Of a stretch of DNA of 64,000 nucleotides, positions 1 to 64,000 are shown piece after piece (position 1 is the stretch's first letter; each line of letters begins with the position of its first letter). The notes below the pieces were generated by a model, which was given only the letters and a program-made list of their open reading frames with translations, made no database searches and was not told where the DNA came from. Where the stretch lies: contig CALKIZ010000045.1 in assembly GCA_937995735.1 (NCBI GenBank), positions 44,464 through 108,463 on the forward strand, given 5' to 3'. The position numbers were made by a program, and so were the translations under genes. The DNA comes from an uncultured Neomegalonema sp. (GTDB lineage: Bacteria > Pseudomonadota > Alphaproteobacteria > Rhodobacterales > Rhodobacteraceae).

Positions 1-262
1 CATTGCATGACTCCCAAACAGAGTCTCCAGCCTCTTCGTCTATCTGCGGTCGTCACTCTGCAGAGAGAGCTTACTGTCCCGAGCGCAATGCAGCATGAAA
101 TGCTGCTTTGCAGACGCGGGATCTCCTAGATTGGGAGATAAATCTTCGTCGCATACTGGCTCCGCATTCAGCACGGGGCTAAAGGAAAATGTCCATACGA
201 TTGCCACACATCATCACAACACGCGCTTTTTCATCGAGCCGGGATAGGCTAAGGCTGTCTCC
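1..262. other. Leading intergenic region with two small hairpins
   Basis: I see no convincing gene here. Two short inverted repeats are visible: GCAGCAT-gaa-ATGCTGC at 90-106, and ATCTCC with GGAGAT at 121-139. Either could end transcription entering from outside the window, but neither has a strong T tract. The 3' part must carry the promoter of the CoA-transferase gene. The minus-strand ORF starting near 603 is a shadow of that gene. Confidence 0.4.
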
Positions 263-1456
263 ATGACAGAAGAGATTTCAAAAAATCCCCTCGCCGGATT
301 GCGGGTGCTGGACATGGCACGGGTTCTCGCAGGGCCTTGGATCGGACAGACCCTTTCGGATTTAGGCGCTGACGTGATCAAGGTCGAAAGCGCGGGCGGC
401 GATGACACGCGCAGTTGGGGACCACCTTGGGTCGAGGGCGAAGAAGACGAACGCCTTGACGCCGCATATTTCCACGCGGCCAATCGCGGCAAACGCTCTA
501 TTGTCGTCGACTTCCGCACAGAAGACGGACAAGAAATCATCAAGCGCCTCGCGGCCAAAGCCGATGTGGTGGTCGAAAATTTCAAGCTCGGCGGTTTGGC
601 CAAATACGGCCTCGATCACAATGGATTAAGCGCGGTGAACCCGAGACTGATTACCTGTTCAGTGACAGGCTTTGGACAGGACGGGCCTTATGCACCGCGC
701 GCGGGTTATGACTACATCATTCAGGGCATGAGCGGCATTATGGACCTGACCGGCGAGCCGGATGGTGATCCGCAACGGATCGGCGTTGCCTTTGCTGACA
801 TCTTCACCGGCCTTTACGGAGTGATCGCGATTGAGGCCGCATTGCTCCACCGCGAAAAAACCGGCAAGGGACAGCATATTGATATGGCTTTGCTGGATAC
901 GATGACGGCAGTGCTGGCCAATCAAGCGCAAAGCTATCTCAGCACGGGGCGCTCGCCAAAACGCACCGGCAATTACCATCCCGCAATTGCCCCTTATCAG
1001 TCGTTTCAATGCGCGGATTATCCGATCATAGTGACCGTCGGAAATGATAACCAGTTCCGACGGTTCGTAGAGGCACTCGGCACGCCGGAGATGGCCGATG
1101 ATGAACGGTTCCTGACCAACGCAACCCGCGTTGCAAACCGCGATGCCTTAACCGAATCCTTGGCCGCGCTTTGCGGCGCGATTGAGCGTGATGTCCTGCT
1201 CACAACATTGGAGAACGCTGGCGTTCCGGCGGGTCCAATCAACTCGGTCGCGCAAGCCTTCGAAGATCCACACATCCAACATCGCGGATTGGTCGTGGAT
1301 TTGCCACACAAAGGGGTGAAAGGCGGGACAAAACCTTATGTCCGTTCGCCGCTGCGGTTCTCGGATGCAGAATTGGCACTCGACAAAGGCGCACCACGCC
1401 TCGGCGAGCATACCGACGAAATCTTGCGCGAAATCGGATGGGGCAGTGAAAGCTGA
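263..1456 (+). CDS. Class III CoA-transferase (CaiB/BaiF family)
   Basis: 397 aa, the normal length for a family III CoA-transferase, which moves CoA between carboxylic acids in the cytoplasm. The N-terminus (LAGLRVLDMARVLAGPW) and the DLGADVIKVE segment are typical. The VAFADIFTGLYG motif contains Asp179, at the position of the catalytic aspartate of formyl-CoA transferase, and is followed by the usual TGKGQHIDMALLDTM segment. The C-terminal part has the AGVPAGPINS and HIQHRGL segments seen in the family. The substrate cannot be read from the sequence; succinyl-CoA:carboxylate transferases such as those acting on mesaconate or citramalate are possible. An oxygenase-like gene follows 56 bp downstream on the same strand, so the two may be co-transcribed. 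The ATG at 263 fits the family N-terminus, although the Shine-Dalgarno sequence is weak. Confidence 0.9.
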   Translation: MTEEISKNPLAGLRVLDMARVLAGPWIGQTLSDLGADVIKVESAGGDDTRSWGPPWVEGEEDERLDAAYFHAANRGKRSIVVDFRTEDGQEIIKRLAAKADVVVENFKLGGLAKYGLDHNGLSAVNPRLITCSVTGFGQDGPYAPRAGYDYIIQGMSGIMDLTGEPDGDPQRIGVAFADIFTGLYGVIAIEAALLHREKTGKGQHIDMALLDTMTAVLANQAQSYLSTGRSPKRTGNYHPAIAPYQSFQCADYPIIVTVGNDNQFRRFVEALGTPEMADDERFLTNATRVANRDALTESLAALCGAIERDVLLTTLENAGVPAGPINSVAQAFEDPHIQHRGLVVDLPHKGVKGGTKPYVRSPLRFSDAELALDKGAPRLGEHTDEILREIGWGSES

Positions 1457-1512
1457 TCATTGACAAAACGCAGTTTTGATTGATCCATCAACTCTCCAAT
1501 TCGAGGAGAATA

Positions 1513-2517
1513 ATGATGCCGTCTATTGCACAACCGCTAGAATTCCCACGCCCGCAACCGACAGGCTATCCTCGCCTTGAGAATGAGCCGGTCTTTGATG
1601 TCGCCAAGCATCTGGCTCTCGAAATGCCGACCCAAATAACGCGGCTGGATGCGCTTGGATATTCCGAAGAAACGATTGCGGCCTGTCCCACTGATCTGGG
1701 GATTACCTCGACATTCCGTATCTTGAGCGATGAAGGCGCAGCGTGTTTGCTAGAGGTCGCGCGCGGACTATCGCCTTATATCCGTGCATCCGGCGAGCGG
1801 GTTTCCCGCTCGGTAAGGGGCGGCGTGTATCAATCGCAATTCCTACGTGATTTTTGCATGGCTCCAGAATTGACCGAAGCCATCTCAGCAATGTGCGGTG
1901 CGCCGATGCATCCACACACGATGCCGCATCAACTCGGTCACCTGAACTACAATCCGCTGAAAGTCGGAGAGAATGTCGACAAATGGCATGTCGATACTCT
2001 CCGCGTCGATTTCGTGTTGTTCGTGACCGATCCGAACGCGATTGAAGGAGGCGAGTTCGAGTATTTCAACGGCACGGCAGATGAAGTGCGCGCCCTCAAA
2101 GACGCCGGGCAGGACTTGCCCACCGATAAGATTATGCAAGCCGACATTCCCGGCGCTGGCTATGGCGTTCTGCAACAAGGCAATATGGTCGTACACCGCG
2201 CCAAAGGTCTGCGCGAAGAAGGTGAGCGGATTACCCTCGTCAACGGCTATGTCCCCGCCGATATGAGCTACCCTGATTACACGCGCTTCGATCAGCTATC
2301 GCTGGTTGACCCCGAGACAATCGCAGCCAGTGAATACGCCCGCCATATCGCGTGGATGGGACGCGAGAGCCTGAGCACTCAATTACAGGATTTTGATTTC
2401 AGCGATGACCGGGACGGTTTCGCCGGACAGCTCGACCGCGTAGCCGCGCTATTGTCAGGCGCAGCGGCCCAGTTAAGAGCCACCGAAAAAATCAAGATGG
2501 ATCATTTCGGGGATTGA
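1513..2517 (+). CDS. Putative 2-oxoglutarate/Fe(II) oxygenase-like protein
   Basis: 334 aa from the ATG at 1513, which has an AGGAG ribosome-binding site just upstream. The ORF track begins at a TTG 33 bp earlier with no such signal. I do not recognise the exact family. A jelly-roll Fe(II) facial triad is readable: WHVD (His159, Asp161), then MVVHRAKGL (His228), followed 11 residues later by an Arg (ERITLV) that could bind the 2-oxoglutarate carboxylate. The spacing fits a 2OG dioxygenase of the HxD...H...R type. It lies just downstream of a CoA-transferase gene, so a role in modifying a small carboxylic acid is conceivable but unproven. An iron-independent homologue cannot be excluded. Cytoplasmic; no signal peptide is visible. 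Confidence 0.6.
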   Translation: MMPSIAQPLEFPRPQPTGYPRLENEPVFDVAKHLALEMPTQITRLDALGYSEETIAACPTDLGITSTFRILSDEGAACLLEVARGLSPYIRASGERVSRSVRGGVYQSQFLRDFCMAPELTEAISAMCGAPMHPHTMPHQLGHLNYNPLKVGENVDKWHVDTLRVDFVLFVTDPNAIEGGEFEYFNGTADEVRALKDAGQDLPTDKIMQADIPGAGYGVLQQGNMVVHRAKGLREEGERITLVNGYVPADMSYPDYTRFDQLSLVDPETIAASEYARHIAWMGRESLSTQLQDFDFSDDRDGFAGQLDRVAALLSGAAAQLRATEKIKMDHFGD

Positions 2518-2543
2518 TCGACCGCCCTGTCGTATCCGCGCGA

Positions 2544-2654
2544 ATGTTGGCCGAAGAGGGCGATGCCTCGCTCGCCTCCGCCGGATGCGCTCTGACCATA
2601 TTCCACGACTCCGGACTCGCCATAGGGGTTAGCGGTAGTGGACGCTTCCGTTAG
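2544..2654 (+). other. Possible 36-codon ORF in a 185-bp gap
   Basis: Between the oxygenase-like gene and the helicase, an ATG at 2544 opens 36 codons (begins MLAEEGDASL, ends GSGRFR) before a TAG. The frame stays open upstream into the end of the previous gene. The composition resembles coding sequence, but there is no clear ribosome-binding site and I recognise no family. It may be a gene remnant or chance. Confidence 0.2.
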
Positions 2655-2702
2655 TGGTGCTTAAAATGACAAAAAAAAGACACCTGACCAAGACATCCCT
2701 GT

Positions 2703-5700
2703 GTGAGACCCTCTGTGCTTGAAACTGACATTAGACGTTTAATCGGAGAGCCAGCTTATTCTCGCGGTTCAGAGTATTTCCGCCAGGGAAAAGTCATTGG
2801 AGCCGACGTAGCAACTGATGCCATTATCGAGGGCGAGGTCAGCGGCTCCGGACGGCGAGTCTATAGCCAAGATATTGAGCTAATCTATCGACGGGGGAAA
2901 ATCGTCGATATTGACGGTGAATGTTCTTGTCCTGTCGGCTATAATTGCAAACATATTGTCGCCGTCATGCTTGCCGTTAGAAAAAAGTTAGCGCCCCACG
3001 CCAAACCACGCGATGTAACACCCCCCAGCGCGCCTAAAATCCCAGAAAATGTCGAACTTTGGCTCTCTCATCTGAAAGAGCACACAAAGCGGAAACCAGA
3101 AAGCACCCCGAACCAAGAAAAGTTATACTATCTGTTTCATGCAGATGGCCTAAACCGCCCAGAGATCATACCCTATAAGGTGCGATTGCTAAAATCCGGA
3201 GCGATAAGCAAAACCCGCAAAGAATATAATCCTGCTTATGTAGCCAATGGGCCAAAATTTATTGACCTTGCCGATACGGGTATTTTGCAGAAATTGAATT
3301 ATCTTTTGAGTGGTTATCCGCGTCGTTACGCATGGCCGGAAGGCCCCACTCTCTTCACTCTCCTGCGCGAGATCATCGCCACGGGCCGCGCACGGGCCTT
3401 CGAACTTGATGGACCCGAATTGCAATGGGCCGCTCCCCGCTCTGTTCGATTTGAATGGGTCGCCGCCGATAGCGGTACGCAGAGGATTGAAGCAATCGCT
3501 GAAGACGGTAATCCGCTAGCTTTGCTCAGCTTTACGCCGCCTGTTTATTTTGATCGGGAAACCGGCGCGTGCGGAGAGATTGAAACCACATTGCCCCCTG
3601 CTTTGGCATCGCTCTGCGCTTCAGCACCGGCTGTACCGGCCCATGCCGTACCCGACGTGAACGATATCTTACACACATCCGCACCCAAAGAGATACCGCG
3701 CCCAACGGCAATGAAAATCGTTGAGCGCAAAGTTAAGCCTCAACCAGTTTTGCAGCTTTTCACCCTCCCGATCAAAAGACCCTCATATCCGGCCTATCAT
3801 GAACGCGGTCGAAGCGCAGGGCAAAAGCATGTCCCGGTTGCTCGCTTAAGTTTTGACTATGCGGGTCAAACTGTAAAAACCGCGATTTCAGACAATCCTA
3901 CATTTATAGAGGACGAAACACTCATCGTTCTGAAACGCGATTCAAAAGCCGAGTCCGAGGCGATCAACAAATTAGAGGATAGCCTGAAATATGACGCATA
4001 TCTGTATAACGAGATTGACATAACCGGTCCAATTACCATTGAAAATGTAGAAGAAAACGACCTTATTTTCCCACCGGAATTTGAGGAACCAGGAGGAGAA
4101 TTCGATTCAAGTATTCTAAGATTCTCAGCCCAATTTCTCCCCCAACTACGCCGGGAAGGGTGGCGCATTGACATTAACGAAAGCTGGCCAATTCAATTCT
4201 ACGAAGGGTCCGTCGATTTTGAAGCCAATACGGAATTGTCAGGTGTTGATTGGTTTTCTTTGGCTCTGACGCTTCAAGCGAATGGCGAAGAAGTCGATCT
4301 CGTTCCGGCAATCACCATGATCATCAATGCGCTTCCTGTTGATGAATTTGGTGATCTCAAAGCAGACTTTGATATTGAAGAATTTCTGGAAAACACCGTC
4401 ATATATCCCTCTCTTGCAGACGGGCGTATCGTTCCTGTTACCGGAGAGTGGCTTGCGCCGGTCGTTCGCGCTTTTCTCGAAGTTCATGGACTGACAGGGT
4501 TTCACCTTGGCGACTCTGGCCGTCTCGCAGAACTTGCAACAGCGCTAGAGGGATGCGGAATACCATGGCAGGGCGGGCAGGAACTTTTAGAGCTTGGGAA
4601 ACGCCTACGGGCTTTAACCGACGCGCAAGATGTGATTCCGCCCTCTACGCTCAAAGCCGAATTAAGACCCTACCAGCGCACAGGATATGGATGGCTGAAA
4701 GCTCTTTCAGAAACCGGGTTCGGCGGTGCGCTGACCGACGACATGGGGCTTGGCAAAACAGTGCAGGCACTGGCCTTACTGGTTGCACAGCATGTGGAGA
4801 ACAGCAGTGATCGGCCCAGTCTCCTTGTTGTGCCAACCAGCCTTATCGGGAACTGGCGAAACGAGGTAACGCGCTTTGCACCTGACCTGTCTTTTCTGAT
4901 TTTACACGGCGCTGATCGAAAAAATAATTTTGACGCGATCCCGAAACACGATGTCATCATCACAACATATCCGCTGGTCCATCGCGACCACGAAACGCTG
5001 TTTAAGCATGAGTATAATCTGGTCATTCTCGATGAAGCACAAGCGATCAAGAATCCTACCTCATCTATCGCTAAACGCATCCGCGATATTCGCGCGCGGC
5101 ATCGTATCGCCCTAACCGGCACACCCGTAGAAAATAATCTAATCGAGCTATGGGCTTTATTCGATTGGCTCATTCCGGGATTACTGGGCAACCGCGCCAG
5201 CTTCACAAAAACATTCCGGACACCAATCGAAAAACACGGCGACAAAGCAAAACAAAAATTACTTTCAACGCGCTTAAAACCTTTTCTACTACGCCGCACA
5301 AAAGAAGAGGTCGCGGACGACCTCCCACCTAAAACAATCATCAACGAGATTGTCCCGCTGACAGATGGCCAACGCAGTCTCTATGAGACATTGCGCGTCG
5401 CAATGGACAGCCGCGTTAAGCAAGCCATTGCACAAAAGGGCCTGAACGGGTCGCGTATCACAATCTTGGATGCTCTGTTAAAACTACGCCAAGCCTGTTG
5501 CGATCCCTCTCTCGTAAAGCTGGAAGCCGCCCGCAAAGTAAGTGACAGCGCCAAGAAAACGCGCCTTATGATTTTGCTCGAGGAATTGGTCGCTGAAGGG
5601 CGTAAGGTGCTGGTCTTCTCGCAATTTGTCGGAATGCTAAAGCTACTTGAACAAGAAATTCAAGCGCGCGGCTGGGGCTATTCCATGCTCACAGGAAAAA

Positions 5701-6059
5701 GCAAGAAACGCGAGGATTTAATCAAAGAGTTTCAGGAGGGCGACAACCAACTCTTTCTTATCAGCCTCAAAGCGGGGGGTGTTGGGCTTAACCTGACAAC
5801 TGCGGATACTGTGGTTCTTTACGATCCGTGGTGGAATCCGGCTGTCGAACGCCAAGCCATGGACCGCGCACATCGCATCGGCCAAACCAAACCGGTCTTC
5901 GTCTATCGCATGATTGCAGAGGGCACGGTCGAGGCGGCCATCCAAACAATGCAGGCCACGAAACAAAGCCTGGCAGATGCACTCTTCGACGAAAATAAAG
6001 GCGGCCCGTTAGCGCTCGACGAAGACGATATCACCGCACTCTTCGCACCCTTGGAATAG
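2703..6059 (+). CDS. SWIM zinc-finger SNF2-family helicase/ATPase
   Basis: 1118 aa. An N-terminal SWIM zinc finger (CSCPVGYNCKH, ligands Cys74, Cys76, Cys82, His84) is followed by about 550 poorly conserved residues and then a C-terminal SNF2 motor. Motor motifs: DDMGLGKT Walker A near 680, LDEAQ (motif II) near 777, LTGTPVENNLIELW, and a helicase C lobe with VLVFSQFVGML near 970, GGVGLNLT and DRAHRIGQTKPV near 1053. This is the RapA/HepA-like bacterial architecture: a DNA-translocating ATPase with a probable nucleic-acid-binding finger. Its cellular substrate is unknown. The start is a GTG with no obvious ribosome-binding site; a second GTG four codons later is possible. The gene stands alone on the plus strand and ends at a hairpin shared with the convergent gene. 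Confidence 0.93.
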   Translation: MRPSVLETDIRRLIGEPAYSRGSEYFRQGKVIGADVATDAIIEGEVSGSGRRVYSQDIELIYRRGKIVDIDGECSCPVGYNCKHIVAVMLAVRKKLAPHAKPRDVTPPSAPKIPENVELWLSHLKEHTKRKPESTPNQEKLYYLFHADGLNRPEIIPYKVRLLKSGAISKTRKEYNPAYVANGPKFIDLADTGILQKLNYLLSGYPRRYAWPEGPTLFTLLREIIATGRARAFELDGPELQWAAPRSVRFEWVAADSGTQRIEAIAEDGNPLALLSFTPPVYFDRETGACGEIETTLPPALASLCASAPAVPAHAVPDVNDILHTSAPKEIPRPTAMKIVERKVKPQPVLQLFTLPIKRPSYPAYHERGRSAGQKHVPVARLSFDYAGQTVKTAISDNPTFIEDETLIVLKRDSKAESEAINKLEDSLKYDAYLYNEIDITGPITIENVEENDLIFPPEFEEPGGEFDSSILRFSAQFLPQLRREGWRIDINESWPIQFYEGSVDFEANTELSGVDWFSLALTLQANGEEVDLVPAITMIINALPVDEFGDLKADFDIEEFLENTVIYPSLADGRIVPVTGEWLAPVVRAFLEVHGLTGFHLGDSGRLAELATALEGCGIPWQGGQELLELGKRLRALTDAQDVIPPSTLKAELRPYQRTGYGWLKALSETGFGGALTDDMGLGKTVQALALLVAQHVENSSDRPSLLVVPTSLIGNWRNEVTRFAPDLSFLILHGADRKNNFDAIPKHDVIITTYPLVHRDHETLFKHEYNLVILDEAQAIKNPTSSIAKRIRDIRARHRIALTGTPVENNLIELWALFDWLIPGLLGNRASFTKTFRTPIEKHGDKAKQKLLSTRLKPFLLRRTKEEVADDLPPKTIINEIVPLTDGQRSLYETLRVAMDSRVKQAIAQKGLNGSRITILDALLKLRQACCDPSLVKLEAARKVSDSAKKTRLMILLEELVAEGRKVLVFSQFVGMLKLLEQEIQARGWGYSMLTGKSKKREDLIKEFQEGDNQLFLISLKAGGVGLNLTTADTVVLYDPWWNPAVERQAMDRAHRIGQTKPVFVYRMIAEGTVEAAIQTMQATKQSLADALFDENKGGPLALDEDDITALFAPLE

Positions 6060-6079
6060 AACCGCTTTCTAAATCAAAA

Positions 6080-6113
6080 TCAGGTTTCACGCTCTCTTTG
6101 GCGCGAAACCTGA
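6080..6113. terminator. Hairpin between convergent genes
   Basis: A perfect 9-bp inverted repeat, TCAGGTTTC/GAAACCTGA, separates the helicase gene (plus) from the secreted-protein gene (minus). On the minus strand the stem is followed by TTTTGATTT, so it suits intrinsic termination of the minus-strand gene best. The plus-strand side lacks a T run. Confidence 0.65.
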
Positions 6114-6133
6114 TACCCGATAATTCGCGTTAT

Positions 6134-7090
6134 TCAGCTTTTGCCGACATTGGTGTTGACCATCACAGGCGGAATGAACTGACCGTCAAAGCCAACGGCT
6201 TGTCCAAACTGGTTGACGGCGCGTGTTGGTTGCGTGCGCACCAACCACCCGATAACCTGTTGATCCGTATCAACGATAGGCTGGAAAGGACGATCAGGGG
6301 AGACGGTAAAAGTTGATCCAAGCGGCGCAAAGAACGCCGATGGCAACGACTGGATATTGCTTCTCGCATTGACAACCGTGCCGGTCAGGCCCGTGGAGCA
6401 TGTCGAGAAACTCGACGATCCACCCTCACCAATCAGCATTTTTGTTTTGTTGTCTTGGACTTGAATATTCGCAACGACGGGATTTTTGGCGGTGCTTTTG
6501 CGTAAACAAGCCTGCACTGCGGGGTAAAAACGCGCCAGATTGAACGCCCAAGCATCAGTATCCTGCAATTCACTTCCAGCCGATGGGAGAGTCGAGTCTG
6601 GAACCGACCGTGTGACTGTTTTTGCAGGTTGCGGGATGGTATGGGGTTGTGGTGTAGCAGCGAAATTTGGTTGCTGATAAGTTTGCGCCGGTGTTTGCAC
6701 ATATGTCTGCGCTGGCGTTTGCACATATGTTTGAGCCGGGGCCGGAGCAGCGATTTGCGCCGTGGGCTTATAAGGCGACGCATAGCTTGGTGTCGTATTC
6801 GAGTAAATTGTCGCTGTTTGTGGAGCCGAAATCGCAGGCTGTGGCGCAGCGAGGACAGGCTGTTGCTGAGTACTATAGGTAATTGATGGCGTGGTGTAGA
6901 TCGTTTGGCCAGCCGCTTGCTGTGCCGTGACGGGCGCTTGATACGTGCTCGTTGCAGCGGGCGCAATTATCCTCGTTTGATACCCGTTCGGAATCTGTTG
7001 ATAATATATATTATTGCTCTGTGCGGCCACTACGCTGGTCATCGCAAGTGTAATTGCCGTGGCGAATGTACCACCGACTTTAATGGACAT
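6134..7090 (-). CDS. Secreted Gln/Thr/Pro/Ala-rich protein with 8-residue repeats
   Basis: 318 aa from the ATG at 7090, preceded by AGGAGA at ideal spacing; the ORF track's TTG start 18 nt upstream is less likely. A Sec signal peptide is clear (MSIKVGGTFATAITLAMTSVVAAQS). The middle is low-complexity, rich in Gln, Thr, Pro, Ala and Tyr, and contains tandem QTPAQTYV units. The C-terminal ~130 residues look folded: AWAFNLARFYPAVQACLRKS, two Cys, and FQPIVDTDQQVIGWLVRTQP. I do not recognise the family. The plan, a signal peptide, flexible linker and compact C-terminal domain, suits a periplasmic or envelope protein whose linker spans the cell wall, but that is inference. No neighbour indicates its role. 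Confidence 0.7.
   Translation of the reverse strand: MSIKVGGTFATAITLAMTSVVAAQSNNIYYQQIPNGYQTRIIAPAATSTYQAPVTAQQAAGQTIYTTPSITYSTQQQPVLAAPQPAISAPQTATIYSNTTPSYASPYKPTAQIAAPAPAQTYVQTPAQTYVQTPAQTYQQPNFAATPQPHTIPQPAKTVTRSVPDSTLPSAGSELQDTDAWAFNLARFYPAVQACLRKSTAKNPVVANIQVQDNKTKMLIGEGGSSSFSTCSTGLTGTVVNARSNIQSLPSAFFAPLGSTFTVSPDRPFQPIVDTDQQVIGWLVRTQPTRAVNQFGQAVGFDGQFIPPVMVNTNVGKS
6693..6730. repeat. 24-bp coding tandem repeat
   Basis: GTTTGCACATATGT occurs at 6693-6706 and again at 6717-6730, giving a 24-bp period that encodes the 8-residue unit QTPAQTYV on the minus strand. A third, degenerate unit begins near 6681. It is an in-frame repeat, so copy number could vary without a frameshift. Confidence 0.8.
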
Positions 7091-7314
7091 GACGTTCTCC
7101 TGGCTCAATCAATACGTCACTTTTTGGACGCTGTCTGAATCGTAAACGATTTATTGCCAAGACTCAAATATTTGTCGGAGTCAATTCTGATTGATAGCAC
7201 TTAAGGCTTTTTTAACCCTGTATGGCAAGTAATCCAGCGGATTAACCGAGTATAAAGCGGGTCGCGTTTTTCGACGCAACCTGATGAATTTTTCAGTCGT
7301 ATCCACAATAAACT

Positions 7315-8910
7315 TTATGAAATCGAAGGCGCTGCGGTCATCACATCGGCATCTACATCGGCTTCATATTTGGCGAAGTTATCGATGAACATTTGCACCA
7401 GTTTCTTCGCTTGAGCATCATAAGCCGCTGCATCCGCCCATGTCTGGCGCGGATCAAGGATAACGGTCGAAACGTCTGGAACAGCCTTAGGCACATCAAA
7501 CCCAAAGAAATCATCTTTGCGGAATTCCGCGTCATTCAGAGATCCATTCAGGGCCGCCGTCAGCAAAGTCCGTGTCACAAGGATAGGCATCCGCGATCCG
7601 ACGCCGTGCGCACCGCCGGTCCATCCGGTATTCACCAGCCAGCATGTCGCACCAGTTTCTGCGATCTTCTTCTTGAGCAAATCGCCGTATTCACTGGGGC
7701 GGCGTGGCATGAACGGAGCGCCGAAACACGTTGAAAATGTCGGCTCCGGGTCCGTAACCCCTTTTTCTGTGCCAGCGACCTTCGCCGTAAAACCCGAGAG
7801 AAAGTGGTATTGCGCCTGCGCCGGGGTCAAACGGGCAATCGGAGGCAGCACACCAAAAGCATCACAGGTGAGCATCACGATATTCTTCGGAACTCCGCCA
7901 ACGGATGTCTCGGATGCGTTCGGGATCATATCGAGCGGATAGCAAACGCGCGTATTTTGCGTCAGCGAGCCATCATCAAAATCAAGCTCCCGCGTGATCG
8001 GGTTCATCACCACATTCTCAAGCACAGACCCGAATTTCGAGCAGGTATCGTAAATCTCAGGCTCAGCTTCGCGGCGCAAGTTGATTGTCTTCGCGTAACA
8101 ACCACCCTCGAAATTGAAGATTCCACTATCCGACCAACCATGCTCATCATCGCCAAGCAATGTCCGGTTCGGGTCCGCCGATAATGTTGTTTTTCCCGTC
8201 CCGGAAAGACCAAAGAAAACCGCTGCATCATCGGGGTTGCCGGTGGCGTGGTTCGCTGAACAGTGCATTGGCATAATGCCCTTTTCAGGCAGCACATAGT
8301 TCATCACACCAAAGATCGATTTCTTATTCTCGCCGCCATACGAGGTGCAGCCAATCAGAACGGTCTTTTTCGTAAAGGACACTGCGATAACAGTTTCCGA
8401 GCGGCATCCGTGGCGGGCGGGGTCTGCCTTAAAGGATGGCAGGTTCAGCACCGTCCATTCATTCTGAAACGCGGCCAAGTCTTGTTGTTCAGGACGGCGC
8501 ATCATGTTCCGAATAAACAGCATGTGCCATGCAAGCTCGTTGATAAACCGTACCTTGATCTGATGCGTTGGATCGGCTCCACACGCCAAATCCTGAACGT
8601 AAAGTTTCGCACCCTTGGCATGGGCGATCATATCAGCGTGGAGCGTATCGAAATGCTCTGCTGTCATCGAAGCGTTATTGCCCCAGTCGACCGTTGTCTC
8701 TGTGGTTGCATCGCGGACGGTAAATTTATCTTTGGGCGAGCGCCCCGTATGCTGTCCTGTCAGTGCGAGAAAAGCACCACCCGGAGCAAGCTGTCCCTCT
8801 CCGTTTTGAAGGGCTTTCTCGACAAGCGATGGGGGCAAATCGTTGTAATGGACGGTGTTTGCCTCAATTCCGAGCGAAAGCGACTCGTTTCTGATCCCAA
8901 TCTCTTGCAC
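7315..8910 (-). CDS. pckA: Phosphoenolpyruvate carboxykinase (ATP)
   Basis: 531 aa, full length for the ATP-dependent enzyme, which converts oxaloacetate and ATP to phosphoenolpyruvate, ADP and CO2 in the first committed step of gluconeogenesis. Motifs include TGRSPKDKF near 54-63, HCSAN near 216, the kinase P-loop GLSGTGKTT at 234-242, the metal-binding DDEHGW near 254, and [12 protein letters not shown] near the C-terminus. The start is a GTG at 8910 with GGAGG eight bases upstream, in agreement with the conserved N-terminus. It is transcribed divergently from the kynurenine-formamidase-like gene and has no operon partner. Cytoplasmic. All catalytic motifs I can check are intact. Confidence 0.98.
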
Positions 8911-9057
8911 GCTTTAGTCCTCCGCGACGGTATACCCTGAACAGAATCTCTGTCCGAATTTTTCTGTTCGTGCCTAACAACCACTGCAGTGTTGCGAAAG
9001 CCATAATATTACATTGTCTTTGATAGAGATTCATGAATTTGCGTAAAGGTCGCACGA

Positions 9058-9879
9058 ATGAAAACGAATTGGGAACAAATAACCGACTGGACGGCGGCCT
9101 ATGACAACCGGGCCGCTGTACCGGGGTATGAAGAGATTTTTTATACATGGGGCCGTGACGCCGCTGCATTCAGAACCGTTCATCCACCGGAAGATTTGGC
9201 ATATGGCGACGCTGAACGGGAACGGTTCGACCTCTACCGGCCATCTGGCACAGCGAAAGGTCTTTGTGTCTTCATTCATGGCGGATGGTGGAGTTATTTT
9301 GGGCGGGAATACTTTAGCCATCTCGCCGCCGGTCCACTAGCTCAAGGTTGGGCCGTGGCCATGCCAAGCTATACCCTCTGCCCTGACCTCAATATCGGTG
9401 GCATTGTCCGGCAAATGGTCGATGCTGTTGGATCGGCACATACCGCCGCACCGGATGGACCCTTAGTTGTTTGCGGCCATTCGGCAGGCGGACATCTTGC
9501 GACGATGATGGGAGCCAGCGATGTTGGCATAACAGGCGCTCCCGCAAACCGCCTTGAACGGATTGTCTCAATCAGCGGTGTCGCAGACTTACGGCCTTTG
9601 ATGCGCGTCGAAATGAACTCGGTTCTCAAGATCGACGAACAAGAAGCCCGTGCCTCCAGCCCCCTCTTCCTGACCCCAAAGGGCGGGTTTGATTATATCG
9701 CCCTTGCAGGAGCCAAAGAGTTATCCGAGTTCCGGCGACAAAACGCGATGCTCGCCGATTGTTGGGGCGCGCATGTCTCTGCACAGCGGCTTGAGGCAGA
9801 AGGATGCAATCATTTCGACGTCATTGATGCTTTGGCTGATCCTGAAAGCGCACTGACAGGATTAGTCACACTCAGCTAG
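9058..9879 (+). CDS. Alpha/beta hydrolase, kynurenine formamidase-like
   Basis: 273 aa alpha/beta hydrolase. The oxyanion-hole motif HGGWW lies at 74-78 and the nucleophile elbow GHSAGGH places the catalytic Ser at 142. A C-terminal GCNHFDVIDAL segment supplies the likely catalytic His. HGG followed by GHSAG, plus the N-terminal NWEQITDWTAAYDNRAAVPG region, resembles the alpha/beta-hydrolase type of arylformamidase, which opens N-formylkynurenine in tryptophan breakdown. No other kynurenine-pathway gene is present, and many relatives are carboxylesterases of unknown substrate, so the substrate is uncertain. A truncated enolase-superfamily gene starts 34 bp downstream on the same strand, suggesting a partly lost catabolic operon. 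Confidence 0.8.
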   Translation: MKTNWEQITDWTAAYDNRAAVPGYEEIFYTWGRDAAAFRTVHPPEDLAYGDAERERFDLYRPSGTAKGLCVFIHGGWWSYFGREYFSHLAAGPLAQGWAVAMPSYTLCPDLNIGGIVRQMVDAVGSAHTAAPDGPLVVCGHSAGGHLATMMGASDVGITGAPANRLERIVSISGVADLRPLMRVEMNSVLKIDEQEARASSPLFLTPKGGFDYIALAGAKELSEFRRQNAMLADCWGAHVSAQRLEAEGCNHFDVIDALADPESALTGLVTLS

Positions 9880-9913
9880 GCAGTCTTCTCCGAAAACCCT
9901 GTCAGGACATCTC

Positions 9914-10147
9914 ATGAGCCTCATCACCCGCATTTCAGTTCACAGCTACATCTACGAGCTGGAGAATTTCGGCGCGAACATCATGACCTTCGAAAAAGGC
10001 GGGCGATTGCCGACCACCAAATTCGTCGTTGTCATTGAGACTGATGATGGTTTGCGCGGAGAATGCACGCCGCATTACATGGCGAACAAAATGACCTGCT
10101 CCCAAGCCAATGAAAAGCGCCGGGAATTCAAATTCCGGAATTTGTGA
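9914..10147 (+). pseudogene. Truncated mandelate racemase/muconate lactonizing enzyme N-terminus
   Basis: 77 codons. The first ~55 residues (MSLITRISVHSYIY..., TKFVVVIETDDGLRGECTP) match the N-terminal capping domain of enolase-superfamily enzymes of the mandelate racemase/muconate lactonizing group, normally about 350-400 aa. The catalytic TIM barrel is absent. After the GECTP segment the reading soon loses family character and ends in KRREFKFRNL. The sequence at the break contains GGAATTCAAATTCCGGAATTTG, a short self-complementary stretch that may mark a deletion end. Interpreted as the 5' remnant of a lost dehydratase or racemase gene downstream of the hydrolase. A functional small protein is unlikely. 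Confidence 0.7.
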
Positions 10148-10418
10148 ACAAGCTAGCGGCGTGCTACAAACGCGGATGGACAAATTTTAATTGTACACAA
10201 TTTTTTAACTTCACGGATTGCACATTACTTAAATCTCCAAATTAATTCCCGCCTTCGTGTCCGGATCAGGTAAAAGTGACTGCTCAAACGCAGCGGTGAC
10301 GCTGAATTATCTAATTTTAATAATGTTCGAGGTCACAGTACATTAATTGGAAACCTCTTTCGGCGAACTTACGTGAGGTGCACGTAGTAAAAGTATCGCG
10401 CGAAGGCTTCATAATTCG
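10148..10418. other. AT-rich gap after the pseudogene; upstream region of the large secreted protein
   Basis: No gene is recognisable. The AT-rich segment includes the near-palindrome AATTGT-ac-ACAATT (10189-10202) and TACGTG-aggtg-CACGTA (10370-10386), the latter about 33 bp before the start of the next gene. Either could be an operator or, for the second, a leader hairpin. The promoter of the secreted-protein gene must lie here. Confidence 0.4.
10370..10386. promoter_or_regulatory. Inverted repeat upstream of the DUF11 protein gene
   Basis: TACGTG-aggtg-CACGTA is a perfect 6-bp inverted repeat with a 5-nt spacer, 33 bp upstream of the ATG at 10419. Position and symmetry suit a regulator site or a leader stem. 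No cognate regulator is identifiable nearby. Confidence 0.3.
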
Positions 10419-13400
10419 ATGAGCTCCATCCAAACCATCTACCACATTGCAAGGTCTGGAGCGGCCTTCATACTCTATGCGCTCGCGCTGACTTTAGGCG
10501 CTATTTTCCCGGCACAGGCAGCAAATACGAATCTCGACATCTCGGAAGAGGTCTTTGGCACTAACACCGCAGCGCGCATCAACGCAGAACTACTCGACAA
10601 TGCGTATGGTCAGCAATTTCCGCTTGGCGCGGTTCGGCCTGACCTCTTCGAAGGTGGAAGCGGCTTGTCAGGGAGCAGGACCTTCTCTGGCGGCGGCGGC
10701 GGTAGTTACAGGGTCGACTGGCAGCTTGGCACAATTAATGATTCCGGGCCGGGCACGCCCACCTCGACGGTCTTTACAAACGCAACGGGCGGTTCACCTG
10801 TCTATAACAGAAACAGCAATATCCAAGGCCGCGCACCATCCCCGGACAGGACGGATACGCGGCTCTCAACAAGCGTGAATGACGCTGGTCTCAGCGCAGT
10901 CCGTTTCGATTTTTCAAGCAGCCCGACGCCGATTTCACAATTCGGTATCTTCGTTGGCGATCTGGAATCGCGTGCGAATAATGGCACGGAAGGTCGGGTA
11001 ATTCTTTATGATGCGGCAGGAAGTGTAATCGGCGATCATCCTATCCGCTACTCAGGCACAGTGGTTAGCTCCGGCGGCACAACAACATATACTTCGGTAG
11101 AACCGGTTGGCTCTCCTTCGGGGGCGCAGAACAACAATGCCGGCGACTGGGGCAATGACACGACAGCATTCCTTACAATCACGTCGGACATGCCTATTGC
11201 TGCGGCGGTGATACATGTCGGCGACGATGACCACACGACTAACAATACCGGAACCACCGAAGAAATGGGATTGGTCGGCTTTCAGGTTCCGTCGATCGGA
11301 ACACCTCGGGAGCTCGCATGTGATGGCACATTATTTCAGATTGCGAGCGCGAATTCGACGTTGAATGAGTTAACTTTCATAGCTTCCGGCACTGGTTTCG
11401 CCGCAAACCTTGTCAGTGTGGGGAGCGCAGGTCGGACAATCAATGCCGGTTGGGGGTATAACGAACTCGATAACTATATATATGGCGTGCGTTCAGGGAC
11501 GCGGGAACTCTGGCGGGTTGATGCAAATGGCATCTTTACACAGATCACCACACTTGATGACTCTTTTGGCAATGGCAGTTTCGTTGGCGACATTCTCCCT
11601 AACGGAACCATGATCTACCGGATCAATAATACAACTTGGCAGCTCGCCGACCTCAGCGATCCGACAAACCCGGTCAACCTTGGCAGAATCTCATTACCTT
11701 CGCCGGGCGTTAGTACAGCAGACTTTGCGCTTAATCCGGGCGATGGACATATCTATGGCATACATGGAGGCACGGATCAGATATTTTACGTCGATGTCAG
11801 CGGCGGCGCGGGATCGGCAACAGTTGTTACTTTCGGCCCTGCCGTTTACAGTGGGGGTTATGGTGCAATCTGGTTCGACATCGACAACCGTATGTACATA
11901 TACGACAACAATACGAACGAAATTTCGGTTGTTAATGTTGGTATAAACGGCAATGGCACAGGAAACTCAACGCTCCTGGCGGTCAACAGCACGGACGAGG
12001 GCGGCATCAATGATGGAGCGTATTGCCGGGGTCCGGCTCCCGTTCCACTCGGCAATATTTCAGGTGTCGTCTATAACGATGTCAACGGTTCTGACATCAG
12101 GGAAGCCTCAGAGGCGTCAGTGGGTGCAGGTGTTCTTGTGAGCGCGTATTTCGATAACGGGACACCCCTCGACACAAGTGATGACCGCTTCATCGGAACG
12201 ACGGAGACACTGGCCGACGGCACGTATCTGTTCGATGGACTTGCAACCATAGAAACCTACCGGATCGAGGTCGACCCGACTGATAGCGACTTGCCGCCGG
12301 GGGCAACCCTAGGCACATCGAACCCGTTAGTGAATGTGGCTGTTTCTGCAAATACGGTCACAACGGGTCAGGATTTTGGCTTTGATCCGGGAGTCGCTGA
12401 CCTGTCGCTGACAAAGACCGCCAATGTAACATCGGCGGCAGAAGGCGATACCGTCGTTTGGACAATCTCCATCACAAACGAAGGCAGTGGCGCGCCGGGA
12501 GGTGTGCGCGTCCTTGATTTAATTCCTAACAGCTTCGAATATATCTCAGATGATGCGCCGGCAGCTGGCGATAGCTATGATCCCAGTACCGGCGTTTGGG
12601 TTGTAGGTGAAATACTCGTCGGTGCGACGGAAACGCTCAACATCACCACACGCGCATTAGGCGCAGGAAATGAGACGAACTATGCTGAAATCATTTCAAG
12701 TTCTCTTCCCGACATTGACTCTGATTTCAATGTTGGCCGATTGACTGACGATTTGGGTGACAACCTACCTGATGATGACGAAGCCAGTTTTACAGTCAGA
12801 CTAGGCCCTATGGGTACAATCTTGGCCGGTCGCATCATCAACGACAATGGCGCGGGCAGCGGTACTGCGCATGACGCGATTGCCAACGGGACCGAAACAA
12901 CATTGCAAGCAGCTCAGGTTTCACTGTTTGATTCAACCGGAACTCTGATTGCGACACCCACTGTGCAAGTGGATGGAACATGGTCGCATACCCTCCCTCA
13001 AACCTTTACCGGCGAGATTCGGGTCAGTGCAGTGCCTCAGGGTGGATGGCTGTTGGTTTCTGAACAAACGACCGGTCTTCCAGCGACAACCAACGTGAAC
13101 CCCTATGACGGGACATTCAGCTTCACGCCGGTAATGGGAGAAAATTATACTTCCCTCGATATCGGAGTGGTGGCCGAACCAACCCTCACGCAGAACCAAG
13201 TGATCAGCATCGCGGCAGGACAAGCCGTGGAAGTGCCACATGTCTATACAGCGACGTCGACCGCCAGCGTCACCTTTGCCTATGTCGATACCTTATCAAA
13301 TCAGGCGAACGCATTCAGCGCAGCGCTATTCCAAGACCTCGGATGCAACGGAACCATAGATACACCGGTATCCGCACCAATCGTGGTGACCGAAGGCGCT

Positions 13401-13901
13401 CCCATTTGCCTGATCTCCCGCGTGTCTGCTTCGCCGGGAGCAGGCATCAACGCTCAACTGAACTATGGTTTGACCGCTACCACGCTGTTCACGAGCACGG
13501 CGGTATCGTCCATTGCCCGCAATGATGACATGATCCGCACAGGATCAGGGAGCGATGAGCTGACCCTGAGTAAGACTGTTCGTAACATCAGCAAAGGTAC
13601 TCCTGAAGGCACGACCAATAGCGGGGACATCGGCGACATTCTGGAATACCGGCTAACCTTCTCAAATCCTGGGGTTGCACCAATTGTCAATATCACAGTG
13701 AATGACCGGACCCCCGCCTATACCGCACTCAGCAACTCCATTCCGCCATCTGTTGTCGTCGCAGGCGGCATTACCTGCTCAGTAACCGATCCGGCGTCCA
13801 TGACTGCTGGATATGTTGGCGATCTTGAATGGACATGCCCGGGGACTTTCGCTCCCGGTCAAAGCGGATCACTGACATTTCAGGTAGAGATTTCTCCGTA
13901 A
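10419..13901 (+). CDS. Large secreted DUF11/SdrD-B-domain protein
   Basis: 1160 aa. A signal peptide (ALALTLGAIFPAQA, cleavage near 35) is followed by a Gly/Ser/Thr-rich region, then a beta-propeller-like segment resembling DUF6923 (GTLFQIASANSTLNELTFI, about 300-540). Next come an SdrD B-like/Cna-B fold near 545-645 (GNISGVVYNDVNG...DGTYLFDGL), a DUF11 repeat near 660-760 (LSLTKTANVTSAAEGDTVVWTISITN), further beta-sandwich material, and a second DUF11 repeat at about 1046-1160 (LTLSKTVRNISKG...) ending in TFQVEISP. These domains are typical of bacterial surface or released adhesin-like proteins. No LPXTG, PEP-CTERM, autotransporter barrel or other anchor is visible at the C-terminus, so it may be released or held noncovalently. 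It is monocistronic; function is not determinable. Confidence 0.85.
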   Translation: MSSIQTIYHIARSGAAFILYALALTLGAIFPAQAANTNLDISEEVFGTNTAARINAELLDNAYGQQFPLGAVRPDLFEGGSGLSGSRTFSGGGGGSYRVDWQLGTINDSGPGTPTSTVFTNATGGSPVYNRNSNIQGRAPSPDRTDTRLSTSVNDAGLSAVRFDFSSSPTPISQFGIFVGDLESRANNGTEGRVILYDAAGSVIGDHPIRYSGTVVSSGGTTTYTSVEPVGSPSGAQNNNAGDWGNDTTAFLTITSDMPIAAAVIHVGDDDHTTNNTGTTEEMGLVGFQVPSIGTPRELACDGTLFQIASANSTLNELTFIASGTGFAANLVSVGSAGRTINAGWGYNELDNYIYGVRSGTRELWRVDANGIFTQITTLDDSFGNGSFVGDILPNGTMIYRINNTTWQLADLSDPTNPVNLGRISLPSPGVSTADFALNPGDGHIYGIHGGTDQIFYVDVSGGAGSATVVTFGPAVYSGGYGAIWFDIDNRMYIYDNNTNEISVVNVGINGNGTGNSTLLAVNSTDEGGINDGAYCRGPAPVPLGNISGVVYNDVNGSDIREASEASVGAGVLVSAYFDNGTPLDTSDDRFIGTTETLADGTYLFDGLATIETYRIEVDPTDSDLPPGATLGTSNPLVNVAVSANTVTTGQDFGFDPGVADLSLTKTANVTSAAEGDTVVWTISITNEGSGAPGGVRVLDLIPNSFEYISDDAPAAGDSYDPSTGVWVVGEILVGATETLNITTRALGAGNETNYAEIISSSLPDIDSDFNVGRLTDDLGDNLPDDDEASFTVRLGPMGTILAGRIINDNGAGSGTAHDAIANGTETTLQAAQVSLFDSTGTLIATPTVQVDGTWSHTLPQTFTGEIRVSAVPQGGWLLVSEQTTGLPATTNVNPYDGTFSFTPVMGENYTSLDIGVVAEPTLTQNQVISIAAGQAVEVPHVYTATSTASVTFAYVDTLSNQANAFSAALFQDLGCNGTIDTPVSAPIVVTEGAPICLISRVSASPGAGINAQLNYGLTATTLFTSTAVSSIARNDDMIRTGSGSDELTLSKTVRNISKGTPEGTTNSGDIGDILEYRLTFSNPGVAPIVNITVNDRTPAYTALSNSIPPSVVVAGGITCSVTDPASMTAGYVGDLEWTCPGTFAPGQSGSLTFQVEISP

Positions 13902-14025
13902 ATATGGATAGCGTTTCGCGCGACACCTAGGGCCTTCTGAATTCTGTATGAGTCAAAGAGCATCAATATTCGCACATATTCTGGCGGGAATGTTGGTCCG
14001 AATAAAATTCAGAATGCTTTAAATC

Positions 14026-14061
14026 CACAAACCATTTGCCAAGTGGCAGATTGGTTTTGTG
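14026..14061. terminator. Hairpin between convergent genes
   Basis: CACAAACCA-tt-TGCCA-ag-TGGCA-ga-TTGGTTTTGTG forms a long stem with one bulge, 13 bp from the stop of the minus-strand saccharopine-dehydrogenase-like gene and 125 bp after the DUF11 gene. It probably serves as a bidirectional terminator. The T tract is weak on both sides. Confidence 0.5.
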
Positions 14062-14073
14062 TATTCTCTAACC

Positions 14074-15111
14074 TTAAGCTAGCGCCCTCGACCGCGCCGC
14101 CTCAAACGATGCCTTAGCGTTCCGCCATGCCGCACCATCAGGATACGCACGCAATGTCGGCAGCAGTTGCGCAGCGAAATCTCCCGACGCTTCGCGCGGC
14201 AACAGGGATGGCAGATTATCAATCGCTGTCACCCATTTCCCCTCGGCAACCTCAACAAAAGGCGCAGTCCAAGGGGTCGGTGCATCATAGATCGGCAAAG
14301 GATTAAAGTCGGAAAACGGATCGCAGGCGACATCGGCAATCATCGACAACCGCGCATCGGGCAAGTCTTCAGGCCGCACTAATAGCAAACCCGGCCCGGT
14401 CATTAAGACACAACTGACCAACAGATCATGAGCCAGCAACCCCTCGCGATCCAGCTCGGCTGTCTCTGCCTTGTCCCAACAGGTCGGCGCAATCCCGACA
14501 GAGGCGAGCATGTCATACGCGCCCTTCCCTGATCGTCCCAAAGCACCAACGATAACGGTTTTAGGCAGCGGGTCTGTTGCTAACGCGGCAATCTGCGCCA
14601 GAAAGCCATCACGACTATCTGCAGACTGGACCCCGGTAAAAGGTCCATCAATGCCTTTGCGTTTCGCAAGCCACCCCCAAAGCCCAATCGCTGCCCCAAG
14701 CCATCCCGCCCAATATCCAAACGCAGCAACACGCTCTCCGGTGTCTCGGGTCAAGTATTCAAGATCGTAGAGCGATCCACCACCATGAGAAAACCGCGCC
14801 AGCTCATCCCGCCAGCCCTGCTGCTCTTTATAGACATGCGCAAAATGAGCAAAGTGACCGCTTAAAATTGCGGGCGCAGCGGGCAGCTCTTTCACACCAA
14901 GGATCAGCGCGTCTGCAGGGGCTTCGGGCCATGCACCGGATGCAACCAATTCGCAGCCAACCTCTTTATAATCGGCGTCAGCAAACACACGCTTCTGACT
15001 CCGCTCAACCGTGATGGATGCCCCGCCCGCGATCAGTTCTGCTGCGCCTTTGGGTGTCAACGGCGTGCGGCGCTCTGTATCCCGCGCTTCATCCCGCAAC
15101 CAAATTTTCAT
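14074..15111 (-). CDS. Saccharopine dehydrogenase-like protein (alanine dehydrogenase/PNT fold)
   Basis: 345 aa from the ATG at 15111, which overlaps the purN stop by 4 nt (ATGA); the 15132 start in the ORF track would lie inside purN. The N-terminal [30 protein letters not shown] resembles the substrate domain of NAD+ L-lysine-forming saccharopine dehydrogenases (alanine dehydrogenase/transhydrogenase fold). A nucleotide-binding region follows (TVIVGALGRSGKGAYDMLASVG). Bacterial members are often annotated as saccharopine dehydrogenases without proof. The enzyme would interconvert saccharopine with lysine and 2-oxoglutarate. Being the last gene of a purM-purN unit is a link to purine synthesis by transcription only, as far as I can see. 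Confidence 0.8.
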   Translation of the reverse strand: MKIWLRDEARDTERRTPLTPKGAAELIAGGASITVERSQKRVFADADYKEVGCELVASGAWPEAPADALILGVKELPAAPAILSGHFAHFAHVYKEQQGWRDELARFSHGGGSLYDLEYLTRDTGERVAAFGYWAGWLGAAIGLWGWLAKRKGIDGPFTGVQSADSRDGFLAQIAALATDPLPKTVIVGALGRSGKGAYDMLASVGIAPTCWDKAETAELDREGLLAHDLLVSCVLMTGPGLLLVRPEDLPDARLSMIADVACDPFSDFNPLPIYDAPTPWTAPFVEVAEGKWVTAIDNLPSLLPREASGDFAAQLLPTLRAYPDGAAWRNAKASFEAARSRALA

Positions 15112-15749
15112 GAGGCAACCCCCGGATGGCAAACACTATCAGGGACAACACCTTCAGCCAGCAGCACACGTTCATCGACAACGGGCGCAGCACCACTTGC
15201 AACCAGTTTTAAGGCAATCGGATAAAGCTCATGCTCGGCTTTCAGCACCCGCGCCGCCAAAACATCCGGCGTATCTTGCGCCGCTACAGGAACCACAGCT
15301 TGCGCGATGATGGGGCCTTCATCCACCGGCGCGCGCACATAGTGAACCGTACAGCCATGCCAACGCACACCCTTTTCCAGCGCCCGCACATGAGTATCCA
15401 ATCCCGGAAAGGATGGCAGCAAAGACGGATGAATATTAATCAGCTTATCGTGCCATTTATCCACAAACCAGGGCGTCAGAACGCGCATATATCCAGCGTT
15501 ACAAACAAGCTCGACATCCGCCTCAACCAGCGCAGCATCCATAAGGCGCTCATGCGCTTCACGGTCCATGCCTTTATGAGAAATCGCGGCGGTCTTGATC
15601 CCGCGTTCAGCGGCCCATTCCAAACCTGCGGCACTCGGATCATTAGAAATCACCAGCGCGACATCAGCCGGGAAATCACTTGCCGCACATGCCGCGATGA
15701 GCGCTTGCATGTTAGAGCCGCGTCCAGAAATCTGGATACCAATCTTCAT
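15108..15749 (-). CDS. purN: Phosphoribosylglycinamide formyltransferase
   Basis: 213 aa. It transfers a formyl group from 10-formyl-tetrahydrofolate to GAR, the third step of de novo IMP synthesis. The N-terminus [17 protein letters not shown] is the phosphate-binding signature, and [13 protein letters not shown] contains the catalytic His, followed by [11 protein letters not shown] and DEGPIIAQ, all normal for PurN. The start overlaps the purM stop by 4 nt, and its own stop overlaps the next gene by 4 nt, so the three genes are translationally coupled. Length and motifs are intact. Cytoplasmic. Confidence 0.97.
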
Positions 15750-16792
15750 GGATAAACCACCGCGTCGCCATCCCGCGCAATGACCTCGCCAATACGAGAA
15801 ACTGTCTCGCCCTCGCCTTCAAGCGCCGAGCGCACTACCGCCTCAGCATCAGGGGAGACAACAACAACCATGCCGATGCCACAGTTAAACGCCCGCCGCA
15901 TCTCGGCCTCTTCGACACCGCCTTGTTCGGCAATCCAATCAAAGACCGCAGGCCGCTGCCAAGACGTCATATCAATGCGCGCGGCAAGATCATCGGAAAG
16001 AACACGCGGGATATTCTCGGTCAGCCCACCGCCGGTAATATGAGCAAAGCTCCGCACCCCATCACTCGCACGCATCGCCGCGAGGCAGGATTTTACGTAA
16101 ATTCTTGTTGGTGTGATCAGGCTTTCCGCGACTGTCCCTCCCCCAAACGGCGATGGCGCATCCCATGCCAAACCAGATTGCGCAACGATTTTGCGGATCA
16201 GCGAATACCCGTTTGAATGTGGTCCGGAAGAAGCCAAACCGAGCAGCACATCGCCAACCGCCGCCGCACGGGGCAGCACAGCATCGCGCTCAACTGCACC
16301 AACTGAAAATCCGGCAAGGTCATAATCGCCGGAGGCATACATTCCCGGCATTTCGGCTGTCTCGCCGCCGATCAAACCGCAACCGGCCTGACGACACCCC
16401 TCGGCGATCCCCTCAACAACCGCAGCGCCATGATCGACGCTCAGTTTTCCGGTTGCAAAATAATCCAAGAAAAACAGAGGTTCTGCCCCCTGCGCCAGCA
16501 AGTCATTCACGCACATTGCGACCAGATCAATGCCGACCGTGTTGTGAATACCGCTCTCAATCGCCACTTTCAGCTTGGTTCCAACACCATCGGTCGCCGC
16601 GACCATAATCGGGTCTTTAAAGCCAGCCGCTTTGAGATCAAAAAGCCCGCCAAATCCGCCAATCCCGCCCATCATTCCGGGGCGTGCGGTCGATTTCACC
16701 GCAGGCTTGATTGTCTCAACAAACGCATTACCGGCATCCACATCGACACCGGCATCACGATAGGTAAGCCCTGATTTGCTGTTCTCGGCCAT
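15746..16792 (-). CDS. purM: Phosphoribosylformylglycinamidine cyclo-ligase
   Basis: 348 aa from the ATG at 16792 ([17 protein letters not shown]), which has GGGGA six bases upstream. The ORF track's longer start adds nine unlikely residues. PurM closes FGAM to aminoimidazole ribonucleotide using ATP, step five of purine synthesis. Signature segments: [59 protein letters not shown] and [13 protein letters not shown]. Length matches the E. coli enzyme (345 aa). It is the first gene of the purM-purN-saccharopine-dehydrogenase-like unit and starts downstream of a hairpin that closes the M16 operon. Confidence 0.98.
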
Positions 16793-16899
16793 ATCCATTC
16801 CCCGTTGACAGCGTAGCAAGACGCCATTGGAACACTAAGGGTGTGGCTATAGCACAGAGGCGGGTTTTGGAAGCCCGGTTTAAGCTGCCAAATGGAAGA

Positions 16900-16929
16900 T
16901 GCGCTCCCGGATTATTCACCGGGAGCGCA
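16900..16929 (-). terminator. Terminator-like hairpin after the M16 operon
   Basis: TGCGCTCCCGG-attattca-CCGGGAGCGCA is a perfect 11-bp stem 10 bp beyond the stop of the second M16 gene. On the minus strand it is followed by the moderately T-rich ATCTTCCATTT. It separates the envelope operon from purM. Confidence 0.65.
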
Positions 16930-16938
16930 GAATGTCAT

Positions 16939-18246
16939 TTACTCATCAAGATCGGTTGGGTTTCCAACGACGACGATGAATAAATCATCTGGTTTCAACA
17001 GGCGCTTTGCCACGCGGTCGACATCTTCTTTGGTCACCGCATTCACCAGATCGTTCCGGGTATCGATGTAATCAATACTAAGATCAGCCGCCTGCAATCC
17101 TGCAAGATAACGAGCAATCTTGGCGTTCGAGTCAAAGCGCAGCGCAAAAGCACCCGTCAGGAACTTTTTCGCCTTTTCCAGCTCTTCTTCGGTCACGCCT
17201 TCATTGGCCAGCCGCGCCCATTCCGCACGGATCAGGTCAATGGATTGCTTCACGCGCTCGTTCGCGGTCGCCACGCCGCCCATGTAAAGACCGGCACGAT
17301 CATACGGACTGAGATACGAATAGACGGAATACGCCAATCCGTTTTTCTCACGGACTTCCTCGTACAAACGAGAGTTAAACGATCCGCCACCAAAAATATG
17401 ATTCATCACATAAGCAATGATAAAATCATCATCACCGCGAAGAATACCTTCATGGCCCAGCATCACTGTGCTTTGTGGAATATCCGCCTGAATAAGATGG
17501 GTTCCGCTCACATTGCTCAGTTCAATCGGCGACCTGTCCAGCGCTTCACCCTCTGGCAAATCACCAAATGTCTTATCCAACAGCGGGCCGAGCGTGGCTG
17601 CGTCTATGTCACCAACGACACCAATCTTCATCCGTGATTTAGCGACCATGCGGCCATAAGTCTCAACCAGATTATCGCGGGTCAGCGCCTTGATGCTCTC
17701 AGGTGTTCCCTTTGTTGGTCGGCCATAGGTCGAACCGGGGAACATCTGCTTAAACCACTCTGTCGCGCCTTGAGTGTCAGGGTTGACCAAATCGGACTTC
17801 ATTCCTGAAAGAACCTGATCACGAACGCGATCAATTTGGCGCTGTTCAAAAGTCGGCTCGGTCAGCGCAATATGAAGCAGATCAAAGCTCTCATCCAAAT
17901 TAGCAGTCAACGCCCGCATTCCAACGGTGAAATCATCCCGCCCACTGCTAAAACCAATACGCGCAGACAGATCTTCTTTTCGCAGCGCAAAGCCCTGCGA
18001 ATCCATATCTCCCGCACCCTCTTCGATCAAACCAGCAGTGAGATAAGCAGCACCCTCTTGTCCCTCGGCATCGACATGCGCACCGCCTGCAAACATGATC
18101 TCAACCGCGACCATTGGAATGGCTTGTTCTTCAACCAGCCACGCTTCAATCCCACCGGGACTGATAACGCGCTGAATACGATTCTCTTCCGCATGAGCAA
18201 GCGGTGCAAAAAGCACGGCGGCAACAAAAGCAATCAGCGTTCTCAT
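16939..18246 (-). CDS. M16 peptidase family protein, non-catalytic partner
   Basis: 435 aa with a signal peptide (MRTLIAFVAAVLFAPLAHAEE). It has the M16 (pitrilysin/insulinase) double domain, including AAYLTAGLIEEGAGDM where the HxxEH zinc site should be, so it lacks the zinc ligands. The second domain keeps IFGGGSFNSRLYEEVREKNGLAYSVYSY, the family's Arg/Tyr substrate-binding region. Such proteins pair with a catalytic M16 subunit, as in mitochondrial processing peptidase and bacterial PqqF/YmxG pairs. The start overlaps the stop of the catalytic gene by 4 nt (ATGA), supporting an obligate heterodimer. It is probably periplasmic. Confidence 0.9.
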   Translation of the reverse strand: MRTLIAFVAAVLFAPLAHAEENRIQRVISPGGIEAWLVEEQAIPMVAVEIMFAGGAHVDAEGQEGAAYLTAGLIEEGAGDMDSQGFALRKEDLSARIGFSSGRDDFTVGMRALTANLDESFDLLHIALTEPTFEQRQIDRVRDQVLSGMKSDLVNPDTQGATEWFKQMFPGSTYGRPTKGTPESIKALTRDNLVETYGRMVAKSRMKIGVVGDIDAATLGPLLDKTFGDLPEGEALDRSPIELSNVSGTHLIQADIPQSTVMLGHEGILRGDDDFIIAYVMNHIFGGGSFNSRLYEEVREKNGLAYSVYSYLSPYDRAGLYMGGVATANERVKQSIDLIRAEWARLANEGVTEEELEKAKKFLTGAFALRFDSNAKIARYLAGLQAADLSIDYIDTRNDLVNAVTKEDVDRVAKRLLKPDDLFIVVVGNPTDLDE

Positions 18247-19583
18247 TCTGCAGCCTCCTTCTTCTCGGCATCCGGTCCTTTTAGAATCCCCGTCACCGAA
18301 CGTTTACGGTCAAGAACCCTGCGGGCAGCATTCATAACATCCTCGGCGGTGGTCGCTTCGACTCGGCCACGCCAGCCTTGAATATCCTCAATGCTCATTC
18401 CGATTGTCAGCGCAGCACCATATTCACGCGCCAGCGCACGTTGGCTGTCTTGCGAATAGATCTCATCCGCAATCAACGATTTCTTGGATCGTGCCAGTTC
18501 TTCTTCGGTGACACCATTCTCAAGCAAATCTTCCAACATCCAATCGACAGCACCTTCAATAGCCGCCAGTGATGTATCGCCTTTTGGTCCGGCATATACG
18601 ACGAACTCACCATGATCGCGTGCGAGACCGGAATAGTATGCTCCAGCATAGATCGCCATATCAGCATCCCGTGTGAGAACACGCTGCATCCGTCGTGTAG
18701 ACCCACCTCCAAGAATATCTGCAAGCAGGACCAAGCCTTCTGCCTCACCGGGTTTTGCCGTTATGTAGCTTGGCGCAAGGTATCCGCGCATAAACTGAGG
18801 CTGTGCAACACGGGGGTCCGTCATCGAAATGCGGCGCTCTGCAAGATGGGGCGGTTCCACACCGCGTATATGCTCCGGCAAATCAACCGATTCAATCTTA
18901 CCGTAATACTTTTTCGCCAATGCCTCGACTTCGACCGGATCGACATCACCAGCAACAACGAGGATTGCATTCTTCGGAGCATAGAACCGGGCATAGAATT
19001 CGAGAGCATCTTCTTTCGTCAGCGCTTCAACTTCCGCCTTCCAACCGATAACCGGCGTGCCGTAGGGGTGGCCCAGATAAAGCGCAGCAGAGAATTGCTC
19101 GCGAAACTTCGCAGACGGCACATTATCCGTTCGCGTCCGACGTTCTTCACCCACCACATCGCGCTCGGCCTGCCAATCATCATCACCAACGACAAGATTA
19201 CGCATCCGATCCGCTTCCATCTCCATCATCAACTCTAGGCGGTCGGCAGCGATATTCTGAAAGTAGCCGGTATAATCACGGGATGTGAAAGCGTTCTCAC
19301 GACCGCCATTCTCGGCAACAATCTCAGAAAACTTCCCATTTGGAAATTTCTCGGTTCCCTTGAACAGCAAATGCTCGAGATAGTGAGCAATACCTGTCTT
19401 TCCGGGCGTTTCGTCTGCTGACCCGACTTTATACCAGACCATGTGTGTGACGACAGGCGCACGGTGATCTTCGATCACCACACCGCGCATTCCATTATCG
19501 AGTTCAAAACTTGTAACTACAGGTTCAGCAAGCGCGGCTTGCGGAACCAGAGCAACTGCTAACACAGCAAAAAGTCGTCGCAT
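18243..19583 (-). CDS. M16 zinc metallopeptidase, catalytic subunit
   Basis: 446 aa with an N-terminal signal peptide (MRRLFAVLAVALVPQAALAEP). The inverted zinc motif HYLEH (His67, Glu70, His71) in AHYLEHLLFKGTEKFPNGKFSE is intact, with the downstream ENAFTSRDYTGYF and ELMMEMEADRM supplying the distal Glu. The C-terminal domain has LADILGGGSTRRMQRVL. It degrades or processes peptides in the periplasm, presumably with the adjacent inactive M16 partner. It lies downstream of lspA and bamF in an arrangement known in other alphaproteobacteria. A 191-bp gap before it contains a palindrome and could hold an extra promoter. Confidence 0.94.
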   Translation of the reverse strand: MRRLFAVLAVALVPQAALAEPVVTSFELDNGMRGVVIEDHRAPVVTHMVWYKVGSADETPGKTGIAHYLEHLLFKGTEKFPNGKFSEIVAENGGRENAFTSRDYTGYFQNIAADRLELMMEMEADRMRNLVVGDDDWQAERDVVGEERRTRTDNVPSAKFREQFSAALYLGHPYGTPVIGWKAEVEALTKEDALEFYARFYAPKNAILVVAGDVDPVEVEALAKKYYGKIESVDLPEHIRGVEPPHLAERRISMTDPRVAQPQFMRGYLAPSYITAKPGEAEGLVLLADILGGGSTRRMQRVLTRDADMAIYAGAYYSGLARDHGEFVVYAGPKGDTSLAAIEGAVDWMLEDLLENGVTEEELARSKKSLIADEIYSQDSQRALAREYGAALTIGMSIEDIQGWRGRVEATTAEDVMNAARRVLDRKRSVTGILKGPDAEKKEAAE

Positions 19584-19691
19584 CTAACCTCCGGAGATTG
19601 AATGTCGGGTGTCCTCGACATACCAAATATAACTCTCGCGTACAGAGGCCAATAATGCCTCGCGCGCAGCACATCACGATAGGGTCAGAGA

Positions 19692-19703
19692 GATGTTAAC
19701 ATC
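19692..19703. promoter_or_regulatory. Perfect palindrome GATGTTAACATC upstream of the M16 pair
   Basis: A 12-bp perfect palindrome lies in the 191-bp gap between bamF and the M16 genes, 109 bp upstream of the M16 start. Symmetry and position suggest an operator. There is no direct evidence for a regulator. Confidence 0.3.
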
Positions 19704-19774
19704 CCGTCAACCATGTTCCGGGAAGGTCAAAAAGGTCACTTTTCACAGTTTGTTGTCGTAAAGATTCAGTCCAA

Positions 19775-20449
19775 TTACTCAGGGATGAAAATTAATTCCT
19801 CGCCGGTCGTTGGATCGACCGTTGGCAGAAATACTGGCGGTGGCGTCGTGCCCGGCAATACAGGCTGTACTCCAGCAGAGCCGGCATTTGTCGGAATCGT
19901 AGCGATTCCCGCACCATTTCGCGTTGCATCGTCGGCAAGCGTGCTCAGCCGAACGCGCTCTTCTTCCGCCTGAAGCAGCTCTTTCTGGTCAGCACCCCGC
20001 AGCGTCCGCAGCGCGGGAAAGGCCCGGTCAAGCAGATACGCCTGCTCTGCCTCGTCGCTTGCAGCTTGTTCAGCATCCAAGACGGTACGGATTTCGCTGG
20101 ACGCTGCCGTCGATCCAGATGCCGACAGAAGGGCAGCTTCTGATGTTGATACGCGAGCATTCGCCGCTTTAGGCGCAGTTTCACCCAATAGCGCTGCACG
20201 CGCATCGTTGATCGGATTAGATACCAATCTACTGCGTTCGCCCGGATTGGGGGGAGGCAGCGCTGTAAAATCCTTGGGTAGTTCAAGCGGCGCCGTCGGG
20301 ATCACCGCAAACTCATCTGGCGGGTTTTTCGTCGTTCCAATAATATTGGTAAGGTTCACACCGGCGTCATCAGATTGATCGTCACCGCTACACGCCGTCA
20401 CTCCCAACGCAACTATCAGGATTAAAGATCGCCGGATAAGCTGAACCAT
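19775..20449 (-). CDS. bamF: BamF-like lipoprotein (DUF3035)
   Basis: 224 aa lipoprotein. The signal peptide ends in the lipobox LGVTAC, so Cys20 would be lipidated. The DUF3035 signature follows: TKNPPDEFAVIPTAPLELPKDFTALPPPNPG. In Caulobacter the family member BamF belongs to the BAM complex that inserts outer-membrane proteins. The C-terminal half is low-complexity and Ala/Glu rich. It follows lspA by 14 bp; lspA itself encodes the signal peptidase that matures lipoproteins, a functional link. An A/GAGGA ribosome-binding site precedes the ATG. It probably sits in the inner leaflet of the outer membrane. Confidence 0.85.
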   Translation of the reverse strand: MVQLIRRSLILIVALGVTACSGDDQSDDAGVNLTNIIGTTKNPPDEFAVIPTAPLELPKDFTALPPPNPGERSRLVSNPINDARAALLGETAPKAANARVSTSEAALLSASGSTAASSEIRTVLDAEQAASDEAEQAYLLDRAFPALRTLRGADQKELLQAEEERVRLSTLADDATRNGAGIATIPTNAGSAGVQPVLPGTTPPPVFLPTVDPTTGEELIFIPE

Positions 20450-20463
20450 AACAAATTCCTCGT

Positions 20464-21000
20464 CTATTCCTGAGCTGCGCGCGCTTCATCGCCTCTGGTT
20501 TGATACAGCAACAATGCTACGCCTGCAAAGATAGTAACATCCGCAATATTGAATGCATACGGATTGCTATACCCGCAACACGTCACATTAAGAAAATCCG
20601 TTACAGCCCCGAGCGTAAACCGATCAAAGGCATTGCCAATCGCTCCACCGACGACAAGCCCGATCGCGATGCTGAATGTCTTGTCATCCCAGCGCCTGAC
20701 AGCCCAAATAAGCAAAGCCAAACTAACGATGACCGACAACCCAATCAGAATATATTGGGGTCTTGGATCACCCGGCGGCATTTGAAACCACCCAAAGTTG
20801 ATTCCATAGTTTTTTACATACGTAAAAGTAACAAAACCATCTATGATTGAACGAGACTCATTCAACGCTATCTTGAGCACATCCGTTACATAGAATTTTG
20901 AAAGTTGGTCGATGGCAAAGGAAACAGCACCCGTGATCGCCGCAATTGAAAGGTTAGATTGGAAAAGCGCCACGCTGCGTCCGTTCTTTAATCGCGACAC
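20464..21000 (-). CDS. lspA: Lipoprotein signal peptidase II
   Basis: 178 aa inner-membrane aspartic protease that removes signal peptides from prolipoproteins. Four hydrophobic segments are readable (AAITGAVSFAI, ILIGLSVIVSLALLIWA, IAIGLVVGGAIGNAF, IADVTIFAGVALLLY). The catalytic aspartates are Asp126 in GNAFDRF and Asp135 in VTDFLNV; DQLSK near residue 31 is another conserved element. The start is a GTG at 21000, four bases after the stop of the preceding small gene. The short N-terminal extension before the first helix is mildly unusual. Co-transcription with bamF is likely. Confidence 0.96.
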   Translation of the reverse strand: MSRLKNGRSVALFQSNLSIAAITGAVSFAIDQLSKFYVTDVLKIALNESRSIIDGFVTFTYVKNYGINFGWFQMPPGDPRPQYILIGLSVIVSLALLIWAVRRWDDKTFSIAIGLVVGGAIGNAFDRFTLGAVTDFLNVTCCGYSNPYAFNIADVTIFAGVALLLYQTRGDEARAAQE

Positions 21001-21004
21001 TTAA

Positions 21005-21376
21005 TCACTGCGATGCGGGCCGCTCTATATTACGCAAACCGTCGGATACATTCTTTCTCTCAACGACGCAACGATTGTAGTTCTCTTCAGCCAGGAGCAA
21101 TTCATAGCTCAACAAAGGACAGTCTGCGATATTATCAGGCTGCGGCGCATTGCCCCGATACCGCGTGGAATCTATGCGGGCCAGCATCTTATCAATGTCT
21201 TTGCATTCCATGCTATTGATTGCTGGCAGCACGAGTTTTTCACCTGCCACCGTCGTAAATTCCAATGCGGCAGATTGAGTCAATGATGATGGCGGGCATG
21301 ATTGTGCGGATGCGCTCGATCCGAAAATCGACGCAAAAACAATTGCAACAATAGAGTGTCTCGCAAACATCATCAT
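21005..21376 (-). CDS. Small secreted protein of unknown function
   Basis: 123 aa with a signal peptide (MFARHSIVAIVFASIFGSSASAQ) and a mature part of about 96 residues with four cysteines (SCPP, MECKD, ADCPL, NRCVV), which could form two disulfides in the periplasm. I recognise no family. Three ATGs in a row at 21376, 21373 and 21370 leave the exact start open. It ends four bases before lspA, so it is probably the first gene of the lspA-bamF-M16 unit. Being secreted and next to envelope-biogenesis genes suggests an envelope role, but only by association. Confidence 0.65.
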   Translation of the reverse strand: MMMFARHSIVAIVFASIFGSSASAQSCPPSSLTQSAALEFTTVAGEKLVLPAINSMECKDIDKMLARIDSTRYRGNAPQPDNIADCPLLSYELLLAEENYNRCVVERKNVSDGLRNIERPASQ

Positions 21377-21590
21377 CGACGACGAAATCCCCTAATTAAA
21401 AACGGACAGAGGTATGCTGACCATCACTTACTGTTACAGTCAAGCCGACTGGCGCGGCGAAATTACGGCGCAACCATGCCAATTCGTAAATAGCCTTTTT
21501 ATCTAACAGCGAAATTCTGCCGCTGACCATAACCATAAGATGGTTTATAGACAGTGTTCTTGTCAGATTTCGTTCAAAAGCACGGTCACA

Positions 21591-22214
21591 ATGCCCATCA
21601 TTAAAGACATCAGCCCACCCCGTGCTTGGCAACGAATGTTAAGCGGTCGCAGGCTAGATTTACTCGATCCTTCGCCGCTTGATGTTGAAATCGAAGATAT
21701 CGCGCATGGGTTATCGCGTGTCGCACGATGGAATGGTCAAACGCATGGCGCCTATCCTTTTAGCGTCGCCGATCATTCTTTGCTCGTAGAACGTCTTTTA
21801 CGGCTGTCAGCGCCGAACATTTCACCGCGTTGGCAACTGGCCGCTCTCCTGCACGACGCGCCAGAATACGTAATCGGCGATCTTATCAGTCCATTCAAAG
21901 CAATGGTCGGTGGTGATTATAAAGAATTAGAGCATCGCTTGTTGGCCGCTGTACATCTGAGATTCGGTCTTCCGGTAGACATCCCTCAGACGGCGGTCAA
22001 GGCGATTAAACGGGCGGATCAGACCGCCGCTTGGTTCGAAGCAATACAACTAGCCGGTTTTACGCTACAAGAAGCAAAGCAATTTTTTTCACCGCCACGC
22101 TTAAAAATCCATGAGAGTATCGACTTGAAACCCTTTTCGCCCGACGAAGCCAAAAGAAAATTCCTCGACCGTTTCGCTGAACTTGAGCACCATGCGAATG
22201 AACAAGCGCAATAA
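21591..22214 (+). CDS. HD-domain hydrolase, YfbR-like
   Basis: 207 aa from the ATG at 21591, chosen because the conserved region begins with SPPRAWQRMLSGRRLDLLDPSP; the ORF track's longer start adds an unlikely leader. The metal-binding residues are in SVADHSLLVE (first His), ALLHDAPEYVIGDL (His-Asp) and a later Asp in IKRADQTAAWFEA. This resembles the YfbR/HD-3 hydrolases, which include 5'-deoxynucleotidases; the substrate here is unproven. It is divergent from the small secreted-protein gene. A serine-hydrolase gene follows 61 bp downstream on the same strand. No ribosome-binding site is obvious. Confidence 0.85.
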   Translation: MPIIKDISPPRAWQRMLSGRRLDLLDPSPLDVEIEDIAHGLSRVARWNGQTHGAYPFSVADHSLLVERLLRLSAPNISPRWQLAALLHDAPEYVIGDLISPFKAMVGGDYKELEHRLLAAVHLRFGLPVDIPQTAVKAIKRADQTAAWFEAIQLAGFTLQEAKQFFSPPRLKIHESIDLKPFSPDEAKRKFLDRFAELEHHANEQAQ

Positions 22215-22275
22215 TCGACATTCAGACTCAACAACACTGTAATAATCCGACAATATAAATGCGCTAAGGTAGAAA

Positions 22276-23268
22276 ATGGAAATCCCATCCGATTTTAGCG
22301 CGCTTATCGCTGAAAGCCGTGCGAAACACATTGCCCCGGCGATTGGCGCAGTGTGGATCAATTCGGATGCCACGTTAAACCTCGCAATGCACGGCGCTCT
22401 TCCGATAGCGAAAACACCTCAATGGCATATCGGCTCATGTACGAAAGCAATGACAGCGACCCTATTCGCACGGCTTGTCGATCAGTCATTAATACGGTTC
22501 GATACAACACTTGCGAATGCTCTGCCCAACCTCGCCGCTCGCATGACACCAGAATTTCGCAAGATACCGATGCACGCCCTTCTGACCCATTCCGCAGGGA
22601 TCGCGACAAACCCATCCCAAAGCACCTTTCGCGCCCTGCGCCGTTCATCAGCACCAGCACCAGCACAGCGGCGCTTTCTAGTGGCCGATGCGCTCAAAGA
22701 AAAACCGAACCCTGATAACGGTTACTCCAACCTCGGGTATATTGTTCTAGGCGCTGTGATCGAACAGGCCACAGGGCAATCTTGGGAAAGCATGATCGCG
22801 AAAGAAATCATGATCCCCCTCAGCATCTCGCGCTTTGGTTTCGGCACACCCGGTTCGGAACATCCTGCAGGGCATTACAGAACCGGCAATACATGGACCG
22901 AAGATCGGAGCGACAATCCTAAAGCCTATGGCCCCGCCGGGCGCGTAAATCTAGCGCTATCAGAGTGGGGTCGATTTCTTCGCGCTCATCTAAATCAATC
23001 TCACCTACTCAGCACGGCCACTAGAAGCCGCCTTCATCATCCGGCATCAAATGGCTTCGCAATGGGCTGGATTGCCACATCGCGCCGTGGCAAGCGCCTA
23101 TTATTCCACACGGGGTCAAACAACGCTTGGTTCGCGCAGGCAACATTATTACCGGATTACGGCATTGGGCTTGGTATTGTCTGCAATGCGTATGAGCCTT
23201 CTATCGAGCGTGCAGTCAGTGATTTGACGTTGGAATTAATCGACCAACTGCCCACCCAAGCGCCCTAA
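22276..23268 (+). CDS. Beta-lactamase-fold serine hydrolase
   Basis: 330 aa. The SxxK motif is SCTK (Ser54-Lys57) in WHIGSCTKAMTA. The second motif is YSN in NGYSNLGYIVLGAVIEQATG, and the third is HTG in LLFHTGSNNAWFA. These place it in the class C beta-lactamase/penicillin-binding/esterase superfamily. No signal peptide is visible, so it is probably cytoplasmic, which argues against a classic beta-lactamase and for an esterase or peptidase. It lies 61 bp after the HD hydrolase and converges with the EAL gene across only 25 bp. Confidence 0.85.
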   Translation: MEIPSDFSALIAESRAKHIAPAIGAVWINSDATLNLAMHGALPIAKTPQWHIGSCTKAMTATLFARLVDQSLIRFDTTLANALPNLAARMTPEFRKIPMHALLTHSAGIATNPSQSTFRALRRSSAPAPAQRRFLVADALKEKPNPDNGYSNLGYIVLGAVIEQATGQSWESMIAKEIMIPLSISRFGFGTPGSEHPAGHYRTGNTWTEDRSDNPKAYGPAGRVNLALSEWGRFLRAHLNQSHLLSTATRSRLHHPASNGFAMGWIATSRRGKRLLFHTGSNNAWFAQATLLPDYGIGLGIVCNAYEPSIERAVSDLTLELIDQLPTQAP

Positions 23269-23293
23269 GAAATCAGAAATCCTAACTAATGAA

Positions 23294-25042
23294 TCAGCGA
23301 CCTACGGCTGTCTGAACGATCTGTCCTCCAACATCTTGATTAAGCCAATCAGGTTCAATCTCAGGGCGACCAAAGAGGAAACTTTGAAAAGCATCTACAT
23401 GCATTTTACGCAATAAATTTGCGGCTTCATCACAGCCAACCATCTCGGCAACAACCAGTACATCATGATGCCGTGCGATGCTTGTCAGTGCTTCAACGAA
23501 AACCTGATCACTGGGGCTCTCGAGAATATTTCGAATATAGCTGCCATCAATTTTTACAATATCGAATTTCAAATCTCGAAGCTGTTGGAACGATGTATAT
23601 CCCGCGCCAAAATCATCCAAAGCAATCGTACATCCCATCTCGCGAAATCTCGTCAAGAGTTGCACGGTTACTTCAACATCATCAATAACGGTCGCTTCAG
23701 TAACCTCTAAAATCATCCGCTCTAGAGCGTTCGGATTTTCCGACGCCAGTCTTTCAAACGTATCATTCCACCGACGGTCACGAAGGGATTGCGGCGAGAT
23801 ATTAATGCTTAGGCGCACCCGGGGATTCCGGCGAAGCGTCTCGAAGGCGAGTTCCAAAACACGACGGTCAAGCATTCGAATCAAACCCAGCTTTTCCGCT
23901 ACCGGGATAAACGCACCAGCCGATGTCACCTCGCCGTCACGGTTTATCAACCTCAACAGACATTCATGAAAAGCAACTTGGGTAACGTCACGTGCCTGGA
24001 CGACGGGCTGATACGCAAGGCACAAGCGATTTTCGCGCAATGCAGCAAGCAGGTCGTCGGCCAAAGTGATATTATCGCGCCGCTCTGCAGCACCGATAGC
24101 GTTAGGTGTGTAAATTACAACCTGATCCAAACCAAATTGCTTTGCTTGATTTAGAGTATCTTCTGCAACTGCCAGCGCTTCATAAGTCGTTGCAGCATCT
24201 TCCGGCAATGAAAGCCCCGCCGCTGATACCGTTACAACCACCGGGCCGGCTTCTGTTTCAATCACGGTGTCGCGGATACATTTCTGAAATTCCGCCAACC
24301 GCACTTTCAGACAGTCTCTCGGGCAGTCATGAAAAAGAATGCCGAACTTTGAACTGCCGATACGGCCAATAGAATCTTTAGAACCGAGGCGACGTTTGAT
24401 TTCTTCACCAACTCTGACGAGGACGGCATCAGCGACATCATAGCCGAACATGACATTAAAGCCCGATAGATTGTCGAGGCCAACCAAGCCAAAACTTATC
24501 GTAACCTCCTCATTCTGCGCTTCATTAATTTTCTGATCAAGCACAGAGCGAAAATAAGGCCGGCTTAACTGTCCGGTTAACTCGTCAAAACGAGCAAGAT
24601 AGTCCAAGTGTGCAACACGATTTTGTTCTTCGGACACATCACGCACGCGCCCCAGATAGCGCACTATACCCTCCTCATCGTCGTTCAAACGGGCAAGACG
24701 CTCTTCAACCCATAGATCGCCGAATTCATGCTCCAAACGATATGTTCCGACAAATCCTCCACTTTGGTCTTCACTAGAGAACCACGAATCGCGCCGATCA
24801 ACAGCATCCCCTAAAAGCGCAGCGCGCCAAACTGAACCGGATTTCACAGCTGATAAATTTTCAAGTATACTCGAAGTATTCTCGGACCATTCCAAGCTGT
24901 CTAACTCAGGAATCCATAGATACATCGCTTCTCGCGCGACATTCATTGCGTGCTGATAATCAGCGCTGGATACCGAAAGTCCGTTCACGGGCGTCCGCCT
25001 GACGTAAAACCATGCGCGCACAATCCGTGCGGGCTTACTCAA
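23294..25042 (-). CDS. PAS-degenerate GGDEF-EAL protein, probable c-di-GMP phosphodiesterase
   Basis: 582 aa. A PAS-like sensor segment (about 30-140, ending GRVRDVSEEQ) precedes a GGDEF domain in which the active-site loop reads GSSKF (229-233), so cyclase activity should be lost. The EAL domain starts near 340. ECL replaces EAL (Glu360), but the metal and catalytic residues are kept: NIS, the Glu of LEVTEATV, LDDFGAGYTSF, VKIDGSYI, the Glu of VVAEMV and FQSFLFGRP. It therefore probably hydrolyses c-di-GMP, possibly with GTP sensing by the dead GGDEF. No membrane segment is seen. It is separated from the antiporter gene by 29 bp on the same strand. Confidence 0.9.
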   Translation of the reverse strand: MSKPARIVRAWFYVRRTPVNGLSVSSADYQHAMNVAREAMYLWIPELDSLEWSENTSSILENLSAVKSGSVWRAALLGDAVDRRDSWFSSEDQSGGFVGTYRLEHEFGDLWVEERLARLNDDEEGIVRYLGRVRDVSEEQNRVAHLDYLARFDELTGQLSRPYFRSVLDQKINEAQNEEVTISFGLVGLDNLSGFNVMFGYDVADAVLVRVGEEIKRRLGSKDSIGRIGSSKFGILFHDCPRDCLKVRLAEFQKCIRDTVIETEAGPVVVTVSAAGLSLPEDAATTYEALAVAEDTLNQAKQFGLDQVVIYTPNAIGAAERRDNITLADDLLAALRENRLCLAYQPVVQARDVTQVAFHECLLRLINRDGEVTSAGAFIPVAEKLGLIRMLDRRVLELAFETLRRNPRVRLSINISPQSLRDRRWNDTFERLASENPNALERMILEVTEATVIDDVEVTVQLLTRFREMGCTIALDDFGAGYTSFQQLRDLKFDIVKIDGSYIRNILESPSDQVFVEALTSIARHHDVLVVAEMVGCDEAANLLRKMHVDAFQSFLFGRPEIEPDWLNQDVGGQIVQTAVGR

Positions 25043-25071
25043 AAGCGTATCCGGACGTAGTTAATGCTTGG

Positions 25072-26394
25072 TTACTTCGAAGGAGCAGGCTCAACGAATT
25101 TAGCAATCACACGCTGAACCGTGAGCCCTTGGACGACGATTGAAAAGATAACGACACCGTAAGTCATCGCGAGAACCGCAGGCTTGCCGTCGAAATCCGG
25201 CAGCGACAACGCAAGCGCGACAGAAATGCCGCCCCGCAATCCTCCCCAAATAAGCACCGGAACAGCGCCTTTCTCCACATACCCTCCCCGCGAGCGAATA
25301 AATGCCGTTGGAACGCTGACAGCCAAGGTCCGGCCCAGCAAAACAATCGGAATAATCGCAAGAATGAGAAAAATAAGGTTCTCCGAGAACGGGATAACGA
25401 GGATTTCAAATCCAATTAGCAAGAAGAGAACTGCGTTAAGGATTTCATCAATTAATTCCCAAAATTTCTCAAGATGCTCTTGTGTTACCCGTGACATAGC
25501 AAAACGGGTTCCGTGATTACCGATAAACAACCCAGCAACGACAACACCTAACGGCCCGGAGGCATGGAGATAACTACAAAGCGCATAAATGCCCATAACG
25601 AGGGCGAGAGACATGATGACCTCGACCACATAATCATCAATGGTCCGCATCGCGAGAAATGTCACATAGCCCAGCACAAGGCCAATCAGAACACCGATAA
25701 CGACTTCTTGGAAGAGCAGTTCAACAATCGCTCCGGGGTTAAATGATCCAACAGCCGAGTGTGCCGCAACCGCGCCGCCATGGGATGCCTCAACAACACC
25801 ATGGCCGGTATCGCCCGTCGCAATCCCCACCAAAGCCAGAAATACAACGACGCCAATCCCATCATTAAACAGGCTTTCGCCAGCAATCTTGGTTTGTAGG
25901 TTCTTCGGCACGTCGAGTGTGCGAATAATAGATAACACCGCAACAGGGTCCGTTGGCGAGATCAGCGAACCAAACACCATGCACCAGATAAGCGGGATTT
26001 CGAACCCGAAGGCCGCGACCAGATAATAAGTAATAAATCCGATAATCGCCGTCGAGATCACGACACCAAGTGTCGCCATCAAAAGGATGTGGAATTTATA
26101 CCGCAACAGGTTATCGAGGTCAGTATGCAAAGCCCCTGCAAATAAAAGCAGATGCAGCATTCCGATCATCAGGCTGTCATGGAAATCAATGGTATTCAGC
26201 GCCTCACGCGCAACCTGAGCATATCCAAGACCGAACACTGCATCGAGAGCGACAACGCCCATTGAGGCCGCCAGCGAAATTAAAACCAAGCCAATGGTCA
26301 TCGGTAAATTCAGGAACCGCGTATTGATCCAGCCGAAAAACGCCGCAAACGCGAGCAGGATCGCAGAAATATTCAAAAGCGCAGTTGCGTCCAT
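25072..26394 (-). CDS. CPA1-type sodium/proton antiporter
   Basis: 440 aa inner-membrane protein with about 12 hydrophobic segments. Family motifs: SPTDPVAVLSI, AGESLFNDGIGVVVFLALVG (the ND pair of ion binding), HASGPLGVVVAGLFIGN, and WGGLRGGISVALALSLP. These define NhaP/CPA1 exchangers, which extrude Na+ (or K+) in exchange for protons. It is transcribed divergently from the SPFH gene across 188 bp and precedes the EAL gene by 29 bp in the same orientation, so they may share a promoter. Ion selectivity cannot be read from the sequence. Confidence 0.93.
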   Translation of the reverse strand: MDATALLNISAILLAFAAFFGWINTRFLNLPMTIGLVLISLAASMGVVALDAVFGLGYAQVAREALNTIDFHDSLMIGMLHLLLFAGALHTDLDNLLRYKFHILLMATLGVVISTAIIGFITYYLVAAFGFEIPLIWCMVFGSLISPTDPVAVLSIIRTLDVPKNLQTKIAGESLFNDGIGVVVFLALVGIATGDTGHGVVEASHGGAVAAHSAVGSFNPGAIVELLFQEVVIGVLIGLVLGYVTFLAMRTIDDYVVEVIMSLALVMGIYALCSYLHASGPLGVVVAGLFIGNHGTRFAMSRVTQEHLEKFWELIDEILNAVLFLLIGFEILVIPFSENLIFLILAIIPIVLLGRTLAVSVPTAFIRSRGGYVEKGAVPVLIWGGLRGGISVALALSLPDFDGKPAVLAMTYGVVIFSIVVQGLTVQRVIAKFVEPAPSK

Positions 26395-26582
26395 CGCGCG
26401 GAACCTCGTCTATAATGTTTCGCGCAGACGCTACCCGATTGCGAGCATGAAGCGCAATTGTTCGATGCGGTATCGTCACGTTATGATCAAATCTTCTACC
26501 CGTGCTATGTGGAAACCTTTATTGAATAGGTACAAGTTTCCATGACGCACGTGGCAAACAACATCTGAATCGGGCGAGTCCT

Positions 26583-27593
26583 ATGCAGACAATTGGTATT
26601 ATCATCGTCGTTGCAGCACTCCTTATTGTACTTGGCCTTGCTTGCGTTCACTTCGTCCCGCCGAAGCGCGTTCACGTCATAACGTTTCTTGGGACAAAAC
26701 CAATTGCCATGCTTGAAACCGGCGTACATTTCACGATCCCGCGTCCGTTTGCCGTGACCTCCGCTGTCATACCCACTGATGTTATCGCGCAAAAAGTCCA
26801 AGTGCAGATCAAGTCGCAAGACAATCTTGTCTTCGAACTGCCCGCAACATTGCAGTTTCAGGTTACCAACGCGATGCGCTTTGCATTTGAACGCGACGAG
26901 CCAGTGGCACAGATGGTCAATCTCGTTGTCGCCGCTCTCCGGTCTGCTGCAAACAGGATGGAATTTCAGGAAATCTACGACGATAAAATCACCATCCAGC
27001 AAGAAGTAGAGTCGACCGTTGCCGAGCACTTACAAGGCTTTGGCGTGAAAATCGTTGATTTGGTTATCGACGATCCTGAACTGCCAGTTTCCACGCAAAC
27101 CGCCCTCAACAACATCCGCGAAGCCGAATGGGGTCGCCGCGCCGCTGAACACGAAGCCGATGCGACTCGCGTCCGCATGGTTGGCGCGGCCCGTGCCGAA
27201 GCGGAAAGCACGCTCTTAAAGGCCAAAGCCATTGCCGGCTTTCGTATGGAGATCGCCGAAGGGAACGCTGCCTCTATTGCAGTCATGCAAGGCAAGATTG
27301 GCGTCCGCTGGGTCGAACGCACAATCGGCGAAGGCCCATCAGCTCAAAAGGTCAAAACACCCACTTATGTTGACCGCGACGGCACGCCTGTCGCTCCCCC
27401 GGAGATGGACTTACCCGCCGAAGTCATCCTCGATTTCTTCAAAGTCCTCGATAGTAACGAAACGATCCGTGACGCCTCAAAAAATCAAGGCAGCATCATC
27501 ATGTTGCCGACCCCCGGTAGCAAAGGAACTATGGGTGGAGGCATTTCCGATTGGATTGCGGCTCAAGAGGCATCCAAACGAATGACGCCGTAA
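26583..27593 (+). CDS. SPFH/Band-7 domain membrane protein
   Basis: 336 aa. One N-terminal membrane helix (IGIIIVVAALLIVLGLACVHFV) is followed by an SPFH/Band-7 domain (PPKRVHVITFLGTKPIAMLETGVHFTIPRPF ... VQVQIKSQDNLVFELPATLQFQV), then an Ala/Glu-rich helical region (AAEHEADATRVRMVGAARAEAESTLLKAKAIAG) likely to coil with itself. This resembles stomatin/HflK-type proteins that form ring-like membrane scaffolds. The membrane-proximal domain may face either side, depending on family. Its partner protease is not adjacent, and its specific role is unknown. The YtoQ gene follows 64 bp downstream on the same strand. Confidence 0.9.
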   Translation: MQTIGIIIVVAALLIVLGLACVHFVPPKRVHVITFLGTKPIAMLETGVHFTIPRPFAVTSAVIPTDVIAQKVQVQIKSQDNLVFELPATLQFQVTNAMRFAFERDEPVAQMVNLVVAALRSAANRMEFQEIYDDKITIQQEVESTVAEHLQGFGVKIVDLVIDDPELPVSTQTALNNIREAEWGRRAAEHEADATRVRMVGAARAEAESTLLKAKAIAGFRMEIAEGNAASIAVMQGKIGVRWVERTIGEGPSAQKVKTPTYVDRDGTPVAPPEMDLPAEVILDFFKVLDSNETIRDASKNQGSIIMLPTPGSKGTMGGGISDWIAAQEASKRMTP

Positions 27594-27657
27594 CGGTCGG
27601 GGTTTAAATTCAATGCAGCCATGCTAACTCCTCTGTGCAGAAGATAAGGAGAGCAAC

Positions 27658-28113
27658 ATGAGCTGGAACGTCTATCTCAGCGGCGAAATTCATACGGATT
27701 GGCGCGAAGAAATTGAAGCCGGAACGAAAGCCAAAGGCCTGCCCGTTGCTTTCTCCGCTCCTGTTACCGACCACGCCGCCTCCGATGATTGCGGGGTCAC
27801 CATCATGGGAGCAGAGCCAAACAAATTCTGGCATGACCGCAAAGGCGCACAGCTCAACGCGATCAGGACACGCACATTAATCGAAAAAGCCGACATTGTT
27901 GTCGTTCGCTTTGGCGAGAAATATAAACAATGGAATGCAGCCTTTGATGCAGGCATGGCGGCAGCACTTGGCAAGCCTCTGGTGATTTTGCACCAAGAAG
28001 AACACGCCCACGCGCTAAAAGAAGTAGACGCAGCGGCACTCGCGGTTACCGAACAACCTACGCAAGTCGTTGACATTTTAGACTACGTTATCAACGGAAA
28101 ACTCCCTGCCTAA
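27658..28113 (+). CDS. ytoQ: YtoQ family protein
   Basis: 151 aa, the normal length. The family signature is clear: MSWNVYLSGEIHTDWREEI, VTDHAASDDCGVTIMG, FWHDRKGAQLNAIRTRTLI, ADIVVVRFGEKYKQWNAAFDAG and ALGKPLVILH. It resembles nucleoside 2-deoxyribosyltransferase-like folds, but the function of YtoQ is not established. A GGAG ribosome-binding site precedes the ATG. It is the last gene before a strong terminator. A shared transcript with the SPFH gene is possible. Confidence 0.92.
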   Translation: MSWNVYLSGEIHTDWREEIEAGTKAKGLPVAFSAPVTDHAASDDCGVTIMGAEPNKFWHDRKGAQLNAIRTRTLIEKADIVVVRFGEKYKQWNAAFDAGMAAALGKPLVILHQEEHAHALKEVDAAALAVTEQPTQVVDILDYVINGKLPA

Positions 28114-28114
28114 C

Positions 28115-28151
28115 GAAAAAGCCCCGGCGATAACCGGGGCTTTTAATATTT
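28115..28151 (+). terminator. Strong intrinsic terminator after ytoQ
   Basis: The perfect 11-bp stem AAAAGCCCCGG/CCGGGGCTTTT (28117-28127 with 28134-28144), loop cgataa, is followed by TTTTAATATTTT. It starts two bases past the ytoQ stop. The A tract on the other side also lets it act on the convergent autotransporter transcript. Confidence 0.9.
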
Positions 28152-28181
28152 TAAGCGGGATAATGTTTTCCGTCGACATCA

Positions 28182-30206
28182 TCAGAAGGAGTGTTTGAAC
28201 ACCAGGCTAAAATTGTATCCATCCACACCGTTTTGCGCGAAATTCGTTGTTGCCTGAAAATTCGCTGACGTATTATGCGTCAACTCTTTGACTATTGTTG
28301 CGGTGGCAAAACCATAAGAGTCGTCCGGACGCGGGGCAAATTGCACATTTGTCGGCGCATTGCCTACGGCAAAGGGAACCGCGATATCATCGTCGTTGAA
28401 ATCATGTTCCCAAGTGCCGCGCAATCCAAATGTCCAGGTCGGCGCAGCAGCCGGACGGTAAAATCCACCGAGTGCAAGCGTGCCGCGCAAGCCTTCATAA
28501 TCCTGATCTCCGACACGGGCCGCCAGTGAAGTGGGTGCCCCGCCACGCGCCGTTTCCTGAAAGCCGTCAATATCGACACGCTCATAGGCAAAGCCTACAC
28601 TCGGATTTAAAAACAGTTCCTTTGTCACCGGAAAGGCAGCACCTAAATTGGTGCGGGCGATAAAGTACGTACCGTCCGTTTCCGCATCAAAGCTATTGTT
28701 GCTTACAACATTACCACTCAGATCACTTGTGGAAAAGTTCCGTTCAATATCAACAGACTCGATAATGCCGCCACCCAGAAAGGCGTTCGCATAAATACCA
28801 GGGATAATCTGTGCAACACCAAAGACACCGCCGACAAATAAACGCGAGTCAAATCCACCACGATCCTCGGAAAAATCCACCTGGCCATGGTCGATACTGC
28901 CGCCGATTCCGACAAGAATGTTATCAGTAATCGTAATATCAGCCGCCGCTTTCAGAACTTGGGTTTCCGCCTCGAAACCCGGAACCACCTGTTGCTCGTC
29001 ACTCTCGTAAAACCCGACCTCGACACCGCCGTATACTTCGACGTTACCGACGGGACGACGAATACGCTTTCCGGTCTCATCGTTGATGAAAAACGCGCCA
29101 AGATTCAGCCTTTGCTCCAGCCCTTGCGATTGCTGGCGAAGGGCCGAGATCGTCGCGACTGGAATCACTCCAGATTGCCCGATTGCAGTCAAGGCGGAAA
29201 AGGCCAGTTCACCCAAAACACGGTGCGCCTGCGCCGTAGGGTGCCGGTCATCCGCAAAAATCGGATTAATACCGGTCCGTGTAGTAAGCCCGTCAATACA
29301 TTGAACCGCCGAAGGTGTCAGGCACGCAGTCTGATTAATATCGAGGTGGTCAATGTCGGAGAACCCGAAACGGACGGGATCAGCCAAAACATCACCGAGA
29401 ACGGCACCGGCATCAACCACGGTCGCACTACCGGCGACACCATCTGTCAGGATGTTGTTATACGTCGCACTTAAACCGGAAAGAAGAGCCTGGCCCGCCG
29501 GCGCTTGACCCGCACCAACAGGCGTGCTGGTCCCGACATCCGGCACTGTGACCACCACCAGGTTGGTCGCACCAGCATCTATTAACCGCTGAACCTGTGC
29601 GACGGCTTGTGTCGCAGCCAGACCGACGGACTGTCCCGCTTGTGCAACCGTTTGTGAGCCGGACGCAACCTCCTCGGCATTGACCGTGATGTCATTGGCA
29701 CCGACCCAGTAAACGACAAGGTCGTTACCGTTGAAGCTGGGGTTTGCTGCTAGCAAGCGGTCAACCTGAACGTCAGACGACGTTTGCGCAATGCCACCGG
29801 CAAGCAATGCAGGATCGGAATTCGGGATTGTCACGCGCGCGCCGCCCTGGGCAAAGTTGCTGCCGCCAACAGGAATATCATTTGCAAACGGCGTACCTGC
29901 CGCCGCTGGTACACCCGTGATCAGGTTCGGCCCGTGTTCAACGCCCAGATTTTCTGCCAGGACACCGGCGTAAGTCTGACTTGAACCGTCCGGCGCGTTA
30001 TTCAGAAACTGATACGGAATCTGCGGCAGGATCGTACCACCAGCCGCCGCAGCTGCTGGAATTGCTTGCGAGTAAGCGCCCGCATCACTCAGGCTGTCAC
30101 CAATAATAAAAAGCCGGTCAATTCTGAACTCCTGCGCTATGGCTGACGTTGCCAAAACCGTTGTCGTCAAAAAAACGGTCGTTGCCGTTCTCAATCGAAA
30201 ACCCAT
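28182..30206 (-). CDS. GDSL-type autotransporter esterase/lipase
   Basis: 674 aa type Va autotransporter. The signal peptide (MGFRLRTATTVFLTTTVLATSAIAQ) is followed by an SGNH/GDSL hydrolase: GDSLSDAGAYS puts the nucleophile at Ser38, YWVGANDI is block III, and DDRHPTAQAHR supplies the Asp and His of the triad. The hydrolase runs to about residue 350. The C-terminal ~280 residues form a beta-barrel translocator ending in FSLVFKHSF with the terminal Phe needed for BAM recognition. The family includes EstA of Pseudomonas, a cell-surface esterase. The passenger is expected to stay tethered on the outer membrane. It is monocistronic. Confidence 0.95.
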   Translation of the reverse strand: MGFRLRTATTVFLTTTVLATSAIAQEFRIDRLFIIGDSLSDAGAYSQAIPAAAAAGGTILPQIPYQFLNNAPDGSSQTYAGVLAENLGVEHGPNLITGVPAAAGTPFANDIPVGGSNFAQGGARVTIPNSDPALLAGGIAQTSSDVQVDRLLAANPSFNGNDLVVYWVGANDITVNAEEVASGSQTVAQAGQSVGLAATQAVAQVQRLIDAGATNLVVVTVPDVGTSTPVGAGQAPAGQALLSGLSATYNNILTDGVAGSATVVDAGAVLGDVLADPVRFGFSDIDHLDINQTACLTPSAVQCIDGLTTRTGINPIFADDRHPTAQAHRVLGELAFSALTAIGQSGVIPVATISALRQQSQGLEQRLNLGAFFINDETGKRIRRPVGNVEVYGGVEVGFYESDEQQVVPGFEAETQVLKAAADITITDNILVGIGGSIDHGQVDFSEDRGGFDSRLFVGGVFGVAQIIPGIYANAFLGGGIIESVDIERNFSTSDLSGNVVSNNSFDAETDGTYFIARTNLGAAFPVTKELFLNPSVGFAYERVDIDGFQETARGGAPTSLAARVGDQDYEGLRGTLALGGFYRPAAAPTWTFGLRGTWEHDFNDDDIAVPFAVGNAPTNVQFAPRPDDSYGFATATIVKELTHNTSANFQATTNFAQNGVDGYNFSLVFKHSF

Positions 30207-30395
30207 TTATTCCTCCACAGCATGTAGGTAAGGGCAGCATTGAAACAGCCACCGCATTTTTTGCGCTCACAGCGCAGTTACCTAATGTGTAAAGTGGGCC
30301 TAACTGAAAGGGAACGCGAAAAGAACAGTAGTGGTATATTTTCAGTATTTTTTTGGGAAGACGCAAGGTCACCTGTGCGCCTTCCGATACACTGA

Positions 30396-30414
30396 AATCA
30401 ATCAGAGATTGATT
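30396..30414 (-). terminator. AT-rich hairpin after the beta-oxidation gene
   Basis: AATCAATC-aga-GATTGATT is a perfect 8-bp stem with a triloop, 4 bp after the stop of the multifunctional beta-oxidation gene. It is GC-poor, so termination strength is uncertain; it could also be a regulator site. Confidence 0.35.
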
Positions 30415-30417
30415 GAA

Positions 30418-32628
30418 TCAAGCCGCAGCCTGTTTAGGCTGAAAACGTCCATAGAAAGTATCGCCCTTAGCGGCAATGTCTTTCAACAGATCAGGTGCTT
30501 TAAAGCGCTCACCATAATTCTGTTCCAAGGCATCACACATCGCAACAACCTCAGCAGGGCCAGTCAGATCGACCCACGAGAGAGGCCCGCCGGACCAAGG
30601 CGCAAAGCCCCAACCCAAAATTGCACCGACATCACCTTCACGAATATCAACCAGCACGTCCTCTTCTTTCGCGCGAATGGCTTCTAAGACCTGCGAAAGA
30701 ATAAGCCGGTTTTTCACTTCCTCAACATCGGGTTGGTCATCCGACACCGGGAAATGCGTTGCGAGATCAGGCCACAGTTTTTGCCGTTTGCCCTTCTCAT
30801 CGTAATCGTAAAAGCCCTTACCGTTCTTACGTCCAGCACGGCCCTGTCCTTCAAACATTTTGATGATCACATCATCAGCGCCCGTCCCTTCATACGCATC
30901 GCCCATCTGTACTTTGGTGGCGGACATAATCCGGTGACCAAGCTCTAACGATGTCTCATCGGTCAATTGCAAAGGAGCAACCGGCATTCCAATATGCTTT
31001 GCCGCATTTTCAATCAGTGCAGGCTTCACGCCTTCATTCACCATCGTCATCGCTTCATTCAGATACGGAATGATGCAACGGTTCGCATAGAAGAAGCGGG
31101 CATCATTGACGACAATCGGCGTCTTCTTGATTTGGCGAACGAAGTCTAACGCCTTGGCCACCGCAACATCCCCGGTCTTCTCGCCTTTGATGATTTCGAC
31201 TAGCATCATCTTCTCAACTGGCGAGAAGAAGTGGATGCCAATAAACTGCTCGGGACGCTTTGACGCTTTGGCCAGCCCCGTGATGGGCAAGGTCGATGTA
31301 TTGGTCGCAAATATCGCATCTTCGGGAATAACCGCCTCGGTCGCTTGCGTAACAGTCGCCTTGATTTTCGGATCTTCAAAGACCGCCTCAACAATCAAAT
31401 CACAGCCCGACATCTTGTCATAATCAGGAGTCGCCGTAACCCGCGCGAGGATTTCGTTTTTCTGATCCTCAGTGACTTTTTTACGTTTCACGCCTTTATC
31501 AAGAATGGCTTCAACCGAAGCCCGTCCGCGATCTGCACTTTCCTGATCCCGGTCAACCAACACGACATCAATACCAGCACGCGCTGAGACAAAAGCAATG
31601 CCGGCCCCCATCATCCCTGCGCCTATGATACCGACGGATTTAACTTTTTGATCCGGCACGTCAGGACGGCGCGCGCCTTTCTCAATCGCTTGCTTGTTCA
31701 CAAAGAGCGAGCGGATCATCGCCGAAGACCGTGGGTCCATCAGGACAGATGTGAACCACCGCGCCTCGATTCTGAGCGCATTGTCCATGTCAACCAACGA
31801 GCCTTCATAAACCGCTGAAAGCATCGCGTTAGTTTGCGGGTAGACACCGGCGGTCTGACCATGAGTCATGGCAACAGCGCCAAGATACGTTTGGAAACCT
31901 TTCGGTGTGTAGGGCGCACCGCCGGGAATTTTATAACCCCGATCATCCCAAGGCTTCACGGCGTCTTTCTCACTGGACCCGCGCACCCAAGCCACCGCAG
32001 AAGAAACCAAATCTTCCTGCGGAACAACTTCGTCGATCAACAAACCGGCTTTGGCCTTTTTCGGGTTTACCAGCTTACCCTTGAGCAAGTAATCTGCCGC
32101 GCCCATCACACCAAGCATCCGCACCAACCGAGTCGTCCCCCCTGCACCGGGGAAAAGACCAACCAGTGTTTCAGGAAGGCCGAGCTTGGCCTTGGGATTA
32201 TCCGCCGCAAACCGGCGATGACACCCAAGCAGCAATTCAAAAACACCGCCAAGCGCCGTACCGGGCGTAGCAGCAGCAAAGACTTTGCCGCCCTTTTTGG
32301 TTTTCTTATCCGCACCGCCCACTTCGATCTTGCGATAAAGAGAATGCAGCGCCCAAACAAAACCAAAAAGCGCCTCGCCGACATTGCCGCCCTCTTTCGC
32401 GGCCTGCGCCTTGATCTCAGCCAGCATCGTTAAGTCAACACCGCCGCCCATATCAGCTTTCGCCGAAGTGATCACCGCCCCCTTGAGCGCATCATCGGCA
32501 AGCACCGCATCAACATGACCATCCAGCTCGCGGATAACATCAGCCGTCATCACATTCATCGAACGATCAGCCATATCCCACGTAATGATCGCCACATCGC
32601 CGTCGGTCTCATATTTCCAGTTGGTCAT
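30418..32628 (-). CDS. Enoyl-CoA hydratase/3-hydroxyacyl-CoA dehydrogenase, FadB/FadJ type
   Basis: 736 aa from the ATG at 32628, which has GGGAGA six bases upstream; the ORF track's longer start lacks a signal. The N-terminal crotonase domain (1-~200) keeps both catalytic Glu residues: GGVFELLLGCH and LGLPETLVGLFPGAGGT. The NAD-binding motif GIIGAGMMGAGIA starts near 330 and is followed by ATNTSTLPIT, IGIHFFSPVEKM (catalytic His) and the helical C-terminal domain (VAPLQLTDETSLELG). It carries out hydration and dehydrogenation of acyl-CoA in beta-oxidation and pairs with the thiolase encoded upstream. A toxin-antitoxin-like pair sits between the two genes. It is the last gene of the cluster. 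Confidence 0.95.
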   Translation of the reverse strand: MTNWKYETDGDVAIITWDMADRSMNVMTADVIRELDGHVDAVLADDALKGAVITSAKADMGGGVDLTMLAEIKAQAAKEGGNVGEALFGFVWALHSLYRKIEVGGADKKTKKGGKVFAAATPGTALGGVFELLLGCHRRFAADNPKAKLGLPETLVGLFPGAGGTTRLVRMLGVMGAADYLLKGKLVNPKKAKAGLLIDEVVPQEDLVSSAVAWVRGSSEKDAVKPWDDRGYKIPGGAPYTPKGFQTYLGAVAMTHGQTAGVYPQTNAMLSAVYEGSLVDMDNALRIEARWFTSVLMDPRSSAMIRSLFVNKQAIEKGARRPDVPDQKVKSVGIIGAGMMGAGIAFVSARAGIDVVLVDRDQESADRGRASVEAILDKGVKRKKVTEDQKNEILARVTATPDYDKMSGCDLIVEAVFEDPKIKATVTQATEAVIPEDAIFATNTSTLPITGLAKASKRPEQFIGIHFFSPVEKMMLVEIIKGEKTGDVAVAKALDFVRQIKKTPIVVNDARFFYANRCIIPYLNEAMTMVNEGVKPALIENAAKHIGMPVAPLQLTDETSLELGHRIMSATKVQMGDAYEGTGADDVIIKMFEGQGRAGRKNGKGFYDYDEKGKRQKLWPDLATHFPVSDDQPDVEEVKNRLILSQVLEAIRAKEEDVLVDIREGDVGAILGWGFAPWSGGPLSWVDLTGPAEVVAMCDALEQNYGERFKAPDLLKDIAAKGDTFYGRFQPKQAAA

Positions 32629-32651
32629 TTTAATTCTCCCTGTGGAGTGTT

Positions 32652-33047
32652 CTATTTTCTCGGCGCAGAAACACCGCGTAGCCACTCGGCAAATTCGGTT
32701 TCAGTCAGTTCGCCAGAGGCGAGGGTAAGAATAGTGTCGATGACATCTTTTTGGGATGTTTCGAGATCAAAGCCACACGAATCGAGAAAGAAAGCAGCAG
32801 CAACAAACGCCGTTCTCTTATTCCCATCACTAAATGGGTGATTCCGGACGATCCCAAAAGCGTAGCTGGAAGCCAGAATGATTGGGTCGTCCACACCCTC
32901 ATACCCATTCAAATTAACCGGCCTTGCAAGTGCAGAAGACAGTACGTTGGTATCTCTTATCCCAGGCAATCCTCCGTACCGCTCGATTTGTTTGCGATGA
33001 ATTTTTAGAGCATCTTCCTCCGAAACCCACTGCCACTCCTCGATCAT
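32652..33047 (-). CDS. Doc-family toxin (death-on-curing, Fic fold)
   Basis: 131 aa. The Fic/Doc motif HPFSDGNKRTA starts at His70, and the N-terminal GLPGIRDTNVLSSALARP and YAFGIVRN segments are typical of Doc. Doc of phage P1 phosphorylates EF-Tu rather than adding AMP; the DGNKRT form of the motif (Lys before Arg rather than GxGR) fits this group. The start overlaps the upstream gene's stop by 4 nt (ATGA), the usual layout of an antitoxin-toxin pair. It lies inside a fatty-acid beta-oxidation cluster and would be read from its promoter. No Phd-like partner is present; see the upstream gene. Toxicity is inferred. Confidence 0.88.
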   Translation of the reverse strand: MIEEWQWVSEEDALKIHRKQIERYGGLPGIRDTNVLSSALARPVNLNGYEGVDDPIILASSYAFGIVRNHPFSDGNKRTAFVAAAFFLDSCGFDLETSQKDVIDTILTLASGELTETEFAEWLRGVSAPRK

Positions 33048-33412
33048 TTCGCAAGTTCTCGAAGCGCCTCATCGTATCGATCCATTATCGCATCGACACG
33101 ATTCATGCGCTCATCAGAACCTTGCGCATTACTTCGAATTTCATCAATCGCCTGCATCAACGAATGTGGATCAAACTTGGACTTCGAATGTAAAGCGCTC
33201 GAAAATCGAAATGCCTGATCAGAGTAGACCATGAGACGCAGAATATCATCGTGCATTCGTGTTTTTGCCACTTGTTCTAGAAGTCGATCACGAACTACAT
33301 CCACGTCTTCGCGTTGCACCTGACCACGTGCAATTCGGCTGGAGAGCTTTGAGTGAAGCTCGATAATCTCATCTCGTGCAGATAATCGGAGTTGTTCGAC
33401 CGTTATGCTCAT
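33044..33412 (-). CDS. Putative antitoxin partner of the Doc protein, unrecognised family
   Basis: 122 aa, predicted largely helical (SARDEIIELHSKLSSRIARGQVQREDVDVVRDRLLEQ...). It shows neither the Phd DNA-binding start nor an AbrB/SpoVT swapped-hairpin motif, the common partners of Doc. It precedes the toxin and overlaps it by 4 nt, which gives the co-translation typical of antitoxins. A GGAGG ribosome-binding site sits nine bases upstream of the ATG. A conserved, acidic, helical protein in this position would be expected to cover the Doc active site, but no motif I can read confirms that. If not an antitoxin, it could be an unrelated small gene. The family may be undescribed. Confidence 0.55.
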   Translation of the reverse strand: MSITVEQLRLSARDEIIELHSKLSSRIARGQVQREDVDVVRDRLLEQVAKTRMHDDILRLMVYSDQAFRFSSALHSKSKFDPHSLMQAIDEIRSNAQGSDERMNRVDAIMDRYDEALRELAK

Positions 33413-33438
33413 AACAAAATTCCTCCAATGTTAGTCAA

Positions 33439-34650
33439 TCAAACCCGCTCAATAACAGTGGCTGCGCCCATGCCTGATGCGACGCAGAGTGTGCACAAAG
33501 CCGTGCCGCCCCCGGTACGTTCTAACTCATCCAAAGCCGTCCCAATAATCATCGCGCCAGTTGCGCCGAGTGGGTGACCCATCGCGATTGCACCGCCATT
33601 CGGGTTCAGCTTGGCATGATCCGCATTAAACGCTTGCAAGAAGCGCAAAACGACTGCGGAAAAGGCTTCATTCACTTCGTACAGATCAAAGTCACTGATC
33701 GACATGCCGGTCTCTTTCAAGACCTTCTCCGTTACCGGAACCGGGCCTGTCAGCATGATCGTCGGATCGGTTCCGATCTTCGCTGTGTGTTTAATACGCG
33801 CACGAGGTTTCAGGCCAAGTTTTTCGCCAATCTCTTTCGAACCAATCAGCAAGCCCGCAGCGCCATCGACAATCCCCGATGAATTACCCGCGTGATGAAC
33901 GTGATTGACGGATTCAAGCTCAGGATATTTTAGCAGAGCCACGGCATCAAAGCCCGGCATCGACTCGCCCATATCTTTGAACGACGCTTTCAAGCCGCCA
34001 AGCGATTGCATGTCCGTGCCGGGGCGTATGTGCTCATCGTGATCAAGGATTGTCACATCGTTCATGTCTTTGACCGCAACAATCGAATTAGCAAAACGTT
34101 TGTCTTCCCAAGCCGCCGCTGCACGTTTCTGGCTCTCAACCGCGAAAGCATCACAATCATCGCGAGAGAAGCCATATTTCGTTGCTATAATATCAGCAGA
34201 AATTCCTTGCGGCACGAAATACGACTTCATCGCAGGCGTTGGGTCAACCGCGATAGCAAAGCCATCGCTGCCCATCGGGACGCGGCTCATCATCTCAACG
34301 CCGCCAGCAACATAAAGATTGCCAGCCCCGCCTTTTACCTGGTTCGCAGCGAGGTTGACCGCTTCCATACCGGATGCACAGAACCGGTTGATATGCAGGC
34401 CGGGGACGCTTTCGTCATAATCAGCTTGCAGCACAGCAGTCCGAGCAACTTCTCCGCCCTGCTCTCCGACCGGTGTCACACAGCCCAAAATCACATCTTC
34501 AATCTCTGACGTGTCGAGGTCATTGCGATCCCGCAGTGCTTCGAGAATGGTCGACGCGCATCTCAGCGATGTTACCTCGTGAAGCGAGCCATCTTTCTTG
34601 CCCTTACCTCTGGGGGTTCGGACGGAGTCGTAAATGTAGGCTTCGGTCAT
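33439..34650 (-). CDS. Thiolase (acetyl-CoA C-acetyltransferase)
   Basis: 403 aa, full length. The acylated Cys is Cys91 in NRFCASGMEAVN, and the general acid-base residues are His359 in GHPLGATGA and Cys389 in CTLCVASGMG. These are the standard thiolase catalytic residues. It cleaves 3-ketoacyl-CoA to acetyl-CoA and a shortened acyl-CoA. It is in the same orientation as the FadB/J-like gene downstream, separated by the toxin pair, and after the GST gene. A role as the beta-oxidation thiolase (FadA/FadI-like) is the likely reading. Confidence 0.95.
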   Translation of the reverse strand: MTEAYIYDSVRTPRGKGKKDGSLHEVTSLRCASTILEALRDRNDLDTSEIEDVILGCVTPVGEQGGEVARTAVLQADYDESVPGLHINRFCASGMEAVNLAANQVKGGAGNLYVAGGVEMMSRVPMGSDGFAIAVDPTPAMKSYFVPQGISADIIATKYGFSRDDCDAFAVESQKRAAAAWEDKRFANSIVAVKDMNDVTILDHDEHIRPGTDMQSLGGLKASFKDMGESMPGFDAVALLKYPELESVNHVHHAGNSSGIVDGAAGLLIGSKEIGEKLGLKPRARIKHTAKIGTDPTIMLTGPVPVTEKVLKETGMSISDFDLYEVNEAFSAVVLRFLQAFNADHAKLNPNGGAIAMGHPLGATGAMIIGTALDELERTGGGTALCTLCVASGMGAATVIERV

Positions 34651-34717
34651 CGAATATCCTCCACCGCCATTGCGGTCTGCAAATGCTGAGAAATGAGAGT
34701 TATTACCTTAAAATCTT

Positions 34718-35368
34718 TCACGCCGATGCTCCCGGCATAGGATGCCCCGGCATCAGATCGTATGGATGTTTCCAACCCGGCAAGGCTTGCATACGGGTTT
34801 GCCATGCTTCGATATGCGTAAATCGTTCTGCGTCAGTCCATTGGAATTCGTCGCGCGGATAAAACAGATAGCCAGCGCAAGCGACATCAGCGGTCGTTGG
34901 GCGATCCACAGCAATCCATTCGCGATTGACGAGGTGTTGATCCAGCACCTTCATCGCGCCAAGCGCACGTCCACGCATAAACTTGTTGACGTCTTCACTG
35001 CGGACGGCTTCAGGCGCCCAATTCAACATAAAGCGATAGATACCCTGAAAACTGTTCAGCTTGTGGTTCTCCCAAAGAGTCCAGCGTAGAATCTCAAGAC
35101 GTTCATCTTCGGTATCCGCACCGAATTTTCCAAATTGCTTTGAAAGATAATCAAGCATCACACCTGATTGAATAAACTTCTTATCGCCATGAAACAGGAC
35201 CGGCGCTTCCCCCATCGGATTCATGGCTTGGTATTCCGGGCTGCGTGCTTCGCCGTTAAAAAAGTCAACGAAAACCGGTTCCCAATCCGCTTCGCAAAGC
35301 GACAACATCAAGGCTGCTTTGTAGGAATGCCCGGACTGCGCAAAGCAGTGAAGTTTGAAATCAGTCAA
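34718..35368 (-). CDS. Glutathione S-transferase family protein
   Basis: 216 aa. The N-terminal thioredoxin-fold half (MTDFKLHCFAQSGHSYKAALMLSLC) includes a possible catalytic Ser/Tyr region and the cis-Pro segment MGEAPVLFHG, then IQSGVMLDYL (the glutathione-binding SD/SG motif). The C-terminal half is helical. The start is a TTG at 35368 with a strong GGAGG six bases upstream, so the rare start is well supported. It sits within the fatty-acid cluster between acyl-CoA dehydrogenase and thiolase, so it may protect against reactive products such as aldehydes, but this is inference. Confidence 0.88.
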   Translation of the reverse strand: MTDFKLHCFAQSGHSYKAALMLSLCEADWEPVFVDFFNGEARSPEYQAMNPMGEAPVLFHGDKKFIQSGVMLDYLSKQFGKFGADTEDERLEILRWTLWENHKLNSFQGIYRFMLNWAPEAVRSEDVNKFMRGRALGAMKVLDQHLVNREWIAVDRPTTADVACAGYLFYPRDEFQWTDAERFTHIEAWQTRMQALPGWKHPYDLMPGHPMPGASA

Positions 35369-35592
35369 GATGTTCCTCCAAAGCCTTGAGTGATGCGTTT
35401 GCGTAAAATGCTGCGCTCTCTCAAGTGTTATACATCATTATCTGACGCAAGTTGACATGATCACACAAGGCCAGCGCTCATCATTTTTAGCGGTCATATC
35501 CATTTTAACGATAAAATAGCTGCACACCGCTTGCAAACTTCAGGCGCATAATAAGTGCAGGTGCGCCGTCAAAAAACAACGCACCCACAAGA

Positions 35593-37380
35593 TTAAAATG
35601 CTTCGGCATCCAGCGCCATCACCGTATCAGCACCTGATTTGATGCGGGCAAGATGTGCCGTGGTCGCGGGCATCACACGCTGCATATAATATCGTGCCGT
35701 TACAATCTTAGCCTCGTAGAACGCCGGATTGTCCGACCCTGCGGCCAGCGCCTCTTGCGCTGTCTTCGCCATCTTCGCCCACATAAAGCCAATCGCGACA
35801 TGGCCAAAGAGGTGCATAAAGTCAGTCGATCCGGCGGCGGCCTGATTTGGGTCTTTCATGCCATGCTGCATGAACCACATAACCGCCTCTTGAAGTTCTT
35901 TAGAGGCATTCTTAACCGGCTCAATGAATTCCGCCATCTCGTCACTGGAGTTCTCTTTTGAGAAATCTTTGACGATACCAAAGAATGTCTGCATTCCCGC
36001 ACCGCCCTTTTGAGGCAGTTTACGGCCAATCAAATCAAGGGCCTGAACACCGTTTGCCCCCTCATAAATCATCGCGATACGGGCATCGCGGACGAACTGG
36101 CTTTGCGACCAATCCTCGGTATACCCATGGCCTCCGAAGATTTGCTGCATCTGGACCGCTGTATCAAAGCCCTTATCCGTGAGGAAGCCTTTCACCACCG
36201 GGGTCAACAGCGCAATCAACAGACCGGCTTGATCCCGCTTTTTCTCATCTTCGTGGTGCAGTTCTTCGTCGATCAGCGTCGACGCCCAATAATAAAATGC
36301 ACGGCCCCCTTCGACAAAGCCCTTTGCATCCATGAGCATCCGGCGAACATCGGGATGGACCAACAAAGGGTCTGCTTTTTGATCAGGGAATTTATCGCCA
36401 TCAAGCGCACGACCTTGCAGGCGGTCTTTCGCATACGCTGCTGCGTTTTGATACGCGATGGAGGCTTGTGATAGCCCCTGCATCCCAACAAGAAGGCGCG
36501 CTTCATTCATCATCAGGAACATCGCGCGCAACCCTTTATGCTCGTCGCCAATGAGCCATCCGGTTGCTTCATCATAGTTCATCACACAGGTCGAATTCCC
36601 GTGAATGCCCATCTTCTCTTCAATCTTGCCACAAGACAAAGTGTTTCGTTCTCCGAGGCTTCCGTCTTCTTTCGGCAAAAACTTAGGAACGACAAAGAGC
36701 GATATTCCCTTCACGCCTTCCGGCCCGCCGGGGATTTTAGCGAGCACCAAGTGAACGATATTCTCGCTCATATCGTGCTCGCCCGAAGAGATGAAAATTT
36801 TCTGCCCGGAAACCTTATAGCTGCCATCGCCATTCGGTTCGGCTTTCGAGCGAAGCAAACCTAAATCGGTTCCGCAATGCGGCTCCGTCAAGTTCATCGT
36901 GCCGGTCCATGAACCGGAGATCATTTTCGGCAGATAAGTGTTTTTCTGCTCTTCAGAACCAAAACCCTCAATGGCTTTAATCGCACCATGGGTTAGGCCG
37001 GAATACATCGAAAACGCCATCGCGGCTGACGAAGAGATCTCGCCTGTGACAGCATGAACAATGTAGGGCATACCTTGCCCGCCATATTCGGGATTACAAT
37101 CAATCCCCGGCCAGCCACCTTCGCATTGTGCGGCATAGGCTTCTTTGAAACCATCAGGCGTGCGGACAACGCCATTTTCGAGAACACACCCTTGCTTATC
37201 GCCTACTTCATTGATCGGCAGCAGAACTTCCGTGGCAATCTTGCCCGCTTCTTCAAAAATCGCACCGGTCATGTCATCGGTGAGGTCTGAATAACCTTCG
37301 ATTGACGACTGCTCATGAATGCGCAGCACATCATGCAAAATGAATTTTATGTCTTCGGTCGGAGCCTGATAAATCGCCAT
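35593..37380 (-). CDS. Acyl-CoA dehydrogenase (long, FadE-like)
   Basis: 595 aa from the ATG at 37380 ([19 protein letters not shown]) with GGAGA upstream; the ORF start is 15 nt earlier. It has the FAD-binding middle domain ([32 protein letters not shown]), and the catalytic Glu lies in [19 protein letters not shown]. It is longer than short-chain dehydrogenases because of an extra C-terminal domain ([16 protein letters not shown]), as in enzymes for long-chain acyl-CoA or related substrates. It catalyses the first beta-oxidation step, passing electrons to electron-transfer flavoprotein. It lies just downstream of a MerR-type regulator gene. Confidence 0.94.
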
Positions 37381-37433
37381 GGTTTCTCCATTCATTTTTC
37401 ATTTCGACGCGAAGATATTCATCGCATCAGATT

Positions 37434-37850
37434 TTAACCTGAGGCCGTCTTTTCATCTAAAATACTACGCACCAGCTTTATTTGTTCTTGGAGTTCTGCG
37501 ATGCCAAGTTCTAATTCTTCTCTTTGACGCCGCATTTCCGACAGACGTTGCTCGGCGGTTTCGATCGTGCGGGTCAGCTGTGTCACTTGCGAATCGCCGG
37601 TATCGTATAAGTCCAACAATTCGCCAATCTCTGCCAGACTGAAGCCGAAACGTTTCCCGCGCAGTATCAAAGCAAGCCTCGCACGATCACGATTCCCGAA
37701 CCGGCGGCGCGTATCTTGCCGACTCGGATGGAGTAGACCCTTTGATTCATAAAAACGAAGCGCCCGGGGGGTCACGTCAAACTCGCGGCATAACTGCGTT
37801 ACCGTAAATATGGCACCTTCATCCGGCTTCGATATGTCTGCGTTCATCAT
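37434..37850 (-). CDS. MerR-family transcriptional regulator
   Basis: 138 aa. The N-terminal winged-helix MerR domain is clear: TVTQLCREFDVTPRALRFYESKGLLHPSR, followed by RRFGNRDRARLALILRGKRFGFSLAEIGELLDLYD and a long coiled-coil for dimerisation. The C-terminal domain is short and lacks the Cys ligands of metal sensors. It precedes the acyl-CoA dehydrogenase gene in the same orientation. The type and location recall LiuR-like regulators of fatty-acid and branched-chain amino-acid breakdown. A near-palindrome in its own promoter region (37868-37883) is a likely autoregulatory operator. The exact regulon is unproven. Confidence 0.9.
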   Translation of the reverse strand: MMNADISKPDEGAIFTVTQLCREFDVTPRALRFYESKGLLHPSRQDTRRRFGNRDRARLALILRGKRFGFSLAEIGELLDLYDTGDSQVTQLTRTIETAEQRLSEMRRQREELELGIAELQEQIKLVRSILDEKTASG

Positions 37851-37867
37851 ACGCTCATTTTATATAT

Positions 37868-37883
37868 ACGCTTACGTAAACGT
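37868..37883. promoter_or_regulatory. Likely operator of the MerR regulator
   Basis: ACGCTTACGTAAACGT is a 16-bp palindrome with one mismatched pair, 17 bp upstream of the MerR gene start and in the divergent spacer with the acidic protein gene. It resembles the ACGTAAACGT-type sites I recall for LiuR-like regulators. Its centre ACGT and outer ACG/CGT arms are perfectly symmetric. Confidence 0.55.
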
Positions 37884-38026
37884 CAATAAAGTCTTTTGGA
37901 ACGTTTTTACACTCTGGATTTCTGATACGATGTCCATGTTAGATCAATCTTAAAGATAATCGATATACATAGATGCCAGCAGGCACGTCAGCGCGTCTGT
38001 TCCTGACGACCGTGTGGAAGATATGT

Positions 38027-39490
38027 ATGACTTCAACCGATCCACGACAGGCAAAGACAGCAGGTGAAGCTGTTGTTGAACCTAACGTTTCCGTCGATCC
38101 GGAAGCGCGAAAAGACGATGCGTGGATTGAAGCTAGTCGAGGCGAGTCTCAAATAGACAATACGGCTAACAAAATATCTGCCACGAAACTATTGAGTGTA
38201 GAGGCTGAAACAGCTGATCTCGAACCAGACGATCATCCTTCCGATGACAACCAAAACGCAACCGACCGCGCCGGAACTTCTTTAACAGACGTGGCGATTG
38301 AACAGACAGGCGATGATGCAATGAGCAAATTCGGACATGCTATTGGAGCCCTTGCAAAGCACGAAGACGATCTGGATGAAGACGCGCTAAACCATGCCGC
38401 TGAGATGGCGGGTCCCTCTCCTTTTCGTGATGATGCCGTTGCCCCGCATATTGCAGCCGCTGAGCGTGAATTGGAAAGATCCAAAGCCAATCCGGTCGAT
38501 ATTTTTGACCGGATTGCGCAAGCCGCCGAATCTCAATTCGACGAATCGCGTGGCAATACCGCCAAACGTGTGAGCGAACTCGTCGATGATCGGCGTGTCG
38601 GCACAAAGCGCTGGACGCCTTCAAAGACTATGAAAGAGCGGATGGCGAAACTCGAGGCTGCTCGCGCAGCCGCAACGGGTGGAGAACCCGTTGCAGTGGA
38701 ATCGCCTGAGCCGGAAGTAAAAGCAGCTTCCGCTCCGTCATCAAGCACAGCAACGGTCGTTACACCGGGAACTGGCGAAAAACCTGCGTCCGAAACAAAA
38801 TCTGAAACGACATCAACAGCAGAGCCAGAAAAAGTCACAGTCTCCCGCCGTGATCGCAAACCGGAAATCGAAGATACAATCGAAACGGAAAGCAGCGGAG
38901 CAACAATGGTCGAGGCCGAATCAGAAGAAGACGATTCTGACGGTCTCCGGATTATCCCGGGCGCACGGGGGCGTCGACGCGATCGCGTACGCAAATCGCG
39001 CTTAGACGAGGACTTCGAGAAAATCTTCGATGACGAAGGAAAACCGTCAATTAACAGCCTGCGTAGAAAATTACGCAGTGCGTCAAAAGAAGATGACGAA
39101 TCTGTTGAAGACGAAGCTACGGCTAAGACTGGAAGTGCAAATCGCACGGCATCTTCCGGTAACGGCTCTGATGCAGGGAACAGCAGTGAGTCCAAGCTCG
39201 GCCTATTCTCCCGCCTGCTCAACTCAAACCGTAAAAAACCTCAGAAAGCTGACGCAAACGAGTTTAACGAAGACGACCTCGTTGCTGCGTTCGAAGCAGA
39301 CAATGATGACAACAACGCACCGCTCGCTGACAACCGTGATTTAGAGGCTGCGGAAGACGATAGCTGGCAAGATGCAATCGACACCGAACGTAAACAAAAA
39401 CAAATTGCCATGCCGATTATCGGGGCGGGTGTAGCCATTCTGTTCGGTGGCATCGGCTGGTTTGCTTACAAATTTCTATTCGGCGCATAA
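38027..39490 (+). CDS. Acidic tail-anchored protein of unknown function
   Basis: 487 aa from the ATG at 38027, with GGAAG eight bases upstream; the ORF track's start at 37973 lacks a signal. The protein is strongly acidic and low-complexity (Glu, Asp, Ser, Ala), with a basic patch (GARGRRRDRVRKSRLDEDFEKIF) and KRWTPSKTMKERMAKLEAARAAA. A single hydrophobic segment closes the protein (IIGAGVAILFGGIGWFAYKFLF), so it looks tail-anchored with its bulk in the cytoplasm. I recognise no domain. Long disordered charged cytoplasmic regions with a membrane anchor suit a scaffold or polar organiser, but that is speculation. It is transcribed divergently from the MerR gene and ends at a strong terminator. 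Confidence 0.75.
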   Translation: MTSTDPRQAKTAGEAVVEPNVSVDPEARKDDAWIEASRGESQIDNTANKISATKLLSVEAETADLEPDDHPSDDNQNATDRAGTSLTDVAIEQTGDDAMSKFGHAIGALAKHEDDLDEDALNHAAEMAGPSPFRDDAVAPHIAAAERELERSKANPVDIFDRIAQAAESQFDESRGNTAKRVSELVDDRRVGTKRWTPSKTMKERMAKLEAARAAATGGEPVAVESPEPEVKAASAPSSSTATVVTPGTGEKPASETKSETTSTAEPEKVTVSRRDRKPEIEDTIETESSGATMVEAESEEDDSDGLRIIPGARGRRRDRVRKSRLDEDFEKIFDDEGKPSINSLRRKLRSASKEDDESVEDEATAKTGSANRTASSGNGSDAGNSSESKLGLFSRLLNSNRKKPQKADANEFNEDDLVAAFEADNDDNNAPLADNRDLEAAEDDSWQDAIDTERKQKQIAMPIIGAGVAILFGGIGWFAYKFLFGA

Positions 39491-39514
39491 GGCAGGCACT
39501 CTTGAAAAGATTTC

Positions 39515-39547
39515 AAGGGCGTTCCAATCGGAGCGCCCTTTTCGTTT
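39515..39547 (+). terminator. Strong intrinsic terminator
   Basis: AAGGGCGTTCC-aatc-GGAGCGCCCTT forms an 11-bp stem including one T-G pair, followed by TTCGTTTT. It lies about 25 bp after the acidic protein gene and well before the thioesterase pair. Confidence 0.85.
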
Positions 39548-39601
39548 TCAGATTTGCCGATAGCGCGTTACGCTCATCCCAACCTAATTTGAGAGGCATG
39601 A

Positions 39602-40069
39602 GTGACAGACAACAAATTCAAAAACTCGATCGTACCGCCTCTTCAAGAAAATAATGAAGATGGCTCGCTTATGTCAGCAATCCCGCACTCGCGGGAGCTT
39701 GGAATGCGCCTCGTTTCGCGTGCAGACGACGAGGCCGTTCTGATGATTCCTTATGATCCAAGACTCATCGGCAATCCTGAAACCGGCATCATGCATGGTG
39801 GAGCAATCACAGCACTGCTTGATACCTGTTGTGGAACGGCGGTGATGATGTCGCGCAAAAAGCCTTCTTCGACAGCGACACTGGATTTGCGGATCAACTA
39901 TATGAAACCGGCGACGCCAGAGAAATCTGTCTATGCACACGCCCATTGTTATCGCGCGACACGCTCTGTCGGCTTTGTCCGGGCCATTGCTTACCATGAA
40001 GATAGAGACGACCCCATAGCGACGGCTTCTGCCGCCTTCATTCTAAATTTTAAAGGGGATTCTGCATGA
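39602..40069 (+). CDS. PaaI-type hotdog-fold thioesterase (first of a pair)
   Basis: 155 aa. The hotdog core motif GIMHGGAITALLDTCCGTAVM marks the PaaI group, and ATLDLRINYMKPATPEKSVYAHA is the central strand region. Such enzymes hydrolyse acyl- or aryl-CoA thioesters. The start is a GTG at 39602 with GAGAGG upstream. Its stop overlaps the start of the next hotdog gene by 4 nt, so the two are translationally coupled and may form heteromers. The substrate is unknown; placement opposite a fatty-acid cluster would suit an acyl-CoA role. Confidence 0.88.
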   Translation: MTDNKFKNSIVPPLQENNEDGSLMSAIPHSRELGMRLVSRADDEAVLMIPYDPRLIGNPETGIMHGGAITALLDTCCGTAVMMSRKKPSSTATLDLRINYMKPATPEKSVYAHAHCYRATRSVGFVRAIAYHEDRDDPIATASAAFILNFKGDSA

Positions 40070-40533
40070 GCATGGATACCCCAACATCCCAAACACTCGA
40101 TGACGCCTTCGCTGCCCTGACAGAAAAGATTCCGTATATCTCATTTCTCGGGGTGACGTTTCAGCGGCGAGGCGACGAAGTTTCTGCCCTTCTGACATAC
40201 ACGCCTGACCTCATCGGCAACCCCATTCTCCCGGCGCTTCATGGCGGCGCTACCGGCGCTTTCCTGGAGATCACCGCTATCACTTCTTTAACATGGGTCG
40301 CGGCGCTTGAGCGCATTCACAGTGAGCCGAAATGGGATGGCACATTTGCTCCACAACCCAAGACAGTGGATTTCAGCATTGATTATCTGCGCTCCGGCAA
40401 ACCTCAAGACGCTTATGCGCGTGCGATCATCCTACGGCGCGGACGCCGGGTCGCGAATGTAAGAGTCGAGGCTTGGCAAGATGAGAGGAGCAAACCTTTC
40501 ATTGCTGCTCACGGACATTTTTTGCTGTCGTAG
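40066..40533 (+). CDS. PaaI-type hotdog-fold thioesterase (second of a pair)
   Basis: 155 aa. PALHGGATGAFLEITAITSLTW is the hotdog helix motif, with TVDFSIDYLRSGKPQDAYARA as its central strand. It is the same length as its upstream partner but clearly divergent, suggesting an old duplication. In the helix, an acidic residue (Glu) sits where the partner has Asp, so the active site may differ. It overlaps the upstream gene by 4 nt. PaaI-type enzymes usually act as dimers or tetramers, so a mixed assembly is plausible. Confidence 0.86.
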   Translation: MSMDTPTSQTLDDAFAALTEKIPYISFLGVTFQRRGDEVSALLTYTPDLIGNPILPALHGGATGAFLEITAITSLTWVAALERIHSEPKWDGTFAPQPKTVDFSIDYLRSGKPQDAYARAIILRRGRRVANVRVEAWQDERSKPFIAAHGHFLLS

Positions 40534-40616
40534 AATGATTGAACGGCAGTAACATCACTCTACCATGGCTACTCGACTAACAGATAAACTTAGAAAGCAC
40601 CTGTGCGAGATTTTCT

Positions 40617-41945
40617 ATGACCCCGGTAACCGGCCCGCGTGTCCTCGCTATCGCCGTCCCTGTCGTTTTGTCGAATGCGACAGTGCCAATTCAAGGAACC
40701 ATCGACACCGCGATTATTGGCAACCTTGGATCAGCTTTCGCGCTGGCCGGAGTTGGGATCGGCGCAGAATTGTTTGCGATCCTTTTTACCAGCTTTAACT
40801 TCCTGCAGCTCGGCTGTTCGGGTCAATCGGCACAAGCACTTGGTGCGCAAAACCATGGGCGGGTTCTCAATACGCTCTTCAGAACATTGGTTATCGCGGC
40901 CTGTATTGCGGCGGTTCTGATCTTGTGCCAAACGCCTTTGCTGTGGCTCGGCTTGCAGATTTTTGAGGGAAGCGCAAAAACCGAAACCGTCGCATCGCAA
41001 TATTTCTCCATCCGTATTTGGGGCGCGCCGTTCGAGCTTGCTAATTATGCACTTCTCGGTTGGTTCGCCGGACAGGAAATGACCAACCGGTTATTCCAAC
41101 ATCAACTCGTCATTACCCTATCAAATATTTCTCTCAGTTTGGCACTGGCCGTGGGCTTGGAGATGGGGATAACCGGCGTAGCCATCGCCACCGTCATTGC
41201 AAACGGATTAGGCGTCACATTTGCCGTCATCGTTGCCAGCAAGCGCAAGACACATATCGCCCCGAAAGGATGGCGGATCGACTGGCCTCGCATTCTGAAC
41301 CGTTCAGAGCTATGGCGCGTGATGGCCATGAACCGCGATATTTTCATCCGCACCGCTTTACTAACCTTAGGGTTCGCATGGATCATGCGCCTCGGCAGCC
41401 TGCAAGGGGACGAGGTACTCGCGGCCAATATTGTGCTCTGGCAGTTCTTCATCGTCTCGGCTTCCGGTTTGGATGGATTTGCAATCGCCGCTGAGACATT
41501 GGTTGGACAAGCGCGCGGCGCAAAGGACCGTAAAGCACTGCGGCAAGCAGTCGTAATCTCTTCACTGTGGTCCGGCGGATTGGCCGTCGCTGTCGCTTTA
41601 TTATTCACCGTCATATCGGGGACAGTGATTGATGCGCTCACGAATGTCGAAGAAGTGCGCGCTATAGCACGGGACTTTGCGCTCTGGGCTGCTCTGATCC
41701 CCGCCTTCGGATTTGCCGCCTTCCAACTTGACGGAATCTTTATCGGTGCAACCGAGTCAAAACTGATGCGGAACGCGATGATCTTTTCCGCCGCGATCTA
41801 TTTTCCCATGGCATGGGTGCTGTCACAAAGTTTCGGCAACCATGGTGTGTGGGCGTCGATCTATCTGTTCTTACTGCTCAGAACCGCCAGTCTGTTGTGG
41901 TTTTACCCGGTACTGGAAGCACGGACGTCAACGCCGACGGCTTGA
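40617..41945 (+). CDS. MATE-family efflux transporter, DinF-like
   Basis: 442 aa with about 12 membrane helices. It begins with MTPVTGPRVLAIAVPVVLSNATVPIQGTIDTAIIG, the MATE motif (VDTAIIGNLG-like), and includes FNFLQLGCSGQSAQALGAQNHG and the repeated second half VLWQFFIVSASGLDGFAIAAETLVGQARGAKD. It exports drugs or metabolites using a sodium or proton gradient. The subgroup resembles DinF. The 3' end overlaps the convergent pyrD 3' end by 43 bp, so the two transcripts are antisense there. Substrate not determinable. Confidence 0.93.
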   Translation: MTPVTGPRVLAIAVPVVLSNATVPIQGTIDTAIIGNLGSAFALAGVGIGAELFAILFTSFNFLQLGCSGQSAQALGAQNHGRVLNTLFRTLVIAACIAAVLILCQTPLLWLGLQIFEGSAKTETVASQYFSIRIWGAPFELANYALLGWFAGQEMTNRLFQHQLVITLSNISLSLALAVGLEMGITGVAIATVIANGLGVTFAVIVASKRKTHIAPKGWRIDWPRILNRSELWRVMAMNRDIFIRTALLTLGFAWIMRLGSLQGDEVLAANIVLWQFFIVSASGLDGFAIAAETLVGQARGAKDRKALRQAVVISSLWSGGLAVAVALLFTVISGTVIDALTNVEEVRAIARDFALWAALIPAFGFAAFQLDGIFIGATESKLMRNAMIFSAAIYFPMAWVLSQSFGNHGVWASIYLFLLLRTASLLWFYPVLEARTSTPTA

Positions 41946-42973
41946 GAAATAGTCGTATAGCCATCGCGCTCCAACAGCTTCGCGAGACCTTTTACGATCT
42001 GTGGGACCAGTCCCATGCCATGATATGAGAGCGCGGTGTATAGCTGGACAAGGGACGCTCCAGCGCGGATTTTTGCATAGGCTTGTTCAGCAGAGGCAAC
42101 CCCGCCAACACCGATCAGCGGAATGCTTCCATCGGTCAGCTCAGTCACGCGCCGGAGCACCGCCGTCGATTTTTCAAACATCGGTTGCCCGGAAAGCCCC
42201 CCCGCTTCTCCCTGATAGTTCGAGCGCAAACCCTGACGATCAAGCGTTGTGTTGGTCGCGACGATTCCATCAATCTGTCGGTCCATACAAACCTCGACCA
42301 CATCAACCAACTGCGCATCCGATAAATCCGGTGCGAGCTTTAGCAAAACAGGTTTTCCCGATGCCACATCATCACGCGCGGCAAGCACAGCGCCAAGAAG
42401 TTCTTCCAACGCAGTTTTCTCTTGCAAGTCGCGCAAGCCCTTCGTGTTCGGTGAAGACACGTTGATCGTGAAAAAGTCGGAGCAATCAGCGAGCCTTGTC
42501 AGCACAGTGACATAATCCGCAACACGATCCTTAGACAGCTTATTAGCACCGAGGTTCACACCGATTGGCCCACGCGCCGGATGCGCCTTTAAGAACAAGC
42601 GCTGCCGAACCGCTTCAACACCATCATTGTTAAAACCGAACCGATTAATCGCGGCCTCATCATCCGGTAATCGAAAGAGGCGCGGTTTGAGATTACCATA
42701 TTGCGCGACGGGCGTAACGGCTCCAACTTCGACGAATGAGAATCCACAGTTCAAAAGCGGACCAACCGCTTCGGCATTTTTATCAAACCCCGCCGCAAGA
42801 CCAAGTGGGTGCGCCAGATCAAAACCCAATACTTTCGTGCGAAGAACACCGGGAACAGCAACATTCCACTTCGGCACAAGACCCGCACGAAGACTATTGA
42901 TCGCCACACGATGCGCACGTTCAGGATCAAGAGCACGAACAGCACGCAAACCAAGGTCGGTTAATATCGTCAT
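41903..42973 (-). CDS. pyrD: Dihydroorotate dehydrogenase (quinone), class 2
   Basis: 356 aa. It oxidises dihydroorotate to orotate in pyrimidine synthesis, passing electrons to quinone at the inner membrane. The N-terminal amphipathic part (MTILTDLGLRAVRALDPERAHRVAI) is the class 2 membrane-binding helix. Other marks: GLAAGFDKNAEAV, NRFGFNNDG, INVSSPNTKGLR (catalytic Ser), LLKLAPDLSD, VATNTTLDR, GGLSG, and VGGVASAEQAYAKIRAGASLVQLYTAL. It begins with a 4-nt ATGA overlap after the DUF952 gene. Its 3' end overlaps the MATE gene on the other strand. Confidence 0.97.
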   Translation of the reverse strand: MTILTDLGLRAVRALDPERAHRVAINSLRAGLVPKWNVAVPGVLRTKVLGFDLAHPLGLAAGFDKNAEAVGPLLNCGFSFVEVGAVTPVAQYGNLKPRLFRLPDDEAAINRFGFNNDGVEAVRQRLFLKAHPARGPIGVNLGANKLSKDRVADYVTVLTRLADCSDFFTINVSSPNTKGLRDLQEKTALEELLGAVLAARDDVASGKPVLLKLAPDLSDAQLVDVVEVCMDRQIDGIVATNTTLDRQGLRSNYQGEAGGLSGQPMFEKSTAVLRRVTELTDGSIPLIGVGGVASAEQAYAKIRAGASLVQLYTALSYHGMGLVPQIVKGLAKLLERDGYTTISQAVGVDVRASSTG

Positions 42974-43311
42974 ACAGCCTCTAGCGGAAATTCATGTGAC
43001 CCATCCGCATTCAAAGGCAAAGGCTTACACCAGACTGCCTCCTCAACTTTTAACGCGCGATACAAGTGAGGAAACAACGCCCCGCCCCGCGAAGGTTCCC
43101 ACTTCATCTTTTCACCGAGCATCTCAGCATCAACAGCGATGATGACCAATCCTTCGCGCCCGGCAAAATATTTCGCCGCTGTCTCTTGCATTTGTTCAGA
43201 AGTGGAGAAATGAATGTAACCGTCTTGCAGGTCGATCTCTGCGCCTATGAATTCGCCAGACTCGACAGCAGACTGCCAAAGCGTCGCGTCGCAAATTTTA
43301 TAGATAAACAT
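42970..43311 (-). CDS. DUF952 family protein
   Basis: 113 aa from the ATG at 43311 (MFIYKICDATLWQSAVESGEFIG), chosen because the family begins at this MxxYKI and because GGGGA precedes it; the ORF track's ATG is 12 nt upstream. Other family segments: GYIHFSTSEQMQETAAKYFAG and KWEPSRGGALFPHLYRAL. The function of DUF952 is not established; a fold related to ADP-ribosyltransferases has been suggested. Its stop overlaps the pyrD start by 4 nt, so translation is coupled, which ties it to pyrD expression without defining a role. Confidence 0.9.
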   Translation of the reverse strand: MFIYKICDATLWQSAVESGEFIGAEIDLQDGYIHFSTSEQMQETAAKYFAGREGLVIIAVDAEMLGEKMKWEPSRGGALFPHLYRALKVEEAVWCKPLPLNADGSHEFPLEAV

Positions 43312-43401
43312 CCGAATCCCCATTTTTCAGGGGAAGAACTACGCCGACACCCTTCGCATCACAAGCAGTACATTCGAACTTTTAGCGTTCCAAAAGATAT
43401 A

Positions 43402-44793
43402 TTACTCACCCGGCGCAGGGTCTTTACGATCACGTTCTGCACGCGCCGCTTCACGTTCTTCCAGCCACCAACGGGGTGGCGCATAACGTGCCCAACGCAA
43501 GAAACGCGGAACCCAAGCCATGATTCCTTTTGTCTCCATCCACATCGCATAGCGGACGTAAACAGGGTCACGCGACAAGTGACGTTCTTCGGTGCGCGCA
43601 CGGACATAATAGATCAGATTCACACCGACCAAGCGCAACGTGCGCGTCAGGGCATCCGTCCAATGGCCACTCCACCCTTGCCCGCGAAAGCCCATCACGA
43701 AAGGCGCAATGAAGGGCAGCGCCTCAAACCACCAACTCAGGTTTTTCGACAGATAAGCAGGATGCTTACACCAACGGTATGGGCCATTCGTGATAATCCC
43801 GCGATGCGTCAAGTTCGAGAAGCGCAACCCGAAACTGACAGAAGCCCATGTATAAATACCCATCAGTCCAAGGATAATTACCGCGAAAACGACACGCAGT
43901 ACAGGATACCCTTCCAAGGTGCTCGCCCAATCTAATTCCGTTCGATAAGCAAAATAATTCGGCCCCATCAAACCCCAGAAAGGCTGATAGCAAATCACCG
44001 CAGGAATCCAACCCGACCAGGTTGGTTCAGCACTGCGGATATGACTATCAAACAACCGAACCGTCAGTGCGTAGCCTACAACGATAACGCCGACATCGAC
44101 CAGAATGAGGATGTCATAAAGAATGCGCTGCCAGGCAATAATATCCAGCTCTGCAGCATCCCACGTGAAGGCCGGAATTTCAGTGACACGCAGATGGTTT
44201 ATATTGCCGTGGAAATAACTAAACATCAGCGGCAGGAAAAACCCTTTTACCAACCACCCGAGAGCGTGTTGGCGCAACTTACCGAGGTCAACGGCTTCCG
44301 ACCATCCGAGCATCAACGCGCCAACATGCCAATACCCGTCGCGCGGCTCTTTCATCCGGCCATCTATCCAGAAAAAGTAGACGGGCGAAACAACCAAAAA
44401 TAATGGGATGACGACAATAAGCACTTTCCAAAACGGCTCAAATAATGCCGCCTGATATTCAGGGAAAATCAGATAGATAAGTGCGATCATGGCAAGCGTG
44501 GTCCAAAGGCCCACCAGTTTGATGGCAACCCGCGCAATGCTTGCTTCGCTGATACGTGGCTTCATAGACCAATCAAGCCCGGTGTCTTCATTGCGATAGG
44601 TTCGCAGGATCAGAAACTCCAGCACAATCACCGGAATGGCAAAGCTGGCACAAGCAATCAAAGTTGCAGCCACATTCGAAATATCAGGAGCCTGACGCAG
44701 CAACCAAACCGAGCCTAAAAAGCAAGCAACGCCGATCCAATTAATGCTTTGCAACGTAACGGAACGCGGACAGCCGGAAGAATCATCGCTCAT
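43402..44793 (-). CDS. ICMT/PEMT-like integral membrane methyltransferase
   Basis: 463 aa with many membrane helices. The C-terminal part carries the signature of isoprenylcysteine carboxyl methyltransferase and phospholipid methyltransferase: ITNGPYRWCKHPAYLSKNLSWWF, then RARTEERHLSRDPVYVRYAMW. These residues bind S-adenosyl-methionine in the family. The N-terminal ~280 residues are additional membrane domain that I do not recognise. The substrate could be a lipid or prenyl group; it cannot be decided. Its start overlaps the TipF-like gene's stop by 4 nt, so the two are translated together. Confidence 0.8.
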   Translation of the reverse strand: MSDDSSGCPRSVTLQSINWIGVACFLGSVWLLRQAPDISNVAATLIACASFAIPVIVLEFLILRTYRNEDTGLDWSMKPRISEASIARVAIKLVGLWTTLAMIALIYLIFPEYQAALFEPFWKVLIVVIPLFLVVSPVYFFWIDGRMKEPRDGYWHVGALMLGWSEAVDLGKLRQHALGWLVKGFFLPLMFSYFHGNINHLRVTEIPAFTWDAAELDIIAWQRILYDILILVDVGVIVVGYALTVRLFDSHIRSAEPTWSGWIPAVICYQPFWGLMGPNYFAYRTELDWASTLEGYPVLRVVFAVIILGLMGIYTWASVSFGLRFSNLTHRGIITNGPYRWCKHPAYLSKNLSWWFEALPFIAPFVMGFRGQGWSGHWTDALTRTLRLVGVNLIYYVRARTEERHLSRDPVYVRYAMWMETKGIMAWVPRFLRWARYAPPRWWLEEREAARAERDRKDPAPGE

Positions 44794-46076
44794 GACAGAG
44801 CATCCAATATCCGTGCAGGTCCAAGGCCATCGCCGGTTACCAATGCCGGTTCGAGTGTACGAACAGTTTCCATATCGTCTTTGCTGGCAACTGAGCCACC
44901 GATCAATGCAATGTCATGGATCGCGAGCGCTTGGGCGAGACGACGGGGATCACCGCCCTGCTCCCTGGCACTATTAGCCATCGCAACGGCATCAACAATG
45001 ATGAACCGCAGTCCTGATGTCGCCAACCCGGCAAGGTCGAGCGACCAGTCGCGAATGTCTTCCATGGCAAATTTGCAGCCATGCTCGGCAATTGCCGCCA
45101 GAGTGCTTTGGGCATTAACGTCAAACCCTTGCTGTTGCGTCAACAATGTTAGCCGCAGCTGCAAAGCATGTGATGCCTCAATGGCGGATAGAAGTTCATT
45201 TCGCACCGACTGATCCGAAAGCGTCTCGGGCGACATCCGCACCAACAGTAAAATCGGACGACCGGCTTCTTCCAGTTCTGTAGAAATTTGCACGGCATGT
45301 TTAAGCAGCACCGATGTGACACTTTCTACCGAATCACTTTGAACAGAGAGGATAAAGGCAACCGGCGCGCCAAGACCCGGATCAAATACCGGAGTAAGGC
45401 TGACATCCGGTTTCACAATCCCCGGCATTTCGGCTGCGTCTGACTCTTCTGTGCTCTGCCCGTCTTTATTTTCAGTATCAATCGCGCCACCTGCGCGCGC
45501 AATTAACGACCGCAAATCACCGGGATTCGTCGTTGGCACCTCAGCAACGGGTGCCGATGGTGATAACGGACCTGCTAAACCCACCGCCCCGTTATGCGCA
45601 TAAGCTTGTTGGCTTATCGTATTTTCAAGCGCTACGAGGCGCAGATTTATTTCGTCAACACGTGAATTGAGTACAGGCAAAGCATCAAGGCGTGTATCAA
45701 TCACCGGTTCAGGGACAGGAGCAGATTGCAGCGCAAACAGGTCAGTACGCAACCCATCAATTTGCGGCTGAAATGTATTCGCGTCATTGGCTGTCACTGT
45801 TGCAATCTGCTCAATCACATCAGCCAGCTCTTCAAGCATATTATTCGATTTTTCGAGATCGGCCCGCAGATTAAGATTGGCCTCTTGCAGTTCCGAAACC
45901 TCACCTGAGAGATCAGGCGATTCGTCACCGGCATAGACTTTAAATGCCAATGCTATAGCCGCTCCGGAAATCGCAATTGAAAGCGCCGCCGGCCACAATG
46001 ACGGGAGAGTCACTGCCAGAATAACCGCAATAAACATGCAGGTCGCAAACAAAATAACTGGCAGGTTTTTATCCAA
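44790..46076 (-). CDS. TipF-like membrane protein with degenerate EAL domain
   Basis: 428 aa. Two N-terminal membrane helices (LPVILFATCMFIAVILAVTL, PAALSIAISGAAIALAFKVY) are followed by a coiled coil (SEVSELQEANLNLRADLEKSNNMLEELADVIEQI), a linker and a C-terminal EAL-like domain (about 215-428). The EAL catalytic residues are not recognisable: the region reads KFAMEDIRDWSLDLAGLATSGLRFIIVDAVAM where LDDFG and KID are expected. This is the plan of Caulobacter TipF, a c-di-GMP-binding protein that promotes flagellum assembly at the pole. So it is more likely a receptor than an enzyme. It is translationally coupled to the ICMT-like gene. Confidence 0.75.
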   Translation of the reverse strand: MDKNLPVILFATCMFIAVILAVTLPSLWPAALSIAISGAAIALAFKVYAGDESPDLSGEVSELQEANLNLRADLEKSNNMLEELADVIEQIATVTANDANTFQPQIDGLRTDLFALQSAPVPEPVIDTRLDALPVLNSRVDEINLRLVALENTISQQAYAHNGAVGLAGPLSPSAPVAEVPTTNPGDLRSLIARAGGAIDTENKDGQSTEESDAAEMPGIVKPDVSLTPVFDPGLGAPVAFILSVQSDSVESVTSVLLKHAVQISTELEEAGRPILLLVRMSPETLSDQSVRNELLSAIEASHALQLRLTLLTQQQGFDVNAQSTLAAIAEHGCKFAMEDIRDWSLDLAGLATSGLRFIIVDAVAMANSAREQGGDPRRLAQALAIHDIALIGGSVASKDDMETVRTLEPALVTGDGLGPARILDALS

Positions 46077-46360
46077 CTATAATCTCACACATATCTCGGT
46101 GCCCTAACCATTTTGGCAGACACGGTACTGTGTCGCATTTTTCTTTTGATATACGGTTAACCTAGACGACAAGGACGCTTTCTTTCGAATTACATCCATC
46201 TGCTCACGTCGTTTTGTTGTGGCAAAGACCGCGCGGAAATCAAAAGGATCGGGGCTGTGACCGACACCTTTGATAAAAAGCGTATTTTCGGCAATGCGGA
46301 TAAAAAATCGAATTGCCGCATTCACCTGTGAAACGAATGTTTGAGGATAGTAAAGTTTCG
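46077..46360. other. Gap between the TipF-like and HD-domain genes
   Basis: No convincing gene. A 73-codon minus-strand ORF (46104-46325, GTG start) is open here (MNAAIRFFIRIAENTLFIKGV...), but it has no ribosome-binding site and no recognisable family. It would otherwise be noncoding and hold the promoter of the TipF-like gene. Confidence 0.35.
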
Positions 46361-46987
46361 TTAAGCTATCCGAGCGCGTTCCGCAGCATCACCGGCATTA
46401 ACCAAGGGAACACGAACACCGGGTTGTATATTCTTCGGGTCGTAAGGCGTCCGCGCAAACACGTCGCGAACCATCGGACGAAAGAAATCGAGCGGAAGAT
46501 CTTTATAGTCAGGATCAAAGCTCGCCTGATCCCACCTCTCACAAAATGCGGCACAGTCATCAAAATAGGCATGGCCGGAAAATTGATCCCGCTTATGAGG
46601 GTTCCCGCCAACATGCTGCGCGTAATAGATCATCTGAAAGTCGCCATGCTTTTCGACCGTCCACGTACATTGCTCACGGACAAAAGGCTTTATGATCGTC
46701 GCAGCGTATTCGTCATGATTATAAGGGGCATAGATATCGCCGATATCATGCAACAGCGTGGAGACAACCCAATCAATATCTGCACCGTCAAACCATGCCC
46801 GCGTTGCCGATTGCACCGAATGGCCCAGGCGCGTAACTTTATATCCTGACAGACTTTCATCAAGATCGCGCAACGCATCAAGCAACCGGTCCGCTGTCCC
46901 TTTGGTGTATTCGATTTCATGCTCAGTCAAGAAGGCATAATCTTCGGCATCGCCATCCTTCATCTGAGAGAATTTTACCTGATCCAT
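46361..46987 (-). CDS. HD-domain mixed-valent diiron oxygenase-like (PhnZ/TmpB-type)
   Basis: 208 aa. The metal-binding pattern is H56 (LGHS), HD at 80-81 (LLHDIGDIYAPYNHD), H91, H114 (EKHGDFQM) and D153 (ERWDQASFDP), six ligands for two metals. The spacing between H56 and H80 (24) matches PhnZ, which oxidatively cleaves the C-P bond of 2-amino-1-hydroxyethylphosphonate, and the wider family includes TmpB and myo-inositol oxygenase. Y49 lies seven residues before H56; PhnZ has a gating Tyr nearby. A simple HD phosphohydrolase is the alternative. The gene begins seven bases after the PhyH gene's stop on the same strand, as in phnY-phnZ pairs. The substrate is unknown. Confidence 0.7.
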   Translation of the reverse strand: MDQVKFSQMKDGDAEDYAFLTEHEIEYTKGTADRLLDALRDLDESLSGYKVTRLGHSVQSATRAWFDGADIDWVVSTLLHDIGDIYAPYNHDEYAATIIKPFVREQCTWTVEKHGDFQMIYYAQHVGGNPHKRDQFSGHAYFDDCAAFCERWDQASFDPDYKDLPLDFFRPMVRDVFARTPYDPKNIQPGVRVPLVNAGDAAERARIA

Positions 46988-46994
46988 ATCGGTC

Positions 46995-47858
46995 TCACAT
47001 GCTTGCCGCGTACGTGTTCAATTCGCCGGTCGCACCCTCTGCTAAAGCAGCACGTTGCGCCTCACGGATTTCTTCATAAATCGAAAGGGATGCGGAGTCG
47101 AATTCGCGGGCGGGTGGCGCAAAATGGATAAAGCTGCCCATGCGATCTACGCCCCGCGCCAACATCGCATAATCACGGTCTGCTACTTCCTGACGCGCGT
47201 TCGGATTGACGTAGCGGATCGCCAAACCAATCCGCCGATCCTTAGATGTATTCGGCCCCGAAGCATGGAACAACAAACCGTGGTGTAAACTCATCTCGCC
47301 GGGAGAAAGTTCAATATTCGTGGCATCCGCTTCGTCAACCTCGACGGCGATTTCCTGCCCCCGAGATAAAAGGTTATCAACGTCAAACGTATCATTATGC
47401 GGAACAATCGCTTGTTTATGAGATCCCGCAACAAACCGCATACAGCCGGACGCCACAGACACATCGGACAAAGCAATCCATGCGGTCACTTGATCTGATG
47501 TCTCGCCAAGCCCCCAATAAGTCAGGTCTTGATGCCATGAAACAACTTTGGTTGTATTTGTTTCCTTAATGAAAAAGTCTGCCCCCCAGATCATCAAATC
47601 CGGGCCGAGGACACCTTCGACGGCATCCAGGACAGCACGATCAAACGCGAGGCCGGAAACAAACGGTAAAACGATATGCGGGCTGGTGCGCAGGTACTGG
47701 CTGACATCATGTGGCAGTTTACGGGCCGCGTAGCGGGCCTCAACCTCTTCCAGCTTCTTTCGCAAATTTATTGCCGCATCCTCAGACATGACACGCAAAG
47801 GAAATAAGAAACCATCCTGCCAGTATTGGGCGACTTGATCTTCAGTGAGCTTTGACAT
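46995..47858 (-). CDS. PhyH-family 2OG/Fe(II) dioxygenase (PhnY/TmpA-type)
   Basis: 287 aa. The phytanoyl-CoA dioxygenase fold is marked by WHQDLTYWGL (His109, Asp111) and LHHGLLFHASGPNTSKDRRIGLAIRY, with His198 and Arg208 ten residues later completing the facial triad and 2OG binding. Conserved neighbours: ASGCMRFVAGSHKQAIVPHNDTF and the C-terminal HFAPPAREFD. It would hydroxylate a small substrate using O2 and 2-oxoglutarate. It is immediately upstream of an HD-domain protein, the arrangement of PhnY/PhnZ and TmpA/TmpB, where the first enzyme hydroxylates an aminophosphonate and the second cleaves it. No phosphonate gene lies nearby, so the substrate may differ. Confidence 0.85.
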   Translation of the reverse strand: MSKLTEDQVAQYWQDGFLFPLRVMSEDAAINLRKKLEEVEARYAARKLPHDVSQYLRTSPHIVLPFVSGLAFDRAVLDAVEGVLGPDLMIWGADFFIKETNTTKVVSWHQDLTYWGLGETSDQVTAWIALSDVSVASGCMRFVAGSHKQAIVPHNDTFDVDNLLSRGQEIAVEVDEADATNIELSPGEMSLHHGLLFHASGPNTSKDRRIGLAIRYVNPNARQEVADRDYAMLARGVDRMGSFIHFAPPAREFDSASLSIYEEIREAQRAALAEGATGELNTYAASM

Positions 47859-47917
47859 GAGCGTTCCTTAATAACACGACATTACTCCGTCATGCATAGG
47901 AGCGCTCGTCAAACGAA

Positions 47918-47942
47918 AAAACGACGCACAAGGCGTCGTTTT
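47918..47942 (-). terminator. Bidirectional-type terminator after the outer-membrane protein gene
   Basis: AAAACGACGC-acaag-GCGTCGTTTT is a perfect 10-bp stem. On the minus strand it is followed by TTCGTTTG, ending the outer-membrane protein transcript, 43 bp after its stop and 60 bp before the PhyH gene start. Confidence 0.85.
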
Positions 47943-47985
47943 CCGTTGCTCATCCAGTTTTATCATTCAGCGCTTTGGCCTTAGT

Positions 47986-49041
47986 TCAAAAGCCGTAACG
48001 TGCGCCGACAACAACATTGTGGCTGTCGACATCTATTTCTGCCGATGACCCCACACCCACATCAACATCAACATCAACAAAGTTCGTATAACGATATAGT
48101 GCTTCGAGAGCGATACGATCTGTTACGTCATAGCTTAGGCCCGCATCGAGGTGATAGCCGAAAGCGGTGTCGTCATCATCCAGAAAAGTCCCGCCACCGG
48201 GGATATCGACAGAATGACCATCAAAATCTACTTGCCCGATACCGATACCGCCGCCAACAACACCATTCAGGCGTTGGATAAGAGGCACATCAACATAGGC
48301 ATTCACAAAACCATAAACTGTGCTGATTTCGCCGCCTGCGGCTGATGTAAACGTGTTACCGCCAAACGTATGACTGCTGACATCCGCTGTCTGATATCCG
48401 ACTTCAGCCTCGAGACGATAACCCAATCCGCTAGACGACTTGGTTCCCCATCCGGCAACACCGGAAATGTTATATCCCGTTTCTTCGTAGTCGGTATTAA
48501 CGCGACCGTCTGGCAAGCCAAACGATGTGTCCCGAATGTTACTAAAGCCACCCCGAGCGCCAACATATACACGGCTACTCCATCCCGTTCCCACTGCGAC
48601 GACGGGCGCTGCTACAATCGGTGCAGCAACGACTGGAGCTGCAAAAACCGGTGCAGGTGCAGGAAGAACCGGCGCAGGTTTGATGTTGATAATAGTTTCA
48701 GTCACGGCTGGCGCTGCATGATGCGTAACGGTTGGCGCGGCGTGATGCGTTATCACAGGCGTCGGCTGATGATGCGTAATGATTGGCGCAGGAGCAGCGT
48801 GCGTCGTAATCGTTGGGACATGATGCGTCGTCACTGCTGGTAACGCCTCATGACTAATAACCGGCAGGGTGTTTGTAGACAGCTCAGTCGTGGCACAGCA
48901 ATTTACCGCCCCGTGACCATAAGGAATATTCACCGTTCCACCGCTCGTATGGGGAACACCGTTGATAATAATGTCGTTCGCAATGGCAGCCTGACTCATC
49001 AAGACCAACACCGCAGTGCCGTTAAGCAAATTCTTCAACAT
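47986..49041 (-). CDS. Outer-membrane beta-barrel protein with His/Pro/Ala-rich N-terminal region
   Basis: 351 aa. A signal peptide (MLKNLLNGTAVLVLMSQAAIA) is followed by a CC motif and about 100 residues rich in His, Pro, Ala and Thr (THHVPTITTHAAPAPIITHHQPTPVITHHAAPTV), then a Pro/Ala/Val stretch (PAPVFAAPVVAAPIVAAPVV). The C-terminal ~200 residues form an eight-stranded Omp-type barrel ending in VVVGARYGF with the terminal Phe, resembling Omp25/31 of rhizobia. The His-rich tract could bind metals such as zinc, copper or nickel, or act as a linker; I cannot decide. The gene lies downstream of an unusually AT-rich region and upstream of a strong terminator. Confidence 0.82.
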   Translation of the reverse strand: MLKNLLNGTAVLVLMSQAAIANDIIINGVPHTSGGTVNIPYGHGAVNCCATTELSTNTLPVISHEALPAVTTHHVPTITTHAAPAPIITHHQPTPVITHHAAPTVTHHAAPAVTETIINIKPAPVLPAPAPVFAAPVVAAPIVAAPVVAVGTGWSSRVYVGARGGFSNIRDTSFGLPDGRVNTDYEETGYNISGVAGWGTKSSSGLGYRLEAEVGYQTADVSSHTFGGNTFTSAAGGEISTVYGFVNAYVDVPLIQRLNGVVGGGIGIGQVDFDGHSVDIPGGGTFLDDDDTAFGYHLDAGLSYDVTDRIALEALYRYTNFVDVDVDVGVGSSAEIDVDSHNVVVGARYGF

Positions 49042-49068
49042 GGCAGACCGTCACCTTCCGTGAAATAA

Positions 49069-49216
49069 ACAGTACACGGATGAGGTTGCAGAATCGGTAT
49101 GGTTAAAGTCTATAAATATTTTTTATTATACTTTGTAATTATAAGTATTTATAGTTTATTTTAAATATTTTACTACAAATAGTACAGGCATTAATTAATA
49201 TACATCGAATATTCGC
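49069..49216. promoter_or_regulatory. AT-rich promoter region of the outer-membrane protein
   Basis: About 150 bp are far richer in A and T than the surrounding DNA, with runs such as TATTTTTTATTATA and TTTATTTTAAATATTTTA. It lies directly upstream of the minus-strand outer-membrane gene (start 49041). It probably contains the promoter and UP-like or curved sequences. No coding frame is recognisable. Confidence 0.5.
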
Positions 49217-49244
49217 AAGGCGAATTGAGAAATTAATTCGCCTT
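49217..49244 (-). terminator. Hairpin after trxA
   Basis: AAGGCGAATT-gagaaatt-AATTCGCCTT is a perfect 10-bp stem, 17 bp beyond the trxA stop. The downstream T tract on the minus strand is short, so termination may be partial. Confidence 0.55.
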
Positions 49245-49260
49245 ACTTACTATAACCGAA

Positions 49261-49581
49261 TCAGGAGTTCTCGTTAATCCATTCAACGAGTTTTCCTTTT
49301 GGCTGTACGCCAACCTTGGTCGAGATCAATTCGCCGCCCTTGAACATCATCAAAGTGGGGATACCGCGAACACCATATTTACCGGGGGTATTCGGGTTCT
49401 CGTCGATATTCACCTTCGCAATGGCAACTTTTCCGTCCATCTCACCGGCAATCTCATCGAGAGCCGGAGCAATCTGCTTACACGGGCCACACCATTCGGC
49501 CCAGAAATCAACAACAATAGGTGTTTCGGAATTCAGTACATCAGCATCAAAGGATGTATCGGAAACAGTCTTAACAGCCAT
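49261..49581 (-). CDS. trxA: Thioredoxin
   Basis: 106 aa from the ATG at 49581, which has GAGGAGA six bases upstream; the ORF track extends 78 nt upstream without cause. The active site WCGPCK holds Cys31 and Cys34, with the flanking VVDFWAEW and [30 protein letters not shown] (cis-Pro) as in TrxA. It reduces protein disulfides in the cytoplasm. It lies 74 bp downstream of addA on the same strand, in an order known from other alphaproteobacteria. Confidence 0.98.
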
Positions 49582-49655
49582 GGTATTCTCCTCATGAGAG
49601 CGAAAAATTCGCCCTGCTGCGACATAGTAAGAGTTAGGAATGCATGGCGATGAAA

Positions 49656-52600
49656 TCAACCATGTTTCTCTAAGTCAGAGTTTGTGCGGTCCAGTGCCCC
49701 TGCTAACTCGCCCACCGTAGGGGTTTCAAATTTACGGACATCAATCCACAAGAGATGTGCGTTTACACTTGCGGAAGGGTAAATTTCTCTCATCACAGCC
49801 GTATATACAGCCAGCTGCCGCAGGTAAGCTTCCGGTATCTGATCGTGAGGCGAGCCGCTCTTGAAATCAATAATATCGACCTGACTGCCTCGAACCACCA
49901 ATCTGTCAATTTTACCGGAGACACGCCGCCCCCCAAGAGCAGCGACTGGGCCGGCGACCGGAACCTCCGCCATCGACCCATCACCGAACATCCACGAAAA
50001 CTCAGGCGCATCAAGAATCGAAATTATTGTCTCTAGCGAAGCCAGGTCATCACCTGACGTCAACCCCTGCGCCCCAACATCGCGGCGTCTTTCCAGTGAC
50101 ACGGGTGCAAGCCGCTCCAACAAACCATGCATCAAATTTCCACGTTCCGCCGAAGACCAGACATGCGCCCCGTCTTCATCATCAGATGGCAATGGAGGAG
50201 GATCAGTCGGATCATCTTCCGCCAATCGCGAAGGAGCAAACGGCACAACCGCCGCCGCCTCTTTTTTCACGGGCAGCATGAGTGCAGCATCAAAGGGTTG
50301 CGGTGACCAATCCTCGCTTATCAACGGATCGGGCTTTTCACGCGCCTTACCATCCGTCTCGATCCTTAACCCCTCAACAGCTCCGCCGTCGTCCCCGGTT
50401 AAAGGCGTTGCGCAAGGCACACCGTCTCCAAATCCATTCTCGACGACACGCAACCAGCTTTCATCCGATGCATCGCGCGCGCCGCGATACCCGCACACGA
50501 CCAACCAGTCCTGCGCGCGGGTCATCCCGACATAGAGCAGCCGTCGATACTCCTGCATCTCAAGAAGTCGGCGCTGTTCTCTTAGCCCGGCAATCTGCAC
50601 AGGGTCTTCATTCTTTCTTCGGGACCAGATCGGTGCATCGCCGCCTTCGTTCTTAACCACAAAAAGGCTGGAGCGATTGCTTGGGGGCAATGCAACAGTA
50701 TCAGGCAAAAAGACAATATTTGCCTCCAGTCCTTTCGCACCGTGAGCGGTCATCACCCGCACTTCGTTACGGCCCTGCTCCATCTCGCGCTTGACCTGAA
50801 AATCACTGGCATCAATCCGCTCAACGAAAGCCTGAAGCGTCGGTGTTTCGATACTTTCAAAGGCAAGCGCCTGTGAAAGCAGTTCATCAATCGGGTCTTC
50901 TGATTGCACACCAAGCCGGCCCAAAAATCGTGCCCGCGCGCCATGCTTATTCAATGCCCGTTCGAAAAACTCGAAGGGCCGGAGAAAGTCTGCTTGCTGT
51001 TGCAAATCATCAAGAATGGCAAACGCCTCAGCAAAAGCAGCCTCTTCCCGTCGCGCATATAATTGTGACCAGAGCCGCCGCCCTCCCCGATCATGGGCTA
51101 ATTCAAAAAGCGCCTCTTCGCTCATACCAACAATCGGAGAGCGCAACACCGTCGCCATCGTCAAATCATCATCCGGCAATAACGCAAACCGGGCCAGCGC
51201 CATCAAATCGCGCACAGCAAGTTGTTGAGTTAAGATCATGCGATCTTCACCGGCCACAGGAATATCCCGTGCCTTCAAAGAACGGATCATCGCATCCGCA
51301 AATGCATTTCGCCGCCGCACAAGAATAAGCACATCCCCCGCCCGAATGGGCCTATCGCGAGAGGGCAGATGCGTTCCTTTGGAAAGCCATTCAGCAATCC
51401 GTGTTGCGATACCCTCGGCCAGTCTTAGATGCGGGGCATCCGGTTCGACTTCATCCACCGGCACATACCAGGGCTGAGGTTCCGGCACTTCGCGTGGCTC
51501 AACAACCGGCCAAAACTCAACCCGCCCCGGTTGGTCTTTTCGGTATGCGACATGCTTCGGCGCAGCATGATCACCGCTCAGCCCATCGCGCGCCGTCTCC
51601 GGTTCAAATACTTTATCGACCGTTTGCAGCACGGCGGGTGTTGACCGGAAAGAATGAAGAAGCTGCGGCTCTTGCATCGGCGCTTCGACACCGCGCGTTA
51701 ATTCATCGAACCGTTCTTTGACCACCGACAGCCCGCGAGGATCTGCGCCTTGAAAGCTATAGATCGATTGTTTTTCATCCCCGACGACAAACAAAGTCCG
51801 GTGCGTCTCGCGCGCGCTTTGTCCCGAGAAAAACTCTTCTGCGATGGCTCCGATTACCTGCCATTGTTCAGCAGACGTATCCTGCGCCTCATCGACGAGA
51901 ATATGATCGACACCTCCATCGAGCTTATACCGAACCCAGTCGCGTGCCTCCGCTTCGGTCAATAAAGAACTGGCGAGGCGGATCAGATCATCAAAATCAA
52001 GCGCATCGGCCCTTGCCTTCAACGCTTTCACTTCACCGAGCAACGCAACACCAAAACGCGCAAGCGCTTTGCTGTTTTCATATCCCTCAATGGCTTGCTC
52101 ATGCGCTGCAAGTTCAAGTAGACGCTCGGATATTTCAGTGCAAAATTCTTCCGCCCATGGGAGTGCTTTTTTAACAGCCGCCGTCGGAAAGCGCGAACGC
52201 GGCGTTCCTGATTTTGTGAGCAGTGCGGCGCGCAATGCATTCACCAAATCGTCGGCGGTTCCTTCGGCGAGCGCGTAGAGCAAATCCGGCGCAACCGATG
52301 TCTCGTGCTTGCCCCCCGACTCAAACGCTCGCGCCATTTCGCGCAGCGGAGCCAGATTAAACGCCTTAGCAAATGCTGCTCGCGCCGAGTCGATAGTGTC
52401 ACTGTCATCAACGCCTAATGCCTCGGCAATGCGCGTAATCACATCGTCGGTTGTCCCGGCAAAGGCAAGACGCTGCTTGACGATCTCTCTAACGAGATCA
52501 TCAATGCCAAACTCCTGCACCCTGTCGATAATCAATGCGGTCGCATCGCGAAGCGCACAATTGCCTCCAGTCAACCCGCGTCGGATGGTTCTCTCTTTTG

Positions 52601-53087
52601 CTTCCCCCAACAACTCGGCAGAAGAGACCTCATCCATTAATTCAAAGTGCGGTGAAATCTTTGCCTCCAACGGAAAGCGCCTCAGCAAACTTTCACAGAA
52701 AGCATGGATCGTTTGAATCTTCAGCCCACCGGGAGTCTCAAGTGCTTGCGCAAACAATCGCCGGGCACGTTTGAGTTCAATATCCCCGCCGCGTTCCTTG
52801 TCCAAATCGACAAGCGCCGCACGCAAGGCATCGTCATCCATCAATGCCCATCCGCCAAGGCGGGCGAATAACTTGTTCTGCATATTCGCGGCGGCGGCTC
52901 GCGTGTATGTCAGACATAAAATCTTTGACGGATCGGGCGGCGTGTCACGATCTTCATTTCGCCCAAGCAACAGCCGCGCAACACGGTCAATCAAAACTTT
53001 CGTTTTTCCCGAGCCTGCATTCGCCGTCACCCATGCAGAGTGATTGGGATCAGCAGCAACACGTTGCGGCGCAGAAGGATCACTCAT
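49656..53087 (-). CDS. addA: Double-strand break repair helicase-nuclease AddA
   Basis: 1143 aa from the ATG at 53087, whose ATGA overlaps the addB stop. It is the UvrD/Rep-type helicase: [23 protein letters not shown] (Walker A), [13 protein letters not shown] (motif Ia), [14 protein letters not shown] (Walker B), [42 protein letters not shown] and [20 protein letters not shown]-(D/E)xK nuclease domain at the C-terminus shows GKIDRLVV and VDIIDFKSG. It resects broken DNA ends with AddB for RecA loading, in place of RecBCD. The two genes are translationally coupled, and trxA follows. Confidence 0.97.
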
Positions 53088-56000
53088 TCCCCGCCATCCC
53101 CTTCGGCACTGACCCATTCGCCGACACGGGCAAGATGATCGTAAGCACCTTCGAAGTTAATCGACATGGGCCGCGCCCGCGACAAGTATCCTTGGTTCGG
53201 ATCTGCATAAGCACTCAGCAAATCTGACAGTTTGGGAAAGGCTTCCGCAATCAATCTATCCTCGTCAGACAGAGAGGTTTCTTTGCCGCCAGCATCACCA
53301 CCTTGCAATCGGATATGCGCGAGCTTTGATACCGTCGAAGGCGGCACACCCTCAAAAGCACCATCGCGCAACATCGCCCCCTCCAAAGGAAGCTGCTGCG
53401 CAAAGGCTGCGACCTGATCATCAGTCGGGGGCGCGCCGGTTTTATAATCGTAGATCGCAATGGTCTCGTCGGCGAGACGATCAATCCGGTCTGCATATCC
53501 TTTCAACTCGACTTGAGAGAAGCCCGGAACATTCAGCTCAATAGATCCTCTTGCTTCGAGAGCAATCGGTGTATCACCCTGCGCCCGGCGCTTTGACTCT
53601 TCTTCCAAGAACCAAGGCGCAATGCGTAGAACACGCGCGCGATAAAATGCCTGCACACTCGGCCAGCCATCAAAATCCGCAAGCGCCTTGGTCATCTCTT
53701 CTTTGAACAAAGCGGCGGCGCTCTCATCATCGATCCATTTTTCCATGGTTGCCTCGACCACCTTTTCGACGATTGCATGAATGACATTGCCACGGTCGCG
53801 AGCATCAGGATCAGGAGAAAGCCCCGACAGCTCATGCAGCCCCAGGACCTTTTGAGCATAAATCGCGTAAGGGTCACGCGCGAGCGTCTCAATCTGCGTC
53901 ACCGAAAATGATCGAGGACGCGCTTCGACGGGCGGTGTCGGATCGGGCCGTTGAACCGGAAACCCAACAGCTTCGCGCGCTAAATGCCCTGCGAAACTCC
54001 GATAGCGATTTCCGCGCTGTCGCATCTCCGCTAAGACCTGCGGTGCAAATCCGGTCGTCTCATCTTCGCCCAGCAGCGTTGTAATCCGTTGCAGCCACCG
54101 CGAAGCAACCGTCGGCGTTCCCTCTTGCTTTCGTGCACGGGTGAGGATCACCCGCTTCGCACAAAAGGCTTGCTGGAAATCATGCGCCGAAAGCCCGATG
54201 CGCCTCTCCAGAGAAGGCAAGCCAAAATCGCGACGCATCGCGCGGCTCATCCAAGGATCAGGGTCAGGCAATTTCGGCCAGCCATCCTCATTCAAACCCG
54301 CGAGGATCATCACATCCGCACTCAGCATCCGCGCTTCTAACGTTCCCCAGATAAAAACGCGCGGGTGTTGACCGTAAGGCGCACGCACTTTTCGGTCCGC
54401 CATCAACCCGGCAATCAAAGACGGCGCTCCGGCAGGGTCCAACGCGCCAAAGCTCGGCGCGTGTTTGATGATATCTTCGACAAATACCAGCGCAGCCTTG
54501 CCGGTTTCCTCCTGCCAAACTTCTTCGCTGCCATCTTCTTTCAGCGACATCTGGTTGGCACTTACACGAAGAGCCACCATGATTTCACTCAAGGGAACTT
54601 CGTCCCGATCCATCAACATTTGCAATGGCGCGAGCGCATCCCCCAAACCGTCAAGCCATTCAAACAAGGCTGCGTCGGCTTGCAAGCGCTGCGTCTTGGT
54701 TTCTTGCGGCGTACCATCGCGATCATTGCGATCGGCCGTGCGTTTCGTAATCGCTTTGCAAATTTCTTCTGGGTTACTCCCGCTGCTACGATCGCGCATG
54801 GCTTCGATTTCCACACGGCGCACATACCCCAGATGCACACCCCGCGATAGGCCTAGCGATGTCAGCGGATGCTTCATCAATGCAAGCCACCGTGCAGGAT
54901 CACCCGGTCCCGGACTTCGCAATCCTTCTTCGAGCAACAGCGACAAAAAAACGCCCGGCGGCGTCAAGTGCAGAGGTCGCCCGGCTGAGTCATCCGCTTT
55001 AATATTCCAGCGTTGCAAGCCGGCAGAAACACGCCGCCCCAACATGCCGTCCGTGGTGACCAAAGCCACAGTTTGCCCCGGCACTTCCACCGCTTCACGA
55101 ATGGCAAAGGCTATCGCCTGCGCCTCCTCTTGTGATGTTTCGGCTTCGATCAAATCGACATGCGCCATCACATCCGGCGCGCTCTGCGCAACATCTTGTC
55201 TATGCGCAAGCCAAGTGTCCGTCACCGGCGCAGGCCGCAGCGCAAGGCTGAAAAACGACTCGCGTGTAAACTCAGGGGCCGTAACCCAATCAGCAACGAC
55301 GTCACGGGGTATGGGACCACCTTCCCCGCCAATCGCAGCCAACAAGCGCGCCAAGCCCGCTTGCGGATGGTCTGGGTGACCGCTCGTCAATCCCATAAAT
55401 GACCCCACATCAAGCGACCGATCCAAGCCCGGTAAAATAACCACTCCTTGAGGCAGTCTTGCAATGGCGGCGATCAACTCCGAAGAGATTCCCACACTGC
55501 CGGTCGACCCCGCAACAATCACCGGATCAGTCGGCGGCTCAGCTTCCCATGCAGCAATTTGCCGAGCGATCAATTCAGCACGATGCGCCACCGGATCGCT
55601 CTTGGATATATCCTCTAAAATCGCGGGCCAACCTGATCGGAGAATATTCAAGAAGGTAACCGTCTCGGTCCAATGCGCTGCGTGATTTTCGGGCGCTGCC
55701 TTTTCCAATGCGTCAAGCGACAAACGCTCACCGTGGATTTGGTCAATCAGACTCATCAGGTCACGGGCCAGTGCCGTTGCGGTCGCTTCTTGAGCAAGAT
55801 GCGGCTTTTGATTTCCCAATGCGCGCACCAGTCGCGTCAATGTCAACAGCCGTTCGGTTGGCGCAATCGGCTCAGGCAATCCCGCGCCCAACCCCATCGG
55901 ATCATCAAGATCAGCGAGAGTCAGAATACGGGGAACCAAAACAGGCTTGCCGCCCGCCAGCTCGACAAAGGCTTCGGTGAGAACGCGAACACCCCGGCGG

Positions 56001-56143
56001 GTCGGCGCATAAAGAGTCACCCGAGCCAGCGCCATCGGGTCCGCATCCTCCAGCCTCTCAATCAACCCCTTTGCCAGAGTCGTCGCGAAGGGTTGACTGG
56101 AGGTAATATTAAAGATGCGCGGTGCAGGGCTGTGAAACATCAC
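53084..56143 (-). CDS. addB: Double-strand break repair protein AddB
   Basis: 1019 aa, alphaproteobacterial type. The N-terminal half resembles an inactivated helicase (ARVTLYAPTRRGVRVLTEAFVELAGGKPVLVPRILTLADLDDP, VAGSTGSVGISSELIAAIARLPQGVVILPGLDR) without a clean Walker A. The C-terminal nuclease has GYADRIDRLADETIAIYDYKTGAPPT with the Asp and DYK residues. No FeS-cluster cysteines are seen. The start is a GTG at 56143 or an ATG at 56140; either lies within a few bases of the murU stop. It works with AddA, for which it overlaps by 4 nt. Confidence 0.94.
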   Translation of the reverse strand: MMFHSPAPRIFNITSSQPFATTLAKGLIERLEDADPMALARVTLYAPTRRGVRVLTEAFVELAGGKPVLVPRILTLADLDDPMGLGAGLPEPIAPTERLLTLTRLVRALGNQKPHLAQEATATALARDLMSLIDQIHGERLSLDALEKAAPENHAAHWTETVTFLNILRSGWPAILEDISKSDPVAHRAELIARQIAAWEAEPPTDPVIVAGSTGSVGISSELIAAIARLPQGVVILPGLDRSLDVGSFMGLTSGHPDHPQAGLARLLAAIGGEGGPIPRDVVADWVTAPEFTRESFFSLALRPAPVTDTWLAHRQDVAQSAPDVMAHVDLIEAETSQEEAQAIAFAIREAVEVPGQTVALVTTDGMLGRRVSAGLQRWNIKADDSAGRPLHLTPPGVFLSLLLEEGLRSPGPGDPARWLALMKHPLTSLGLSRGVHLGYVRRVEIEAMRDRSSGSNPEEICKAITKRTADRNDRDGTPQETKTQRLQADAALFEWLDGLGDALAPLQMLMDRDEVPLSEIMVALRVSANQMSLKEDGSEEVWQEETGKAALVFVEDIIKHAPSFGALDPAGAPSLIAGLMADRKVRAPYGQHPRVFIWGTLEARMLSADVMILAGLNEDGWPKLPDPDPWMSRAMRRDFGLPSLERRIGLSAHDFQQAFCAKRVILTRARKQEGTPTVASRWLQRITTLLGEDETTGFAPQVLAEMRQRGNRYRSFAGHLAREAVGFPVQRPDPTPPVEARPRSFSVTQIETLARDPYAIYAQKVLGLHELSGLSPDPDARDRGNVIHAIVEKVVEATMEKWIDDESAAALFKEEMTKALADFDGWPSVQAFYRARVLRIAPWFLEEESKRRAQGDTPIALEARGSIELNVPGFSQVELKGYADRIDRLADETIAIYDYKTGAPPTDDQVAAFAQQLPLEGAMLRDGAFEGVPPSTVSKLAHIRLQGGDAGGKETSLSDEDRLIAEAFPKLSDLLSAYADPNQGYLSRARPMSINFEGAYDHLARVGEWVSAEGDGGE

Positions 56144-56847
56144 CCTTGTTTAACAGCAGCTTCCGCCAATCGCAAACCATCAGGCGTCCCCACGTCACAC
56201 CAACCGCCGTGATGCACGACACCGCTGGCACGCCGCGAAGCGATAATCTTATCCCACACCACATTCAACGAGAACGGTCCTTCAGGCGCGCCTTCAAATA
56301 CGGAGGGCTTGATGATTTGCGCACCGCTAAAAACAAGCGGCGCAGAGGGCCGGTCGCCGCGCCGGATCAAACGCTGATCCACGTCCAGTGAGAAATCACC
56401 GCTCCGCGTATATCCGATTGCGGTTTCAACAGGGACCATCAGCAACAGCACATCCATGTCGTCAGGTTGCCAAGCATCAATCAGCGACTGAAGCGCCCGC
56501 GCGCCAAGCCAAATATTGTCGCTGTTGATAACGACAAAAGGATCATTCCCCAACAGCGGCAGCGCCCGAACAATGCCGCCGCCCGTCTCTAGTAATTCTC
56601 CCGTCTCATCAGAATATTCAATGCGGGGCGCTTTGCGCCAACCAAGATGAGCGCGCATCATGTCCGGAAAATAATGCAGATTAACAACGGCGCGGGTCGC
56701 ACCGATTTCTTCGACACAATCAAGCGAGCGATCAATCAACGCACGCCCGTCGACTTCGATCAATGGCTTAGGGCAGTCATTGGTCAAGGGCCGCATCCGT
56801 GTTCCAAGCCCCGCCGCCAAGACCATCGCAGTGTGCGGCGCGGTCAA
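56140..56847 (-). CDS. murU: N-acetylmuramate 1-phosphate uridylyltransferase-like (MurU)
   Basis: 235 aa nucleotidyltransferase. The NTP signature AMVLAAGLGTRMRPLTNDCPKPLIEVDGRALIDR is complete; later residues GGGIVRAL, VVINSDNIW and DVLLLMVPVETAIGYT also fit sugar-1-phosphate nucleotidyltransferases. Next to AmgK it would give UDP-MurNAc, completing the anomeric MurNAc recycling route found in Pseudomonas and many alphaproteobacteria. Other sugar nucleotidyltransferases are the alternative. It lies 33 bp downstream of the TsaE-AmgK fusion and just before addB. Confidence 0.9.
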   Translation of the reverse strand: MTAPHTAMVLAAGLGTRMRPLTNDCPKPLIEVDGRALIDRSLDCVEEIGATRAVVNLHYFPDMMRAHLGWRKAPRIEYSDETGELLETGGGIVRALPLLGNDPFVVINSDNIWLGARALQSLIDAWQPDDMDVLLLMVPVETAIGYTRSGDFSLDVDQRLIRRGDRPSAPLVFSGAQIIKPSVFEGAPEGPFSLNVVWDKIIASRRASGVVHHGGWCDVGTPDGLRLAEAAVKQG

Positions 56848-56880
56848 AGTGCTAACTCTCTAAACAGCATCATCAATATC

Positions 56881-58335
56881 TCACCCTCTCGCCTTCACCA
56901 GATTTTCCGGTGTCGGTTCAGGGACATGCTTTTCCACAAACACTCTCAAACCGGACAAGTGCGGTGAAGCAAGGTCGCGCATGAAATGCGCCCAGACGCG
57001 CGGGATCAAATCGACATAATGTTGCTTACCATCTCGCAATGACAGCCGCGCAAAAATCCCGATGATCTTAGCATTGCGCTGCGCCCCCAAAGCATCATAT
57101 CCGGCGCGAAAAGTATCCCCGTCCAAATCCGGGCGCGCCGACAGAAACCGTTTGATCATCGCCAGGGCCAAGTCGGGCGGCACATCGCGTCTTGCATCCT
57201 CTAACAGCGAAACAAGATCATAGGCCGGATGCCCAATCAGCGTGTCCTGATAATCAAGCAACCCAACCCGAGCCAACCCGCCCCGCTCAGGCAACCAAAG
57301 CAAATTCTCCGCATGATAATCCCGCAGCACCAGAGCGGAACGATCCGCTTCAACATCAACCGTCGCCTCAGCAATCAACCCGAGATACTCGGCGCGAAGG
57401 TCAGGCGAGACATCGCCCGACACCGCAGGCAACCACCAATCCGTTAGGAGCGCGGCTTCGCGTTCAAGCACCGCCGCATCATAGGGCGGCACATCATCAC
57501 CGGATTTCGCATCCAATCCCGCAAGCACATCAACCGCCGCTTCATAGAGCGAAAGTTCGAGCGAAGCGTCTTGCTCGCATCGCCGCGCATAAAGCGCATC
57601 GCCTAAATCTTCGAGCAGCAAAAATCCGTGTTGAACATCGCGCGCTAATATTTCCGGCGCACTAAGCCCGCGCTCACGCAGCACATCCGTCAGTGCAGCA
57701 AAAGGACGGACATCTTCTCCTTTTTCCACCGGCGCATCCATGAGAACCGCCCGCTCGCCACCCCTATTGAGACGCAAATAACGCCGGTTCGACGCATCTC
57801 CTGCCAATGGCGCAATCTCAGCGGCACCCCAGCCCGCGTCCTTCACAAAAGACGTAATCAATTCATCACGGGATCGCATCACAGCCATCAACATTTCCTC
57901 TCCCCGAGGACCGCTCGCCTTTAAAACCGCCTCGCGCCCTTCGCCCTTTATCGACAGATGAACCTCTAACCGATCATCAGGGGTATCCTCTTCTAACCGT
58001 TGCGGCCACTCGACCAAAACTGCCGCAGTGTCAAACGCATCAAATAACCCGATCTCATCAAGCTCACTATTGTCCGAGATACGATAAAGATCAGAGTGTA
58101 CAATCTTGCTGCGGGGTCCGTCATACTCTTGCATGAGCGTAAAAGTTGGCGATGGAACGGGAATTTCCTCACCCAGCGCGGCGCGGATCGCAGCACGGGC
58201 AAAAGAAGATTTTCCCGCTCCTAAATCGCCAAACAGCAATACGATGGAACCACCAGTTAACGCCGACGCCAAACGCGCGCCCAACGCATCCGTTGCTGAG
58301 GCATCAGGCAGATATAAGGATCGTGAGACAGACAT
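56881..58335 (-). CDS. TsaE-AmgK fusion: tRNA t6A ATPase and MurNAc/GlcNAc kinase
   Basis: 484 aa from the ATG at 58335, chosen because TsaE proteins start just before LPDxxATxxLGxRLA; the longer ORF start would overlap the DivL-like gene. Residues 1-~150 are TsaE: GDLGAGKSSF (P-loop, 36-45), VPSPTFTLMQEY and LVEWPQRL, the ATPase needed for threonylcarbamoyl-adenosine at tRNA position 37. Residues ~155-484 are an aminoglycoside-phosphotransferase-like kinase: LAGDASNRRYLRL, LRDYHAENLLW (catalytic Asp) and LLDYQDTLIGHPAYDLVSLLED, as in the MurNAc kinase AmgK. MurU follows directly. The two activities are unrelated, so the fusion is notable, though it occurs in other alphaproteobacteria. Confidence 0.92.
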   Translation of the reverse strand: MSVSRSLYLPDASATDALGARLASALTGGSIVLLFGDLGAGKSSFARAAIRAALGEEIPVPSPTFTLMQEYDGPRSKIVHSDLYRISDNSELDEIGLFDAFDTAAVLVEWPQRLEEDTPDDRLEVHLSIKGEGREAVLKASGPRGEEMLMAVMRSRDELITSFVKDAGWGAAEIAPLAGDASNRRYLRLNRGGERAVLMDAPVEKGEDVRPFAALTDVLRERGLSAPEILARDVQHGFLLLEDLGDALYARRCEQDASLELSLYEAAVDVLAGLDAKSGDDVPPYDAAVLEREAALLTDWWLPAVSGDVSPDLRAEYLGLIAEATVDVEADRSALVLRDYHAENLLWLPERGGLARVGLLDYQDTLIGHPAYDLVSLLEDARRDVPPDLALAMIKRFLSARPDLDGDTFRAGYDALGAQRNAKIIGIFARLSLRDGKQHYVDLIPRVWAHFMRDLASPHLSGLRVFVEKHVPEPTPENLVKARG

Positions 58336-58348
58336 TGACGCGGACGTA

Positions 58349-60880
58349 TCAGGCACGGGTCGCGCTGTCACCACCGGTCCATTCATCGGCAACACGTATG
58401 CTTTCTAAATCCGAACGCTTACGAGCGAGTGCCGAATGAATATGCGCTTCATCTGTTAGAAAACGGCACACAACAGATTCGCGTGTTTTGCCTATGTTTT
58501 TCTCAAGGTTAACCGTTCCGCCTTGACGCTCTACAAATTGCTGGACGAGCGTGATGCTAAGCGCATCGCGGTGCAGAGGTGGCGGGTCCATGCCATGTAG
58601 AGACTTTTCCAAAACCTTCCAAGTTGCCCCGGACAGTTCGGAGCTCTCAGCACCGATCCACAACATCAACGTTTGACCGTGCCGGCGCACGCCAATCTCG
58701 ATAACTTCGTTCGCATCAGCATCATTGCGGACAGCATTGATGAGGTTATGCATAATTTCACGGAAGCGCGGCCCATCGCCCGGCACTTCACCAATGCTCT
58801 CAGGACAATCAACCCGCAGGCTGATGGGTTCAACAACATTGCGTTCGATATAGCGTACTGTCGCTTCAATCACAGACTTCAGGTGAACCGCTTCAACACG
58901 AAACGGAAAATCATCTGCCTGAATCATTGCCAAGTCGGTGATGCCGGTCACCAATTGCCGCAGGTCATTGGCCGCCGTTGAAACACCTGTCGTGTATTCG
59001 CGCTGCTTATCATTCAGATCGCCGAATATCTCCTGAGAGAGAATTTCGGAAAATCCGACAATCGTATTGAGCGGAATTTTTAATTCCTGCGACGCATCAT
59101 GAATGCCGTCAAGGAAAGCACTTTTCAAGCGCGATAATTCTTCCAGCTTTTCGTTTTGCTCTCGCAGCGTGCGCTCTTTCATGACCGAGTCGGTAATATC
59201 CGTAAACGCAAACATCGTTGCCCCATCCGGCAACACGGTTCCCGCCATTCTCAACACAGTACCATCTGTGCGGTACAGCCGTTCATACCAAGTACCGCGC
59301 GCTTCGGTCGCACCTGAAACAAATTCAGTCATGCGCGACCAAACGCTTTCATCCCCGAATAACGGTTCACAAAGCGTGGCAATCTCCCGGATATGAGCCT
59401 CTTCAACCATCGAAGGTTCCAGATTCCAAAGCGCCTCAAACGCTTCATTCGACAAGCGCCGCCGCCCGTCAAGACCCAGCACCAATACAGCCTCGCGCAA
59501 CCGGGAGAACGCGGCTTGTTGAACTGCCGACACCGTTGCCATTTCGCGCTTCATTTCGAAAAAGTCGGTGACGTCTTCTACCATCAACAGCAACCCGCCC
59601 AGCGGATGAGGTTGCGCCAGCAGATGCAGCACAACACCATTCGGCAAATGCCAATGGGTTTCATGTGCCTCGGTCAACTTGGCATACCGTTCAAGCGTTT
59701 CCGTACGCCATGTCGCAAAATTACGCGCTTGCGGGACGTTGCCACGTTCCCGCAACGCATTTAAAACATCGCGGAGACTTGGCAGCGATTGCATAAATCC
59801 CGGCTCGAGACCCCAAAGGCTTGCGACCGCATCATTCGCATAGGAGAGCGTCAGATCTTTGCTGAACACTGCAACCCCGCGATGCAAACGGTCCAGTGTC
59901 AATTCATTGGCTTCGATCTGTCTGCGCAGGGCGTCCGCCGCCACAACCTGAGCCGTCATATCCGTCGCGAAGCCGACAGTGCCGTGCTTGACAGGGACTT
60001 CACGAAATTCAAGCGTCCGCTTGGACCCGTCGATCACCGTAGCAGTACGCACTTTCTGAGGTCGCCCCACCGTGCGCGCTCTGGTTGCCAAATCCGAGAG
60101 CAAGTTTTCTTCGCCGCCGAAAACCAATTCAGTCTTTTGGCTGATAACCTCTTCCAGATCAGCCGCTTCGACCGCATCAATATAAGCCTGATTAACCCAT
60201 ACCGGATTGCCATCCATATCCCGGCGCCATGCGATGATTGGTGCGTGGTCAAAACTTTCCGCCAACTCACTTTGCAGCAAATCATTTTCGCGCGACGCAG
60301 TGTCATCACCAAAAGCAAACCGGCGATCAGCAGCACCTTCAATAATACGAACAAGGGCACGCCCGCCAAGCGTCCGGCCAAAAATCTTTCTTGGTCCCGA
60401 CTGCGGTGAATTGATCGACGCCTCAAACGGAACCCCCATATCGAGCAGCGCATCGAGATCCGCCGAAACCTGAGGAGCAAAAGCCGGGGCCGCTAACACC
60501 CCCGCAATATCCGAGGTACTTGCCCCGAACTCTAGGTCATTCAGCGGAGCCGCCGCCCCAATCGCCATCTGCAATTTACGGCCCGACCAGATTACCGCAC
60601 CATCCGCGCGATCAAGCAACAGCGCGTCAAGCGCTTGAGACATGTTGTCCACTTCATCATGGGCAGCTGAGATCAGCGATGAAGACGCATTGTCGGATTG
60701 TATTTTTTGACGTGCGATAAAGAGCGACGCGCCAATACCACCAACGGCACACAAGGCCAATGCAAGCGTCGGCAACAAACTTGTCGAGGATACAACACTT
60801 TCCTGTGCCGCCCATACGGGCGACGGGCACATCAACGCCGATGTGCAAAGCAACATATATTTTCCACAGGGTGCAGGCAT
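58349..60880 (-). CDS. divL: DivL-like PAS sensor pseudokinase
   Basis: 843 aa from the ATG at 60880 (an ATG at 60925 is possible). It begins with a signal-like or membrane segment and a second helix (LPTLALALCAVGGIGASLFIA), followed by several PAS domains (about 200-570). At the HisKA phospho-acceptor site the sequence reads ASQELKIPLN, so the usual SHELRTPL His is a Gln; the downstream GFSEILSQEIFGDLNDKQREY fits the dimerisation helix. The ATPase domain is also degenerate (NLINAVRNDADANE, no DxGxG). Caulobacter DivL has Tyr at this site and acts as an allosteric partner of CckA in cell-cycle control. The same neighbours (tsaE, murU, addBA, trxA) support orthology. Confidence 0.82.
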   Translation of the reverse strand: MPAPCGKYMLLCTSALMCPSPVWAAQESVVSSTSLLPTLALALCAVGGIGASLFIARQKIQSDNASSSLISAAHDEVDNMSQALDALLLDRADGAVIWSGRKLQMAIGAAAPLNDLEFGASTSDIAGVLAAPAFAPQVSADLDALLDMGVPFEASINSPQSGPRKIFGRTLGGRALVRIIEGAADRRFAFGDDTASRENDLLQSELAESFDHAPIIAWRRDMDGNPVWVNQAYIDAVEAADLEEVISQKTELVFGGEENLLSDLATRARTVGRPQKVRTATVIDGSKRTLEFREVPVKHGTVGFATDMTAQVVAADALRRQIEANELTLDRLHRGVAVFSKDLTLSYANDAVASLWGLEPGFMQSLPSLRDVLNALRERGNVPQARNFATWRTETLERYAKLTEAHETHWHLPNGVVLHLLAQPHPLGGLLLMVEDVTDFFEMKREMATVSAVQQAAFSRLREAVLVLGLDGRRRLSNEAFEALWNLEPSMVEEAHIREIATLCEPLFGDESVWSRMTEFVSGATEARGTWYERLYRTDGTVLRMAGTVLPDGATMFAFTDITDSVMKERTLREQNEKLEELSRLKSAFLDGIHDASQELKIPLNTIVGFSEILSQEIFGDLNDKQREYTTGVSTAANDLRQLVTGITDLAMIQADDFPFRVEAVHLKSVIEATVRYIERNVVEPISLRVDCPESIGEVPGDGPRFREIMHNLINAVRNDADANEVIEIGVRRHGQTLMLWIGAESSELSGATWKVLEKSLHGMDPPPLHRDALSITLVQQFVERQGGTVNLEKNIGKTRESVVCRFLTDEAHIHSALARKRSDLESIRVADEWTGGDSATRA

Positions 60881-60951
60881 TCTGCTCGTCTTTTTATACA
60901 CATAACTGCGTCCCGCGTACTGCATACGTCGAACTGATTGACTTGACCAGC

Positions 60952-62361
60952 TTAAAGTAGCTGCACTTTTGCCGGTTCTATTGCACGGTTCAAATCACCG
61001 CCTTGACCCTCACCGAGCGGCCACAAAAGCTGAACGACTGCTCCGGATCCTTTACCGCGACCCCGCCGGTTAAAAAATGTTACTTTCAGGCCACGGCGCT
61101 CTAACAAGGTCTTGGCGATAAATATCCCAAGGCCCATCCCTTCATAACCCGTCTCAGCATTCTTGTGCCGCGATCTGCTGGTAACGAAAGGCTCGCCGAG
61201 CCTTCCAAGCACCTCTGAAGGATAACCCATCCCGTCATCTTCGATGCGAACCTCTAATCGCTCAGCGGAAATATGGCTGTGAATCGTCACACTCGAATGC
61301 GCGAAATCAACAGCATTCTGAATGAGGTTCCGCAATCCGTGGATAATCTCAGGGCGGCGCTCGATTCCGGGTGTGACCGGCGCAACGTCATGGACCATCG
61401 CGCCATTCACCATGAAAATCACCGCTTTGCCGGTGTGACGGTGCGGGCTGGCCGCTTCTTCGAGAATCGAGAGCAGTGGAACTTCCTGAAAGCCGGTAAT
61501 ATCCTGCCGCTGAATCCCCGCCAGTTCCGCCAGAATATCACGGCAGCGCGCCGTTTGCTCACGGATCAGCGCCAAATCACCTTCCTTATCGATTCCTTCG
61601 GGTAAATTGCGTTCCATTTCGCGCGCCGTCACCGCGATTGTGGCCAAAGGCGTTCCCAGCTCATGCGCCGCCGCCGCTGCCATAGCCCCCAGCGATGACA
61701 GCTGATGCTCGCGCGACAACGCAAGCTGAGTCGCCGCCAATGCCTGAGACATGCCAAAGGCTTCCTCGGCGATTCGTCCGTTATATCCGGCAGTAAACGT
61801 AATCCCGACCAGCAAGGCGAGCGCGAATCCGATGCGATAAATCACCGGAAGAATCAGTTCCTCACCATTCGTTCGGACCAGCGGAAAATGCCACAGCTCG
61901 ATTAAGACAATCAGCACCAGACAGACCGCAACAACAATCCGCGCGCCCCATATGGTCAGCGCCGCCGCACTGATTGTCGTTGTTGCAAGAAACAAAATGC
62001 AAAACGGGTTCGACAATCCCCCGGACAATGCCAGCAAAACGGCCAATTGTACCGCGTCAAAAATCAGCCATCCCAAGGCGGCGCGCTCTGACAACCTTGC
62101 GTTTGAAGGCAAAAAGCTGGCGGCGAGAATATTGAACCAGATCGACCCTAAAATCACCGCAAGACTGGGGATCAACGCGAGGTCGAAATCCAAAAAGAAA
62201 TGTACAAATAATATTGTTATGAGCTGACCGGTGACCGCCACCCATCGGATATTGGCCAGCGTCGCCGCTCGAACGCCATACCGGCGCTCATGTACCAATG
62301 ACAGATAATTATCTGCATCCTTCTGTCCGGTATCCGGATTTTTTCCGGCTTCAACAGCCAT
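60952..62361 (-). CDS. regB: RegB-type redox sensor histidine kinase (PrrB/ActS)
   Basis: 469 aa. Six membrane segments precede the kinase domain. The quinone-sensing GGLSNPF motif is at 114-120, the phospho-acceptor is His233 (AAAAHELGTPLATI), and the redox-active Cys273 is in ARCRDILAEL. The ATP-binding region shows NLIQNAVDFA, DDGMGYP and GYEGMGLGIFIAKTLLERRG. It senses redox state and phosphorylates RegA to control respiration, photosynthesis and carbon/nitrogen fixation genes. The sco gene is divergent, as in Rhodobacter, but RegA is not in the window. The same-strand neighbour is the DivL-like gene, 72 bp away. Confidence 0.95.
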   Translation of the reverse strand: MAVEAGKNPDTGQKDADNYLSLVHERRYGVRAATLANIRWVAVTGQLITILFVHFFLDFDLALIPSLAVILGSIWFNILAASFLPSNARLSERAALGWLIFDAVQLAVLLALSGGLSNPFCILFLATTTISAAALTIWGARIVVAVCLVLIVLIELWHFPLVRTNGEELILPVIYRIGFALALLVGITFTAGYNGRIAEEAFGMSQALAATQLALSREHQLSSLGAMAAAAAHELGTPLATIAVTAREMERNLPEGIDKEGDLALIREQTARCRDILAELAGIQRQDITGFQEVPLLSILEEAASPHRHTGKAVIFMVNGAMVHDVAPVTPGIERRPEIIHGLRNLIQNAVDFAHSSVTIHSHISAERLEVRIEDDGMGYPSEVLGRLGEPFVTSRSRHKNAETGYEGMGLGIFIAKTLLERRGLKVTFFNRRGRGKGSGAVVQLLWPLGEGQGGDLNRAIEPAKVQLL

Positions 62362-62502
62362 GTATGCGCCTTTCGAGGTCGCTTAAACTTCCAGCAAACG
62401 TGATTTTTTAAATCGCAGCACTCCGGGGCAATGTCATACAAGACGGATTGCAGCATCTCCCGATATGATAGATATGGCACGAAACGCCTCAAAGGACACA
62501 TT

Positions 62503-63126
62503 ATGACTTCATTTCGCACTGCTTCCCTCGCAACAGGGGCCGTTTTGTTCGCGGGCGTTATCGGGTTGGGTAGCTATACGGCACTTGGCGGAAAGTTGCC
62601 GGGGGCGCGGTCTTGTCCGGGGGGAATCACCAATGCGAGCATCGGCGGCCCGTTTGAACTGACAAGTCAAACCGGCGCGCGCATGGGGTCTGAGCAATTC
62701 AAGGGCAAACCTTCCCTTGTCTATTTCGGGTATACAACCTGCCCTGATGTGTGCCCTCTGGATTTGGCGGAAGTAGCTGAAGCCGTTGACATTTTGGCTG
62801 ATGAGCACGGCGAAACCGTGCAACCGGTCTTCATCACAATCGACCCGGAACGCGATACCGTTGAAAAGGTCGGGGAATATGCCGGCTTTTTTCACGATAA
62901 TATGGTTGGCTTGACCGGAACTCCCGAAGAAATCGCGAAAACCGCAAAGTCCTTCAAAGTCTTTTACCAGCGGGTTGCCGACCCCGAATTTCAAGACGGT
63001 TATTTGATGAGCCACTCGAACACGATTTATCTGCTCGACGACAATGCGGAGTATATGACGTTTTACCGGGCGAACGAAGTAACCCCGAAAGACCTCGCCA
63101 GCGGCGTGGCCTGTCACATAGGATAG
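62503..63126 (+). CDS. senC: SCO1/SenC family copper protein
   Basis: 207 aa from the ATG at 62503, which has AAGGA six bases upstream; the ORF track's start is 72 nt earlier. An N-terminal membrane anchor (TASLATGAVLFAGVIGLGSYTAL) precedes a thioredoxin-like domain with the copper-binding Cys80 and Cys84 (YTTCPDVCPLDL) and His171 (SHSNTIYLL). It delivers copper to cytochrome oxidase CuA and may link to redox signalling. It is divergent from regB, the layout in which it is called senC or prrC. A REP-like palindrome lies after the stop. Confidence 0.95.
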   Translation: MTSFRTASLATGAVLFAGVIGLGSYTALGGKLPGARSCPGGITNASIGGPFELTSQTGARMGSEQFKGKPSLVYFGYTTCPDVCPLDLAEVAEAVDILADEHGETVQPVFITIDPERDTVEKVGEYAGFFHDNMVGLTGTPEEIAKTAKSFKVFYQRVADPEFQDGYLMSHSNTIYLLDDNAEYMTFYRANEVTPKDLASGVACHIG

Positions 63127-63142
63127 TTTTAACCGCGCAAGA

Positions 63143-63177
63143 CAAAGCATCCTCTCCTTGTGGGAGAGGGAGCTTTG
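63143..63177. repeat. REP-like palindrome (CTCTCC-GGAGAG) between convergent genes
   Basis: CAAAGC-a-TCCTCTCC-ttgtg-GGAGAGGGA-GCTTTG is an imperfect 15-bp stem with one mismatch and one T-G pair. The CCTCTCCTTGTGGGAGAGG core resembles dispersed extragenic palindromes common in many proteobacteria. It sits between the sco gene (plus) and the conserved hypothetical (minus), where it can act as a terminator. No second copy is visible in the window. Confidence 0.7.
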
Positions 63178-63201
63178 ACGGCAATAATCTCATCTTAAAA
63201 A

Positions 63202-63936
63202 TCAACCCTTATCCGGTGGGCGTGGCTCGTGCCGGACGAGGCAATGACAATCCCATAAAATCTCATCGACCTTGTGGAGATGCTTTCGCCGATACCCCGG
63301 TGGCAGGCCCATGCGCAGCGGCGGAACGCTTTTCGGCCCCGGCGCGGCGGCTTTGCGTTTCGCCACTTCGCGGACATAGCGTTCGGCTTGCTTTGGCATA
63401 TCTTCCAGCGCCAGTTTGAGCGCCAAAAGCCGGCGACAAAGCACCTTCGCAGAAACCTCATCCTCCGGCGTTAAAACCGCTTTCGGTTCCGACCAGAGGA
63501 TAAAATCAGGCTCGCCGTCAAATGTCCCAATCCGCACTTGAATATGCGGGTCCGTGGAGCCACTCGCCTTGGGCTTGCTGCGTGGTTTGCGCCGGTTGGG
63601 ATGCAGTTCAGGAAAATATTTGCGCGGATCAATCAAACAAAATTGCGGCGCACGCGACCCGCGCTTTTCGCCCGTGCCTTTACCCGCCGGGCTTTTTCGT
63701 TTCGCAGGTTTCACATACTCAGGCACAGCCATATCCCGTGCGACCATCGCAATAATCCGCCGCGCTGCCGATTCAGCAGGCCGCAAAATCAGCAAAACCG
63801 CATTGCGAACATGCCGTGGCAGCTTGTCGATAACCGCTTCATCCGAAGCCACCCCCGCCGACACAAACAACCCCGCGACAATGCGCAACAGCACAAGGCG
63901 GTAGTTTTCAGTCATGCGGTCAAGGCTCCAGATCAT
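63202..63936 (-). CDS. Conserved alphaproteobacterial hypothetical protein
   Basis: 244 aa, highly basic. I recognise no characterised domain. The end, GLPPGYRRKHLHKVDEILWDCHCLVRHEPRPPDKG, resembles a conserved tail (PPGxRKR...VDEVLRECHxLA) of uncharacterised alphaproteobacterial proteins. The N-terminal half contains YRLVLLRIVAGLFV, which is hydrophobic but not a clear helix, and a Lys/Arg/Pro-rich stretch (KPAKRKSPAGKGTGEKRGSR). An ATG 21 nt later (63915) is an alternative start. It converges with the sco gene and has no operon partner in view. Basic charge would suit nucleic-acid contact, but that is a guess. Confidence 0.7.
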   Translation of the reverse strand: MIWSLDRMTENYRLVLLRIVAGLFVSAGVASDEAVIDKLPRHVRNAVLLILRPAESAARRIIAMVARDMAVPEYVKPAKRKSPAGKGTGEKRGSRAPQFCLIDPRKYFPELHPNRRKPRSKPKASGSTDPHIQVRIGTFDGEPDFILWSEPKAVLTPEDEVSAKVLCRRLLALKLALEDMPKQAERYVREVAKRKAAAPGPKSVPPLRMGLPPGYRRKHLHKVDEILWDCHCLVRHEPRPPDKG

Positions 63937-64000
63937 GGTGTCTTTCTATTAAAAAACAAAACAAGAACATTTAAGCTGGAAAATTTGAACCTGTCAAGCA

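Follow-up and report, generated by a model that had tools for sequence, protein, structure and literature searches.

Only three HD-domain oxygenases, MIOX, PhnZ and TmpB, were listed in a 2020 review, which describes the same reductant-free diiron chemistry for all of them (PMC8177086). PhnZ and TmpB are each encoded with a hydroxylase. In PhnY/PhnZ, the 2OG hydroxylase gene is followed by the HD diiron oxygenase gene, and the substrate is 2-aminoethylphosphonate or, in the G. maris version, methylphosphonate; TmpA/TmpB, which acts on 2-trimethylaminoethylphosphonate, follows the same two-gene logic of a hydroxylase and an HD oxygenase. PhnY is PhyH-like, whereas TmpA belongs to the TauD/GBBH family, and the earlier note, which had taken both systems as PhyH plus HD pairs, was therefore right only for the first. 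To our knowledge, the characterised two-gene HD oxygenase systems all cleave C-P bonds.

The locus described here lies in a window of 64,000 nucleotides, the whole stretch of DNA analysed, from an uncultured Neomegalonema sp. As initially noted, a PhyH gene is followed after seven bases, on the same strand, by an HD gene, in agreement with the ORFs 47858-46995 and 46987-46361, both on the minus strand. The pair and its sites are arranged as follows.

46995..47858, minus strand: PhyH-family Fe(II)/2-oxoglutarate oxygenase gene, 287 aa, proposed hydroxylase (Pfam PF05721, AF2 model, clade)
47526..47534, minus strand: PhyH H109-Q-D111 facial-triad motif (conservation)
47265..47267, minus strand: PhyH H198, third facial-triad ligand (conservation)
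47232..47234, minus strand: PhyH R209, invariant, likely the 2-oxoglutarate-binding arginine (conservation)
46361..46987, minus strand: HD-domain diiron oxygenase-like gene, 208 aa, proposed bond-cleaving enzyme (ligands, AF2, Foldseek)
46820..46822, minus strand: HD protein H56 codon, iron ligand 1, equivalent to PhnZ H34 (alignment)
46745..46750, minus strand: HD protein H80-D81 codons, HD dyad, equivalent to PhnZ H58-D59 (alignment)
46736..46738, minus strand: HD protein D84 codon, in place of PhnZ H62 (alignment)
46715..46717, minus strand: HD protein H91 codon, iron ligand, equivalent to PhnZ H80 (alignment)
46646..46648, minus strand: HD protein H114 codon, iron ligand, equivalent to PhnZ H104 (alignment)
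46634..46636, minus strand: HD protein Q118 codon, in place of PhnZ K108 (alignment)
46529..46531, minus strand: HD protein D153 codon, iron ligand, equivalent to PhnZ D161 (alignment)
47914..47940, minus strand: terminator-like hairpin of the upstream OMP gene, 8-bp stem AACGACGC/GCGTCGTT, then TTTTCG (by eye)

The hairpin, read by eye and absent from the output of a simple scan, suggests that the PhyH and HD genes form their own transcription unit, separate from the upstream OMP gene. No carnitine or choline gene was found among the scanned neighbours of the pair in the window.

The 287-aa ORF matches the Pfam PhyH model with 103 bits (E 3e-29). Its AF2 model (mean pLDDT 83.7) was matched by Foldseek to ThoJ (6zyl, E 1e-27) and to other PhyH oxygenases. 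The HxD...H triad, the conserved arginine and the PhyH fold expected of this family are all present. ThoJ (PDB 6zyk/6zyl), which has no established HD partner, is also its closest solved structure by phmmer (E 5e-44), at about 30% identity. Regarding the residues singled out previously, H109, D111 and H198 are indeed invariant across the compared sequences, but the fully conserved arginine is R209, R208 being nearly invariant. The model for PhnY of the G. maris type (NF052437) gave 14 bits against a cut-off of 500.

The generic Pfam HD model scored 17.9 bits on the second protein, under its 22-bit cut-off, and the HD assignment therefore rests on the ligands, the homologues and the structure model. 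First, the six candidate diiron ligands proposed in the earlier note, H56, H80, D81, H91, H114 and D153 (H..HD..H..H..D), were correctly positioned, and all are kept, being identical in 163 of 163 homologues. Secondly, an AF2 model built from 42 sequences (mean pLDDT 94.6, pTM 0.90) returned ten significant Foldseek matches in the PDB, all of them PhnZ or TmpB (E 3e-6 to 7e-5, target TM 0.61-0.70); these were the only matches below E 0.001, the next standing at E 0.4. Thirdly, a profile search with the HD family found PhnZ (E 9e-10) and then TmpB (1e-6) first. These results support a place for the protein among the HD oxygenases, with a predicted diiron centre.

To compare the pockets, the 163 family members were aligned with 30 Phn-HD proteins, PhnZ and TmpB. 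As in PhnY/PhnZ, the fold and all six ligands are shared; the substrate-site residues and the insert of PhnZ are absent, and the window protein keeps none of the non-ligand PhnZ/TmpB-type residues checked, each being substituted or deleted. In PhnZ numbering, Phn-HD proteins conserve Y24 (29/30), E27 (24/30) and H62, K108, S126 and R158 (each 30/30), positions that correspond in the window protein to L46, Y49, D84, Q118, a deletion and E150. Across the family, D84 is found in 160 and Q118 in all 163 members, the S126 position is deleted in all 163, and the R158 position is mostly E150. The YxxE loop described for PhnZ-type enzymes (PMC8177086), which gates the substrate, is mostly lost (Y in 6/163, E in 3/163), and the PhnZ active-site insert 111-140 is missing. 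In PhnZ, E27 binds the amino group of the substrate and H62 its hydroxyl (PMC7916636). Profile scores show the same distance: the window protein reached 25 bits with the Phn-HD model (TIGR03276, cut-off 214.6), 22 against 300 with G. maris PhnZ and 18 against 300 with TmpB (NF049941), and its partner is a PhyH protein, where TmpB has a TauD-family TmpA. In the tree, a fully supported branch, 4.7 changes per site long, separates the family from the Phn-HD proteins, in line with the earlier suggestion of a new subgroup. From its sequence, the window protein would thus represent a branch of HD diiron oxygenases with a pocket distinct from that of PhnZ/TmpB. Our literature search turned up neither this HD family nor a PhyH-HD pair of this type, and the branch is, as far as this search could find, biochemically uncharacterised.

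The HD family occupies at least 590 loci in the genome collection and is present in 21 of 61 related genomes and, at strong E-values, in about 90 of 289 Alphaproteobacteria. Neighbours were examined at 165 HD loci, some of the context counts including contigs twice (e.g., L047/L070, L055/L068, L057/L069). PhyH lies directly upstream of the HD gene at 30 of these loci; among 29 usable pairs, it is upstream in 28 and downstream in one, with most gaps at -4 or -1 bp, that is, overlaps. The 28 HD-linked PhyH proteins group in a single clade (SH-aLRT 98) that leaves out the unlinked paralogues from the same genomes or related ones, and distances between HD proteins are correlated with those between their PhyH partners (r 0.85). 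The pairing is real and old, and the two genes are conserved together, though many HD relatives at the 165 loci have no adjoining hydroxylase gene. In many Rhodobacteraceae, the HD gene is kept in the same place, often before valS, without PhyH, which indicates that HD function does not depend on a neighbouring PhyH gene. In the small genomes of SAR11 (L139-L148), a single-copy HD gene is fixed between purF and gshA (glutamate-cysteine ligase).

Copy number also varies. Tandem side-by-side HD genes were seen at L186, L192 and L196 (G139, G328, G227), and genomes such as G326 contain up to six family matches. On the Pseudomonas syringae plasmid pB76-81 (L246), a two-piece match in an unannotated stretch is possibly a broken copy.

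Quaternary amine genes recur among the neighbours of the HD relatives. Operons in which the HD gene stands between BKACE (beta-keto-acid cleavage enzyme) and carnitine 3-dehydrogenase were found at 26 of 165 loci, in Mesorhizobium and some Rhodobacteraceae; carnitine operons with HD also carry homologues of CoA ligase, acyl-CoA dehydrogenase and crotonobetainyl-CoA hydratase and a GbdR-like regulator. Carnitine dehydrogenase and HD genes co-occur (14/22 versus 76/267, p 0.001, by a statistic that ignores phylogeny). A GbcA-like Rieske oxygenase gene lies downstream of HD at three related loci and upstream at two others, and a taurine-dioxygenase-like gene is found at two. A TmpA-like dioxygenase gene stands directly upstream of HD at five loci and on one plasmid, pF045_1 of Pseudomonas aeruginosa (L241, 38260-50853), where the order is LysR, TmpA-like, HD, choline-binding protein, choline dehydrogenase and aldehyde dehydrogenase, the last being closest to betaine-aldehyde dehydrogenase. 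This plasmid cluster is apparently a mobile quaternary-amine catabolic unit. Around the other HD genes, a Pfam survey of the neighbours revealed no single theme. At L160 (G327), a DMSP demethylase (DmdA) gene was observed about 2 kb upstream of a TmpA-like-HD pair.

The hydroxylase partner can be exchanged. The HD proteins of L164 and L166 are sister branches with a support of 99; the gene upstream is TmpA-like in L164 and PhyH in L166. Each locus has a divergent LysR gene, and the two regulators are each other's best match (57% identity), which argues that one hydroxylase has taken the place of another between the regulator and the HD gene. The ORF downstream of the L166 pair has no PDB match. 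We read this exchange as two unrelated hydroxylase families, TmpA-like and PhyH, occupying one slot and both supplying a hydroxylated substrate to HD. Given the kinship of the TmpA-like enzymes with TmpA and gamma-butyrobetaine dioxygenase, together with the carnitine and choline contexts, this substrate is probably a quaternary ammonium compound.

We therefore propose that the window pair is a bicistronic two-step oxidative unit, likely acting on a non-phosphonate, with a carnitine/choline-type quaternary ammonium compound as the best candidate, and give this reading a probability of roughly 0.5. It draws on the observed pairing and its conservation, the ligand conservation, the fold match, the distinct branch and pocket, and the contexts of relatives. 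The oxidative two-step pair of the earlier note is supported, with a PhnZ/TmpB-type fold, six intact ligands and a partner conserved alongside. From these data, we infer the diiron content, the O2 chemistry, the order of the reactions and the class of substrate. PhyH, using Fe(II), 2-oxoglutarate and O2, would add a hydroxyl to a small molecule. The HD protein, as a mixed-valent diiron enzyme, would then bind the carbon that carries the hydroxyl to one of its irons and O2 to the second, abstract a hydrogen and cleave the bond adjoining the new CH(OH), without an external reductant. The candidate substrates would be of the class Me3N+-CH2-CH(OH)-X, yielding a glycine-betaine-type product, a class suggested by relatives that share 40-75% identity and may in part serve other functions. 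D84, Q118 and Y49 may set the new specificity of HD.

A first alternative, which we consider rather unlikely, is a variant phosphonate pathway in which PhyH hydroxylates C1 of an amino- or quaternary-ammonium phosphonate and HD cleaves the C-P bond through a different pocket. The HD fold is closest to PhnZ/TmpB, and some relatives stand behind TmpA-like enzymes, at the five loci and on the plasmid described above. In one genus (L174/L177; G262, G330), the TmpA-like-HD pair is directly followed by a pstS-family gene, with a phoR-like kinase gene nearby in L174, surroundings that hint at phosphate regulation and favour a phosphorus compound there. However, H62, K108, S126, R158, the 111-140 insert and most of the YxxE loop are lost, and the four TmpA-like partners scanned, although TmpA is their best model, reach only 334-353 bits, under its cut-off of 400. 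Moreover, the genome already holds a genuine TmpA/TmpB pair outside the window, on contig C3 of G000 (L065:8892-10612), where TmpA (568 bits, cut-off 400) adjoins TmpB (351 bits, cut-off 300), both above the NCBIfam cut-offs; the C-P lyase gene phnJ is absent from this genome, and the carnitine contexts of relatives also speak against a phosphonate. A phosphonate held in the way that PhnZ and TmpB hold theirs is thus an improbable substrate. Of the two leads left by the earlier note, the aminophosphonate is disfavoured and a different substrate preferred, given the lost pocket residues, the separate TmpA/TmpB and the carnitine and choline contexts. By eye, the genomic TmpA/TmpB pair adjoins a DMT-family transporter-like ORF and a dimethylglycine dehydrogenase-like ORF. 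The carnitine dehydrogenase gene of the genome lies elsewhere, away from the PhyH-HD pair.

A C-C cleavage of the MIOX type, in which PhyH would make a vicinal diol or alpha-hydroxy acid that HD splits into an acid and an aldehyde or CO2, on a substrate unrelated to quaternary amines, is likewise unlikely. D84 and Q118, at the H62 and K108 positions of PhnZ, are not phosphonate-like, one relative, from Phaeobacter, carries the label 'inositol oxygenase family protein', and the neighbours are varied (aldolase, dehydrogenases, fatty-acid hydroxylase). MIOX, too, is a mixed-valent diiron oxygenase of the HD type and arranges its ligands in the same pattern (PMC8177086). It has no hydroxylase partner gene, however, its structures gave no significant Foldseek match to the HD model in the PDB (E 1.6-2.5), Pfam MIOX (PF05153) was not listed for the HD protein at E up to 1, and carnitine and choline genes recur around the relatives. 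A MIOX-like C-terminal half of the HD protein was not borne out by Foldseek. A MIOX family search of 150 Pseudomonadota genomes returned no match even for its controls and has no bearing on this reading.

It is improbable that HD is an ordinary phosphohydrolase of the YfbR/YqeK type beside an unrelated PhyH. Relatives are automatically labelled 'phosphohydrolase' or 'HD domain-containing protein', and YqeK likewise has six ligands (PMC8177086). Nevertheless, hydrolases gave no significant Foldseek match to the HD model in the PDB (E about 1 or higher), so that a grouping with simple phosphohydrolases was not borne out, and the repeated pairing with oxygenases, the linked PhyH proteins forming one clade, also argues against it.

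Finally, the idea that HD stands in for the betainyl-CoA thioesterase of carnitine operons, raised by the Mesorhizobium-type carnitine dehydrogenase without a C-terminal thioesterase half, was rejected as highly implausible, since five HD operons keep a full-length dehydrogenase with its own thioesterase half, the PhyH pairing would be left unexplained and we know of no HD thioesterase.

Returning to a quaternary ammonium substrate, we tentatively extend the proposal to the whole family: partner-swapping HD diiron oxygenases, widespread in Alphaproteobacteria including SAR11 and roseobacters, may possibly cleave a C-C bond of hydroxylated quaternary ammonium compounds, for example converting carnitine analogues into glycine betaine. 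If true, such a C-C-cleaving HD class would provide an O2-dependent route beside that of carnitine dehydrogenase and BKACE. The substrate can be tested directly, as the enzymes are two and small and the candidates few. Surveys that take PhnZ-like HD genes as phosphonate genes could inflate estimates of phosphonate use. A separate branch of at least 590 relatives, with intact ligands, a new pocket and interchangeable hydroxylases, would extend the chemistry of HD oxygenases beyond phosphonates.
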